This document shows positions 1 through 49,348 of a stretch of DNA of 49,348 nt, in pieces. The position numbers and the translations under genes were made by a program. The notes beneath the pieces are model-generated. The model was not told the origin of the DNA, did no database searches, and saw only the letters and a list, made by a program, of their open reading frames with translations. The DNA is taken from the NCBI GenBank assembly GCA_004293915.1, contig RDZG01000076.1, positions 1 through 49,348 of the forward strand, written 5' to 3'. This DNA is from Bacteroidota bacterium. Lineage in GTDB: Bacteria; Bacteroidota; Bacteroidia; Cytophagales; UBA9547. Numbering within the stretch: position 1 is the first letter of the stretch; every line of letters begins with the position of its first letter.

Positions 1-3000
1 GTCGCATACTTGATAATTTAATGTATAAACTCCAGGTATTGTGCCTTGGAATGTTACAGCTCCTGTGCCAGATATCGTTACTGTTCCGCCTGTGATTGTA
101 TTTACTGTTCCGTTTGGTCCCGAACTAATTGGATTTAATCCAGAAACTGTTAATTGACTTAATGGATTATCTACATCACCAAAGCCTGTAATGGTACCCG
201 CATTTGTTGTTCCTGCGACACCAGAAACTGTAATTGGAGTCACGGTAGGAGCATCATTTATACTAGTGATTGTAAATACCAATTGTGCGGTGGTACAAAC
301 AGCAAAATCATCACATACTTGATAGATATAAGTGTCAATTCCTGAAAAATTAGAAGGTGATAAATATCTTACAATAGCCGACCCCGGTACTGTAGGATTA
401 AATCCAGTGATTGTAATTCGTCCCCCTTGAGCAGTTAAGGCATTATTAACGCCAGTAATAGTTGGAATGGTATTGTCAGGATCTGTCCAACCTGTGATTG
501 TGGCACTTAATAGTACATCTTCAAAACCTGAAATAGTAATATTAGGTGCTGAGGGGGGACAATTGGTAGCAATAGTAATTGCTACCTGAGCCGTGGTAGG
601 AGTACAAACCCCACTTGTAACCGAACGGGTAAAAATATAATTTCCAGGTGTGAGTCCAACCACACCTGTGCTTGTAGCTAAAGGACTAATTATAAATGGA
701 TTAGAAGTCCCAGAAGTGGCTACCCATCTTGCAGTTCCTGAGGCTACTGCTCCTCCAGTAAGAGTAAGTCCATCAAAGGGACATAAAGATTGGCTCCCTC
801 CTACCACAGGTACCGATGGCAAAGCAGCATTGGTAATCGTAGTTACTCCTGTGGAAGTACAACTTCCATTTCTTATAGACCAATTATAGACATAAACCCC
901 TGAATTTAAACCAGTAAGAGAGGTTATATTATTATTTAAAGCAGTAATAGCAGGTGTATTTGGTCCTGAAATTCTTGTCCAAGTCCCTGTGCCAACCGTG
1001 GCTATGTTGCCAGTGAGTTCTACTTCTGTTTGATTACAAATATTGATAGGAGAAACTACTGTGGCGGTTGTTGGTGTTGTTCCAGTCACTGTTAAACCCA
1101 TTTGTACAGTACTAACCGCACAAACTGGTCCATTAGAAATCGACCACAAAAAGGCATACCCTCCAAAGGTTAAATTTGAAATAAGGGTATTTCCAGTAAT
1201 AGACGAAGTTAAATTTGCTACTGTAGGCCCCGAAAGTTGTAGCCAAGCTCCAGTACCTGTGGTAGGATTATTTCCTGTTAGTGTAACGGGAGAAGTGCTA
1301 CAAACATTAGATAAATTAGAGGCTGTAGCAGTACTTGGAGATGAATAATTGATAATACGAACAACATCTTTAAATACGCCACATGCACCATTAGCAATAT
1401 TCCATTCAAAAACATAGGGATTGACATCATTGCCTGGTACAGCACCCGTAAAACTGGTAACTCCAGTGGCTGAATTTACAAAAAGCCCCCCAGCAGGACC
1501 AGCAGCTTTTATCCAAGTTCCGTTTCCAACTACAGGATTATTACCTGCTAATGTAATTACAGAAGCATTGCAAAGAAACTGATCAGCCCCAGCATTAGGA
1601 TTGTCTCCTGTACCTGAAACAGTTACAGGGATATTGGCACTTGTATTTGGGCATCCGAAAAGCCCTGGTACTGAATAAGAAAAAAGATGATTCCCAATCG
1701 ACATGTTTCCAATATTGGCAGAATTTGAACCTGTACCTACGATGATGGGTGTACCTGTGCTTGAAACCACTGCCCATACACCCGCACTTCCAGCTGTGCC
1801 ATAAACAGTAGCACTTGACTGATCGCACAAAGCTAAGGTACTTGGAAAAATAGCTGCATTTAGCGATACTGGCACATCTACATCGGCAGTTGAAGCAGGA
1901 CAAAATGGCCCTGTAGAAACAGACCATCTAAATTTATAAAGCCCTGTAACTAAACTAAATACTGGTGTAACTGCAGAAGTAACTGTGCTAATGAAAGCAC
2001 TACTTGGTCCAGATACTTGACTCCAAATGCCAGAACCATCTGCAGGTGTATTCCCAATGAGCGATGCAACACTTGAACCACAAAATGTAGCTGCAGATGC
2101 TACGGCAATCACAGAAGGAGCATTTACTACAAAACTCACCCCAGCCGTAGAACTTGGGCATATCCCATTTGAAATCGTCCATTGAAAGGTATATGTGCCA
2201 TCTACCAATCCAGTAATGGTTGGAACAGGATTATTTATTCCTAAAATAGTAGCTCCTCCAGGTCCAGTAGCCTGTGTCCAAGTACCTGTTCCATTCACAG
2301 GAGTATTTCCAGAAAGGGTTGTCGTACTTCCACACAAACTAGGAACAGGAACTATGGTAGCAGCACTATTAGGATTTCCAATAGTAATAATTACAGAATC
2401 TCTCGTAGGTGAACATCCGCCTTTTGAGATACTCCATTCGAATACGTAAGTACCTGCTATCATCCCTGTAATACTTGTGCCAGGCAAAGTATTATTTACA
2501 ATTGTACAACTTGGACCTGTTACTTTTGTCCATAAACCTGATGCACCTATAATAGGAGCATTTCCATTCATTATAACAGAAGATGTAGTAGTTGGAAGAC
2601 ATCGGTCTAAACCTGCATTTGCAGCATTAGCACCTGCTACAGAATTGGTTGTAATCGTAATGATGTCGGAGTTTGCCCCACAGGTATTTGATATTCTATA
2701 TTCAATTTTATAAACTGTATTTATTCCTAAGTTAGTAACTATTGTGTTTATAGAAGTTAGGTTTGAAAATACAGCTCCAGATGGCGTAACACTCCATTGT
2801 GCAGTTTCATAACTTGCAATAGGACTGCCTGTCAAATACAAAACTGAGTTTGCACAAATAGTTTGGCTAGTTCCACCTACAGCTACACTTGGCACAGTTG
2901 AGGATACTTTATAGGAAACATCATTTTGCTGAATAGAACAACCTACACCACCTGAAACTGACCACCTAAAAGTGTAATTACCATTAGTCATACCAGTTAC

Positions 3001-4605
3001 TGAAGAAGTAGGTAAATTGGGATTGTTAATTGTTGCTAAATTGGGACCAGATACTTGGCTCCAAGAACCTACGCCAACACTTGGAGTATTTGCAGCAAAA
3101 ACTGTTGAAAAAATATTACAAGGTAAATTTTGTGATGTACCAGGATTTGAAACTGTTGGAGTTCTTGAAATTATTAAATTTACATCTTTTTGAGCAGAAG
3201 CACATGCTCCAGCACCACCAATTTGGCTATTTGTTAATCTTACAACATAAGTTCCATTTGTGAGTCCAGGAATGTTTAGTGGACTGGCCGTTAAGCTTGA
3301 AGTACCTGTCACAGTAGGTCCTGATACAATTTGGTATGTTCTTACATTTCCTCCTGTGGCAGTAAATGGGATAGAAGCACTAATAACATTACATCCCAAA
3401 ACAGAACTTGAAAAAAGGCTGTTAATAGTTGGTGCAATAAACCACCTCAAATCAATACCACTAGTTGTCCTCGAACAACCTGTAACAGAATTAGTAATGA
3501 TATAAGAGTAGGTATATCCTGTTGCAGTTGAAGTCAAGCCAGTAACAGATGCATTAGGAGAAGTAGGATTTACAATTGTACCTCCTGTACCTGATGTTTT
3601 TACCCATAATACAGATTCATTACTATAAGAAGGAAAATTTCCACTCAACACGGCTACGCTTCTTCCATCGCAAAAATCTTGATTACTTGCAGTAGGGTTG
3701 GTAACACTTTGCGTAGCTGTAGGTACAGTAATCGTCATTGTGCTAGTTCCGTTCACACATGGTCCCGATACTGTCCATCTTAGAACATAAGTACCTTGAA
3801 TTAAATTAGTTACATTAGAAGTATTTGAATTTATATTTGCAAAAGTAGGCAAGTTAGGTCCAGAAACGACTGACCAAGTTCCGCCTTGCCCTCCACCTGA
3901 ACCACCAAATGAGGCTGCAAGAGTGTGTGATTGTGTAGTTGAATAACAATTACTTAATGTTACATTCGGACCTGCACTTACAAGATTCGCTCCTCCATAA
4001 TATGTAATATTCACAACATCAGATGATGAACATCCATTTGTATTGGTAATTGTCCAAGTGATATTTCTACTTGCAGCATTGTTTTGATTTACAGTATAAT
4101 TAGAACTAGGATTAGTAGTATTTGCAAAAGACAAACCTCCACCAGCATTTGACCAAACTCCTGTCTCGCCTACACCAGGAGAATTAGCACTTAATGGGTA
4201 AGTTCCTGGACATACGGTTTGATCTGGACCAGCATTGGCAGTAGTGATAGGCAATACCGTATAGGTTACAAAATCTGAAACTGAAATTCCATCAGGACAA
4301 GTAGCTGTAAGTTTAAAAACATAAACATTTGGAGCGGTAAAACCCGTTACTCCTGAATTGTGTGTACTACCAGAACTAGTTGTTGGTGTAGTAATACTTA
4401 CCGATGGACCACTAACTTGCGACCATGCAGATGCAAATGAAGCCGATTTTGTACCAACTAAATTTAGTGCTCCATTTCCACAAACTGTAACATCAACGTT
4501 AGCATTTACTGAACAGTTTTGGGCAATAGTTTTATTTATATATATCAATAAACTAAGTGCAATAAATAAATTTTTTAAAATTATATTAGTAGCTTTTATT
4601 CTCAT
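1..4605 (-). CDS. Giant secreted PKD/Ig-like repeat protein (adhesin-like), 3' end outside window
   Basis: The frame starting at the ATG at 4603-4605 is open to base 1 (1535 codons; I read most of it codon by codon and saw no stop). The N-terminus is a signal peptide (LFIALSLLIYINKTIAQ, cleavage after AQ). About 15 modules of 85-95 residues follow, each built around W-S-x-V-S-G-P, then T-x-V-T-G-L, then G-x-Y-x-F-x-W and N-G-x-C. This is the PKD/Ig-like repeat common in Bacteroidota surface proteins. From about base 560 to the edge the style changes to cadherin/VCBS-like modules (FSGIDTYIYQVCDD, then GVYTLNYQVCD). The C-terminus is not visible; by analogy it should carry a T9SS sorting domain. 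Role in adhesion or matrix is inference. No clear -7 box was found upstream. Small frames on the opposite strand here are shadows. Confidence 0.88.
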   Translation of the reverse strand, partial: MRIKATNIILKNLFIALSLLIYINKTIAQNCSVNANVDVTVCGNGALNLVGTKSASFASAWSQVSGPSVSITTPTTSSGSTHNSGVTGFTAPNVYVFKLTATCPDGISVSDFVTYTVLPITTANAGPDQTVCPGTYPLSANSPGVGETGVWSNAGGGLSFANTTNPSSNYTVNQNNAASRNITWTITNTNGCSSSDVVNITYYGGANLVSAGPNVTLSNCYSTTQSHTLAASFGGSGGGQGGTWSVVSGPNLPTFANINSNTSNVTNLIQGTYVLRWTVSGPCVNGTSTMTITVPTATQSVTNPTASNQDFCDGRSVAVLSGNFPSYSNESVLWVKTSGTGGTIVNPTSPNASVTGLTSTATGYTYSYIITNSVTGCSRTTSGIDLRWFIAPTINSLFSSSVLGCNVISASIPFTATGGNVRTYQIVSGPTVTGTSSLTASPLNIPGLTNGTYVVRLTNSQIGGAGACASAQKDVNLIISRTPTVSNPGTSQNLPCNIFSTVFAANTPSVGVGSWSQVSGPNLATINNPNLPTSSVTGMTNGNYTFRWSVSGGVGCSIQQNDVSYKVSSTVPSVAVGGTSQTICANSVLYLTGSPIASYETAQWSVTPSGAVFSNLTSINTIVTNLGINTVYKIEYRISNTCGANSDIITITTNSVAGANAANAGLDRCLPTTTSSVIMNGNAPIIGASGLWTKVTGPSCTIVNNTLPGTSITGMIAGTYVFEWSISKGGCSPTRDSVIITIGNPNSAATIVPVPSLCGSTTTLSGNTPVNGTGTWTQATGPGGATILGINNPVPTITGLVDGTYTFQWTISNGICPSSTAGVSFVVNAPSVIAVASAATFCGSSVASLIGNTPADGSGIWSQVSGPSSAFISTVTSAVTPVFSLVTGLYKFRWSVSTGPFCPASTADVDVPVSLNAAIFPSTLALCDQSSATVYGTAGSAGVWAVVSSTGTPIIVGTGSNSANIGNMSIGNHLFSYSVPGLFGCPNTSANIPVTVSGTGDNPNAGADQFLCNASVITLAGNNPVVGNGTWIKAAGPAGGLFVNSATGVTSFTGAVPGNDVNPYVFEWNIANGACGVFKDVVRIINYSSPSTATASNLSNVCSTSPVTLTGNNPTTGTGAWLQLSGPTVANLTSSITGNTLISNLTFGGYAFLWSISNGPVCAVSTVQMGLTVTGTTPTTATVVSPINICNQTEVELTGNIATVGTGTWTRISGPNTPAITALNNNITSLTGLNSGVYVYNWSIRNGSCTSTGVTTITNAALPSVPVVGGSQSLCPFDGLTLTGGAVASGTARWVATSGTSNPFIISPLATSTGVVGLTPGNYIFTRSVTSGVCTPTTAQVAITIATNCPPSAPNITISGFEDVLLSATITGWTDPDNTIPTITGVNNALTAQGGRITITGFNPTVPGSAIVRYLSPSNFSGIDTYIYQVCDDFAVCTTAQLVFTITSINDAPTVTPITVSGVAGTTNAGTITGFGDVDNPLSQLTVSGLNPISSGPNGTVNTITGGTVTISGTGAVTFQGTIPGVYTLNYQVCD

Positions 4606-4815
4606 TTTTATATAAATTTTGAATTATATTTAGTATTAATATTGGTTAATTAAAAAAGTAACACCAATTATAATATGTTCTATTAAGGTATACTTTGTTT
4701 TTTCGATAAATATATTAATTATATCTATTAAACTTAATATATAGAGTATAAAAACTAGTAACCTTTATACTTAAAATCATATAACTATTTCGTATAAATA
4801 ACTATTTCAAAGTAC

Positions 4816-4848
4816 AAAAAAAAGACCTTATTAAAAGGTCTTTTTTTT
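4816..4848 (-). terminator. Rho-independent terminator after the act-cox operon
   Basis: Perfect 14-bp stem (4816-4829 with 4835-4848) around the loop attaa. The GACCTT core is flanked by eight A on the left and eight T on the right, so it can work on both strands. It lies 24 bases beyond the coxA stop on the minus strand and separates that operon from the adhesin gene. Confidence 0.85.
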
Positions 4849-4871
4849 GTTATATGAATTATAATTAATTA

Positions 4872-6704
4872 CTAAACATGTTCATTTTTAGCATCTTCCA
4901 ATTCATGAGGAAGATTACTTTCTGGAGTAGAACTTAGTGGAACATTTTGAGGAATAAAATCTTCGGATGCACCAGGTTTTGAATAATCGTAAGGCCATCT
5001 ATACACACTTGGAATTTCTCCTTCCCAATTGCCATGACCAACATTTACAGGTGTTGTCCATTCTAGTGAATTAGATCTCCAAGGATTTTGAGTAGCTCTT
5101 CTGCCTTTGAAAATACTGTAGAAGAAATTAAATCCAAATATCAATTGAGAAGTAAATGTAATGATTGCAGCTGCACTAATAAACATATTCAAATCACTGA
5201 AAGTACTAAAAGCATCATAACTGGTAAATGAATAATATCTTCTTGGAAAACCAGCAATGCCTATATAATGCATTGGAAAAAACACTAAGTAAACACCAAT
5301 AAAAGTTAGCCAAAAGTGTATATATCCAAGTCGTTCATCCATCATTTTACCAAACATTTTTGGAAACCAATGATAAACTCCAGCCATAAAACCAAAAAAC
5401 GAAGCAGAACCCATCACTAAATGAAAATGTGCAACAACATAATAGGTATCGTGCAATTGTATATCCAAAGCAGCATTACCCAAAATAATACCCGTTAAAC
5501 CACCAGATAAAAATAAAGAAACCAATCCGATAGAAAACAACATAGCTGGAGTAAATACGATATTTCCTCTCCACATGGTAGCAATGTAATTAAAACCTTT
5601 AACAGCAGATGGAACGGCAATAATTAATGTTAAAAACATAAATATTGAACCTAAAAATGGATTCATACCAGTTACAAACATGTGATGTGCCCAAACAATA
5701 AAAGATAGAAATGCAATTCCTAAAATAGAACCAATCATAGCTCTGTATCCAAAAATTGGCTTACGAGAATTTGTAGCAATAATTTCTGATGTAATTCCTA
5801 ATGCTGGAAGCAAAACAATATATACTTCAGGATGACCTAGAAACCAAAATAAGTGTTGAAACAATATTGGACTTCCACCCATATTGTGTAGTGCTTCGCC
5901 TCCAATATAAATTTCAGACAAATAGAAACTTGTACCAAAACTTCTATCAAAAATTAATAATAATGCCGCAGAAAACAATACTGGAAAAGACAATACACCA
6001 ATTATGGCAGTAATGAAAAATGCCCAAATTGTAAGTGGCAAACGAGTAAATGTCATACCTGCAGTACGCAAATTGATAACAGTAGTGATATAATTTATAC
6101 TACCTAGCAAAGAAGAAACAATAAATATTGCCATACTACTCAACCACAATGTCATACCCAAACCTGAACCTGAAATGGCTTGTGGTAATGCACTCAATGG
6201 CGGATAAATTACCCAACCACCAGCTGCTGGACCAGTTTCAATGAATAATGAAATAAACATTAAAATACTTGAAATAAAGAAAAACCAGTATGATAACATA
6301 TTCAAGAATCCAGATGCCATATCTCTTGCACCAACTTGAAGTGGAATTAAGAAATTACTGAATGTACCACTCAACCCTGCTGTAAGTACAAAGAAAACCA
6401 TGATTGTACCATGCATAGTAACTAGTGCTAAATAAAATTCAGGATCTAATTTTCCATTTTGAATCCACTCGCCTAAAACTGGTTTTAACCAATCTAAGTT
6501 TGCATCAGGAAAACCTAACTGTAAACGAAACAAAATGGAAAGTGAACCCCCAATTAGAGCCCAAATCAAACCAGAAATCAAAAATTGTTTTGAAATGGTT
6601 TTGTGATCTTCTGAAAATATATACTTACGAACAAAACTTTGTTCTTCATGATGTTCGTGTTCATGCTCGTGTACATGAATTTCGTGAGTGAGTGTTGCTG
6701 ACAT
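4872..6704 (-). CDS. coxA: Cytochrome c oxidase subunit I (aa3-type, heme-copper)
   Basis: Catalytic subunit of the terminal oxidase: reduces O2 to water at the heme a3/CuB site and pumps protons across the inner membrane. At 610 aa with about 12 membrane helices it is normal in size. Visible ligands are His98 (MHGT), His291 of the HPEVY motif with Glu293 and Tyr295, the His340/His341 pair, and His426/His428 (VAHFHLV). The HPEVY motif and the N/D residues of the D-channel region (N117, D128) fit an A1-type oxidase. Residues 7-19 are unusually rich in His (seven His alternating with Glu), absent from the core family fold. It is the last gene of the act-cox operon, 51 bases after coxB. Subunits III and IV are not encoded here. 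Confidence 0.97.
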   Translation of the reverse strand: MSATLTHEIHVHEHEHEHHEEQSFVRKYIFSEDHKTISKQFLISGLIWALIGGSLSILFRLQLGFPDANLDWLKPVLGEWIQNGKLDPEFYLALVTMHGTIMVFFVLTAGLSGTFSNFLIPLQVGARDMASGFLNMLSYWFFFISSILMFISLFIETGPAAGGWVIYPPLSALPQAISGSGLGMTLWLSSMAIFIVSSLLGSINYITTVINLRTAGMTFTRLPLTIWAFFITAIIGVLSFPVLFSAALLLIFDRSFGTSFYLSEIYIGGEALHNMGGSPILFQHLFWFLGHPEVYIVLLPALGITSEIIATNSRKPIFGYRAMIGSILGIAFLSFIVWAHHMFVTGMNPFLGSIFMFLTLIIAVPSAVKGFNYIATMWRGNIVFTPAMLFSIGLVSLFLSGGLTGIILGNAALDIQLHDTYYVVAHFHLVMGSASFFGFMAGVYHWFPKMFGKMMDERLGYIHFWLTFIGVYLVFFPMHYIGIAGFPRRYYSFTSYDAFSTFSDLNMFISAAAIITFTSQLIFGFNFFYSIFKGRRATQNPWRSNSLEWTTPVNVGHGNWEGEIPSVYRWPYDYSKPGASEDFIPQNVPLSSTPESNLPHELEDAKNEHV

Positions 6705-6755
6705 ATTTTTAACTTTTAATGATTTTTAATATCTACAAATTGTTGTACTAAATTG

Positions 6756-7775
6756 TTATTTAACAGACGCAATATTTTTTAAATCTGTTGGAATTTTAGC
6801 TAAATAATCTGGATTTTTTTTCAAAAACGCTTCTTGTTGAGCATTCCATTTGTCAAAATCTTCTGGCTCATCTACAACTAATAAAAACTTCATACCAAAA
6901 TGCCCTCTACCACAAACCTCTGTACAAGCCAATTCATATTTAAAATTGGGATTATTGGTAATTGATTTCATTTCATCTGTAGTATAGATTGGAGTAAACC
7001 AAAATGTAGTTGGCATACCTGGAACCGCATCCATTTTTTGACGAAAATGTGGTAAAAACACAGAATGCAACACATCTCTAGCTCTAATTTTAAACTGCAC
7101 TGCTTTACCTTTAGGAATATGAATTTCTCTTGGTAAAAAATCATCAAAGCTAGATTTATCCGAAAAATCTATACCCATTTCATTAGTAGCGTCAATTAAT
7201 TTAAAATTATATCCACCAAGTTTTCCATCTTTACCAGGATAGCGAACAACCCAATTGAATTGTTTTCCCATTATTTCTAATACAACTGCATCTTTTGGTG
7301 CTGGTGCTGTTATATCTGTCCAAGTTTTCCATCCAAAGAAAATCAAAACAGTTAAAACAATAGCTGGTATTACTGTCCAAATTAGTTCTAGTTTATGGTT
7401 ATCAGGATAAAAATGAGCTTTTCTATCATCTTTATATTGGTACATATAAGGAAAAACAAATAATAAAAGATTTGTTGCAATAAATGCAATCATAATAATT
7501 ACTGTAATCAACCAAAACAAATAATCGGTTACAATACCATGTTCTGACGCAGATTTTGGCAAATAAAATTCAGAAGCTTTGCCAGAGTACCAAAATATCA
7601 AGCCTAAACCAACAAAAAAGAATATAGGAAACAATATGGCATTAATACTATTGCTAGAACCTACTCTTTTTGCATACGAACCCTTTAATATCGAAAGTAA
7701 AGAACCTACTCTAAATAATAAAAAGAATATAACAAGTAATAAAATGGCTGTGATTGAAATAATTATCGAATTCAT
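6756..7775 (-). CDS. coxB: Cytochrome c oxidase subunit II with CuA site
   Basis: Electron-entry subunit of the aa3 oxidase: accepts electrons from cytochrome c domains (probably those of ACIII) at its binuclear CuA centre and passes them to heme a in subunit I. The 339-aa protein has four predicted membrane segments (about 2-22, 46-64, 85-110, 131-149), two more than usual, followed by a cupredoxin domain. CuA ligands are all present: His237, Cys284, Glu286, Cys288, His292 and Met295. The aromatic stretch WVVRYPG (about 175-181) is where the electron-entry Trp usually lies. There is no CxxCH motif, so it is not a caa3-type fusion. It sits between actF and coxA in one operon. Confidence 0.96.
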   Translation of the reverse strand: MNSIIISITAILLLVIFFLLFRVGSLLSILKGSYAKRVGSSNSINAILFPIFFFVGLGLIFWYSGKASEFYLPKSASEHGIVTDYLFWLITVIIMIAFIATNLLLFVFPYMYQYKDDRKAHFYPDNHKLELIWTVIPAIVLTVLIFFGWKTWTDITAPAPKDAVVLEIMGKQFNWVVRYPGKDGKLGGYNFKLIDATNEMGIDFSDKSSFDDFLPREIHIPKGKAVQFKIRARDVLHSVFLPHFRQKMDAVPGMPTTFWFTPIYTTDEMKSITNNPNFKYELACTEVCGRGHFGMKFLLVVDEPEDFDKWNAQQEAFLKKNPDYLAKIPTDLKNIASVK

Positions 7776-7832
7776 CAGATTGTTTTTTTAATATTTTAAA
7801 CGTTTTGTTTACGTATTGTTGTTTTAATTTTT

Positions 7833-9131
7833 TTAAATATTATGCTGTATCGCTTCTTTTAAGAAAGGATGATTAGCAGGAATTAATTTAGCTTTCGTCA
7901 TAGCATTTGTTACAACCATTATAAACACAGTTCCAAATGTAATTGCAGTTCCTAACTCTATTAAACCTAATTGACTTGTTCCTTTAGTTGTACCAGGCAT
8001 AATCATCATATAAAAATCAAGCCAATGCCCAAGTATAATTGCAATAGTAACGATTTTTAAAGTAGCCATTTGTCGTTTTGCATCTCTAGTCATTAAAGCT
8101 AGGAATGGAAAGCAGAAATTAATAAAGATATTTAATAAGAATAAACCTTTGTAATAACCATCAAAACCATAAATCCTATCAATAAAATACACTGTTTCTT
8201 CTGGTAAATTAGCATAGAATATAAGTAAGAATTGACTAAACCATACGTAAGTCCAAAAGATTGAAAAAGCAAACATGAATTTACCTAAGTCATGAAAATG
8301 ATTGCTATTCATAGCAGCTAAGTAACCGTTTTCTTTTAAGAAAATACATATTAAACATATCGTAGCTAAAGCCGTAACCCACCAACTAGCAAAAACATAC
8401 CAACCAAACATCGTTGAAAACCAATGTGTGTCAATAGACATAATCCAATCCCAAGCTGCCATTGGAGTTGAAACAGCAAAAATAATAATAAAAACAGCAG
8501 ATAAATATCCCGATTTATGGTAAAAAGTTTCACCACCTGTTAAATCTTCTTGCAACGAATACGAACGAATTTTTGTCCATACAAAATACCAAAGAGCAAA
8601 AAATACAATCATTCTTCCTAAATAAAAAGGCAAATTTAACCAAGCAGCTTTTCCAGCAATAATTGCGTCATAATTTTCTGAACCTTTTTCCATGATACCA
8701 TGATGCAACCAATGGAATATCAAATCGTGATTTCCTAAAAAATAATTTGCTAAAAAAATTACAACAATTGCTGCACCTCCATATGGAATAAATGCTCCCA
8801 TAGCTTCTGGAATTCTTTTTAAAACCGAAGACCAACCTGCCCAAGCTACATATTGAACGCATACAAAAAACAATCCCATTGCACCAATACCTGTAAAAAA
8901 TATAGCATTTTGCCACAAAACAGCCCATACACGCATCATAAAAGATGGACCATGAGCAGCATGTTCAGATGCTTCGGCACCTTCATGTCCATGACCTCCA
9001 CCAAACATTGCTAATAATACGCCTGCTGCAAATAGTGCTAACCCTACAATCAAAGCAATAGTTAGATTTCTCTTAAACTTTGCTGATAACGATAACTGTT
9101 CGTCAACCGATACTTCTATATGATGTAACAT
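7833..9131 (-). CDS. actF: Alternative complex III membrane subunit ActF
   Basis: Integral membrane subunit of quinol:cytochrome c oxidoreductase, related to ActC and the NrfD/PsrC family; these subunits form the quinol-side membrane arm. The 432-aa protein has about ten hydrophobic segments. A His-rich loop (GGGHGHEGAEASEHAAHG, about residues 44-61) follows the first helix. Identity rests on hydrophobic pattern, recognisable ActF-like stretches such as AAWDWIMSIDTHWFSTMFGWY, and its place after actE and before coxB, the usual Bacteroidota order. Confidence 0.92.
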   Translation of the reverse strand: MLHHIEVSVDEQLSLSAKFKRNLTIALIVGLALFAAGVLLAMFGGGHGHEGAEASEHAAHGPSFMMRVWAVLWQNAIFFTGIGAMGLFFVCVQYVAWAGWSSVLKRIPEAMGAFIPYGGAAIVVIFLANYFLGNHDLIFHWLHHGIMEKGSENYDAIIAGKAAWLNLPFYLGRMIVFFALWYFVWTKIRSYSLQEDLTGGETFYHKSGYLSAVFIIIFAVSTPMAAWDWIMSIDTHWFSTMFGWYVFASWWVTALATICLICIFLKENGYLAAMNSNHFHDLGKFMFAFSIFWTYVWFSQFLLIFYANLPEETVYFIDRIYGFDGYYKGLFLLNIFINFCFPFLALMTRDAKRQMATLKIVTIAIILGHWLDFYMMIMPGTTKGTSQLGLIELGTAITFGTVFIMVVTNAMTKAKLIPANHPFLKEAIQHNI

Positions 9132-9163
9132 GAATGGATAAAATACGATTTAATGTGTTAAAA

Positions 9164-9796
9164 TTATTCTTGATTTTGAAGTGTTTGAACATATAATACT
9201 ATCTTCCAACGATCTTCAGGATTGATTTGTGAGGCATGCGACCACATACGGTTTCTACCAAATGTAATGGTATGCCATATATGCCCTTCTGTATCTGTTT
9301 TTACTCTTCCTTTACTATACGAAGGTACGCCTTTATAAACTACCCCTACTGCACCATTACCTTGTCCTGTTTCTCCATGACAATGGCTACAAAAGTTTGT
9401 ATAAAGCACTTTACCTTGCTCTACTAAGATAGCAGAATCAGCTAAAAATGTAGTTTTAGCTTTTAAAGGACTCTTCAAAGTTCTACCTGAAAGTTCAAAA
9501 CTGTCTTTGTTAATATGATAAGTAGTTGGTACTATCACTCCTTGATTTCCAAAGTTAGGATTAAACTTATTGATTTTAAGCGTATTAGAAACGGGTTTAC
9601 GCATATTCATCTTATAGGGATTATTTGGATTAGAATTATAATCCGCATTTTTTTCATCTACAATTTGAGATAAAGGTTCGTAAGCTTCTGAATGATACAT
9701 TTCATTGGCATACTCTGTACCTGTATTATTATTGTCTTTTTTGCAAGAAAATAATAAAGTAAGAGATAAAGCAAGTGTGATATAAATAAATTTCAT
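9164..9796 (-). CDS. actE: Alternative complex III cytochrome c lipoprotein ActE
   Basis: Mono-heme cytochrome c subunit of ACIII on the periplasmic side, probably carrying electrons toward the oxidase. The 210-aa protein has a lipoprotein signal with lipobox LLFSC (Cys18) and one heme-binding motif CSHCH (Cys136-His140). Met184 (RNRMWSH) is the likely sixth heme ligand, and the C-terminal helix (DRWKIVLYVQTLQ) is typical of class I cytochromes c. It lies 8 bases after actD and 32 bases before actF. Residues 20-120 are low in recognisable structure, as in other ActE proteins. Confidence 0.93.
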   Translation of the reverse strand: MKFIYITLALSLTLLFSCKKDNNNTGTEYANEMYHSEAYEPLSQIVDEKNADYNSNPNNPYKMNMRKPVSNTLKINKFNPNFGNQGVIVPTTYHINKDSFELSGRTLKSPLKAKTTFLADSAILVEQGKVLYTNFCSHCHGETGQGNGAVGVVYKGVPSYSKGRVKTDTEGHIWHTITFGRNRMWSHASQINPEDRWKIVLYVQTLQNQE

Positions 9797-9804
9797 TTTA
9801 ATAA

Positions 9805-10329
9805 TTATATTTCTTTTTCGTTAACTTCAACAGCACCATGAGAAGATAGAATTTGTGACAATTCTTCTTTTGATTTTTTATTTTTTGATAAATCAATTGC
9901 AACAATAAATTTGTCATCTGTACTACGAATGTCAAAAATAACAGGCTTCGACCAAGGAGCTAAGCTGCTTGCAGTAAAGAATGTACCAACCATCCCAAAT
10001 GCTGCAAATAAAACTGTACCTTCAAATGTTATTGGAATAAAATTTGGTAACGAAGCATTAGGTTTTCCACCTACATTCATAGGCCAATCAAAACCATTCA
10101 TAGAATACATCATAGTTAAAGCTAACGAACAGCCTGTTAAACCAAATAAAAATGCAGCTATTGGTAATCTTGATCTTTTATAACCTAAGTTTTCATCCAA
10201 GCCATGAATTGGATATGGGGTAAAGACTTCGTGAATTGAAACTCCAAGATTACGAATATCATGAATTCCATGCATCAGTACATCTTCATCATCAAAAACC
10301 CCAAGAATAAAATGTTTAGAATCAGACAT
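9805..10329 (-). CDS. actD: Alternative complex III subunit ActD (DUF3341)
   Basis: Small membrane subunit of ACIII. The 174-aa protein begins with a soluble alpha/beta segment (ILGVFDDEDVLMHGI, then EVFTPYPIHGLDE), characteristic of DUF3341. Two membrane helices follow (about residues 58-76 and 101-122), and then a soluble C-terminal tail. It has no cofactor motifs. The gene lies 11 bases downstream of actC and 8 bases upstream of actE, so co-translation is likely. The subunit's function beyond structure is not established as far as I know. Confidence 0.93.
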   Translation of the reverse strand: MSDSKHFILGVFDDEDVLMHGIHDIRNLGVSIHEVFTPYPIHGLDENLGYKRSRLPIAAFLFGLTGCSLALTMMYSMNGFDWPMNVGGKPNASLPNFIPITFEGTVLFAAFGMVGTFFTASSLAPWSKPVIFDIRSTDDKFIVAIDLSKNKKSKEELSQILSSHGAVEVNEKEI

Positions 10330-10340
10330 TAAAATTTGAT

Positions 10341-11735
10341 TTAGTGAGTGTGAATATTAGATTTAGTACTTGTTACTGGTAAAACCTCTGATGAAGAATT
10401 CAAAACAGATTTTATTTCAGCCATATTTACTACTGGTAAGAATTTACTAAACAAAAAGAATAAAGTAAAAAACAATCCAAATGAGTTTATATATACTCCA
10501 ACATCAACTGGCGTTGCGTAAAACATTGCCCAACTTGACGGAACATAATCTCTATGTAATGATGAAACAATGATTACAAAACGCTCAAACCACATACCAA
10601 TGTTTACAATTATAGATATTATAAATGTAGCAGCAATACTTCTTCTAATTTTCTTAATCCAAAATAATTGGGGAGAAATTACATTACAAGTCATCATCGA
10701 CCAATATGCCCACCAATATGGACCAGTTGCACGGTTGATAAAACAATACGTTTCATATTCTACACCAGAATACCAAGCAATAAAGAACTCTGTTAAATAT
10801 GCTACACCAACAATTGAGCCAGTTAGAATAATAATTTTATTCATCGTTTCAATATGCTCTAGTGTAATGTAATCTTCAAGTTTGTAAACAGAGCGAGTGA
10901 TAATCATTAAAGTTAATACCATTGCAAAACCAGAGAAAATAGCACCTGCTACGAAATAAGGAGGAAATATAGTAGTATGCCATCCAGGAATTACAGAAGT
11001 TGCAAAATCCATTGATACAATTGTATGTACAGAAAGTACAAGTGGAGTAGATAAACCAGCCAAAATCAATGAAACCGATTCGTAGCGAGACCAATCTTTT
11101 GCACCTCCAGTCCAGCCAAATGACATTGCACCATAAACAATTTTAGAAATTTTGTTTGTAGCTCTATCACGTATAGTTGATAAATCTGGAATCATACCAA
11201 TATACCAAAACACCAATGAAACAGATAAATATGTAGAGATTGCAAAAACGTCCCATACTAAAGGAGAATTGAAATTTACCCAAAGCGAACCAAAAGCATT
11301 TGGTAAAGGCAATGGCCAATAACCAACCCATGGACGACCCATGTGGCACAAAATAAAACTAGCCGCACATAATACAGCAAAAATTGTCATTGCCTCTGCA
11401 GCACGGTTGATAGAAGTTCTCCATTTTTGGCGAAACAAAAGTAAAACAGCCGAAATTAATGTTCCTGCATGACCTATACCTACCCACCACACAAAATTTG
11501 TGATATCCCAAGCCCATCCTACAGTTTTATTTAATCCCCACTCCCCTATTCCGTACCAAAGTGTACGATACACATTGTACAAACCATAAGAAAGCATAAG
11601 TACCGAAAGCGTAAAAGCAATCATCCAACGAATATTGGGTTTTGCTTCTACATGGCGGCAGATATCTTGCGTAACATCGTGCAATGTTTTTCCACCTGTA
11701 ACTAATGGTGGCCTAACTGATGAACTAACTTGCAT
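10341..11735 (-). CDS. actC: Alternative complex III membrane subunit ActC (NrfD/PsrC family)
   Basis: Large polytopic subunit of ACIII thought to hold the quinol-oxidation site next to the iron-sulfur subunit ActB. The 464-aa protein has about ten membrane helices. Family-typical stretches are [20 protein letters not shown] (about 92-111), the [18 protein letters not shown] loop, and [19 protein letters not shown]. It follows actB by 24 bases and precedes actD by 11 in the same operon. Start ATG at 11735 is the first Met of a soluble N-terminal tail of about 35 residues, usual for the family. Confidence 0.96.
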
Positions 11736-11759
11736 AGTTTATTTATTTATTCTCTATTA

Positions 11760-14700
11760 CTAAACGTTTCTAATTTTTGTTAAATATGATACTGATGGTT
11801 TCACATTTATTTCTTCTAATAAATGATACGCACGTTCTTGGTTTGTTTCATTTAATAGCTTTGATATTCTACTTTGTGGGTCGTTCATATCACCAAATAC
11901 AATGGCTTCAGAAGGACAAGATTGCGAACATGCTGTTTCGATTTCTCCATCAATTGGCCTACGTTTTTCGATTTTGGCAGCCAATTTACCAGACTGAATT
12001 CTTTGTACACACATTGAACATTTTTCCATTACCCCACGTGCACGAACTGTAACATCTGGATTTAACACCATTTTGCCAAGTCCTTCGTTTTCACGAGCAT
12101 CATGAGCTGGATTTATTTCTGCAAATTTATCATTTGTATAATAACTAAACCAATTGAATCTACGCACTTTGTATGGACAGTTGTTTGCACAATATCTTGT
12201 ACCTACACAACGATTGTAAGTCATTTGATTTAACCCTTCTGTGCTATGCGTAGTTGCCAAAACAGGGCAAACGGTTTCGCATGGTGCATTGTTACAATGC
12301 TGACACATAACAGGTTGGAAAACTACTTGTGGATTTTCTGACGGATCTTCACGTTTCGTATCCATCAATCCCGCAACACTTTTATCTTCTTGGTTTACAG
12401 CATCCGATGTGTAATATCTATCGATACGTATCCAATGCATTTCTCTGCGATTGATAACTTCGCGTTTGCCAACAACAGGCACATTGTTTTCGGCTTGACA
12501 ACTAATTACACAAGATCCACAACCTGTACAAGAGTTCAAATCTATTGCTAATCCCCAAAAGTGATTATTGTAATTATGTGTTTGTAGTCCTTTTGTATCC
12601 CAAATTGAAATTTTTTCTGGCGATTTTTCTCCATCAGACGTTTTTATCATTGGTTTGTAACGACCAGCAGATGGGTCTTTTACATAATCAGCCAAAGTTG
12701 TTTCTTGAACTATTGGACGCGACATCATTGTTTGATGTGTCTGCGTTTGTGCTAATTCATATTTTTCTCCAGTTTTTTCTATTGTACAAACTCCAGAATA
12801 AGTAGCTTTTCCATCTATTGCATTAATAAAAGTAAACACATTTGCACCTACTCCATTAGCAACTTTACCTGAAACTTCTCTGCCATAGCCAACAGCCATT
12901 GAAACTGTATTTGCTGCCTGTCCAGGTTGAATTAACACTGGCAATACAACCGAAACACCAGATTTAGAAGTAACTTTTACTTTATCTCCTTGCTCTAATC
13001 CTTTTTCGTTTGCAAAAGTTTTAGAAACAGTAACATAGTTATCCCAAGTTGCTTTCGAGATTGGCTCTGGGAATTCTTGCAACCAAGGGTTATTTGCTTG
13101 CGAACCATTTCCAATACCTACTTTTTCATAAAGTGTATATTCAATTTCGGTTGATGCTTTTGATCCTGATAAAGCAGCTGAAACTGCATTAATATCAAAA
13201 GCGTATGAAGATGTTACGCCAAATGCTTTTGCATTTTCATAAACACCATTATATAATGCTTTATCCCAAAACGATTGGAATGTAGAAATTTCTGTTTGCG
13301 TAGGGAAAATATTAACTCTCCAAACATATTGTACATACGAGTATGCATCCAATGAACCTCCTGACCATCTATTCAAACTTTCAATCGACTGACGTGTTTT
13401 GAACAAAGGAGAAATAGTAGGTTGAGTTAAACTAAATAAGCCATCGGCAGGTTTTGCATCCGACCAGCTTTCTAAATAATGATTATCGGGAGCAATAAAA
13501 TTGCATAAAGCTGAAGTTTCATTTGGTCTATCAGCTATCGAAACTTTAATAGCAATTTTTGCTAATAATGCTTTTATTTCTTTAGCCTTTGGAGCATCAT
13601 AAACTGGGTTTGCATTTATAAAAATAACAGCTCCAGCATCTGAAGTCAATAATGTATCAATTGCACTGTCACTTCCTTTTTTAAAGTAAGAAGGATTAGA
13701 GATTGATAAAGTTGAGCCATAATTGCCCAACATTTGATTGATATTATTTACAATTAATTGAGCAGCAACATTATTTGATCCAGAAACAACTAAAGATTTA
13801 CCTTTTGCTGCAACCAAATCTTTTGCTGCACTTTTGATTATTTTTGAATCTTCACCAAAAACTCCACTTAATTGTGTTCCACCTACTAAAGTTGAAACTG
13901 CATTATGCAATTGAGCGATATAATTTAATTCTTGAGAAGGTTTAATAGAAGTTCTAAAATCTGCATTAGAACCAGTTAAACTCATTGTTGTCTCGAATTG
14001 ATAATGACGAGACATTGTTTTTTTATCTTTTGATAACTTGCGTTGAATCGAATAATCTTTTTGAAATTGTACTGGAGAAACCCAAGTACCTAAAAAATCG
14101 GCACCAAAAGAAACAATTACCATTGCTTTTGAAAAATCATAGCTAGGCAATGCTTTTACACCAAAAGATTTTTCATTAGCATCTAAAATTCCAGACGCAG
14201 AGTTTGTATCATAAGCCAAATGCATAGCAGTTGGATATTTTGCAACAAACTCATTTATAGCTTGTTGTAAAGAAATACTCAATACTGTATTTGAAACAAT
14301 TGCAATTTTTTTACCTGACGAAGCAACTTCTTGAAGTTTTGAGCCTAGCTTAGAGTCTAGTTCGTCCCAAGTAGTTTTGTTGCCATCAATCATTGGATTG
14401 CGGAAACGCTCTTTGTCGTATAAAGAAAGAACAGAAGCAGCAACACGAGCAGAAATTCCTCCTTTAGAAATAGATGAATTTTTATTTCCTTCAATTTTAA
14501 TCGGACGACCTTCGCGAGTTTTAACAATTATAGAGCAATAATCACCTCCTTCGGCATAAGTTGAAGCATAATAATTAGGAATAGTTGCATCAACATCTTC
14601 AGGTTTATTCAAATATGGTATAGCTTTTCTAACAGGTGTTTCGCAAGCAGCCAAAGTGGCAGCAGCTACACCAAATCCCATCATTTTTAAGAAATCTCTG

Positions 14701-14831
14701 CGGTAATGCCCACCATTTTCTGACTCTGAAGGCAGATAATCAGGAAATTCTTGTTTGGCATTTTTAACAAACTCAGGAGATTGTTCCAACTCTTCGAATC
14801 CTCTCCAATAGGTTTTGTTAGTAAGCGACAT
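11760..14831 (-). CDS. actB: Alternative complex III iron-sulfur/molybdopterin-like subunit ActB
   Basis: Large periplasmic subunit of ACIII, a fusion of a molybdopterin-oxidoreductase-like domain and a four-cluster ferredoxin-like domain. It relays electrons from quinol oxidation to the heme subunits. The 1023-aa protein has a TAT-like motif (RRDFLKMM, residues 44-51) and a Cys in AACETP. The molybdopterin-like region spans about residues 70-720; in this family it usually lacks the cofactor. The Fe-S part starts near residue 765 with CTGCGSCVISCQAE, then CQHCNNAPCETVCP (about 840), CVGTRYCANNCPYK (about 870), CSMC (about 935) and CSQSCPSEA (about 965). It is second in the operon, 29 bases after actA. 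Confidence 0.96.
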   Translation of the reverse strand: MSLTNKTYWRGFEELEQSPEFVKNAKQEFPDYLPSESENGGHYRRDFLKMMGFGVAAATLAACETPVRKAIPYLNKPEDVDATIPNYYASTYAEGGDYCSIIVKTREGRPIKIEGNKNSSISKGGISARVAASVLSLYDKERFRNPMIDGNKTTWDELDSKLGSKLQEVASSGKKIAIVSNTVLSISLQQAINEFVAKYPTAMHLAYDTNSASGILDANEKSFGVKALPSYDFSKAMVIVSFGADFLGTWVSPVQFQKDYSIQRKLSKDKKTMSRHYQFETTMSLTGSNADFRTSIKPSQELNYIAQLHNAVSTLVGGTQLSGVFGEDSKIIKSAAKDLVAAKGKSLVVSGSNNVAAQLIVNNINQMLGNYGSTLSISNPSYFKKGSDSAIDTLLTSDAGAVIFINANPVYDAPKAKEIKALLAKIAIKVSIADRPNETSALCNFIAPDNHYLESWSDAKPADGLFSLTQPTISPLFKTRQSIESLNRWSGGSLDAYSYVQYVWRVNIFPTQTEISTFQSFWDKALYNGVYENAKAFGVTSSYAFDINAVSAALSGSKASTEIEYTLYEKVGIGNGSQANNPWLQEFPEPISKATWDNYVTVSKTFANEKGLEQGDKVKVTSKSGVSVVLPVLIQPGQAANTVSMAVGYGREVSGKVANGVGANVFTFINAIDGKATYSGVCTIEKTGEKYELAQTQTHQTMMSRPIVQETTLADYVKDPSAGRYKPMIKTSDGEKSPEKISIWDTKGLQTHNYNNHFWGLAIDLNSCTGCGSCVISCQAENNVPVVGKREVINRREMHWIRIDRYYTSDAVNQEDKSVAGLMDTKREDPSENPQVVFQPVMCQHCNNAPCETVCPVLATTHSTEGLNQMTYNRCVGTRYCANNCPYKVRRFNWFSYYTNDKFAEINPAHDARENEGLGKMVLNPDVTVRARGVMEKCSMCVQRIQSGKLAAKIEKRRPIDGEIETACSQSCPSEAIVFGDMNDPQSRISKLLNETNQERAYHLLEEINVKPSVSYLTKIRNV

Positions 14832-14860
14832 ATATGCTTAAACTTTTTATTTGAAATTTA

Positions 14861-16105
14861 TTAATAATGGCATTTAGAACATTCTAAACCACCTATATCT
14901 TTTACTTTCATCGGTTCTTTTGAATTTTTAGCATGTGCAGCCATCAATGCATCATAATAATGATTGTCTTTGCCGTTTACAGCAGTTTCTCTGTGGCAAT
15001 TGATACACCAACCCATTGTTAAAGACGAATATTGTTGTACAACTTCCATTTGTTCTACTGGTCCATGACATTGTTTACATTCAATACCACCAACTTTTGC
15101 GTGTGTAGCATGATTGAAATTGGCTAAATCTGGTAAATTATGAACTCTTACCCACTCAATCGGACGACCAGTTGAAATAGCTTTGTATAATTTCTGAATT
15201 TCAGGTGATTCTTGTTTGATTGCATTGTGGCAATTCATACAAATATTAGTAGAAGGAATACTTGCAGATTTTGATTTATATACACCAGTATGGCAATAGT
15301 TACAATTGATTTTATATTCTCCAGCATGAAGTTTATGTGAAAACGCTATTGGTTGTGTAGGTGCATAGCCTTGCGAAACACCAATTCCAACCATTCCATC
15401 AATACACGCTTTGCCAACTACAAGTACAAATACAAATGTAGCTATGCCTTTAAAAGCTTTGCTGTTATAAACTGCAGCAAAATCGTATTTTGTATTTACT
15501 ACTTCTTTATCAATATCAGAAAGTGAGGTGCTGTTGTTAAGGTATTTTGTTAAAATGGAAATTATTAAAACCAATACAATTAAAATGATAGCAAGAATGG
15601 CAACAAAAAGTACCAAAATTAAATTCATCGAAGTAGTATCTTGTGGTTGTGCGGCAGTTGCAGTACCACCATCGGTTGGTGCAGCAGAAGCAGCGGGTGC
15701 AGCAACTACTTTTTCTGATTCTGATTTAATATAAGCAACTATAGAAACGATTTCTGCATCTTTGAAATCGAAACTTTGCATTTGAGTTTTTCCAAATTTG
15801 TTGTAAATCTCGTTTGCATAAGCATCGCCACTATTAATTAATAATGTTGAATTTCTTATCCATTTTATTAACCAAGGCATTGGTCTGCGAACATGAACGC
15901 CTTTAAGCCCTGGACCAACAACTACTTCATCTGTTACTTTATGACACTGGGTACAATTATTTTCGAATAATGCTTTACCTGCTGTTATTACAGCTTCTTC
16001 TGTTGGTATAGCCTGAGAATATGCAGCGAAAGTAGAAAAAAGTAAACATGAAATTACTGCAAATTTGGCTGAAAGTTTAGTTAAAACTTTTAAATTGACT
16101 GACAT
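14861..16105 (-). CDS. actA: Alternative complex III multiheme cytochrome c subunit ActA with N-terminal cytochrome domain
   Basis: Periplasmic multiheme electron-transfer subunit of ACIII and first gene of the operon. The 414-aa protein has a signal peptide (cleavage near YSQA, 29-32) and a mono-heme cytochrome domain with CTQCH (51-55). An Ala/Thr/Pro-rich linker (134-157) and a membrane helix (160-187) follow, then a second hydrophobic helix (218-236). Next come the five hemes expected of ActA: CNYCH (268-272), CMNCH (289-293), CKQCH (343-347), CINCH (367-371) and CSKCH (409-413). Six CxxCH motifs in one chain means a cytochrome c domain is fused to the pentaheme core. A promoter lies 28-58 bases upstream. 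Confidence 0.95.
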   Translation of the reverse strand: MSVNLKVLTKLSAKFAVISCLLFSTFAAYSQAIPTEEAVITAGKALFENNCTQCHKVTDEVVVGPGLKGVHVRRPMPWLIKWIRNSTLLINSGDAYANEIYNKFGKTQMQSFDFKDAEIVSIVAYIKSESEKVVAAPAASAAPTDGGTATAAQPQDTTSMNLILVLFVAILAIILIVLVLIISILTKYLNNSTSLSDIDKEVVNTKYDFAAVYNSKAFKGIATFVFVLVVGKACIDGMVGIGVSQGYAPTQPIAFSHKLHAGEYKINCNYCHTGVYKSKSASIPSTNICMNCHNAIKQESPEIQKLYKAISTGRPIEWVRVHNLPDLANFNHATHAKVGGIECKQCHGPVEQMEVVQQYSSLTMGWCINCHRETAVNGKDNHYYDALMAAHAKNSKEPMKVKDIGGLECSKCHY

Positions 16106-16132
16106 ATGATGCTAATCTGTTATTGAGAGCCA

Positions 16133-16163
16133 CAAAACTAATATCACATTCTATAAAATCAAA
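16133..16163 (-). promoter_or_regulatory. Bacteroidota-type promoter of the act-cox operon
   Basis: On the minus strand: TTTG (16163-16160), exactly 19 bases, then TAGTTTTG (16140-16133). This fits the known Bacteroidota housekeeping consensus TTTG-N19-TAnnTTTG. The predicted transcription start is about 20-25 bases upstream of the actA ATG. The rest of the 250-base gap to the divergent amidase gene is AT-rich, with nothing else recognised. Confidence 0.65.
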
Positions 16164-16315
16164 TAGAAATTGAATAGATTTATTACAAATTTATCATTTG
16201 ATGTATACAAACCGCTTTTTTGAATCAAAATTGGCACATTTTGTGCTTTTTTTTAGTTCCATATTTTGTAATTTAGAATAATTATAAACAAAAATACATA
16301 ATTTCTAATGCAATT

Positions 16316-16347
16316 TTTGTAAAAAATTTGCGTTATAGGTATATTTG
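16316..16347 (+). promoter_or_regulatory. Candidate promoter of the amidase gene
   Basis: TTTG (16316-16319), 20 bases, TATATTTG (16340-16347). It matches the -33/-7 consensus but leaves a leader of only about 10 bases before the GTG start at 16362. That favours 16362 over 16356. Confidence 0.4.
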
Positions 16348-16355
16348 ACAAAAAT

Positions 16356-16943
16356 GTGATTGTGAAAAATATTTTATCAACTATTATTCTCTATTTATTA
16401 GTTCAAAACACTTCTGCTCAAGATTCAAAAACCGAGTTAAATACTGTTGAGAAGTGCTTAGACTTTGGTTATTGCATATTTGATTCGATACGAAAGCCAG
16501 ATGTTTTGCTTTTGCATTCATCGTATTGCCCAACAAAAAAAGACAGTTTTGATTTACCATGTATATTGGATTTGTACAAAAAACATGATGTAGCTGCACA
16601 TTTTATAATTGACCGAGAAGGAATAATTTACAAAATGGTAAATATCGAACAAGTTGCTTACCACGGTGGAAAAGGAGAGTTGCCAGATAAAAATAATCAA
16701 ATCAATACACGATCTATCGGAGTTGAATTAATAAACTCAAAATCAAGCTATTATACGCAAAATCAATATGCCTCACTTTTGAATTTATGGAATGTAATCA
16801 AAATAAAATATCCAATCAAAATCATTACAGGTCATGCAGAAACTGCCCCAAATCGAAAAACAGATCCATGGAATTTTGACTGGAAATATTTTAAACAATT
16901 AATAAAAGAGGACTCTATTAAGGTTTGGTTAAAAAACAACTAA
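16356..16943 (+). CDS. Secreted N-acetylmuramoyl-L-alanine amidase (AmpD/PGRP family)
   Basis: Zinc amidase predicted to cut the bond between N-acetylmuramic acid and L-Ala in peptidoglycan. The 195-aa protein carries a signal peptide (ILSTIILYLLVQNTSAQ), so it should act in the periplasm rather than in the cytosol like AmpD. The amidase_2 fold is recognisable. Zinc ligands are His54 (LLHSSYCP), His160 and Asp170 (TGHAETAPNRKTDP), with Lys168 in the place of AmpD's catalytic lysine and a substrate-side YHGGKG at about 102-107. There is no ATG: the start is GTG at 16356, or more likely GTG at 16362 (giving MKNILST). Its stop overlaps the stop of the convergent LytTR gene by four bases (ctaa). 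Confidence 0.85.
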   Translation: MIVKNILSTIILYLLVQNTSAQDSKTELNTVEKCLDFGYCIFDSIRKPDVLLLHSSYCPTKKDSFDLPCILDLYKKHDVAAHFIIDREGIIYKMVNIEQVAYHGGKGELPDKNNQINTRSIGVELINSKSSYYTQNQYASLLNLWNVIKIKYPIKIITGHAETAPNRKTDPWNFDWKYFKQLIKEDSIKVWLKNN

Positions 16944-17671
16944 ATTCCCAACGCATCTTTTAATTTAATATACCCAGCTTTGCTGATTTGAACTTTATGA
17001 TTTGTAATTAAAACGGCTACAAAGTTTTCTTTTTCATAAGGCTCAATATTTTTTAGATAATCAAGATTTAAAATATACGAACGATGTGTTTTTATAAACT
17101 TAGTTGGATTTAAAAACTGCTCAATTTTACTCAACGTAATTTTTTTCTTATACATTTTTGATGCTGTATATACATTAATATAGTCATCATTGGCTTCAAA
17201 AAAACAAATTTTATCAAAATAAATTATTTCTAACTTTCCACTTTCTTTGATTACAATTCTGTCACGAGGAATATCATAAGTAATTGACTCTGAATCGGTT
17301 TCAGATTTTAAATTTAGTGTTTTTGCATTTTTAAATTTAGAAATTGCGGTTTGAAATCTGTTTTTAGCAATCGGTTTTAATAAATAATCTATTGCATAAT
17401 ATTCGAATGCTTTTACTGCATATTGATCAAACGCAGTGGTAAAAATAACACTTGGTTTTTGGTCTAAAAGTTCTAACATTTCAAAACCCGAAAGTTTAGG
17501 CATTTGTACATCTAAAAAAATTAAATCAGGTTTTTCGGTTTGGATAAGTTTATAGCCATCAAAGCCATTGTGAGCCTCGCCAATGATTATGAAATCGGAA
17601 TTTTCTGTCAAATATTCTTTCAAAATTTGCAATGCAAGAGGCTCATCATCTATCAACACAACTTTAATCAT
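16940..17671 (-). CDS. LytTR-family response regulator
   Basis: Transcription regulator partnered with the adjacent LytS-type kinase. The 243-aa protein has a receiver domain (about 1-120) with Asp8/Asp9, the phospho-acceptor Asp54 (IFLDVQMP), FTTA (77-80) and Lys99 (YLLKP). A LytTR DNA-binding domain follows (about 140-240), with the typical stretch FIKTHRSYILNLDYLKNIEP. Its start overlaps the kinase stop by four bases (17668-17671), the usual sign of translational coupling. Target genes are unknown; the neighbouring LiaF-like protein suggests cell-envelope stress. Confidence 0.95.
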   Translation of the reverse strand: MIKVVLIDDEPLALQILKEYLTENSDFIIIGEAHNGFDGYKLIQTEKPDLIFLDVQMPKLSGFEMLELLDQKPSVIFTTAFDQYAVKAFEYYAIDYLLKPIAKNRFQTAISKFKNAKTLNLKSETDSESITYDIPRDRIVIKESGKLEIIYFDKICFFEANDDYINVYTASKMYKKKITLSKIEQFLNPTKFIKTHRSYILNLDYLKNIEPYEKENFVAVLITNHKVQISKAGYIKLKDALGI

Positions 17672-18696
17672 ACTTGAGGAATTGTAATTTTGATTTTAAA
17701 AACATTTTCAATTTCCGAAATTTTTACTAAATCATGTCTGAAATAACTTAATTCTAATCGTTTTTTTACAGAAGAAATACCAAATCCAGTACCTTTTTTT
17801 TGATTTTGCAAACTTATATCAAATGGGTTAGAAATTTCTACAACCAAATGATTATCAAGCAAATAGGAATATATTTTAATTTCGACTTGATCTAACGTTT
17901 CGTATAAGCCAAATTTGATAGCATTTTCTACCAAAGGTTGTAAAATCAAAATTGGAATTTGTGCGTTTAATGTGTCAGGCATAAGCTCAATTTGTGTTTT
18001 TAAACGGTTTGAAAATCTTACTTTTTCGATTTCCAAATACATTTCGATAGCAGAAATTTCGTTTTTTAAAGTCGATGTAGCATTATAATCTTTATTAGAA
18101 ACAAAACGCATAAAATCAGATAAAAGTACAATCATTTCACGGGCTTTTTCGGGCTGAGAGCCTATTAATGCATAAATCGAATTTAAAGAATTAAACAAAA
18201 AATGAGGTTGAAACTGGTACTGTAATTTTGAAATCTCTGTATCACGAGCCAATTTTTCGGAGGTTAATAAATGAGCATGAAGTTGTGCTTTTTCTTTATT
18301 TACATAAAATAAAAAACATATAAATCCGAAAAGGTTAAAAATTATAAATGTGCCAAACCAGCGAAAAATCATGGTTTCTGACAATGTTTTTTTTGACTCT
18401 ACCATAAAATCTAAATGAAGATGCAACGATTTTACAATTCCAACATACAAACCAGTCAAAAAAAGACTTAATCCTAAAATATAAAGAAAAGAATCTTTTT
18501 TGGGACGATAAAAATAGAGCAAAAAACTCATTCCAATCAATAGTGGAGTCAAAACCAAAACAGAAACTAATGCATCGAGAAAGGTATTTTGAAAACCAGC
18601 ATTTTTTAATCCATAAAAAAGTATAAACCCATAAAAAAGAAGGAAAAAATTAAGCCCAACAATATTTTGCCATTTTCCCAAAAACACATTTTTCAT
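17668..18696 (-). CDS. LytS-type sensor histidine kinase
   Basis: Membrane histidine kinase of the His_kinase (PF06580-like) class. In 342 aa it has four membrane helices (about 10-30, 38-62, 70-90 and 108-128). A short coiled linker precedes the phospho-acceptor motif FQPHFLFNSLNSIYALI (about 158-174), and a GHKL ATPase domain has the N-box PLVENAIKFGL (about 257-267) and G-box GTGFGISSVKKRLELSY (about 303-319). It has no extracellular sensor domain, so the signal is probably sensed in the membrane or through the LiaF-like protein encoded upstream. The gene is coupled to the response regulator by a four-base overlap and follows the DUF4288 gene by 9 bases. Confidence 0.95.
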   Translation of the reverse strand: MKNVFLGKWQNIVGLNFFLLFYGFILFYGLKNAGFQNTFLDALVSVLVLTPLLIGMSFLLYFYRPKKDSFLYILGLSLFLTGLYVGIVKSLHLHLDFMVESKKTLSETMIFRWFGTFIIFNLFGFICFLFYVNKEKAQLHAHLLTSEKLARDTEISKLQYQFQPHFLFNSLNSIYALIGSQPEKAREMIVLLSDFMRFVSNKDYNATSTLKNEISAIEMYLEIEKVRFSNRLKTQIELMPDTLNAQIPILILQPLVENAIKFGLYETLDQVEIKIYSYLLDNHLVVEISNPFDISLQNQKKGTGFGISSVKKRLELSYFRHDLVKISEIENVFKIKITIPQV

Positions 18697-18705
18697 GCTT
18701 TGAAA

Positions 18706-19053
18706 TTAAGCAATTTTATATTGTAAGCCTATTTTTTGAGCTCTTTCATGAACCATTTTCTCAAACAAATTTGCATTTTCTTGCACATTAGTAATAGAAT
18801 AAATCTCTATACCATTTTCAAGTTTTGGCAACGGAAAAACATCCAAAACATCAACAAATTCCCATTTTATGGTATTATTATTTTTATTGTTGATAGAAAA
18901 TTCGTTTTCAAAACCAATTTGATTCGATTTTATGAGTGCCTCATCTAGTGTGGCTGCCTCAATCAAACGCAATTGCTCATCGTATTCAAAATTTTCTTTT
19001 TTACCTGCTAAGTTAATTTTATAAATTAATTTAGCTAAAAACCAGTTTGCCAT
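18706..19053 (-). CDS. DUF4288 domain protein
   Basis: Small soluble protein of 115 aa. The opening NWFLAKLIYKI, the central E-AxTLDEALIKSNQIG segment and the FVDVLDVFPLP segment are the pattern I associate with DUF4288, whose function is not known. No signal peptide, membrane helix or catalytic motif is visible. It sits between the LiaF-like gene (24 bases upstream) and the sensor kinase (9 bases downstream). It is therefore probably co-expressed with, and may modulate, that signalling module; this is inference from context only. Confidence 0.75.
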   Translation of the reverse strand: MANWFLAKLIYKINLAGKKENFEYDEQLRLIEAATLDEALIKSNQIGFENEFSINNKNNNTIKWEFVDVLDVFPLPKLENGIEIYSITNVQENANLFEKMVHERAQKIGLQYKIA

Positions 19054-19077
19054 TTTTGTTTATTTTAGATTTAGAAA

Positions 19078-19812
19078 TTAAATACTTTTTATTTCGATGC
19101 CACCCATTGTGGCTGTACCAGTAAGAATTAAAGTTTTTGACGGATTAACATTACTTAAATTCAATCTTTCGTCTTCAATTCCTCCCATTACAGCAACTAC
19201 TTGATTATCAAGCATCCAGTGAGAAGGTATAAGTAATTTTATTCCTCCCATTACAATATTCAAATCCAAAATTGCTTTTTCCTGAATGTCAGCATGAAGT
19301 AAATTTAATTCGATTCCAGCCATAGTAGCAGTTAGCGTTCCGCCTTTAAAATTTTGAGAGTGATTAGATTTTTTTACGCCTCCCAAAAGTGAAGTAACTT
19401 CAATTAAATCATTACTGTCTGTAATACTTTCTTTATAACAGGCAAAGTCTTTATTTAAAAAACTATGTTGCCATTTTTTTTTAGATTTTGGACTAGTAAT
19501 CAACCAAATACCTAAAAAAATTAATGCAATGGGCCAAATAAATGTACTAATCGAAATGCTAGGAAAAATATCTTCGACAATAAAAATTAAACCAATCAAA
19601 AGTAATATTATCCAAAAACCACGAGCAAAACGCTTTTTAAATCCGATTAACAAACTAATTCCAATAATGAGCATTTCCCAACTCATCATCCAATCTGGAA
19701 TTGCAATTCCGATTGCTTTTGCAAACAACAACAAGCCAACACATAAAACAAAAATGCCAATAAAAACAGGACTTTTTGTGGTTTGATATGTTTCTTTATA
19801 TTCGATTTTCAT
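19078..19812 (-). CDS. LiaF-like membrane protein (DUF5668/LiaF C-terminal type)
   Basis: 244-aa protein with four closely spaced membrane helices in the first half and a beta-rich C-terminal domain. The domain has the repeated pattern SLLGGVKKSNH, TMAGIELNLLHADI, VMGGIKLLIPSHW, VMGGIEDER, TMGGIEIK, which is the LiaF/DUF2154-type 'cell wall-active antibiotics response' fold. In Firmicutes LiaF restrains a LytS-unrelated kinase (LiaS); here the kinase partner downstream is of LytS type. The start is ATG 19812, not the GTG at 19947 of the longer frame, because a near-perfect promoter (19833-19862) lies between them and the extra residues look non-coding. First gene of a four-gene minus-strand operon. 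Confidence 0.85.
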   Translation of the reverse strand: MKIEYKETYQTTKSPVFIGIFVLCVGLLLFAKAIGIAIPDWMMSWEMLIIGISLLIGFKKRFARGFWIILLLIGLIFIVEDIFPSISISTFIWPIALIFLGIWLITSPKSKKKWQHSFLNKDFACYKESITDSNDLIEVTSLLGGVKKSNHSQNFKGGTLTATMAGIELNLLHADIQEKAILDLNIVMGGIKLLIPSHWMLDNQVVAVMGGIEDERLNLSNVNPSKTLILTGTATMGGIEIKSI

Positions 19813-19832
19813 GTTAAATATATTTATGGATT

Positions 19833-19862
19833 CAAAACTATCTAAATTAAATTGAAGCCAAA
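19833..19862 (-). promoter_or_regulatory. Promoter of the LiaF-like/LytS/LytTR operon
   Basis: On the minus strand: TTTG (19862-19859), 18 bases, TAGTTTTG (19840-19833). The -7 box is identical to that of the act-cox operon. The ATG follows 21 bases later, which fixes the gene start at 19812. Confidence 0.6.
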
Positions 19863-19996
19863 ATGCAATAGCAGTCGAGACGTATAATTGAGTAGGTGAA
19901 TGGTATAAAAACAGGGATGAAAATGTAAAAAAATATACTTTGTTCACAAATATTCTTTGTAAATATTTAATTTTGCTCTATGCACAACCAAAAAAA

Positions 19997-20881
19997 ATGA
20001 TTTTAACACCAAAATTTGAATGGGAAGACAAACTCGGTAAACAGTTTTTGTTTTTGGAAAAACAAGTAAAACTAATTGAAGAAGCACAACAAGAAGTTAG
20101 CATTGATTTCTCAACACTAAATTTTATTCCTCCTTTTGTTTCGGTATTTTTAAGTGCGTATTTAAGCGAGAAAAAAAACATTACAATCATTGAAAATTCA
20201 AACAACCCATACCATAAAAGCGTTTATTTTCCACATTCACTTGAATTAAGTTATGATTTGAATTGGAAAAAAACGTTGAATTCATACTCTAGTAAAACAT
20301 ATCTACCTTTAATTAAATTCAAAAACAAAAAAACAGAATTTGAAGACAAATTCAAAGATGAAATAATCGCACAATGCAACTCAATATTTGGATTGATTAC
20401 TAAAATTCCAGCGAATTACTTAAGTGGATTAAAATATATGATTAGCGAAATTATTGATAATATAGAACATAGCAAATCAGAAAACAGCTGGATTTCTTAT
20501 CAATATTATCCAAGTAAAAAATACATTGATATTTGCATTGCTGATGCTGGATGTGGATTATTGGCTTCATATAAAAACTATAATGGAAATAGAGATTTTT
20601 CCAAAATCAAGACTGATTCTGACGCAATTGAGGCTGTAATACTTGGAAATACAACAAAAGTTGGTCAAGAAAAAGAAAGAGGATTTGGTATATATACGTC
20701 TAGGCAAATGATAATTGACGGATTAAAAGGAACATTTTTAATGCTATCTGGAAATTCATTACTTCGAAATAATGATATTGTAGAAACAAATGTTTTTTTT
20801 AAAGGCACATTAGTACATTTAAGAATACCGACAGAAAAATTTGAAACTAATTTTAATTTGTATAGTTTTGTTGAGAAATAA
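19997..20881 (+). CDS. GHKL-type ATPase (HATPase_c), anti-sigma-kinase-like
   Basis: 294-aa soluble protein. Residues 1-145 resemble no family I know. The second half is a GHKL ATP-binding domain: N-box MISEIIDNIEHS (about 148-159), G1 box DAGCGL (about 184), and G2 box RGFGIYTSR (about 229-237). There is no phospho-acceptor His, so it is not a classical sensor kinase but resembles stand-alone SpoIIAB/RsbW-like ATPases. The STAS-like gene starts 9 bases after its stop, mirroring kinase/STAS partner-switch pairs. Start ATG 19997 (MILTPKFEW); the longer frame begins at a TTG (19940) that looks like untranslated DNA. Pathway unknown. Confidence 0.7.
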   Translation: MILTPKFEWEDKLGKQFLFLEKQVKLIEEAQQEVSIDFSTLNFIPPFVSVFLSAYLSEKKNITIIENSNNPYHKSVYFPHSLELSYDLNWKKTLNSYSSKTYLPLIKFKNKKTEFEDKFKDEIIAQCNSIFGLITKIPANYLSGLKYMISEIIDNIEHSKSENSWISYQYYPSKKYIDICIADAGCGLLASYKNYNGNRDFSKIKTDSDAIEAVILGNTTKVGQEKERGFGIYTSRQMIIDGLKGTFLMLSGNSLLRNNDIVETNVFFKGTLVHLRIPTEKFETNFNLYSFVEK

Positions 20882-20890
20882 CTTATCAAC

Positions 20891-21241
20891 ATGAAAGGTT
20901 TTAAAACTATAAAACTAAATCAACACTTTGGTAATCAAATAAGTACAAGAGTTGGTGTTGTGGATTTTTTTAAAGAAACCAATAAATATTCTAATGTAAT
21001 ACTTGATGCAAGTTCAATAACATTTATTTCTAGAGCTGCCGCTCATGAACTTATTAGCCTAATCAATTCTAATTTAATTTCAAATAAAGAAATTAGTTTA
21101 ATAAATACTACAACAGAAGTAGAAAGAATGTTTGATATAGTCAAGAAATCTATTGCTTCTCCTGAAAAAAAATCAAGATTTTCAGAAAGAAAAACTTTTA
21201 AAAACGAACAAGAATATCAAAATTACTTTCTGTCTTTTTGA
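20891..21241 (+). CDS. STAS-like domain protein (DUF4325-type)
   Basis: 116-aa protein resembling STAS-like DUF4325. A beta strand (SNVILDASSITFIS, about 35-48) leads into the helix AAAHELISLINSNL, then a second strand (EISLINTT) and the helix TEVERMFDIVKKSI. In the SpoIIAA/RsbV family the switch serine follows the FIS segment; here the residues are S-I-T-F-I-S-R-A, so Ser48 is the candidate, but this is not shown. It follows the GHKL ATPase gene by 9 bases on the same strand and is very likely its partner. The charged C-terminus (ERKTFKNEQEYQNYF) is extra. There is no sigma factor or PP2C phosphatase gene in this window. Confidence 0.65.
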   Translation: MKGFKTIKLNQHFGNQISTRVGVVDFFKETNKYSNVILDASSITFISRAAAHELISLINSNLISNKEISLINTTTEVERMFDIVKKSIASPEKKSRFSERKTFKNEQEYQNYFLSF

Positions 21242-21311
21242 TTTTTTCTGTTGATAACTACTTTATAACTCTTTTTTGGGATTTCTTAATATTGCCTTCA
21301 TATTTTGAGGT

Positions 21312-24300
21312 ATGGAATTAAGTAGGTTAGATGTAAAGGGTTTTAAGAGTTTTGGAGATAAAATTTCCATCAATTTTGATAGCGGAATTACAGGAATAGT
21401 GGGTCCAAATGGATGCGGAAAATCAAATGTAGTTGATGCCATTCGCTGGGTTTTAGGCGAACAAAAAACCAGAAATTTACGTTCTGAAAAAATGGAAGAT
21501 GTGATTTTCAACGGTACAAAAGACCGAAAAGCACATCAAATGGCGGAAGTTTCAATTACTTTTAATAATACAAGAAATTTACTTCCTACTGAATATTCGC
21601 AAGTTACTGTTACTCGCAGGTATTTTAGAACTGGCGAAAGCGACTACGAACTTAATGGCGTTTCGTGCCGATTAAAAGACATCAATAATTTATTTTTAGA
21701 TACTGGAATTGGCTCTGATAGTTACGCCATTATCGAACTAAAAATGGTGGAAGATATTTTGAATGACAGAGATGGCTCTCGAAGAGAACTTTTTGAGGAA
21801 GCAGCTGGTGTTTCAAAATTTAAAATTAGAAAAAAACAAACTTTACGCAAACTCGAAGATACCGACAAAGATTTGATGCGGGTTGAAGATTTGCTGTTTG
21901 AGATTGACAAAAACCTAAAATCGCTTGAAAAACAAGCCAAACAAGCCGAAAAATATTATGAATTAAAAGGAGAATATAAAAAATACAGCATAAGTTATGC
22001 AAAAATTGCCATTTCTAATTCGCTTTTTGAAATGGCTGAATTACAAAAAAAATCAACTATTGAGTCAGATGGAAAAAACACCATTCAAGCTGCAATTTTG
22101 AATGGAGATGCCGAAATTGAGAAAATAAAGAAAGAAATTGTGTTGAAAGAACAACAATTAAAAGAATCTCAAAAAAAACTAAACGATCACATGACTAAAA
22201 TTCGGACTTATGAAAGCGAGAATAAAATAAAAAATGAACGATTAAAATACCTTACCGATACGCAAGAAAGGCTGATTAGGCAATTGCAATCGGATAAAGA
22301 ATTGAAAGAAAAATCGGAAATATTAATAAAATCTATTGCTCAAGAATACGAAAGTTTAAACAAACAACTAAACGAACAAGAAGCAAAGGTTGAAAAATTA
22401 AAAATCGAAAATGAAGAACAAAAAACAAAAACAACTGCACTTCAAAACCGATTAACCGAACTAAATAATCAAGTTCAGAACAAACAAAAATTGGTTTATG
22501 ATTTATCTAAATCGTTGGAATTAAGTACGTTTCAGATTTCTTCGCTCAAACAAGAACTCGAAAAAACCACATCAGACAGCAGCAGCCAAACAAACGAGCT
22601 AACTTCGTTTGAGGATAAAATAAAAGAACTTGCCGCACAAACTTCTGAAAAGCAATTGTATTTGCTAGAAATCGAAACAGATGAAGCCGAAAACAATGAA
22701 ACTTTGACTGAAATTGATGAAAAAATTAAAAAATCGAAAGACGAACTTGTATTAGTAACTCGAAGTTCCGATGCAAAACAAAACGAATATAATCTTACTA
22801 AATCTTTGGTCGAAAACCTAGAAGGATTTCCAGAAGCAGTACGATTTTTGAAAAGAAATGCTAATTGGGTAAAAGACGTTCCTTTGCTTTCGGATATTTT
22901 GACTTGTGATGAAAAATACAGAATTCCGATAGAAAATTATCTGGAAAGCTATATGAATTATTATATAGTTGAAACCGAAACCGATGCCATAAAAGCGGTA
23001 AATTTATTGAGCGATGCATCGATGGGAAAAGCAAATTTCTTTGTTATTTCACAATTAAATACCTTAAAAACAAATACTTATACAACAATCGAAAATGCAA
23101 AACCAGCTATTTCACTTATCGAATTTGACCCAAAATATAAATCTTTAATTGATTATTTATTAGGTGGAGTATATTTAATTGACGAAAAAGATTCAGCAAC
23201 TATTTCTTTAGCAGAAAACCAATTTCAAGCATTAATTTCTGAAAACGGAAAAATTATTAAACGAAAACAAAGTATTTCGGGTGGTTCAGTTGGGTTGTTT
23301 GAAGGCAAACGAATTGGTAGAGCCAAGAATTTAGAAATTTTAGAACGTGATATAAAAAAATTAAACGAAAAAATTACTGAACTAAAACAAATTATTGCTC
23401 ATAATGACGAACGTTTTTTAGTGCATAAATCTAAATCTAAAAAAGTAGAAATCGAGCAATTGCAACGAGAGTTTAATCAAATTAAACAAGAATATATTGC
23501 ATATTCGTCTAAAAAAGAGCAGCTTACCAGTTTGGTTCAAAAAAATTCGGGACGCAGAGAAGAGATTTTAGAAAAAATAGATTTATTACAACGTGAAGCC
23601 GAAATCAATAAACCTAAAGTAGAACAATCGCAAAGCGAATTAACTACGATTCAAGATTCAATTGAGGGATTGAAAGAAGAAGTTGAAACGGAAGTGGCAA
23701 AAATGAATCAAAAATCAACTGCTTTTAACGAACAAAACATAATTTATTACCAATTAAACAATAAATTTAGTTCGCTCGAGCAAGATTTGGATTACAGAAA
23801 AACTAATATCAGTTCTACAGCAAAACGAATAGATGATGCAACAGCCGAGTTGGCAAAAGTAGAGGCAGATACAAAACAAGTTTTGTCGAAAGCAGAGGTA
23901 AACGATGATGAACTTACTGCATTATATGCCGAAAAAGAAAAGCTAGAATTTGAACTAAACGAAACCGAAAAAACGTACTATGCCACTCGTGGTCAGGTAG
24001 ATAGCATAGAAAAACAACTCAAAGAATTGCAACGCCAAAAAGAAAACGCTGATTTTATTATTCAAGAAACAAATAATAAAATAAACGAATCAAAACTGCG
24101 ATTGGCAGGAGTAAAAGAACGCCTTTCGGTAGAGTTTGAAATCAATTTAGACGAAATTCAAAACCAAGAACTTGACGAAACAGTATCCGAAGCAGAATTG
24201 AAAATTCAAATTGATAGAATCAAAAACGCTATGGAACGCATTGGGCAAATCAACCCAATGGCAATGGAAGCATATAATGAAATAAAAGAACGTAATGACT

Positions 24301-24845
24301 TGATAACCAAGCAAAAAGCTGATATTTCAGATGCAAAAAAATCGTTAATGGACACCATTTCTGAAATTGATACCACAGCAAAAACACAATTTGAAACTAC
24401 TTTTGTGGCAATTAGAGAGAATTTCATAAAAGTTTTTCGCTCCCTTTTCACAGAAGACGACAATTGTGATTTGGTACTTTCCGACCCCAACGACCCATTA
24501 GAATCAGATATTGACATCATGGCAAAACCAAAAGGAAAGCGTCCACAAAGTATTAATCAACTTTCGGGAGGCGAAAAAACACTAACAGCAGTGGCGTTGC
24601 TTTTTGCCATTTATTTAATTAAACCAGCTCCTTTTTGTATTTTTGATGAGGTTGATGCACCGCTTGACGATGCCAATATTGACAAATTCAATACCATCAT
24701 CAAGAAATTTTCTGGCGAATCGCAATTCATTATCGTAACCCACAACAAACGTACAATGGCTAGTACAGATGTAATTTATGGTGTAACAATGATTGAAACA
24801 GGAATTTCGAGAGTAGTACCAGTAGATTTACGAAATCTGAATTAA
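21312..24845 (+). CDS. smc: Chromosome segregation/condensin protein SMC
   Basis: Structural maintenance of chromosomes ATPase that loads on and compacts DNA with ScpAB. Full length at 1177 aa. Walker A is GPNGCGKSN (31-39), with the Q-loop-type stretch AIRWVLGEQKTRNLRSEKME nearby. Long coiled coils run at about 165-500 and 680-1010, flanking a hinge domain (about 505-680: ENLEGFPEAVRFLKRN through GGSVGLFEGKRIGRAK). The ABC signature QLSGGEKTLTAVA is near 1082 and Walker B CIFDEVDAPLDD near 1111, followed by an IIVTHNKRTM switch. ScpA and ScpB are not in the window. The gene ends four bases from the convergent msrB gene. Confidence 0.98.
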   Translation: MELSRLDVKGFKSFGDKISINFDSGITGIVGPNGCGKSNVVDAIRWVLGEQKTRNLRSEKMEDVIFNGTKDRKAHQMAEVSITFNNTRNLLPTEYSQVTVTRRYFRTGESDYELNGVSCRLKDINNLFLDTGIGSDSYAIIELKMVEDILNDRDGSRRELFEEAAGVSKFKIRKKQTLRKLEDTDKDLMRVEDLLFEIDKNLKSLEKQAKQAEKYYELKGEYKKYSISYAKIAISNSLFEMAELQKKSTIESDGKNTIQAAILNGDAEIEKIKKEIVLKEQQLKESQKKLNDHMTKIRTYESENKIKNERLKYLTDTQERLIRQLQSDKELKEKSEILIKSIAQEYESLNKQLNEQEAKVEKLKIENEEQKTKTTALQNRLTELNNQVQNKQKLVYDLSKSLELSTFQISSLKQELEKTTSDSSSQTNELTSFEDKIKELAAQTSEKQLYLLEIETDEAENNETLTEIDEKIKKSKDELVLVTRSSDAKQNEYNLTKSLVENLEGFPEAVRFLKRNANWVKDVPLLSDILTCDEKYRIPIENYLESYMNYYIVETETDAIKAVNLLSDASMGKANFFVISQLNTLKTNTYTTIENAKPAISLIEFDPKYKSLIDYLLGGVYLIDEKDSATISLAENQFQALISENGKIIKRKQSISGGSVGLFEGKRIGRAKNLEILERDIKKLNEKITELKQIIAHNDERFLVHKSKSKKVEIEQLQREFNQIKQEYIAYSSKKEQLTSLVQKNSGRREEILEKIDLLQREAEINKPKVEQSQSELTTIQDSIEGLKEEVETEVAKMNQKSTAFNEQNIIYYQLNNKFSSLEQDLDYRKTNISSTAKRIDDATAELAKVEADTKQVLSKAEVNDDELTALYAEKEKLEFELNETEKTYYATRGQVDSIEKQLKELQRQKENADFIIQETNNKINESKLRLAGVKERLSVEFEINLDEIQNQELDETVSEAELKIQIDRIKNAMERIGQINPMAMEAYNEIKERNDLITKQKADISDAKKSLMDTISEIDTTAKTQFETTFVAIRENFIKVFRSLFTEDDNCDLVLSDPNDPLESDIDIMAKPKGKRPQSINQLSGGEKTLTAVALLFAIYLIKPAPFCIFDEVDAPLDDANIDKFNTIIKKFSGESQFIIVTHNKRTMASTDVIYGVTMIETGISRVVPVDLRNLN

Positions 24846-24849
24846 GATT

Positions 24850-25323
24850 TTACTTTTTTTCAAAATCTAATGAACCAGAATTTACACAATAACGCATACC
24901 TGTTGGCTTTGGACCATCGTTAAAAACATGCCCTAGATGCGATTTGCATTTTTTGCATACGATTTCAATTCTAACCATACCAAAAGAAACATCTTTAATT
25001 TCTTCAACTTTGGTTTTGTCTAAAGCAGCATAAAAACTAGGCCAGCCCGAACCCGAATCATATTTAGTATCCGAAGAAAATAATTCGGTATCGCAAACTG
25101 CACATTTGTAAGTTCCTTTTTCGTGATGATCCCAATATTTTCCAGAAAAAGCCCTTTCTGTACCTTTACCTACACATATATTATATTGTTCTGGACTAAG
25201 TTTTTCTTTTAGTTTTGGGTCAGCCAACATCGATTTTTCAGATTTATCTTCCATTTTTTTAGTATTTTGAGCAAATATTATTTGTGAATATAGAACACAA
25301 AGTATGACACATAAAGTTTTCAT
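24850..25323 (-). CDS. msrB: Secreted peptide-methionine (R)-S-oxide reductase
   Basis: Reduces methionine-R-sulfoxide in oxidised proteins. The 157-aa protein has a signal peptide ([16 protein letters not shown], 4-19), so it should work in the periplasm, unlike most stand-alone MsrB. The family fold is complete: zinc cysteines Cys74/Cys77 (CAVC) and Cys123/Cys126 (CKKC), the SGSGWPSFY substrate loop (90-98), the [11 protein letters not shown] stretch, and the catalytic Cys146 in RYCVNSGSL. It follows the papain-like protease gene by 15 bases, so the two are probably one transcript. The periplasmic reductant is not visible here. Confidence 0.95.
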
Positions 25324-25338
25324 GTTTCTAAAATTTAT

Positions 25339-26886
25339 TTACTTTTTATCGATTTGTAAAATTACAGCAACGGTATTTTTTCCATCCGACTTACCCTCAA
25401 AACGAATTGCACCATCGGCAGAAAAGCGTACATCTGCCATTTCTGAAGCCAAAATTTCGTTTACTTTTTCGGCATAACTAGCTTTTTTAGAGGCATTTAT
25501 GGCTTGGTTTAATTTTGTATAATCGAGAGGTTGTTTGCTAACAACAATTGCCATAAAGTCTTTGTTTCCTAAATTATCGGCTTGCATAGAATAATCTTTC
25601 GGGAAAAGTCGCGTACCAGTGATGCCACAATACGAAGAATGTTTTTTTGTATAAGGAAACAAAACATAACTCGAACCATCGGTTTCTTGTCCAAAAACAT
25701 AAGTATAACATTCTATATCATTTTTGAGGGCAATTTTAAATTTATCGCCTTTTGAAATTTGTTTTTCGGTATTAAAAACATTGTTTTTGATTTGATTAAA
25801 GCCAATAGCTTGTTTTGACGAATTATTTATAAGTGCGATTTCAACTGCAAATGTCGAAACTTCGCCTTTTTGTTGTTGGCTGAGTGGATAAACCGCATAA
25901 GCCTCACGCACAAAATGTGCAAAATCCTTATATTTTACCCAAGCAATACCATTTTCTCCCCATTCTTCACCCCAGCTATTCATAATTTGAAAAGCACCAC
26001 CCTCGAGATAATCATCATATCCAATTACACACATGGCGTGTCCACCAAAACCTGACATATCATAATCATCGGCTTGTGGAATCCAAACTTTTTGCCCCAT
26101 CATATCTTGCATAAAACTGCCACCAACCATCATGCCAATCACACATGGAGCACCTTGTGTAAGATTTTGTTTCATTCCAACAAAATCAATATCGTAATCA
26201 TCGCCACTTTTGGTAAGGCGATTAAAACCTTTCATTTTGTATCGTGCAGCTTGTTGCTTTTCATAATTATTTGGCTCTTTTTCGCAACTCTCTTCATCAT
26301 AAGCAAATTGTGAAAATGGCAAAGAACCCACTTGCATCATATTTTCCATCGCTCGAACAACATACGAGCCTTGGCAACCGTCTAGTTTGATTTGATTATA
26401 TAAAAAAGAGGGACTAAACCGAACATCGTTTGGGTTTATTTTTTTGGCTTGGCTTTCCAAAATTGTACGAGCAGCATAACCACTCGACCAAGCTACACAA
26501 GAACCTTGTGAGCCTTGATTGAGGCGTTTGGGACAAAATTGCTCCAAAGAAACACGTTCGGGCAAGGTATTTGTTTCTGGATATAAAGGCTCAAAAACTT
26601 CGGCTTGATCGAAAACTTCTTGTTTCATTTCGGCACCAGTTGCCAAATTATTTGCTGAGCCTGAAGAAAATATACTGCCCGAACCAGCAAAAAACCAATA
26701 GATTCCACCAACCACAATTGCCACAACAAGTAGTTTTGGATTTCGCAACAACAATGGCAAAATCGCACCCAAAATACCACCAAAACCACCGCCACCACCA
26801 CCAGAAGATCTTTTGTTGTTTCCAGAAAAACCACCTGAATTATCTTGAGAACCTGTGTTCTCGTCTTCAACCATTCGTATTGGCAT
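25339..26886 (-). CDS. Membrane-anchored papain-like (C1) cysteine protease with DUF4384 domain
   Basis: 515-aa protein. A Gly/Ser-rich N-terminus (11-40) is followed by one membrane helix (about 49-66), so the rest probably faces the periplasm. The C1-family catalytic domain spans about 105-345: oxyanion Gln124 and catalytic Cys130 (NQGSQGSCVAWSSGYA), His in GGHAMCVIGYDD (about 283) and Asn in MNSWGEEWGENG (about 300). All four key residues are present. The C-terminal part (about 355-515) matches DUF4384, with the typical stretch YTYVFGQETDGSSYVLFPY. Such proteins are known in Bacteroidota but their substrates are not. It forms a pair with secreted msrB just downstream. Met1 or Met5 could start it. 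Confidence 0.85.
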   Translation of the reverse strand: MPIRMVEDENTGSQDNSGGFSGNNKRSSGGGGGGFGGILGAILPLLLRNPKLLVVAIVVGGIYWFFAGSGSIFSSGSANNLATGAEMKQEVFDQAEVFEPLYPETNTLPERVSLEQFCPKRLNQGSQGSCVAWSSGYAARTILESQAKKINPNDVRFSPSFLYNQIKLDGCQGSYVVRAMENMMQVGSLPFSQFAYDEESCEKEPNNYEKQQAARYKMKGFNRLTKSGDDYDIDFVGMKQNLTQGAPCVIGMMVGGSFMQDMMGQKVWIPQADDYDMSGFGGHAMCVIGYDDYLEGGAFQIMNSWGEEWGENGIAWVKYKDFAHFVREAYAVYPLSQQQKGEVSTFAVEIALINNSSKQAIGFNQIKNNVFNTEKQISKGDKFKIALKNDIECYTYVFGQETDGSSYVLFPYTKKHSSYCGITGTRLFPKDYSMQADNLGNKDFMAIVVSKQPLDYTKLNQAINASKKASYAEKVNEILASEMADVRFSADGAIRFEGKSDGKNTVAVILQIDKK

Positions 26887-26928
26887 AGTATTTTTTGTAT
26901 AAATATGTTCTAAAAAAAAATAATAAAA

Positions 26929-27306
26929 TTAAAAAAATGCAATTTGCTGAAGCTCACTACTTATTTTTTTTAATCCCAATCCTATTTTATTTTTTTGTTT
27001 TGGACTTAATTCTTTTATTCCAGAAATGTATTGTGATAGTAAAGACTGATTCATGCCTATAGATTTTGCAAAACCTTTAGCGTTTAGAAAGTCATAAAAT
27101 GCAAACATTTGTTTATAATCAGACTCTAAAATAATATCTTGTTCACTAATATATTTTGAAAGAGATTCAAAATACAAATTACTGGCTTCAACAATATTAC
27201 TTTTTAATTCTTCGATATCTAACCCAGTGGTTGCAATAGCATAGTCTTGCGAATAAGCACTAAATCCAGTTTTTGTTTTTTCGATTATAAATTTTATTTT
27301 ATTCAT
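26929..27306 (-). CDS. hicB: HicB-like antitoxin with C-terminal HTH
   Basis: 125-aa protein. The N-terminal half (MNKIKFIIEKTKTGFSAYSQ, then TTGLDIEELKSNIVEASNLY) is the degenerate RNase H-like HicB fold that binds HicA. The C-terminal half (about 85-125) is a helix-turn-helix: AKSIGMNQSLLSQYISGIKELSPKQKNKI. The HTH suggests it represses its own operon. It lies just downstream of hicA on the minus strand. Start ATG 27306 gives the family-like N-terminus; an alternative start at 27318 adds four residues (MVLK). Confidence 0.82.
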   Translation of the reverse strand: MNKIKFIIEKTKTGFSAYSQDYAIATTGLDIEELKSNIVEASNLYFESLSKYISEQDIILESDYKQMFAFYDFLNAKGFAKSIGMNQSLLSQYISGIKELSPKQKNKIGLGLKKISSELQQIAFF

Positions 27307-27324
27307 TTTTAAAACCATTTACAA

Positions 27325-27510
27325 TTATTTTAAACCAGCTTGTTTTAAAATTGACAGTTGTAAGCCCTTTCCCACCTCTTGACTTCCATGGTTAGGCATA
27401 ATGATTATACCTTTTTTTAAATGATGAATCATTTTTAAATGACTACCTTTTTGGCTTATACTATACCAGCCATCTTTTTGTAGTATTCTTAAGAGTTCAC
27501 TACTTTTCAT
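27325..27510 (-). CDS. hicA: HicA-like mRNA interferase toxin
   Basis: 61-aa toxin of the HicA/YcfA family, which cuts mRNA during stress when free of HicB. It has the dsRBD-like fold signature: the helix SSELLRILQKDGW, the strand YSISQKGSHLKMIH with the catalytic His24 in GSH, then IIIMPNHGSQEVGKGLQLSILKQAGL. Toxin precedes antitoxin, the usual hicAB order. A 19-bp perfect inverted repeat covers its start codon and first codons, so either HicB binds there or the mRNA folds over the start. Confidence 0.85.
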   Translation of the reverse strand: MKSSELLRILQKDGWYSISQKGSHLKMIHHLKKGIIIMPNHGSQEVGKGLQLSILKQAGLK

Positions 27511-27538
27511 TATTACAAAAATAATGAAAAGTAGTGAA
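27496..27538 (-). promoter_or_regulatory. hicA: Perfect 19-bp inverted repeat over the hicA start (operator or RNA hairpin)
   Basis: Arms 27496-27514 and 27520-27538 are perfect complements around the 5-base loop acaaa. The left arm contains the hicA ATG (27508-27510) and codons 2-5. A minus-strand TAnnTTTG-like -7 box (TATTTTTG, 27523-27516) lies inside the repeat, but no -33 TTTG is seen at the right distance. The likely role is autoregulation of hicAB. Confidence 0.6.
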
Positions 27539-27543
27539 AATAA

Positions 27544-27567
27544 AAAAGTAAATAATCATTTACTTTT
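27544..27567 (-). terminator. Hairpin terminator upstream of hicA
   Basis: Perfect 10-bp stem (27544-27553 with 27558-27567), 4-base loop, followed on the minus strand by the U-rich run TTATTTTC. It lies 25 bases past the stop of the LamG/CHU_C reading frame and would end that transcript before hicA. Confidence 0.6.
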
Positions 27568-27592
27568 GAGATGTATTTCAAAACTATAAATT

Positions 27593-30500
27593 TTATCTTA
27601 AAATCTGAATCCAACCTTTTTTAACTTCTTGCGATTTAATGCTTTGAGTAGAAAAATAATATATGCCATCCGGCAATCCATCTGCATTCCAATTATTTTT
27701 ATAATTATCTGATTCATAAACTTTTACACCATATCTATTATAAATTTGTATCGAAAAAGGATTTTGTTCAAAATAACAACCATAAAATTCTAAAACTTCA
27801 TTAAATGTATCGCCATTTGGTGTAATTACATTTGGGATTTTTTCGGCTGGTCGATGAATTTTAACTTGAACAGAATCTATTTTTTCGACACATGAATTAT
27901 AAGTTTTTACAAAATAAACTCCTGATTCAGAAACTTTTATACCCGAAATTGTGCTGCCAGTGTACCATAAATAGCGATTGGTATTTCGGCTCGAAACTAC
28001 ATTTAAAACCACATCTTCACAAATGCTTGTTACCTCACGTGGCAAAATGGTTGAAAAACTAGAATCTAATCTAACTACATTTAATGTGTCGTAGGCAGGA
28101 CAGTCGAATGTTTCGTCAAATTGAGATACTTTTAAAACAACAGTACCCGTAAATGTTTTTATTAAATTTGGTTTTGCAATATTAGGGTTATCTACAGCAG
28201 TAATTGGAGACCATTGATACTGAAAAAATCCAATTTCTGAACTACCCAACTCTTGAGCATCACTAGAACAACTAATAATATCTTTTCCTGCATATGCAAA
28301 AGGTTGTGGTTGAACAAATACTTGTTTAACTAACGAATCTTTTACCCCACAAAGGTTTTTAACTATCAATTTAATATTCTTATTTCCTGCTTTATTGTAA
28401 AAAATGGTTGGTGGATTTTTTCCATTAAAGTTTGTAATTGATGCGTCTTTCCCAAAATCCCAACTAAAAGAATTTCCAATCGAATTATTAAAAATCGGAA
28501 TATAAGCTTTACCACAAACTGCATCAGAAGTTAAGAAAAACTCAGCTTTAGCAGTACTTGGATTGCTGCAACAATTAACCGAAATTAATTTTGTGGCAGA
28601 ACCTTGGCACAAATTTGATGAAATAACTTGTAACGTAAAATTGCCAACATCTTGCCAATTTATAGTTATTGAAGCCCCAGTTCCGATGATGCCTAAGCCC
28701 GAAACTGACCAAAAATAAGTAGCTCCTTGCAAGGCGTTTACAGTATAAGTCTGACTAGAACTCGAAATGCCTTTACAAAAAGTTGTATTTCCTGTAATAG
28801 AAACAGGATTGCATATTTGAGTTGGGCAATAAGCAGGCTCATTGTACAAAGCTGTGATTTCGGTTTGAGAAAGGGCTTTATTGTAGATTTTAATGTCATC
28901 AATTTTTCCTTGAAAAAAACTATTCAAAAAAGAATCTGTGGTACCACCAATTTCAAATAGATAATTTGAAACCCTATTTGCAGTATTAATTTCAGACTTG
29001 TCAATAACATTGTTAATAAAGCATTTAAATTCTCCATTTCCAGAATCGGTTATAATAATATTATACCATGTGTTTAGGTTCCAAGTATTTTTATTGGTTT
29101 GCATGTATGGGTTATTTCCATTATACACTTGGATTGAAGAAGTTGTTCCATTCCATTTCATCCCCCAAACACCATTTTTCAATAAAATCCAAGAACTAAA
29201 ATTATTGGTTGGATAAATCCAAATTGAAAGTGAGAAAGGATTAGATCTTGAAAAATTAAAGAATGAACTGTTTATATTTATCAGTTGATTTACGCCACTA
29301 AAACTATAAGCACTATTCGCATTTCCGAATCTGTCTGTTGTTAAAGTAGCACCAGAAACTGTGCCGTGGTAATTATTTCCACTTTTATCATCTGCATTTC
29401 CGCAAAAGGGGTAATGAGCAACTAAGCCACCAGTAGTACAAGGAGCTGGTTCATTATACAAAGCTGTGATTTCGATTTGTGATAGAGCTTTGTCATAGAT
29501 TTTGATGTCGTCAATAGATCCCTCAAAAGCCAAATTACCATCTGCATTATTTTCTATATTTCCAGTGTTTCTGCCTATCCCAATAAATGGAGGAGCATCC
29601 AATGTATTTATATAAGAGGTCATACTGCCAATTAACACATTATCTACCCTTACAGATAACACACCTGAAGAATAATCTCTTGTTGCTGTCACGAAATGCC
29701 AATTCCCATCGTTATAATTTGCTGCAGATATTATACTAGTGGGATAGCAAGTAGAGTTATCCCCAATTCCAAAGGCGATTTTGCCTCCATTTATAAGAGA
29801 AACTCCGAAATCTCTGACACAACCCCATGTCTCTGCATCTACAATAGATCCCCCATTAATCCAACTAGAGTAGTTTCCATAAGTTTTAGTAGTTTTAAAC
29901 CATGTAGAAATGGAAAAACTATTTTTAATAGGTCTAGGAATTTTTATATGCGTAAATCCCCCGTCAAAACTATACGCACTATTCACATTCCCAAATCTAT
30001 CTGTTGTTAAGGTGGCTCCTGAAACAGTGCCATTGTTGTAATTTCCACTTACATCATTTGCATTTCCGCAAAATGGGTAATGTGCAACTAAACCAGTAGT
30101 TGTACAGGGAGCAGGCTCATTGTACAAAGCAGTGATTTCGGATTGAGTAAGTGCTTTGTTGTAGATTTTGATATTATCCAAGTTTCCATTAAAATATTCA
30201 ATATTATTTGGAGATTTACCAATTAGAAAATCATTAGAACTTGAGGCTAATAGAGATGAAAAAATTGAGCTGAAATCCAAGTCATTTGACAAGATAGTGC
30301 CTCCAGAACCTGGATATTTCAAAATAGACTGTTTAATACCATCAATGTATATATAGGATTTTTTAGTTGCAACTTCGTGTACTGCACATATATGATGCCA
30401 TTGGTTATCGTCAAATCTATTGGATGTATAAAATAAGGTAGAAAATAAACTACTACCTCCACCTACTCCAAAGCAAATGCTACCTTGGTTTTGCCAATTT

Positions 30501-32341
30501 AAACCTAAGAGATATCCTGTATTCCATCCAGAATGACCTTTAGAAACAATTCTTCTTTCTCCAGTTTGAACTCCTGATTTTATCCATGTCGAAATCGATA
30601 AAGAGTTTGCTCCAAAATCAAAATTTGAATTATTCGAATTTAAAAATCCATTCCCTGTTAGAGAAATAGCTGCATTATTATTTGCAAATTTATCTTGAGT
30701 GAATATTGTATTGGTGGAAGATAAATTATTATTGTTACCACTTACATCATTTGCATTCCCGCAAAATGGGTAAGAAGCAACTAAGCCCGAACTACACGTA
30801 CTATTACAATCATATAGTTTTTTAATTTCACAATCATCTAATGCACGACCATATAATCTCAATTCATCAATTTCACCATCTAACCATGAGATACAACATC
30901 CGTTACTATGAGGTATTATTTCTCCTCCGATAACTTTTGTAAAATCATTTGTAAGCAAATTACCATTTATAGATGTAGTTTCTGCATCTTTTTCACCATT
31001 AATATAAAGCCTTGTATTTACACCATCATAAAATGCTACTACATGGTACCAGATATTCCAAGTTAAATATGTATTTGATGTAATTGAACCAAATGTACTA
31101 TTACTAGTTACTGGTCTAAAAAACAAACGATTATCCGTTGGATTGTTTTGTCCAGAACTAAAAAGAGTAAAGGTGTAAGCTGTATTTACACTTCCTCCTA
31201 ACATAATTCTAGGGAATTCGCTTCCACCACCATTAATTTTCAACCAACATGCAATCGAAATTCCTGTACCAGTAATTTTCATACTATTGCTATTTGGAAT
31301 TTCAACATAATCTACAGCCTTACTAAATTTCAAAGCATTGCCACTTTTTCCTAAAGAAAACGATGCTCCAATAATACTTCCATTATTCCCATTTCCGCTC
31401 GCATCATTTGCATTTCCATCAAAAGGATAATAAGCAACTAAACCATTGTTTGAAGTACAATTTGTAATTGGTGAACTGCAAGTACTATTGCAATCATATA
31501 GTTTTTTGATTTCACAATCATCTAATGCACGGTTATAAATTCTAACGTCATCAATTAACCCAATAAACGGGTTATTAAATACTGCAGATATATGATTCCC
31601 AATTTCAATACTTTGACAAAATATATCAGGATTCATGATTAAATTAGTCCCTATTTTTTCACCATCTAAATTTAATTGAAAATCATTATTTGTAATATTT
31701 ATTAAAACATGATGCCAATTTCCATCAATAATATTTATGCCCGAGCTTACACCAAGAACATTAGTCAAATCGCATTTAAGTAGTCCATTACTTTCTATAT
31801 ATAATGTAATTGCAGAATTTGTTAAATTCTTTTCTCCAAAAATAATAATCTCTTGGCGTCTATTTGTTACAGTTGGTTTAATCCAAGCTGATACTGAAAG
31901 ATTACTAGAGCTTGACCAACAAGGTGAAATTGTATTAACTTTAATTGATGTATTATTAAAACTATATGCTGAATTAGCTTTTCCGTTCCTATCTATTGTT
32001 AAATTAGCATTATTAAAATTTGCATTATTCCCATTTCCACTTGCATCATTTGCATTTCCATCAAAAGGATAATAAGCAACTAAACCATTGTTTGAAGCAC
32101 AATTTGAACCTATAACTGTATTGGGTCCGCCAGCAACAGTATTTACTGTTATCAATGCACTTCCGGATGTATTTCCTGCACAACTTGCATCCGCAAATGT
32201 GTTTAAAGTAAATGTTGATGTAGTGTTGGGGGCAACGAAAACGTAATGTGGATTAGCATAAATATTCGAATAATTTGTATTTGAAAGTCCGTTATTAATA
32301 TTGAAACTGAAAGGTGCTGTGCCAATAAAATTGATTTTCAA
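27593..32341 (-). CDS. LamG-like/PKD/CHU_C surface protein, C-terminal part of a stop-interrupted gene
   Basis: 1582-codon frame with five LamG-like (concanavalin A-like) modules of about 210 residues. Each opens with GLVAYYPFDGNANDASGN or a close variant and ends near DDIKIYNKALSQTEITALYN. Next come an Ig-like module (ITGNTTFCKG, then FWSVSGLGIIGTG), a PKD module (SFSWDFGKDAS), an Ig-like region, and a C-terminal domain with VITPNGDTFNEVLEF, IYNRYGVKVYES and GLPDGIYYFSTQ. That last domain is the gliding-motility/CHU_C type-B T9SS sorting signal. There is no signal peptide, and the only start is a TTG at 32341. Upstream the same frame continues through 12 sense codons and a TAG into the subtilase gene, so this is probably not an independent gene. 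Confidence 0.8.
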   Translation of the reverse strand: MKINFIGTAPFSFNINNGLSNTNYSNIYANPHYVFVAPNTTSTFTLNTFADASCAGNTSGSALITVNTVAGGPNTVIGSNCASNNGLVAYYPFDGNANDASGNGNNANFNNANLTIDRNGKANSAYSFNNTSIKVNTISPCWSSSSNLSVSAWIKPTVTNRRQEIIIFGEKNLTNSAITLYIESNGLLKCDLTNVLGVSSGINIIDGNWHHVLINITNNDFQLNLDGEKIGTNLIMNPDIFCQSIEIGNHISAVFNNPFIGLIDDVRIYNRALDDCEIKKLYDCNSTCSSPITNCTSNNGLVAYYPFDGNANDASGNGNNGSIIGASFSLGKSGNALKFSKAVDYVEIPNSNSMKITGTGISIACWLKINGGGSEFPRIMLGGSVNTAYTFTLFSSGQNNPTDNRLFFRPVTSNSTFGSITSNTYLTWNIWYHVVAFYDGVNTRLYINGEKDAETTSINGNLLTNDFTKVIGGEIIPHSNGCCISWLDGEIDELRLYGRALDDCEIKKLYDCNSTCSSGLVASYPFCGNANDVSGNNNNLSSTNTIFTQDKFANNNAAISLTGNGFLNSNNSNFDFGANSLSISTWIKSGVQTGERRIVSKGHSGWNTGYLLGLNWQNQGSICFGVGGGSSLFSTLFYTSNRFDDNQWHHICAVHEVATKKSYIYIDGIKQSILKYPGSGGTILSNDLDFSSIFSSLLASSSNDFLIGKSPNNIEYFNGNLDNIKIYNKALTQSEITALYNEPAPCTTTGLVAHYPFCGNANDVSGNYNNGTVSGATLTTDRFGNVNSAYSFDGGFTHIKIPRPIKNSFSISTWFKTTKTYGNYSSWINGGSIVDAETWGCVRDFGVSLINGGKIAFGIGDNSTCYPTSIISAANYNDGNWHFVTATRDYSSGVLSVRVDNVLIGSMTSYINTLDAPPFIGIGRNTGNIENNADGNLAFEGSIDDIKIYDKALSQIEITALYNEPAPCTTGGLVAHYPFCGNADDKSGNNYHGTVSGATLTTDRFGNANSAYSFSGVNQLININSSFFNFSRSNPFSLSIWIYPTNNFSSWILLKNGVWGMKWNGTTSSIQVYNGNNPYMQTNKNTWNLNTWYNIIITDSGNGEFKCFINNVIDKSEINTANRVSNYLFEIGGTTDSFLNSFFQGKIDDIKIYNKALSQTEITALYNEPAYCPTQICNPVSITGNTTFCKGISSSSQTYTVNALQGATYFWSVSGLGIIGTGASITINWQDVGNFTLQVISSNLCQGSATKLISVNCCSNPSTAKAEFFLTSDAVCGKAYIPIFNNSIGNSFSWDFGKDASITNFNGKNPPTIFYNKAGNKNIKLIVKNLCGVKDSLVKQVFVQPQPFAYAGKDIISCSSDAQELGSSEIGFFQYQWSPITAVDNPNIAKPNLIKTFTGTVVLKVSQFDETFDCPAYDTLNVVRLDSSFSTILPREVTSICEDVVLNVVSSRNTNRYLWYTGSTISGIKVSESGVYFVKTYNSCVEKIDSVQVKIHRPAEKIPNVITPNGDTFNEVLEFYGCYFEQNPFSIQIYNRYGVKVYESDNYKNNWNADGLPDGIYYFSTQSIKSQEVKKGWIQILR
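31381..31463. repeat. 83-bp direct repeat, copy A (LamG module 2 start)
   Basis: Matches 32023-32105 at all but three of 83 positions in the same orientation. It encodes the end of one module linker and the NNGLVAYYPFDGNANDASGN opening. Other module boundaries (around 30060-30110, 29390-29450) are similar but more diverged, so modules 1 and 2 are a recent duplication or gene-conversion product. Confidence 0.8.
32023..32105. repeat. 83-bp direct repeat, copy B (LamG module 1 start)
   Basis: Partner of 31381-31463 with three mismatches in 83. The period between the copies is 642 bases, one LamG-like module. Confidence 0.8.
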
Positions 32342-32377
32342 AAAAGTTTGCTGTCCTTGTGTGATAGTAGCTGTTCC

Positions 32378-33967
32378 CTAAATTGCTGCGCTCGGACTTT
32401 TTATTGTTATATAACTTGTTTTGGTAATACTCGAAATCCCCTTACTGTTTGTGGCAGAGTGAGTTACCGAATATGTTCCAGGCGATGGGTAACTCACAAC
32501 GGGGTCTTTTAGCGTAGAAGTTGCAATATTGGCACCTGTAAACGTCCAACCATAATTTGTGATACCGTTGCCAATGCTTTTATCAAAAAATGTAACTTGT
32601 TGCGAAACACATGGTGTAGTTTTATCCGAATCAAAATCCACTACAGGTTTTCCATTCATACAGGATAAAGCACGAAAGGCATCTATTCGTCCAAAACCCA
32701 TTTGGTTTTCGTATCCAAAATTAAGTGCATCAATATTTATTGCAGAGCTTGTTAAACAACCTTCAATAAAAGCATTTGTGGCACTTGGCACGTAGGATTT
32801 CATTAATCCGCAAAGCCCAGCCACAAGCGGACAAGCCATTGAAGTTCCACTTAAATTTTCATAGGCAGCATTAGAACTTGATACCGAACTCCAAATACCT
32901 AAACCCGGTGCCATTACATCAATTGTGCTGCCATAATTTGAAAAATTAGTAATCTGATCATTAGAATCTGTAGCTCCAACCGAAATCACATGATTATATG
33001 ATGCTGGATAAAATGGAACATCAGTGTAATTATTTCCTGCGGCAGCCACAACTGTTATCCCTAAACTATAGGCATAATCAAACAATAATTGATAGGTTTG
33101 TGATGAGCCAAAACCACCCCACGAAAGACTAATCACATCTGGTTTTGCAGCAATGGCATATTCTAAACCTTCATATGCAAAAGGAATGCTTGGCGAAATA
33201 ACCGCATCTCGTGTACATTTTACTGCCATAATTTTACAATTACTTGAAATAGAGGCTATTCCAGTTCCATTATTTGATTTGGCAGCAGCAATTCCAGCAC
33301 AATGTGTTCCGTGTTTTTTGCCAGCATTTGTAGTTGTAGGATTATTATCTCCATCAGCCACATCGTAGCCATTTATGTCATCTATATACCCATTTGCATC
33401 ATCATCAATGCCGTTTCCAGCAATTTCGTTGGGATTTACCCAAATATTGGGTGCCAAATCTTGGTGGTCGAGGCGAACAGCATCGTCTACAATTGCAATC
33501 ACAACACTGCCCACTCCAACACTCAAATCCCAAGCTTGTGATGCATTTATTTTTGGCAAATACCATTGATTAGGATGTAAATCATTTGGAGTATAAAACA
33601 GCTCATAAATTGGTATCTTTTCGGCATATTCTACAAATTTATTTTCTTTAATATCAGCTAAAAATGCATTTAATTTTGTAGAATCTTTAATAGATATTTT
33701 ATAAATGCGTTGCAATTTACTACTTTTTAGTTTTGATGCTTTATTAGAGAATTTGACTTCGTATTTATCAAATAAATTAAAAAATAAGCTTTCGATTATT
33801 GCATTTTTAGATTGTGTTTTTACTAATTTTGCATTTGAATATGATGATAAATCAAACTCAAAATCATCTTTTATCTTCACAAAAACATCAGTAGAACTTG
33901 TTTTATTCTGTTGTGCAAAAAGGCTTATATTTAAAAATAAGGTTATTAGTAATAAATGTGTTTTCAT
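32378..33967 (-). CDS. Secreted subtilisin-like (S8) serine protease with PKD domain
   Basis: 529-aa protein. Signal peptide MKTHLLLITLFLNISLFAQ, a pro-region (about 25-125), then an S8 catalytic domain with Asp161 (VVIAIVDDAV), His219 (KKHGTHCAGIAA) and Ser376 (NLSGTSMACP). A PKD module follows at about 440-515 (CVSQQVTFFDKS, then TYSVTHSATNSKG). The reading frame stops at a TAG after SPSAAI. The next codons of the same frame (GTATITQGQQTFLKINFIGTAP...) continue a typical Bacteroidota Ig-like module and run on into the LamG/CHU_C frame. The protease as written lacks the C-terminal T9SS sorting domain it would need for export across the outer membrane. Confidence 0.9.
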   Translation of the reverse strand: MKTHLLLITLFLNISLFAQQNKTSSTDVFVKIKDDFEFDLSSYSNAKLVKTQSKNAIIESLFFNLFDKYEVKFSNKASKLKSSKLQRIYKISIKDSTKLNAFLADIKENKFVEYAEKIPIYELFYTPNDLHPNQWYLPKINASQAWDLSVGVGSVVIAIVDDAVRLDHQDLAPNIWVNPNEIAGNGIDDDANGYIDDINGYDVADGDNNPTTTNAGKKHGTHCAGIAAAKSNNGTGIASISSNCKIMAVKCTRDAVISPSIPFAYEGLEYAIAAKPDVISLSWGGFGSSQTYQLLFDYAYSLGITVVAAAGNNYTDVPFYPASYNHVISVGATDSNDQITNFSNYGSTIDVMAPGLGIWSSVSSSNAAYENLSGTSMACPLVAGLCGLMKSYVPSATNAFIEGCLTSSAINIDALNFGYENQMGFGRIDAFRALSCMNGKPVVDFDSDKTTPCVSQQVTFFDKSIGNGITNYGWTFTGANIATSTLKDPVVSYPSPGTYSVTHSATNSKGISSITKTSYITIKSPSAAI

Positions 33968-34075
33968 TTTTGATTATACTTTTGAAAAGTAAAAATACAT
34001 ATAAATTTACTTAAGATTAAAAAAATATACATTTTTATCGCTTTGCGTTTGCATAAATTTTAGCAATTTTGAAAA

Positions 34076-34879
34076 ATGAAAGACAAAGTAGTAGTAATTA
34101 CAGGCGGCTCGTCTGGCATTGGCAAGGCATTAGCCTTAAAATTTGGCTCCGAAGGCTCAAAATTAGTTATAACGGGTAGAAATATGGAAAAACTACTCGA
34201 AACCGAAGCCGAACTAAAAAGTAAAAACATGAGTGTAGTTGCCTTAGTTGCCGATGCTTCGAGCGAAATCGATAGCAGCATCATGGTAAACAGAGCCATA
34301 AAAGAATATGGAAGCTTAGATATATTGATTTGCAACGCTGGAATTTCGATGCGTTCGCTTTTTATAGATGTAGATTTAGATGTGATTCGCAAATTGATGG
34401 ACATTAATTTTTGGGGAACAGTTTATGCTTGTAAATACGCTTTGCCATATATTTTAAAATCCAAAGGAAGTATTGTAGGTATCTCATCTATAGCAGGTTA
34501 CAGAGGTTTGCCCGCTCGCACAGGTTACTCTGCATCTAAATTTGCTATGCATGGTTTTTTTGAAAGTTTGCGTACAGAAGTACTCAAAAAAGGAGTGCAT
34601 ATTCTTTTGGCTTGTCCTGGATTTACAGCATCTAATATTAGAAACACAGCCTTAACTGCCGATGGTTCGGCACAAGGCGAATCGCCATTGGAAGAACAAA
34701 AAATAATGTCTGCCAAAGAAGTTGCCGATATTATTTATATGGGTGTTCAAAAACGAAAACGAGACCTTGTAATGACCTCGCAAGGAAAATTAACTGTGTT
34801 TTTAAATAAATTTGCTGGTGGATTTATGGACAAAATGGTTTATAATCATTTTGCAAAAGAAAAAGATAGCCCTTTGTAA
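34076..34879 (+). CDS. Short-chain dehydrogenase/reductase (SDR)
   Basis: 267-aa NAD(P)-dependent oxidoreductase with a classical Rossmann fold. It has the TGGSSGIGKA cofactor motif (9-18), TGRN (likely NADP-type, Arg after beta-2), NAG, and the catalytic Ser in GISSIAGY with Tyr151 and Lys155 (TGYSASKFA). The C-terminal extension (VFLNKFAGGFMDKMVYNHF) resembles DHRS7-like SDRs, which may be membrane-associated. The substrate cannot be told from sequence. It is a single gene: the subtilase gene is divergent upstream and a terminator-like hairpin follows. Confidence 0.9.
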   Translation: MKDKVVVITGGSSGIGKALALKFGSEGSKLVITGRNMEKLLETEAELKSKNMSVVALVADASSEIDSSIMVNRAIKEYGSLDILICNAGISMRSLFIDVDLDVIRKLMDINFWGTVYACKYALPYILKSKGSIVGISSIAGYRGLPARTGYSASKFAMHGFFESLRTEVLKKGVHILLACPGFTASNIRNTALTADGSAQGESPLEEQKIMSAKEVADIIYMGVQKRKRDLVMTSQGKLTVFLNKFAGGFMDKMVYNHFAKEKDSPL

Positions 34880-34993
34880 TTGTTAATTATTAATGGTTAA
34901 TAATCCATTTAGGAGATAGTTAGCTCTATATTAAGTTATAATTAGAACTAATTTTACTATAATTAAAACTTTGTAAGTTATGATTAATACTTA

Positions 34994-35034
34994 TTTTGCT
35001 AAAGTTAATACTTAGCAAAAGCTAATTTTTTTTT
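34994..35034 (+). terminator. Candidate terminator after the SDR gene
   Basis: A 9-bp stem (34994-35002 with 35012-35020) overlaps a second small hairpin (ttagc-aaaa-gctaa, 35012-35025), directly followed by a run of nine T (35026-35034). It lies 115 bases past the SDR stop. Confidence 0.5.
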
Positions 35035-35050
35035 ATTTACGATTCAAAAA

Positions 35051-35078
35051 CAATTAACAATTAACAATTAACAATTAA
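35051..35078. repeat. Four tandem copies of a 7-bp unit (caattaa)
   Basis: Exact head-to-tail heptamers end 5 bases before the bestrophin ATG. Related complementary sequence (gttaattattaatggttaat) occurs just after the SDR stop at about 34883-34902. Too short for CRISPR; it may affect spacing of the bestrophin leader. Confidence 0.8.
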
Positions 35079-35083
35079 CAAAA

Positions 35084-35944
35084 ATGAATATTCCCTTTTG
35101 GTTTTCGGCAATTAAAAATTTCCATCGCACAAAAACACTTTACATACTTTTTACAGGAATGATAGCCGTTGCGGTATATGTTTTTTTGATTATGTATGTA
35201 GAATCCGAACTTTTTAAACTCGATTTCAAACCTAATCCTATGATTTTTTCATTACTCGGTTTGGCACTCAGTTTGATGTTGGTTTTTAGAACTAATACTG
35301 CCTACGACCGCTGGTGGGAAGGCAGAAGAATGCTTGGAAATTTGGTAAATAATACCCGAAATTTAGCATTAAAACTTAATGCTTTTTTACCACAAAACGA
35401 CAACGAAACAAAAGCATTTTATATCAAATGGATTGGGAATTATGGTATTGCAATGAAAGAACATTTGCGTTCGGGAGTAAAATTTGAAGAACTCAAAAAC
35501 TTTTCGGAAGATGAAATATTAGAAATGAAAAAGTACAAACATGTACCAAATTTTATGGCTGGATTATTGTATAAAAAAACAAATGAATTGTATCAAAAAA
35601 ATACGCTTACAAAAGAACAATTTTTAATTATAGACAAACATTTAGAAGCTTTTACAGATGTTACTGGAGCCTGCGAACGCATCAAAAACACACCTATACC
35701 ATTTTCGTATAGTGTTCATTTAAAGAAGTTTATCTTTCTATATATGCTAATTTTACCATTCGGAATTGTGAACGACATGAAATATTGGTCGATTCCAATC
35801 ATGATGATAGTTTTTTATGCTTTCACTGGACTTGAGGTAATTGGCGAAGAAATAGAAGACCCATTCGGAACCGATGTAAACGATCTCCAAACCGATAGCA
35901 TAAGTCTCAAAATTTATGAAAATATCGAAGAGATTTTGGGATAA
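35084..35944 (+). CDS. Bestrophin-family (UPF0187) ion channel
   Basis: 286-aa membrane protein of the bacterial bestrophin family, pentameric anion or cation channels. It has an N-terminal pair of helices (about 17-38 and 50-66) with the family motif FRTNTAYDRWWEGRRMLGNLVNNTRNL (about 67-93). A helical cytoplasmic middle part follows, then a second pair of membrane helices (about 210-250) and the typical tail ALEVIGEEIEDPFG-like stretch (here LEVIGEEIEDPFGTDVNDL). Length and order are normal. Its stop is directly adjacent to the stop of the convergent TolC-like gene, with no base between. Confidence 0.93.
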   Translation: MNIPFWFSAIKNFHRTKTLYILFTGMIAVAVYVFLIMYVESELFKLDFKPNPMIFSLLGLALSLMLVFRTNTAYDRWWEGRRMLGNLVNNTRNLALKLNAFLPQNDNETKAFYIKWIGNYGIAMKEHLRSGVKFEELKNFSEDEILEMKKYKHVPNFMAGLLYKKTNELYQKNTLTKEQFLIIDKHLEAFTDVTGACERIKNTPIPFSYSVHLKKFIFLYMLILPFGIVNDMKYWSIPIMMIVFYAFTGLEVIGEEIEDPFGTDVNDLQTDSISLKIYENIEEILG

Positions 35945-37150
35945 TTAATACACCTGATTTCCCAACAAATATTGTAAAGCCAAAACCGATTTATTGTGGT
36001 TTTTCAAACTTTCGATATAGCTCAATTGAATCTGAAATGCTTGGTTAATGTTCTGTAAATAAACATAATAGCCAATACTACCAAGTCGATAACTCTCTTT
36101 GGCTGAGCGGATAATTTCGTTTGATTGAGTCAAGCCAGTATTTTCATAATAATCAACAGCAGAAGAATATTGTTTATACAAAGCAAGTTCTTTTGTGTAT
36201 TCGCCTTTTATAGCATAGTTAGCATATTGCGATTGTGAATTTATAATTTCTACATCTTTTTTGGCAGCACTAATTTTAGAGCCATAAGTCCAATACCAAA
36301 TGGGTAAACGCAATCCAGCCGAAAAATAATATCTTAAAGCAGTGTTATTCTCTGCCTGATTCAAAAAGCCAAACATCAATCCTGGAATTCTTCTGTTTTG
36401 TTCTACTTTCAAAAGACTTTTGTTCAAACTTTTCTGTTGCATATAATAATTTGTAATTGGATTTGATGCAAAGCTTGTATCTGGTCGGTTTTGAATCTGA
36501 TAATCAATTATTTTTGTGATTTTGCCATCATAAGTATAAGTTGTGTCGTTTGGTTTTCCCATCAAAATCGAAAGTTGAATTTTGCTATTTTGCAACTCAG
36601 CTTGCGATTGTAATTTATTAAATTGAATTTGTTTATAATAAGATTCGCCATTTAATTTTTCGAGATTTGATATTTGTCCAACACGATACCTAACTTCGTT
36701 AATATTTAAAATTTCAGAGAAAATAGAATCTTGACGTTTCAAAATATTAAATTTTTCGGTTGCAAATTTCAATTCATTAAAACTTGTGCGAACATTATAA
36801 ATCAGGGTGTTAGTAGAAATTCCTTTTTCGGCTTCAGCAACTTTGATATTCATTTTTTGAGCTTTATTTTGCGAAGTATACACAGTTGGAAAATCTATAC
36901 CTTGCATAAAACCTGGTCTGAAGTTTTTGCCATCTGGAGCTTGAATTAATATTTCGAGATTAGGTAAATTAACAGTGCTTCCTTTTAATTTCTGTTGTTT
37001 TTCGATTTTAAAATCTGCAATTTTTATTTGCAAATTGTTTTGTAATGCCGTTTCAATACAACTTTTTTCTGTCAGCAACACATTTTGAGCTTCTATATTT
37101 GAAAAAACATAAGAAAACAAAACAATAAAGGAAATTTTATTAATAAACAT
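35945..37150 (-). CDS. TolC-family outer membrane protein
   Basis: 401-aa outer membrane efflux channel-like protein with a signal peptide (ISFIVLFSYVFSNIEAQ). Two long helical repeats are typical of TolC: LTEKSCIETALQNNLQIKIAD near the start, and the second-half equivalent with AKKDVEIINSQSQYANYAIKGEY. Near the C-terminus RSAKESYRLGSIGYYVYLQNINQA is the common 'YxxGxIxYxxxLQ' signature of CusC/CzcC-type proteins. In Bacteroidota such genes usually neighbour an RND pump and a periplasmic adaptor; none is present here, so its partner is encoded elsewhere. The pump type is undetermined. Confidence 0.88.
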   Translation of the reverse strand: MFINKISFIVLFSYVFSNIEAQNVLLTEKSCIETALQNNLQIKIADFKIEKQQKLKGSTVNLPNLEILIQAPDGKNFRPGFMQGIDFPTVYTSQNKAQKMNIKVAEAEKGISTNTLIYNVRTSFNELKFATEKFNILKRQDSIFSEILNINEVRYRVGQISNLEKLNGESYYKQIQFNKLQSQAELQNSKIQLSILMGKPNDTTYTYDGKITKIIDYQIQNRPDTSFASNPITNYYMQQKSLNKSLLKVEQNRRIPGLMFGFLNQAENNTALRYYFSAGLRLPIWYWTYGSKISAAKKDVEIINSQSQYANYAIKGEYTKELALYKQYSSAVDYYENTGLTQSNEIIRSAKESYRLGSIGYYVYLQNINQAFQIQLSYIESLKNHNKSVLALQYLLGNQVY

Positions 37151-37275
37151 TAAATTTGTAATTTAAAAGAAAAACTTGTACAACTAATTGCAAACTAAAC
37201 TCAAAATGATGTACTTTTAGCAAAGTATTGAAAAAAAACATCACATTTGTTTTGATTAACCTATAATTTTTAAAA

Positions 37276-37683
37276 ATGTTTTCAAATAAAGAAGCAAAAA
37301 AAGAAGCCGAAGACACCATGCTATCAAGCAATATTATCGGTAAAGGCACAGTTATCGAAGGAAATATCAATGCCACTGGCAATATTAGAATCGATGGAAA
37401 AATAGTTGGGAATATAATTGCCAAAGCAAAAGTAGTAATCGGACATGATGCCATAATTGAAGGCAATATAACTGCCCAAAATGCCGAAATTGCAGGTTTT
37501 ATCAAAGGAAAACTAGATGTATCGGATTATATAATATTGAAAAATACGGCAAAAATAAATGGCGATATTGCATCAAATAAATTGGCTATGGAGGCTGGTG
37601 CAACTTTTAACGGTTCGTGCAAAATGGTTTCTGAAATGAAACAAATCAAACAACTTGAAGATGGAACAGATTCCAAAAAATAG
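37276..37683 (+). CDS. Bactofilin (polymer-forming cytoskeletal protein)
   Basis: 135-aa protein with the bactofilin beta-helix (about 18-118): repeating hydrophobic-glycine rungs IGKGTVIEGNINATGNIRID, GKIVGNIIAKAKVVIGHDA, IIEGNITAQNAEIAG and the following rungs. Short charged tails flank it. Bactofilins polymerise without nucleotide and help localise peptidoglycan or motility machinery. The 3' end overlaps the AtpZ gene start (ATG 37661) by 23 bases, so the two are co-translated. Confidence 0.95.
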   Translation: MFSNKEAKKEAEDTMLSSNIIGKGTVIEGNINATGNIRIDGKIVGNIIAKAKVVIGHDAIIEGNITAQNAEIAGFIKGKLDVSDYIILKNTAKINGDIASNKLAMEAGATFNGSCKMVSEMKQIKQLEDGTDSKK

Positions 37684-37870
37684 TTCCTTAAACCCAATTT
37701 TAAAATATTCTGGTTTAGGCATTCAAATGGCAATTACAATTTGTGTTTTGGCTTGGCTTGGGCATTGGCTCGACCATTATTTTGAATTCAAAAAACCTAT
37801 TTTAACGTTGTTTTTTTTACTTTTAGGCACTTGTGGCTCTATTTTTTCACTCATCAAACAATTAAAATAA
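37661..37870 (+). CDS. atpZ: AtpZ/AtpI-like small membrane protein
   Basis: 69-aa protein with two membrane helices (about 16-34 and 44-64) and the family pattern KYSGLGIQMAITICVLAWLG-H-WLD, followed by P-x-L-T-L-x-F-x-L-L-G. AtpZ-type proteins are encoded with F1Fo ATP synthase and are proposed to help Mg/Ca uptake or c-ring assembly. In many Bacteroidota the order bactofilin-atpZ-atpI-atpB is seen; here the ATP synthase genes do not follow. The start is likely ATG 37661 (MEQIPKN); a start six bases earlier (37655) is possible. Confidence 0.85.
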   Translation: MEQIPKNSSLNPILKYSGLGIQMAITICVLAWLGHWLDHYFEFKKPILTLFFLLLGTCGSIFSLIKQLK

Positions 37871-37968
37871 CATCAATTAAAAATTATTTTTAATATTTTA
37901 CGTTACTTTTAATCTTTTAATTGTATTAATCGTATAAAAATATACTTTTTCAAAACAAAAATAATGTT

Positions 37969-37976
37969 TAAATTTG
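37969..37976 (+). promoter_or_regulatory. Candidate -7 box (TAAATTTG) of the TPR operon
   Basis: An exact TAnnTTTG lies 31 bases upstream of ATG 38007; the -33 region has only TTTT. A possible TTG start at 37974 would lie inside this box, which supports ATG 38007 as the real start. Confidence 0.35.
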
Positions 37977-38006
37977 TTGTTCGCTTTTATAATTAGTGTC
38001 CTCAAT

Positions 38007-39755
38007 ATGTCAAGTTATATAAAAACAAGTAAAATATCGACAAATTTAACTGGGCTATTTTTAGGTTTATTTCTAATTTCTACCATTTCTGAGGCACAAT
38101 TTTTGTTTTTTAAGAAAAAAAATACATCCCAAATAAGTTCTACAAAAAATCAAGAAGCCGAATACTTTTTTTCAGAAGGTATGAAAGATTTTATTCTTGA
38201 AAACTATGGAAAAGCAAATAGTTCGTTTTTCAAATCGCTAGATGCAAATCCTACCAATGCGGCTACACATTATATGATTGCTCAAATTTATAATAAGCAA
38301 CGAAATTGGTACAAGGCACTAGATTTTGGACAAAAAGCCATAAAATTAAACGACCAAAACAAATACTATTACGAGCTAGTGGCTGGTATTTATGAACAAA
38401 AACAAGATTTCAACGAAGCCATTAAAGTTTATCAAAGTTTATTAAAAAAATATCCGCAATATATTGAATACAACTATAGTTTAGCTAATTTTTACACTAA
38501 TTTAGGAAAATATGAAGAAGCAATAAAATCCTACGAAAAGATTGAAAAGGCTTTTGGAATGTCCGATGATGTAACTTCTGCAAAACAACAATTATTACTG
38601 AAACAAAACAAACTTGACGAAGCTATAAAAGAAGGTAAAAAACTTATTGATGCTTATCCTGATGATCAGCGTATTATGATGATGCAAGTTGAATTACTTA
38701 TTTCGAATGAAAAATTTTCAGAAGCCGAAAACTTGGTTTCAGATATGCTCAAAAAAGACCCTTCTAATCCATATGCAACACTTGTTTTGTCTGATATCAG
38801 TGCAGCAAAAGGCGACACCGTTACTTCAAAAAAATATTTATATCAAGCATTTGGGAATTCAGACGTAAATATTGATGCAAAAGTTGGCATTATTTTTTCA
38901 AAACTACGCCAATTACCAAACGAAAATCTAAGAAAACAATGTGACGAACTAAGCGAGATTTTAGTAAAAACACACACAAATGATGCAAAATCACATGCCA
39001 TTAGAGGCGATGTACTTTCTATTTCCAGCCAAAACAAAGATGCTTTAAGCAGTTATCTAAAATCAATTGCGATAGATAATTCGCAATTTAAAGTTTGGCA
39101 GCAAATCAATATGATAGACCACGAACTTCAGCTTTTTGATAGCATGAAAGTGCATTCTGAAAAAGCTATTGAGGTTTTTCCAAACCAAAGTTTCTTTTGG
39201 TTTTATAATGGTTTAGCCTATCAATTTAAAAAAGATTACAGAAAATCTGCTGTTGCATTTGAAGAAGGCAAAAAACTATCTTTTAACGACAAACAAATGC
39301 TGGTGCAATTTCAAACCATGCTTGGCGATAGTTATAATGGCTCAAAAGAATACAAAAAATCAGACGAAGCTTTTGAAGAAGCTTTAAAAATTGATGCAAA
39401 TAATCATTTAGTAATGAATAATTACAGTTATTATTTATCGATGCGTAAAGAAAGGCTTGAGTATGCTAAAAAATTGAGCGAGAAAGTCATAAAAGAATAC
39501 CCAGACAACGCAACTTATTTAGACACTTATGCTTGGATACTTTATGTAATGAAAGATTACAGAGCAGCTGCAGATATTTTCGAAAAAATTGTAGAAAAAT
39601 CTGATAACGGCACCATTGTAGAACATTATGGCGATGTGCTTTACCAATTAGGAAAAAAAGACCAAGCCTTAGAATTTTGGAAAAAAGCAAAAAAACTAGG
39701 AGATAGTTCAGAACTTATTGATAAAAAAATTGCTGATAATAAATTATATGAATAA
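38007..39755 (+). CDS. Secreted TPR-repeat protein
   Basis: 582-aa protein with a signal peptide (LTGLFLGLFLISTISEAQ) and about ten or more tetratricopeptide repeats. Examples are YGKANSSFFKSLDANPTNAATH, WYKALDFGQKAIKLNDQNKYYY, and late repeats such as EALKIDANNHLVMNNYSYYL. TPR proteins act as scaffolds; the exact partner is unknown. In Bacteroidota a long TPR protein followed by a DUF4292 lipoprotein is a recurrent pair, and that is the arrangement here: the next gene's ATG overlaps this stop by eight bases. Start chosen at ATG 38007 rather than TTG 37974. Confidence 0.85.
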   Translation: MSSYIKTSKISTNLTGLFLGLFLISTISEAQFLFFKKKNTSQISSTKNQEAEYFFSEGMKDFILENYGKANSSFFKSLDANPTNAATHYMIAQIYNKQRNWYKALDFGQKAIKLNDQNKYYYELVAGIYEQKQDFNEAIKVYQSLLKKYPQYIEYNYSLANFYTNLGKYEEAIKSYEKIEKAFGMSDDVTSAKQQLLLKQNKLDEAIKEGKKLIDAYPDDQRIMMMQVELLISNEKFSEAENLVSDMLKKDPSNPYATLVLSDISAAKGDTVTSKKYLYQAFGNSDVNIDAKVGIIFSKLRQLPNENLRKQCDELSEILVKTHTNDAKSHAIRGDVLSISSQNKDALSSYLKSIAIDNSQFKVWQQINMIDHELQLFDSMKVHSEKAIEVFPNQSFFWFYNGLAYQFKKDYRKSAVAFEEGKKLSFNDKQMLVQFQTMLGDSYNGSKEYKKSDEAFEEALKIDANNHLVMNNYSYYLSMRKERLEYAKKLSEKVIKEYPDNATYLDTYAWILYVMKDYRAAADIFEKIVEKSDNGTIVEHYGDVLYQLGKKDQALEFWKKAKKLGDSSELIDKKIADNKLYE

Positions 39756-40542
39756 ACTATTTTTTGGCATAGTTTTATTAGCCATTCTTTCTGCTTGTCA
39801 CAAAAAAAAGATAATAAAAACAATAAATGCCCCTGATTATCATCCTGAAGTTAGTAAAAGACAAACTCGAAAATTAATTAAAGCAAAAGAAGCAGATTTT
39901 ACTTTTCTAAACTGTAAAAGCAAGATCGAGTTTAGTGATGGAGTTGATAATTTCAATGCAAGTGCGAATATAAGAGTAAAAAAAGATAGCATAATTTGGG
40001 TTTCTATCACAGCCACTTTGGGAATAGAAGCAGTACGTTGTTTGATCACAACAGACAGTGTGTATATCATTAATAAATTACAAAAAGAATACTATTGTTA
40101 TTCGTATCAAAGCCTTAAAAAAAGGCTAAATTTTGATATTAATTATAACTTGATACAATCTGTGCTATATGGAAATACGCCATTTAAAGTAATTGAGCAA
40201 GACAGTTCATATGATTGTATCGACACATCTTACACCAATACAAAACAAATAAGAGGCGATATTCAAATCCAAAATTATATTAAAAACAACACCTTAAAAC
40301 TCCACAAACTCGATATTGGAAATATTGCTACTAGCGATAAAATCAGCATTACATATGACGATTTTAAGTTATTAGATATAGATAGTTTTTTTGGATTTAT
40401 AAATAAAATATCACTTAATTATCAAAATAGAAATGGATTTCAAAGTTTTTATTTAGGTTTGGAACACCAAAAAGTTGAAACAGGAAATGCTGATATGAAA
40501 TTTCCATTTAATGTAAAACAAAAATTTGAACGAAAAGAATAA
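39748..40542 (+). CDS. DUF4292 lipoprotein
   Basis: 264-aa lipoprotein: MNKLFFGIVLLAILSAC with the lipidation Cys at 17. The mature part resembles DUF4292, with the pattern FLNCKSKIEFSDGVDNFNAS (about 51-70), ANIRVKKDSIIWVSITATLGIEAVR (about 71-95) and TTDSVYIINKLQKEYY, which recall LolA/LolB-like folds that bind lipid. A role in lipoprotein or outer-membrane handling is therefore possible but unproven. Its ATG overlaps the stop of the TPR gene by eight bases and the next TPR gene begins 8 bases later, so the three form one operon. Confidence 0.85.
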   Translation: MNKLFFGIVLLAILSACHKKKIIKTINAPDYHPEVSKRQTRKLIKAKEADFTFLNCKSKIEFSDGVDNFNASANIRVKKDSIIWVSITATLGIEAVRCLITTDSVYIINKLQKEYYCYSYQSLKKRLNFDINYNLIQSVLYGNTPFKVIEQDSSYDCIDTSYTNTKQIRGDIQIQNYIKNNTLKLHKLDIGNIATSDKISITYDDFKLLDIDSFFGFINKISLNYQNRNGFQSFYLGLEHQKVETGNADMKFPFNVKQKFERKE

Positions 40543-40550
40543 TTATAGTT

Positions 40551-41387
40551 ATGAATAAGATAATACTTTTTGTATTTTTAATTAATCTGTTTTTAACTCA
40601 AAATCTGTTTTCGCAATCGGCAAATAGCTTATTTGATAAAGGCAATACTGCCTTTGATTTGAACAATTATTCTTTAGCAGAAGAATATTTGAACCAAGCC
40701 ATTGAAAAAAAACAAGATTTTGAAAAAGCTATTTTTGTAAGAGGCAAATCGAGGATGGAACTCGGAAAATTCAACGATGCCTTAGATGATTTTACAAAAG
40801 TTTTGGCTATTAATCCGCACGAACCCGAATATTTTTACTTTAAAGGCAGAAGCGAGTGGCGTTTAAACCGAATAAAAGTTGCTATTTCAGATTTAGAAAA
40901 TGCTTTGGTTTACAATCCAAACCATTTTGAGGCATTTCAAACTTTAGGCGATTTATATTTTGAACTTAAAATGTATCCAAAGGCAAAAAGCTATTTCGAC
41001 AAAGCAGTTGCTTTGAATCCTGCATACGTGCCAAAATCATTTAAAAGTTTGCAAAAAAAGCAAAATCAGGATGATTATAAAGAGGCTATGGAAGAATTTA
41101 ATCGCGAAATTGAAGAAAATCCTAAAAATGCAGAAGCTTATTTTAATCGAGGGTTGCACAAAGAAATGATTTTTGATAATAATGGTGCGTATGCTGATTT
41201 TTCAAAATGTATTGAAGCCGATTCATCGCTCAAAATAGCCTATTTTTACCGTGCTGTTATTGATATTAACACCAAAAATTTCAAAAATGCCTATAATGAT
41301 ATTAGCATTTATTTGAAAAAATATCCTACAGATGCCGATGCCATTAGAAACCTAGAAGTAGTAAAAGCTGAATTGAGAAAAAAATAA
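40551..41387 (+). CDS. Secreted TPR-repeat protein
   Basis: 278-aa protein with a signal peptide (IILFVFLINLFLTQNLFSQ) and about six TPR units, for example YSLAEEYLNQAIEKKQDFEKAIF, FNDALDDFTKVLAINPHEPEYFY, YPKAKSYFDKAVALNPAYVP and NGAYADFSKCIEADSSLKIAYF. It is third in the TPR-DUF4292-TPR operon. Many Bacteroidota carry an EnvC-type peptidase in this position instead; here it is another TPR protein. Function unknown. Confidence 0.88.
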   Translation: MNKIILFVFLINLFLTQNLFSQSANSLFDKGNTAFDLNNYSLAEEYLNQAIEKKQDFEKAIFVRGKSRMELGKFNDALDDFTKVLAINPHEPEYFYFKGRSEWRLNRIKVAISDLENALVYNPNHFEAFQTLGDLYFELKMYPKAKSYFDKAVALNPAYVPKSFKSLQKKQNQDDYKEAMEEFNREIEENPKNAEAYFNRGLHKEMIFDNNGAYADFSKCIEADSSLKIAYFYRAVIDINTKNFKNAYNDISIYLKKYPTDADAIRNLEVVKAELRKK

Positions 41388-41392
41388 AAGCT

Positions 41393-42229
41393 ATGGAAAA
41401 TATTTTGCTTCAACTTAGGCTGCCGCTTTTGCCTAAAAATTTAGCTTTTGATGAAGTTTTAAATCCATTAAATCAAACAAATGGCAAATATTTTGGAACA
41501 ATCGAAGTAAATAATCTTTCTTGGAATTTACAATATGATTCCGAAACCGATTTGTGGTGGGTAAATCCGCGTCCAAACGCAGAGTTTTATAAAATATTAT
41601 ACACTAAATTGTTTTATTCGAGTCCATTACCTGAACAATTTGGCTATGCCACACTCGAAACCGATGGCGAACGCAGAACCGCTAAAGCCTTAAAAAACTG
41701 GGAAGATATTGAAAAAAATGCAGAAATTTTGTCCAAAAACTCCCTTTTAGAAATTGGTTGTGGCTCTGGAGAATTTTTGATTTCAGCCAAAAATAACGGT
41801 TGGGAAACAGTTGTTGGAAATGAATTAGAAAAATCATCGGCAGAAATTGCACTATCTAAAGGATTGAAAATTGATACAGGTTTTTTTGAAAACATGCAAT
41901 CAAAACAAAAATTTGACATGATTTTTGCTGATAATGTAATTGAACACACCATGAATCCGCTCGATTTTTTACAAAAATGTTTTGAGCTTACTGAAAAAAA
42001 CGGTCTTGTTGTTTTGCGATTGCCTGATACCCAACCTTTTGGACCAACTTTAAAATTAATAGACCATACTTTTCATTTTTCAAGAAAATCCATTCGTTTA
42101 TTTGCCGAAAAAGCAGGATTTAAAGTCGAAAATATATTTTATAGTGGCACATACAAAGGAACTAAATACGATTTAGACAATATGCAACGCATCGAAAACA
42201 TGACAGTTATTGCTCGCAAAATAGTTTAA
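41393..42229 (+). CDS. Class I SAM-dependent methyltransferase
   Basis: 278-aa protein. After an N-terminal region of about 110 residues without a known fold (it has WWVNPRPNAEFY at about 54-65), a Rossmann methyltransferase domain begins with motif I LLEIGCGSGEFL (about 118-129). It continues with the acidic VGNELE after strand 2, and FDMIFADNVIEHTMNPLDFL (about 178-197), typical of the Methyltransferase_23/UbiE-like group. The substrate is unknown. It starts 5 bases after the TPR gene, so it may be the last gene of that operon. Confidence 0.88.
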   Translation: MENILLQLRLPLLPKNLAFDEVLNPLNQTNGKYFGTIEVNNLSWNLQYDSETDLWWVNPRPNAEFYKILYTKLFYSSPLPEQFGYATLETDGERRTAKALKNWEDIEKNAEILSKNSLLEIGCGSGEFLISAKNNGWETVVGNELEKSSAEIALSKGLKIDTGFFENMQSKQKFDMIFADNVIEHTMNPLDFLQKCFELTEKNGLVVLRLPDTQPFGPTLKLIDHTFHFSRKSIRLFAEKAGFKVENIFYSGTYKGTKYDLDNMQRIENMTVIARKIV

Positions 42230-42284
42230 AAACAATTTTGATAACAATCAGTTGTAAAATATAAAATCTTTCATTCTACTTTAT

Positions 42285-42315
42285 TTTGAAACTAGCAATT
42301 GAAAGTATAATTTTG
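42285..42315 (+). promoter_or_regulatory. Promoter of the nuo operon
   Basis: TTTG (42285-42288), exactly 19 bases, TAATTTTG (42308-42315): the same layout as the act-cox promoter. nuoA starts 21 bases after the -7 box. Confidence 0.65.
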
Positions 42316-42336
42316 CGATATATCGAAGCATAATTT

Positions 42337-42702
42337 ATGAAAGAATTACCAATTAACTATTTCCCCATTTTTCTTCAATTTTTGTTTGCCTCAGGCTTTG
42401 TGGTTTCTACAATGGTTGGAACACATTTTTTGGGACCAAAACGTAAAACCAAAAACAAACTAGATGCGTTTGAGTGCGGAGTAGAATCTGTTGGTAACGC
42501 ACGAAGTCCTTTTTCAGTAAAATATTTCTTAACAGCCATTTTATTTGTATTATTTGATGTAGAGGTTATTTTTATGTATCCTTGGGCAGTAAATTTCAGA
42601 GAACTTGGTACGCCAGGTTTTATAGAAATGTTGATATTTATGACTTTCTTATTGTTTGGTTTCTTTTATGTAATCAAAAGAAAAGCATTGGATTGGGAAT
42701 AA
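42337..42702 (+). CDS. nuoA: NADH-quinone oxidoreductase subunit A
   Basis: Small membrane subunit of complex I at the junction of the membrane and peripheral arms. The 121-aa protein has three helices (about 7-30, 62-84 and 92-113). The family motif KLDAFECGVESVGNARSPFSVKYFL (about 41-65) contains the conserved Cys of the Q-site loop, and the acidic residue in LFDVEVIFMYPWA lies in helix 2. First gene of the operon; a four-base gap separates it from a small membrane gene not found in standard nuo operons. Confidence 0.95.
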   Translation: MKELPINYFPIFLQFLFASGFVVSTMVGTHFLGPKRKTKNKLDAFECGVESVGNARSPFSVKYFLTAILFVLFDVEVIFMYPWAVNFRELGTPGFIEMLIFMTFLLFGFFYVIKRKALDWE

Positions 42703-42706
42703 AATA

Positions 42707-42940
42707 ATGAACAAAAAAGAATTGTTAAATGCTGAAATTCAGCTACTAGCGATATTTGTAAGTTTGATTTTGGGTATCGGTGCTGGTATTGGTTTTGTAT
42801 TTACAGTATCAGGTTTGGAAACAAACTTTTTACTTATACTTTGTGTTTCAATTTTAATTCTGTGTTTTATAATTATAGGTTTTATAGCAATTAGTTCATA
42901 TATTCGAATAGTTAAAATAATCAATCAATTTCGACCATGA
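42707..42940 (+). CDS. Small two-helix membrane protein inserted in the nuo operon
   Basis: 77-aa protein I do not recognise. It has a short polar N-terminus (MNKKELLNAEIQ), a first membrane helix (about 12-34), a short loop (GLETNF), a second helix (about 41-64) and a basic tail (RIVKIINQFRP). It begins four bases after nuoA. Its stop overlaps the ATG of the next, even smaller gene (ATGA, 42937-42940). It shares length, topology and partner arrangement with the 80-aa gene at 44134, though their sequences are not clearly alike. Confidence 0.7.
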   Translation: MNKKELLNAEIQLLAIFVSLILGIGAGIGFVFTVSGLETNFLLILCVSILILCFIIIGFIAISSYIRIVKIINQFRP

Positions 42941-43050
42941 TTTACATCGCTTATACATTTCTTGTTGTTGGATTGCTTTTCATGTTATATATGTTTAGCA
43001 AAATGCTTTATATTACTTATAAGTTTGAAAAAGGAGAATTAAAATCATAG
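42937..43050 (+). CDS. 37-aa single-helix membrane microprotein in the nuo operon
   Basis: Starts inside the stop of the preceding gene (ATGA overlap). It is one membrane helix (IAYTFLVVGLLFMLYMF) followed by a charged tail (YKFEKGELKS). The reading frame ends 15 bases before nuoB, so the small genes fill the nuoA-nuoB gap almost completely. No family recognised. Tight overlap with a non-core gene and a plausible membrane sequence make it more likely real than chance. Confidence 0.55.
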   Translation: MIYIAYTFLVVGLLFMLYMFSKMLYITYKFEKGELKS

Positions 43051-43065
43051 CATTTTATAAAAATT

Positions 43066-43626
43066 ATGTCACAAATAACCACAAAAGTAAATAATGTTCC
43101 AGCTCCCCCAGGTTTTGAGGGTCCAGGATTTTTTGCCACATCTTTGGATAGTGTAATCGGTATGGCTCGTAAAAATTCGCTTTGGCCCCTGCCTTTTGCA
43201 ACATCATGTTGCGGAATAGAATTTATGGCAAGTATGGCTTCACATTATGATTTTGCACGATTTGGTTCGGAGCGTGTAAGTTTTTCGCCTCGCCAAGCCG
43301 ATGTATTGATGGTAATGGGTACAATTGCAAAAAAAATGGCTCCAGTTGTTCGCCAGGTTTACGAACAAATGGCTGAGCCTAAGTGGGTTATGGCTGTTGG
43401 CGCTTGTGCTTCTAGTGGAGGCATTTTTGATACATACTCGGTTTTGCAAGGTATAGACGAAATAATTCCAGTCGATGTGTACGTACCAGGTTGTCCGCCA
43501 AGACCAGAACAAATTATAGACGGATTTATGCGTGTACAAGATTTAGCCGCAAACGAATCTCTTGGACGCAGAAACTCAGAACAATATAAAAACTTATTAG
43601 AACGCTATAGTTTTACAGAAAAATAA
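43066..43626 (+). CDS. nuoB: NADH-quinone oxidoreductase subunit B
   Basis: Peripheral-arm subunit that holds cluster N2, the last Fe-S cluster before quinone. In 186 aa the N2 ligands are all present: the tandem Cys48/Cys49 (ATSCCGIEF), Cys114 (VGACASSGG) and Cys143 (VPGCPPRPE). The [21 protein letters not shown] stretch is typical. The N-terminus is a little longer than in some homologues. nuoC follows after 6 bases. Confidence 0.97.
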
Positions 43627-43632
43627 TCCAAA

Positions 43633-44133
43633 ATGCCGATTTCAAACGAAATATTGATAGAAAAACTAACCACTAAGTTTGGTGAAAACATCATTAAAAC
43701 AGAAGAGCAATATGGTATTTTGTGCATAACTGCAAAACCTACTATAAATATAGATATTTTACATTTTCTGTATGATGATACCGAGTTGCAATTTCAGTTT
43801 CTTACTGATATTTGTGGGGTTCATTATCCAGATGAATTATTACAACTTTGCGTAGTTTATCATTTGCATAGTTTAGTTACCAATACTAGAATCAGATTTA
43901 AGTTTTATTTGCCTTTAGATAAACCAGAAATAAAAACAGCTACTAGTGTTTATGCATCTGCAAATTGGATGGAAAGAGAAACATTTGATTTCTATGGAAT
44001 TATATTTACAGGACATCCGAATTTGAAACGAATTTTAAATGTTGATGATATGACCGTTTACCCAATGCGAAAAGAATATCCATTGGAAGACCCAAATAGA
44101 GTCGATAAAAAAGATTTGTTTTTTGGTCGATAA
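43633..44133 (+). CDS. nuoC: NADH-quinone oxidoreductase subunit C
   Basis: 30-kDa-type peripheral subunit of complex I, structural partner of NuoD. The 166-aa protein has the family patterns FLTDICGVHYPD (about 56-67), VYHLHSL, SVYASANWMERETFDFYGI (about 104-122) and FTGHPNLKRIL, and ends YPMRKEYPLEDPNR. It is a separate gene, not fused to nuoD. Its stop is directly followed by the ATG of another small membrane gene (no base between). Confidence 0.95.
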   Translation: MPISNEILIEKLTTKFGENIIKTEEQYGILCITAKPTINIDILHFLYDDTELQFQFLTDICGVHYPDELLQLCVVYHLHSLVTNTRIRFKFYLPLDKPEIKTATSVYASANWMERETFDFYGIIFTGHPNLKRILNVDDMTVYPMRKEYPLEDPNRVDKKDLFFGR

Positions 44134-44376
44134 ATGAAAAAATATTTAGAAGAGAATATAAAGTTTAATACAGCTAGATTTACATCAATTTTTCAAGCAA
44201 CGGTTTTGCTAATTGGTGCAGAAATAGGTTTGATTTTGAATGGTAATCTTAAAGACAATAAAATATTATTAACAGTTTTTGCTGGAATAATCTTAATAAT
44301 GTTTGTGATTTTGTATTTATTAAACTTACAAAATAATATTAAAGAAGATATATTAAAATTAAAAAGTCATGAATAA
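44134..44376 (+). CDS. Small two-helix membrane protein inserted in the nuo operon (second copy of the pattern)
   Basis: 80-aa protein of unknown family. It has a polar N-terminus (MKKYLEENIKFNTARF), a first helix (about 17-35), a short Asn/Asp loop (NGNLKDNK), a second helix (about 43-62) and a charged tail (NNIKEDILKLKSHE). It begins immediately after the nuoC stop and overlaps the ATG of the following 45-aa gene by eight bases. The order (two-helix protein, then overlapping one-helix protein, then a core nuo gene) repeats that seen between nuoA and nuoB. Confidence 0.7.
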   Translation: MKKYLEENIKFNTARFTSIFQATVLLIGAEIGLILNGNLKDNKILLTVFAGIILIMFVILYLLNLQNNIKEDILKLKSHE

Positions 44377-44506
44377 TTTATCTACTGAAATTATAGCACA
44401 GTTATCTATAATTATAACCATTTCGTTATTTTGTGGATATATTATATACAGTATTTTTGATCTTAGAAGAGAACGAAAAAACAATCAATCATTAGCAATA
44501 AAATGA
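44369..44506 (+). CDS. 45-aa single-helix membrane microprotein in the nuo operon
   Basis: Starts within the last codons of the 80-aa gene. It ends in an ATGA overlap with nuoD (44503-44506), so its translation is likely coupled at both ends. It has one membrane helix (IIAQLSIIITISLFCGYIIYSIF) and a basic tail (DLRRERKNN). The helix-plus-RR tail recalls small heme-exporter or oxidase accessory proteins, but no homology is claimed. Confidence 0.6.
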   Translation: MNNLSTEIIAQLSIIITISLFCGYIIYSIFDLRRERKNNQSLAIK

Positions 44507-45717
44507 GCGAAGAAAAACATATACAATTGGTAAATGAACTCGAAAAAGAGACCGTTACCATTAATTTAGGACCAACACATCCAGCCACACATGGTATTTT
44601 TCAAAACATCTTAGAAGTGGATGGCGAAAAAATTGTAGCCTGCGAGTCTACGATTGGTTATATCCACCGTGCATTTGAAAAACTGGCTGAGCGCAGACCT
44701 TTTTATCAAATTACACCAATCACAGATAGGCTGAATTACTGCTCATCTCCAATAAATAATATGGGTTGGCACATGACAGCTGAAAAACTTTTGGGTATTC
44801 AAAACCCAAAAAGAGTAGATTATATGCGTGTAATAATTATGGAATTGGCTCGTATTGCCGACCATTTAATTTGCACATCAATACTCGGAGTTGATACAGG
44901 TGCATTAACTGGATTTTTGTATGTTTTTCAAGAGCGTGAAAAGATTTATGACATCTACGAAGAAATTTGTGGTGCTAGATTAACAACAAACATTGGCAGA
45001 ATTGGCGGTTTTGAACGCGATTGGAATGAAAATGTATTTATAAAATTAAATGCATTTTTGAAAGATTTTGAGAAAAACTACCGTGAATTTGAAGGTATGT
45101 TGGCTCGAAATCGCATATTTATGGACAGAACAATTGGTTGCGGACCAATTTCTGGCGAAAGAGCGTTAAATTATGGTTTCACAGGTCCAAACTTGCGTGC
45201 CGCAGGTGTAGATTACGATGTGCGTGTAATGAATCCATATTGTTCGTACGAAGAATTTGAGTTTGATATTCCAGTTGGTACAAATGGCGATGCATATGAT
45301 AGATTTAATGTATTAAATGGCGAAATTTATGAAAGTATAAAAATAATCCGTCAGGCATTGGCAAAAATCGAAAAAGAGCCAAAAGGTGTTTTTCATGCCG
45401 AAGCTCCGGGTATTTATTTACCCAAAAAACAAGATGTTTATACCAAAATGGAAGCTTTGATTTACCATTTCAAAGTAGTAATGGGAGAAATTGATGCTCC
45501 AGTAGGCGAAGTTTATCATGCTGTAGAAGGAGGAAATGGCGAACTTGGTTTTTATTTAATTTCGGATGGCGGACGCACACCTTATCGTTTGCATTTCCGC
45601 AGACCATCTTTTATTTATTACCAATCTTTCCCAGAACTTTGCAAAGGTTCGGTGCTTTCGGATGCCATAATCACAATGAGTTCGCTCAATGTGATTGCAG
45701 GCGAGTTGGATGCTTAA
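44503..45717 (+). CDS. nuoD: NADH-quinone oxidoreductase subunit D
   Basis: 49-kDa subunit of complex I, related to the large subunit of [NiFe] hydrogenases, which together with NuoB forms the quinone site. 404 aa. Typical stretches: LGPTHPATHGIFQ (about 22-34, with the quinone-site His), GYIHRAFEKLAE, RLNYCSSPINNMGW, RIGGFERDW, GCGPISGERALNYGFTGPNLRA, and EAPGIYLPKKQDV near 310-322. It ends with SSLNVIAGELDA. No insertion or loss is seen. The first Uma2-type gene follows after 12 bases. Confidence 0.97.
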   Translation: MSEEKHIQLVNELEKETVTINLGPTHPATHGIFQNILEVDGEKIVACESTIGYIHRAFEKLAERRPFYQITPITDRLNYCSSPINNMGWHMTAEKLLGIQNPKRVDYMRVIIMELARIADHLICTSILGVDTGALTGFLYVFQEREKIYDIYEEICGARLTTNIGRIGGFERDWNENVFIKLNAFLKDFEKNYREFEGMLARNRIFMDRTIGCGPISGERALNYGFTGPNLRAAGVDYDVRVMNPYCSYEEFEFDIPVGTNGDAYDRFNVLNGEIYESIKIIRQALAKIEKEPKGVFHAEAPGIYLPKKQDVYTKMEALIYHFKVVMGEIDAPVGEVYHAVEGGNGELGFYLISDGGRTPYRLHFRRPSFIYYQSFPELCKGSVLSDAIITMSSLNVIAGELDA

Positions 45718-45729
45718 CTAATACTTTCT

Positions 45730-46344
45730 ATGTCGGCAGCACACAAACTACATTTTACTATCGAAGATTATCTTGAAACAGAGTCCTTATCGCCTGTAAA
45801 AAGAGAATATTATCGTGGCGAAATTTTTGATATGGCAGGTGCAAGCCCAGTTCATAATCTAATTGTAGGCAATTTAGCTAGTATTTTAGGGCAATATTTA
45901 AAAGGCAAACCTTGTAACTTCTTTCCATCTGACTTAAAAGTTTTTGTAGAAAAATACCTTTTTTTTACGTACCCAGATTTGACAATAGTTTGTGGGCAAC
46001 CTGAGTTTTTTGAAAAAGATGAAAATACATTGATGAACCCTTCGGTAATTATTGAAGTTACATCAAAAAGCAATTCAAATTATGATAAATCAGGGAAGTT
46101 TGGATTGTTTAGGGCTTTACCTAGTTTTGAAGAATATATTTTGATTTCTTCATTCACACACGAAGTAATTATTTATCATAAACACGATGAGAACGTTTGG
46201 GGAATAACAGCAAGTGAAAACCAACTTTCTGAAAATGTATTTATTAAAACAATAGATTTAACAATTTCTTTAGAGGATATTTATTACAACACAGCTTTAA
46301 TTGAAAATAAATTAACATTAAAAAGCTTTAATCAGATTTTATAA
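45730..46344 (+). CDS. Uma2-family (DUF820) putative endonuclease
   Basis: 204-aa protein of the PD-(D/E)XK-related Uma2 family, which is abundant in cyanobacteria and some Bacteroidota and has no settled function. Core residues are seen in order: EYYRGEIFDMAGASPVHNLIVGNL (about 27-50), SDLKVF, the acidic TYPDLTIV (about 80-87), and NPSVIIEVTSKS with Glu and Lys (about 105-116). YDKSGKFGLFRALPSFEEYILI follows. It is the first of two tandem paralogues between nuoD and nuoE. Confidence 0.88.
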   Translation: MSAAHKLHFTIEDYLETESLSPVKREYYRGEIFDMAGASPVHNLIVGNLASILGQYLKGKPCNFFPSDLKVFVEKYLFFTYPDLTIVCGQPEFFEKDENTLMNPSVIIEVTSKSNSNYDKSGKFGLFRALPSFEEYILISSFTHEVIIYHKHDENVWGITASENQLSENVFIKTIDLTISLEDIYYNTALIENKLTLKSFNQIL

Positions 46345-46381
46345 ATATTTAAGGTATTGAGTTATAAAAAGTAAAAAAATC

Positions 46382-46981
46382 ATGTCAGCACAACCTATAG
46401 TATTAATATCTGAAGAAGAATATCTAGAAATGGAAATTTCTTCGCCTTTTAAAAGCGAGTATTTTAAAGGCGAAGTATTTGCTATGGCTGGAGGTACACA
46501 GGTACATAATAACATTGGCATAAACTTAACTTTGCTTATTGGCAATTTTCTTAAAAATAAAAAATGTCGTTTATATTCAAGCGACATGAAAATATTTGTA
46601 CCAAAATACCCATATTATACCTATCCTGATTTGAGTATAGTTTGTAATAAACCTGAATATAGTCCACTTACTGACCATGCCATTACAAATCCGAGTGTAA
46701 TAATTGAAGTTTTATCAAAATCTACTGAAAATTATGATAAAACAACTAAATTTGGATTGTTTAGACAAATACCAAGTTTGCAGGAATTTATTTTGGTTTC
46801 ATCATTAAAACATCATGTTGAAATATATCATCGATTTGATGTTGAAGTTTGGGAACAAACCGCTGATACAACCAAACTAGAACATACTGTTTTGATTAAA
46901 GAAATTGAGTTAGAAATTACTTTAGCAGATATTTACGAAAATACTGATTTACTAGAAAATAAAATAGATTTTAAAAGATGA
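46382..46981 (+). CDS. Uma2-family (DUF820) putative endonuclease, tandem paralogue
   Basis: 199-aa paralogue of the preceding gene with the same motif order: EYFKGEVFAMAGGTQVHNNIG, SDMKIF, TYPDLSIVCNKPEY, NPSVIIEVLSKSTENYDKTTKFGLFRQIPSLQEFILV. Identity to its neighbour looks moderate, so the duplication is not recent, unless both were acquired. Its stop overlaps the nuoE ATG (ATGA, 46978-46981), so nuoE translation probably depends on it. No inverted repeats or transposase flank the pair. Confidence 0.88.
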   Translation: MSAQPIVLISEEEYLEMEISSPFKSEYFKGEVFAMAGGTQVHNNIGINLTLLIGNFLKNKKCRLYSSDMKIFVPKYPYYTYPDLSIVCNKPEYSPLTDHAITNPSVIIEVLSKSTENYDKTTKFGLFRQIPSLQEFILVSSLKHHVEIYHRFDVEVWEQTADTTKLEHTVLIKEIELEITLADIYENTDLLENKIDFKR

Positions 46982-47526
46982 GTGCCTATTCACACGATAC
47001 GATAAAAACAGGAAAAGAAATTAAATTTTCGCCAGAAGCCCAAAAATTTGTAGATAAACATTTGGCAAAATATCCTGAAGGAAAAAAGAAATCTGCTTTA
47101 CTTCCTTTGTTGCATTTGGCACAACAAGAACTTGGTGGTTGGTTAAGTGTTGATGTACAAGATTATATAGCTACTATATTGAATATCAAGCCAATAGAGG
47201 TTTATGAAGTAGTAACATTTTATTCGCAATATTACACCAAACCTGTAGGAAAATATGTATTTGAAGTATGCCGTACAAGCCCTTGCAAATTGCGTGGTTC
47301 AGACGAAATAGTGGAATACATCGAAAATAAACTAAGCATAAAAGATGGACAAACAACTCCAGATGGCATGTTTACGCTCAAAACGGTGGAGTGTTTGGCT
47401 GCTTGTGGCATGGCACCCGTGATGCAATGTGGATTGCCTTATCACGAATTTTTGACCGAAGAAAAAGTGGATAAAATCATTAACGATTGCATAGCCGAAA
47501 ACAAAATAAGTAGAGCGTTTTTTTAG
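46978..47526 (+). CDS. nuoE: NADH-quinone oxidoreductase subunit E
   Basis: 24-kDa subunit of complex I with the N1a-type [2Fe-2S] cluster near NuoF. In 182 aa the cluster ligands are Cys98 and Cys103 (CRTSPC) and Cys139 and Cys143 (CLAAC). The N-terminal helical bundle has the typical SALLPLLHLAQQELGGWLS and PIEVYEVVTFYSQYY. Its start overlaps the second Uma2 gene. nuoF is expected next in this operon type but dxr follows instead; the remaining nuo genes may lie beyond the right edge. Confidence 0.96.
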   Translation: MSAYSHDTIKTGKEIKFSPEAQKFVDKHLAKYPEGKKKSALLPLLHLAQQELGGWLSVDVQDYIATILNIKPIEVYEVVTFYSQYYTKPVGKYVFEVCRTSPCKLRGSDEIVEYIENKLSIKDGQTTPDGMFTLKTVECLAACGMAPVMQCGLPYHEFLTEEKVDKIINDCIAENKISRAFF

Positions 47527-47547
47527 AACATTTATCTACCTCCAACT

Positions 47548-48717
47548 TTGGAACCCAAAACAAAACGCCATTTGGCGATATTAGGCTCAACAGGTTCTAT
47601 TGGCACACAAGCCTTAGAAGTTGTAAAATCACACCCCGAAAAGTTTGAAATAGAAGTACTTACGGCTCAAAATAATGCCGATTTGTTAATTGCTCAAGCT
47701 ATCGAATTTCAGCCAAATTGTGTGGTTATTGCCAACGAAACTTTGTACGAAAAAGTAAAATTAGCATTAGCAAACCAACCCATAAAAGTTTATACTGGCA
47801 ATGCAGCCATTGCCGATGTGGTGCAAATGACAGATATCGACATGGTTTTGACCGCCATGGTTGGTTATTCGGGACTTTTGCCAACGATAAAAGCTATAGA
47901 AGCAGGTAAAACTATTGCTTTGGCAAATAAAGAAACATTGGTAGTTGCAGGCGAATTAATTACCAAATTAGCTTATGAAAAAGGTATCAATATCTTACCT
48001 GTAGATTCCGAACATTCAGCAATTTTTCAATGTTTGGTTGGCGAATTTCATAATCCCATCGAAAAAATAATTTTAACTGCTTCTGGTGGACCATTTAGAG
48101 GCAAAAAGCGTGATGAACTTTTGCACGTAACCAAAGCACAAGCATTGAAACATCCAAATTGGGAAATGGGTGCAAAAATTACCATAGACAGTGCCAGTTT
48201 GATGAACAAAGGACTCGAAGTGATAGAAGCAAAGTGGCTTTTTGCTTTAAAACCCGAACAGATTGAGGTTATTGTGCATCCGCAAAGTATTGTGCACTCA
48301 TTGGTACAATTTAAAGATGGTTCGATGAAAGCCCAAATGGGTTTGCCTGATATGAAACTTCCGATTCAATATGCCATTGGATTTCCAAACAGATTAACAT
48401 CTGATTTTGAGCGATTTAACTTTTTAAATTATCCCCATTTAACTTTTGAAAAACCAGATACAGAAACATTTAGAAATTTAGATTTGGCATACGAAGCCCT
48501 AAAAGCGGGTGGAAACAAAGCCTGTATTTTAAATGCAGCCAACGAAATTGCGGTTGATGCCTTTTTGAAAGACAAAATCAAGTTTTTGGATATTGCCAAA
48601 ATCAATGAAAAAACCATGAATGCTTGCAGTTTTGTTTCAAAACCAAAGCTAGAAGATTATCAAAATACAGATAAAGAAGCCAGAAAAGTGGCAGAAGAAT
48701 TTGTGAATAAAACATAA
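47548..48717 (+). CDS. dxr: 1-deoxy-D-xylulose-5-phosphate reductoisomerase
   Basis: Second enzyme of the MEP isoprenoid pathway: converts DXP to MEP with NADPH and a divalent metal. 389 aa, full length. Visible: NADPH motif LGSTGSIGTQALEVV (11-25), metal/substrate site VDSEHSAIFQCL (about 151-162), TASGGPFRG, ITIDSASLMNKGLEVIEA (about 210-227) and the flexible loop HPQSIVHSLV. The start is a TTG (MEPKTKRH); no ATG gives a complete NADPH motif. It follows nuoE by 21 bases and is likely transcribed with it. Confidence 0.95.
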   Translation: MEPKTKRHLAILGSTGSIGTQALEVVKSHPEKFEIEVLTAQNNADLLIAQAIEFQPNCVVIANETLYEKVKLALANQPIKVYTGNAAIADVVQMTDIDMVLTAMVGYSGLLPTIKAIEAGKTIALANKETLVVAGELITKLAYEKGINILPVDSEHSAIFQCLVGEFHNPIEKIILTASGGPFRGKKRDELLHVTKAQALKHPNWEMGAKITIDSASLMNKGLEVIEAKWLFALKPEQIEVIVHPQSIVHSLVQFKDGSMKAQMGLPDMKLPIQYAIGFPNRLTSDFERFNFLNYPHLTFEKPDTETFRNLDLAYEALKAGGNKACILNAANEIAVDAFLKDKIKFLDIAKINEKTMNACSFVSKPKLEDYQNTDKEARKVAEEFVNKT

Positions 48718-48754
48718 CCATTTTCTATCAGTTCAAATTATTTCAGAAATTTAT

Positions 48755-48762
48755 TAACTTTG
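48755..48762 (+). promoter_or_regulatory. Candidate -7 box of the RelE-type toxin-antitoxin operon
   Basis: TAACTTTG matches TAnnTTTG 14 bases before the antitoxin ATG; at the -33 position only TTCA is present. It could give the pair its own promoter inside the larger operon. Confidence 0.3.
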
Positions 48763-48775
48763 TAATATAATTATA

Positions 48776-48988
48776 ATGCAGACTATGCTCAATCTACATC
48801 ATACATTTGTAAAGAATCCTAAAGGTAAAAACATTGGAGTGTTTATACCTTTGAGCGATTATCAAAAAGTATTGAATCTAATGGATGATTATCAAGATAT
48901 AGTGGCTTTTGACAAAGCTATAAAACACAAAAACGATGTTATACCTTTTAGAGATGCTATAAAACAACTTGAAAAAAAGTCAAAATAA
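48776..48988 (+). CDS. Antitoxin of a RelE/ParE-type pair
   Basis: 70-aa protein upstream of, and overlapping by 20 bases, a RelE-type toxin gene. The beta-rich start (LHHTFVKNPKGKNIGVFIPLSDYQKVLNLMDDYQD) fits Phd/RelB-like antitoxins that have an N-terminal DNA-binding part. The lysine-rich C-terminal helix (IPFRDAIKQLEKKSK) would wrap the toxin. The family is not certain from sequence alone; the neighbour makes the role likely. Met4 (48785) is an alternative start. Confidence 0.72.
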   Translation: MQTMLNLHHTFVKNPKGKNIGVFIPLSDYQKVLNLMDDYQDIVAFDKAIKHKNDVIPFRDAIKQLEKKSK

Positions 48989-49241
48989 ATATTCAATTGT
49001 AATTACAAAATATGCTTTAAAAAAGCTAGAAAAGCTTCCTTTGAGCATACGAAATGAAATAAATAGAAGGATTTTAGAATTAGAAGATAATCCCCGACCA
49101 TTAGGTTGCAAAAAACTCACCAATAGATCTGGTTACAGAATACGTTTTGCAGATTACAGAATAATATATTTGATTGAAGACAACATACTTACTGTAACAG
49201 TTATTGATACAGGGCACCGAAAAGATATTTATAATTCGTAA
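48969..49241 (+). CDS. RelE/ParE-family toxin
   Basis: 90-aa toxin of the RelE superfamily, which mostly cut mRNA on the ribosome. The fold signature is clear: YSIVITKYALKKLEKLPLSIRNEINRRILELEDNPRP, then KKLTNRSGYRIRFADYRIIYLIEDNILTVTVIDTGHRKDIY, with the conserved Y-R-I-R-x-x-D-Y-R-I-I-Y and G-H-R residues. It overlaps the antitoxin gene by 20 bases. The 107 bases after it hold nothing I recognise, apart from an ATG at 49344 at the very edge that could start the next gene. Confidence 0.88.
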   Translation: MKKSQNKYSIVITKYALKKLEKLPLSIRNEINRRILELEDNPRPLGCKKLTNRSGYRIRFADYRIIYLIEDNILTVTVIDTGHRKDIYNS

Positions 49242-49348
49242 TTTTCTAATATTGGTAGTATCCTAAAAAGTGTGTATGAAGAGAATCAAAAATATCATTT
49301 TAGAGATAGATTGAAGTCTTTGTTTTTTTGTCTAAACTAACAAATGGA

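Follow-up and report, generated by a model that had tools for sequence, protein, structure and literature searches.

The interrupted protease gene

The window, by which we mean the whole 49,348-nucleotide stretch of DNA analyzed here, contains a minus-strand protease gene whose reading frame of 2125 codons, counting both stops, is interrupted by a single TAG approximately one quarter of the way in (Table 1). Translation of the 5' part ends in ...SPSAAI, and beyond the TAG the same frame stays open as far as a TAA. A preliminary description of this DNA had reported one TAG splitting a subtilase-LamG-CHU_C frame; we reproduce its coordinates and add the orientation, which is that of the minus strand.

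Table 1. Features of the interrupted protease gene, in window coordinates.
Feature	Coordinates	Strand	Description
5' part	32381..33967	-	529 codons; N-terminal signal-like stretch, prodomain-like region, Peptidase_S8, PKD
In-frame TAG	32378..32380	-	Serine in orthologues: AGT in G002, TCA in G024
TTG	32339..32341	-	First start-like codon past the TAG, 12 codons on; internal leucine codon aligned in relatives
3' part	27596..32377	-	1594 sense codons; Ig-like module, LamG repeats, type B type IX sorting domain
TAA	27593..27595	-	Natural end of the ancestral gene

Pfam searches place a Peptidase_S8 domain (PF00082) at residues 155-426 of the 5' part (E=2.8e-47), followed by a PKD domain at residues 438-522 (E=6e-7). 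The 3' part matches LamG (E=4e-100), with five Laminin_G_3 stretches, and CHU_C (PF13585; E=2e-19, 70 bits), and NCBIfam reports the type B type IX sorting domain TIGR04131 at 36.1 bits against a cut-off of 35. Because of the LamG and CHU_C matches the downstream frame is certainly coding. No signal peptide of its own was seen in the 3' part, and each half is incomplete by itself as had been proposed, with the signal peptide, protease and PKD domain in one and the LamG repeats and type IX sorting domain in the other.

The positioning of two such parts in one frame is not a chance event. For the other 31 long frames in the window, translation continued beyond the stop stays open for 0-396 more codons (median about 9), and the long read-ons that we inspected enter separate neighboring genes, as from nuoE into dxr. 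Among 601 long frames in 812 kb of the genome, no same-frame pair is as extreme as the one at 32378, and there is no in-frame ATG for 247 codons past the TAG.

Directly downstream of the split gene lie a HicA toxin gene (PF07927; 27325-27510, minus strand) and then a small gene at 26929-27306, which has no Pfam match and is possibly the partner antitoxin of HicA. Farther away in the window, two tandem Uma2-family genes (45730-46981, plus strand) are situated within the NADH dehydrogenase cluster, with the 49-kDa subunit gene on one side and nuoE on the other.

A single frame spanning the site in relatives

The closest relative with an unbroken copy, G024, belongs to the same order. Its single ORF of 1544 amino acids shares the start, junction module and sorting domain of the window gene, in the order signal peptide, subtilase, the same PKD and Ig-like modules, and CHU_C. 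Its junction reads TAILSGTASI, compared with SAAI*GTATI in the window. A second orthologue, in the same-genus genome G002 (REAG01000291.1, locus L017), aligns over 560 codons without a gap and has the junction SATLSGTATI. Both therefore have a sense codon at the TAG site, the comparison that the preliminary description had recommended, and in both it encodes the serine that had been guessed there. Among the relatives examined we found neither two-gene orthologues nor a start codon and signal peptide for the LamG part, either of which that description had taken to speak against one ancestral protein.

The full-length, single-frame reading is thus ancestral, and the serine and ungapped frame in the relatives indicate that the TAG arose in the window's own lineage, as a change without net frameshift. 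Because the LamG array is not common to the window gene and G024, ancestry at the depth of G024 is limited to the two ends and the junction. Synonymous sites are saturated in the 560-codon alignment with G002, and dN/dS is thus little informative.

The ungapped frame also bears on whether the TAG is a base-call or consensus error masking a sense codon in an intact gene. A single bad codon in an otherwise perfect 2125-codon frame has the appearance of such an error, and the G002 assembly also contains an isolated in-frame TAA (see below). However, the usual error is a single homopolymer indel, unlike the kept frame seen here, and a clean TAG demands either a wrong consensus base or two offsetting indels. 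We consider this explanation unlikely. We regard it as unlikely, too, that the codon segregates among strains, with TAG in some cells, a sense codon in others, and the assembly having picked one; there is no repeat or invertible element seen at the TAG that could switch the site.

TAG is an ordinary stop codon in this genome

The gene for RF1 is intact, none of the 34 tRNAs found, all of which could be typed, has a CUA anticodon, and TAG terminates 89 of the 601 long frames (15%). TAG is therefore an ordinary functional stop here and the genome uses the standard code; we reject reassignment or suppression of TAG. Another pair of frames joined by a TAG in the window (46978-47526 and 47548-48717) turned out to consist of separate genes, nuoE and the unrelated dxr, which is simply next in the same frame.

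Two further stops were evaluated elsewhere in the genome. A TAA flagged inside a release-factor match on contig C143 is, as we read it, the natural end of prfB; prfB itself (locus L083, about 2500-2580) contains the familiar TGA site of programmed frameshifting, which reads TATCTTTGAC on the coding strand, and normal recoding is therefore present in the genome. A second gene split by a nonsense codon is a hydrolase-like frame with a GFSLGG motif and no Pfam match (G000:C66:19976-21026, minus strand, loci L122/L123), which contains one in-frame TGA. With this case included, in-frame stops here are infrequent and of more than one kind, a pattern that ordinary nonsense mutations or scattered consensus errors would produce.

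Readthrough and restart at the junction

Regulated or basal readthrough would yield a little full-length exported protease alongside a major short form. The 1594 codons open past the stop are in keeping with this, and a published survey argues for readthrough at many bacterial in-frame stops (PMC7918605). Nonetheless, the codon is not conserved, being serine in both G002 and G024, the termination machinery and TAG usage described above argue against it, and the 91 bases from the TAG onward fold no better than shuffled sequences (z=+1.6), giving no sign of a recoding structure. Readthrough is thus very unlikely.

Still less credible is a two-gene arrangement in which the LamG part restarts at the TTG after termination. 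This TTG is the only near start past the TAG, but it aligns with an internal leucine codon in G002, where a sense codon occupies the TAG position, and the resulting product would have an export domain yet lack a signal peptide; read by eye, the stretch following the TTG is not signal-peptide-like. Promoter-like matches at the junction are at chance level only, the window has no second promoter beyond chance, and no terminator is present at the junction.

Damage to the gene in other members of the genus

The G002 copy carries a TAA at residue 359 of the window protein, where the window has tryptophan; this lies within the catalytic domain, ahead of its GTSMA serine motif. A further stop in the G002 frame comes about 29 codons beyond the TAG-equivalent site, at the start of a 97-bp repeated sequence that is found with 100% identity in three other G002 contigs and with 87% identity in a fourth, several of the copies being at contig ends, as expected for a mobile or transposon-like element. 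Repeated ends at L017:6474-6570 and L044:1-103 of this sister genome adjoin fragments of the orthologue, and are probably insertion sequences or small transposons that break the gene. A LamG fragment on G002 contig C39 is 86% identical to the first LamG of the window (dN 0.05, dS 0.31) and could be this gene's 3' part. However, it lies at a contig end, with a repeated end where it starts and a 5.2-kb run of N after it, and we do not use it as proof. In G001, the third genome of the genus, no orthologue was found (best E 2e-13).

The lesions in the sister species are at other positions and are independent of the TAG. With the gene absent from one species of the genus, broken in another and carrying one nonsense codon in the third, the genus can probably do without this large surface protease.

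The same pattern could be turned toward a different proposal: that the TAG is a tolerated leaky stop setting the ratio of a periplasmic short form to a scarce, full-length, surface-anchored protease, and that the genus repeatedly gains such stops in this gene. That both in-genus copies hold in-frame stops is what frequent tolerated stops predict, and we count it against a simple nonsense mutation; but the stops are at different positions and the G002 copy also has transposon-like ends. We judge the leaky-stop proposal highly improbable.

Age and origin of the TAG codon

Among the 14346 possible substitutions in the 3' part, 684 (4.8%) make a stop, so that about 228 stops would be expected per neutral substitution per site, and none is seen in the 1594 codons. 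Provided that no constraint acts on the 3' part, Poisson reasoning would place the age of the TAG below about 0.013 neutral substitutions per site, although an intact 3' part fits a young nonsense mutation and readthrough alike, with continued constraint giving the same picture.

TCG, which accounts for 134 of the 797 serine codons in the other genes of the window, is one change from TAG. Starting from the AGT of G002, three base changes would be needed, or else two T indels that offset each other. The codon is thus most simply derived by one substitution from a TCG serine.

A probable recent nonsense mutation

The preliminary description had left four options unranked: a recent nonsense mutation, phase-like population variation, stop readthrough, and a sequencing error. 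The serine in the relatives supports one ancestral protein split by the TAG. Of the four options the first is the best, and dedicated readthrough is unsupported, with neither a conserved codon nor a suppressor tRNA or structure. We therefore propose, with a probability of about 0.68, that a recent nonsense mutation, presumably real and fixed, is the first step in the decay of a dispensable gene whose protease product is secreted by the type IX route. A substitution would have made a nonsense codon in an exported surface subtilase, and translation would halt there to give a 529-residue product containing the signal peptide, protease, and PKD domain but not the sorting domain, which presumably stays in the periplasm or is degraded. 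The 1594-codon remainder would be unmade, or produced in traces that lack a signal peptide, and would now be unconstrained, leaving a gene on its way to loss in the genus. Most likely we are looking at common gene decay rather than at a novel mode of translation. The main consequence is for annotation: automatic gene callers would return two products, a subtilase with no export signal and a LamG/CHU_C protein with no head, although both descend from a single type IX cargo.

Comparison with known systems

For export, type IX cargo depends on a signal peptide together with a sorting domain at the C terminus (PMC10202324). The genome encodes the SprA translocon (TIGR04189, 1634.6 bits), and no PorP/SprF gene is present among the annotated neighbors of the window gene. 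Because the TAG puts the signal peptide and the sorting domain on separate fragments, export to the surface should fail. Read across the stop, the gene has the same subtilase, PKD/Ig-like, and CHU_C organization as type B type IX-secreted subtilases (S8 through CHU_C, TIGR04131); it differs in being split by the TAG, with CHU_C/TIGR04131 outside the translated S8 product, and from its G024 relative in that a LamG array replaces the G024 repeats.

The stops for which PMC7918605 proposes readthrough likewise have an open frame downstream of an in-frame stop. However, that survey demanded a stop common to orthologues of two or more species, whereas the stop in the window is not common to its orthologues, which have serine. 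The closest likeness is to nonsense-interrupted bacterial pseudogenes, which have the same single in-frame stop, a single frame in relatives, and independent lesions in sister species. Nothing essential differs, except that the 3' part in the window is unusually long and still perfectly open, and hence this is presumably a young pseudogene.
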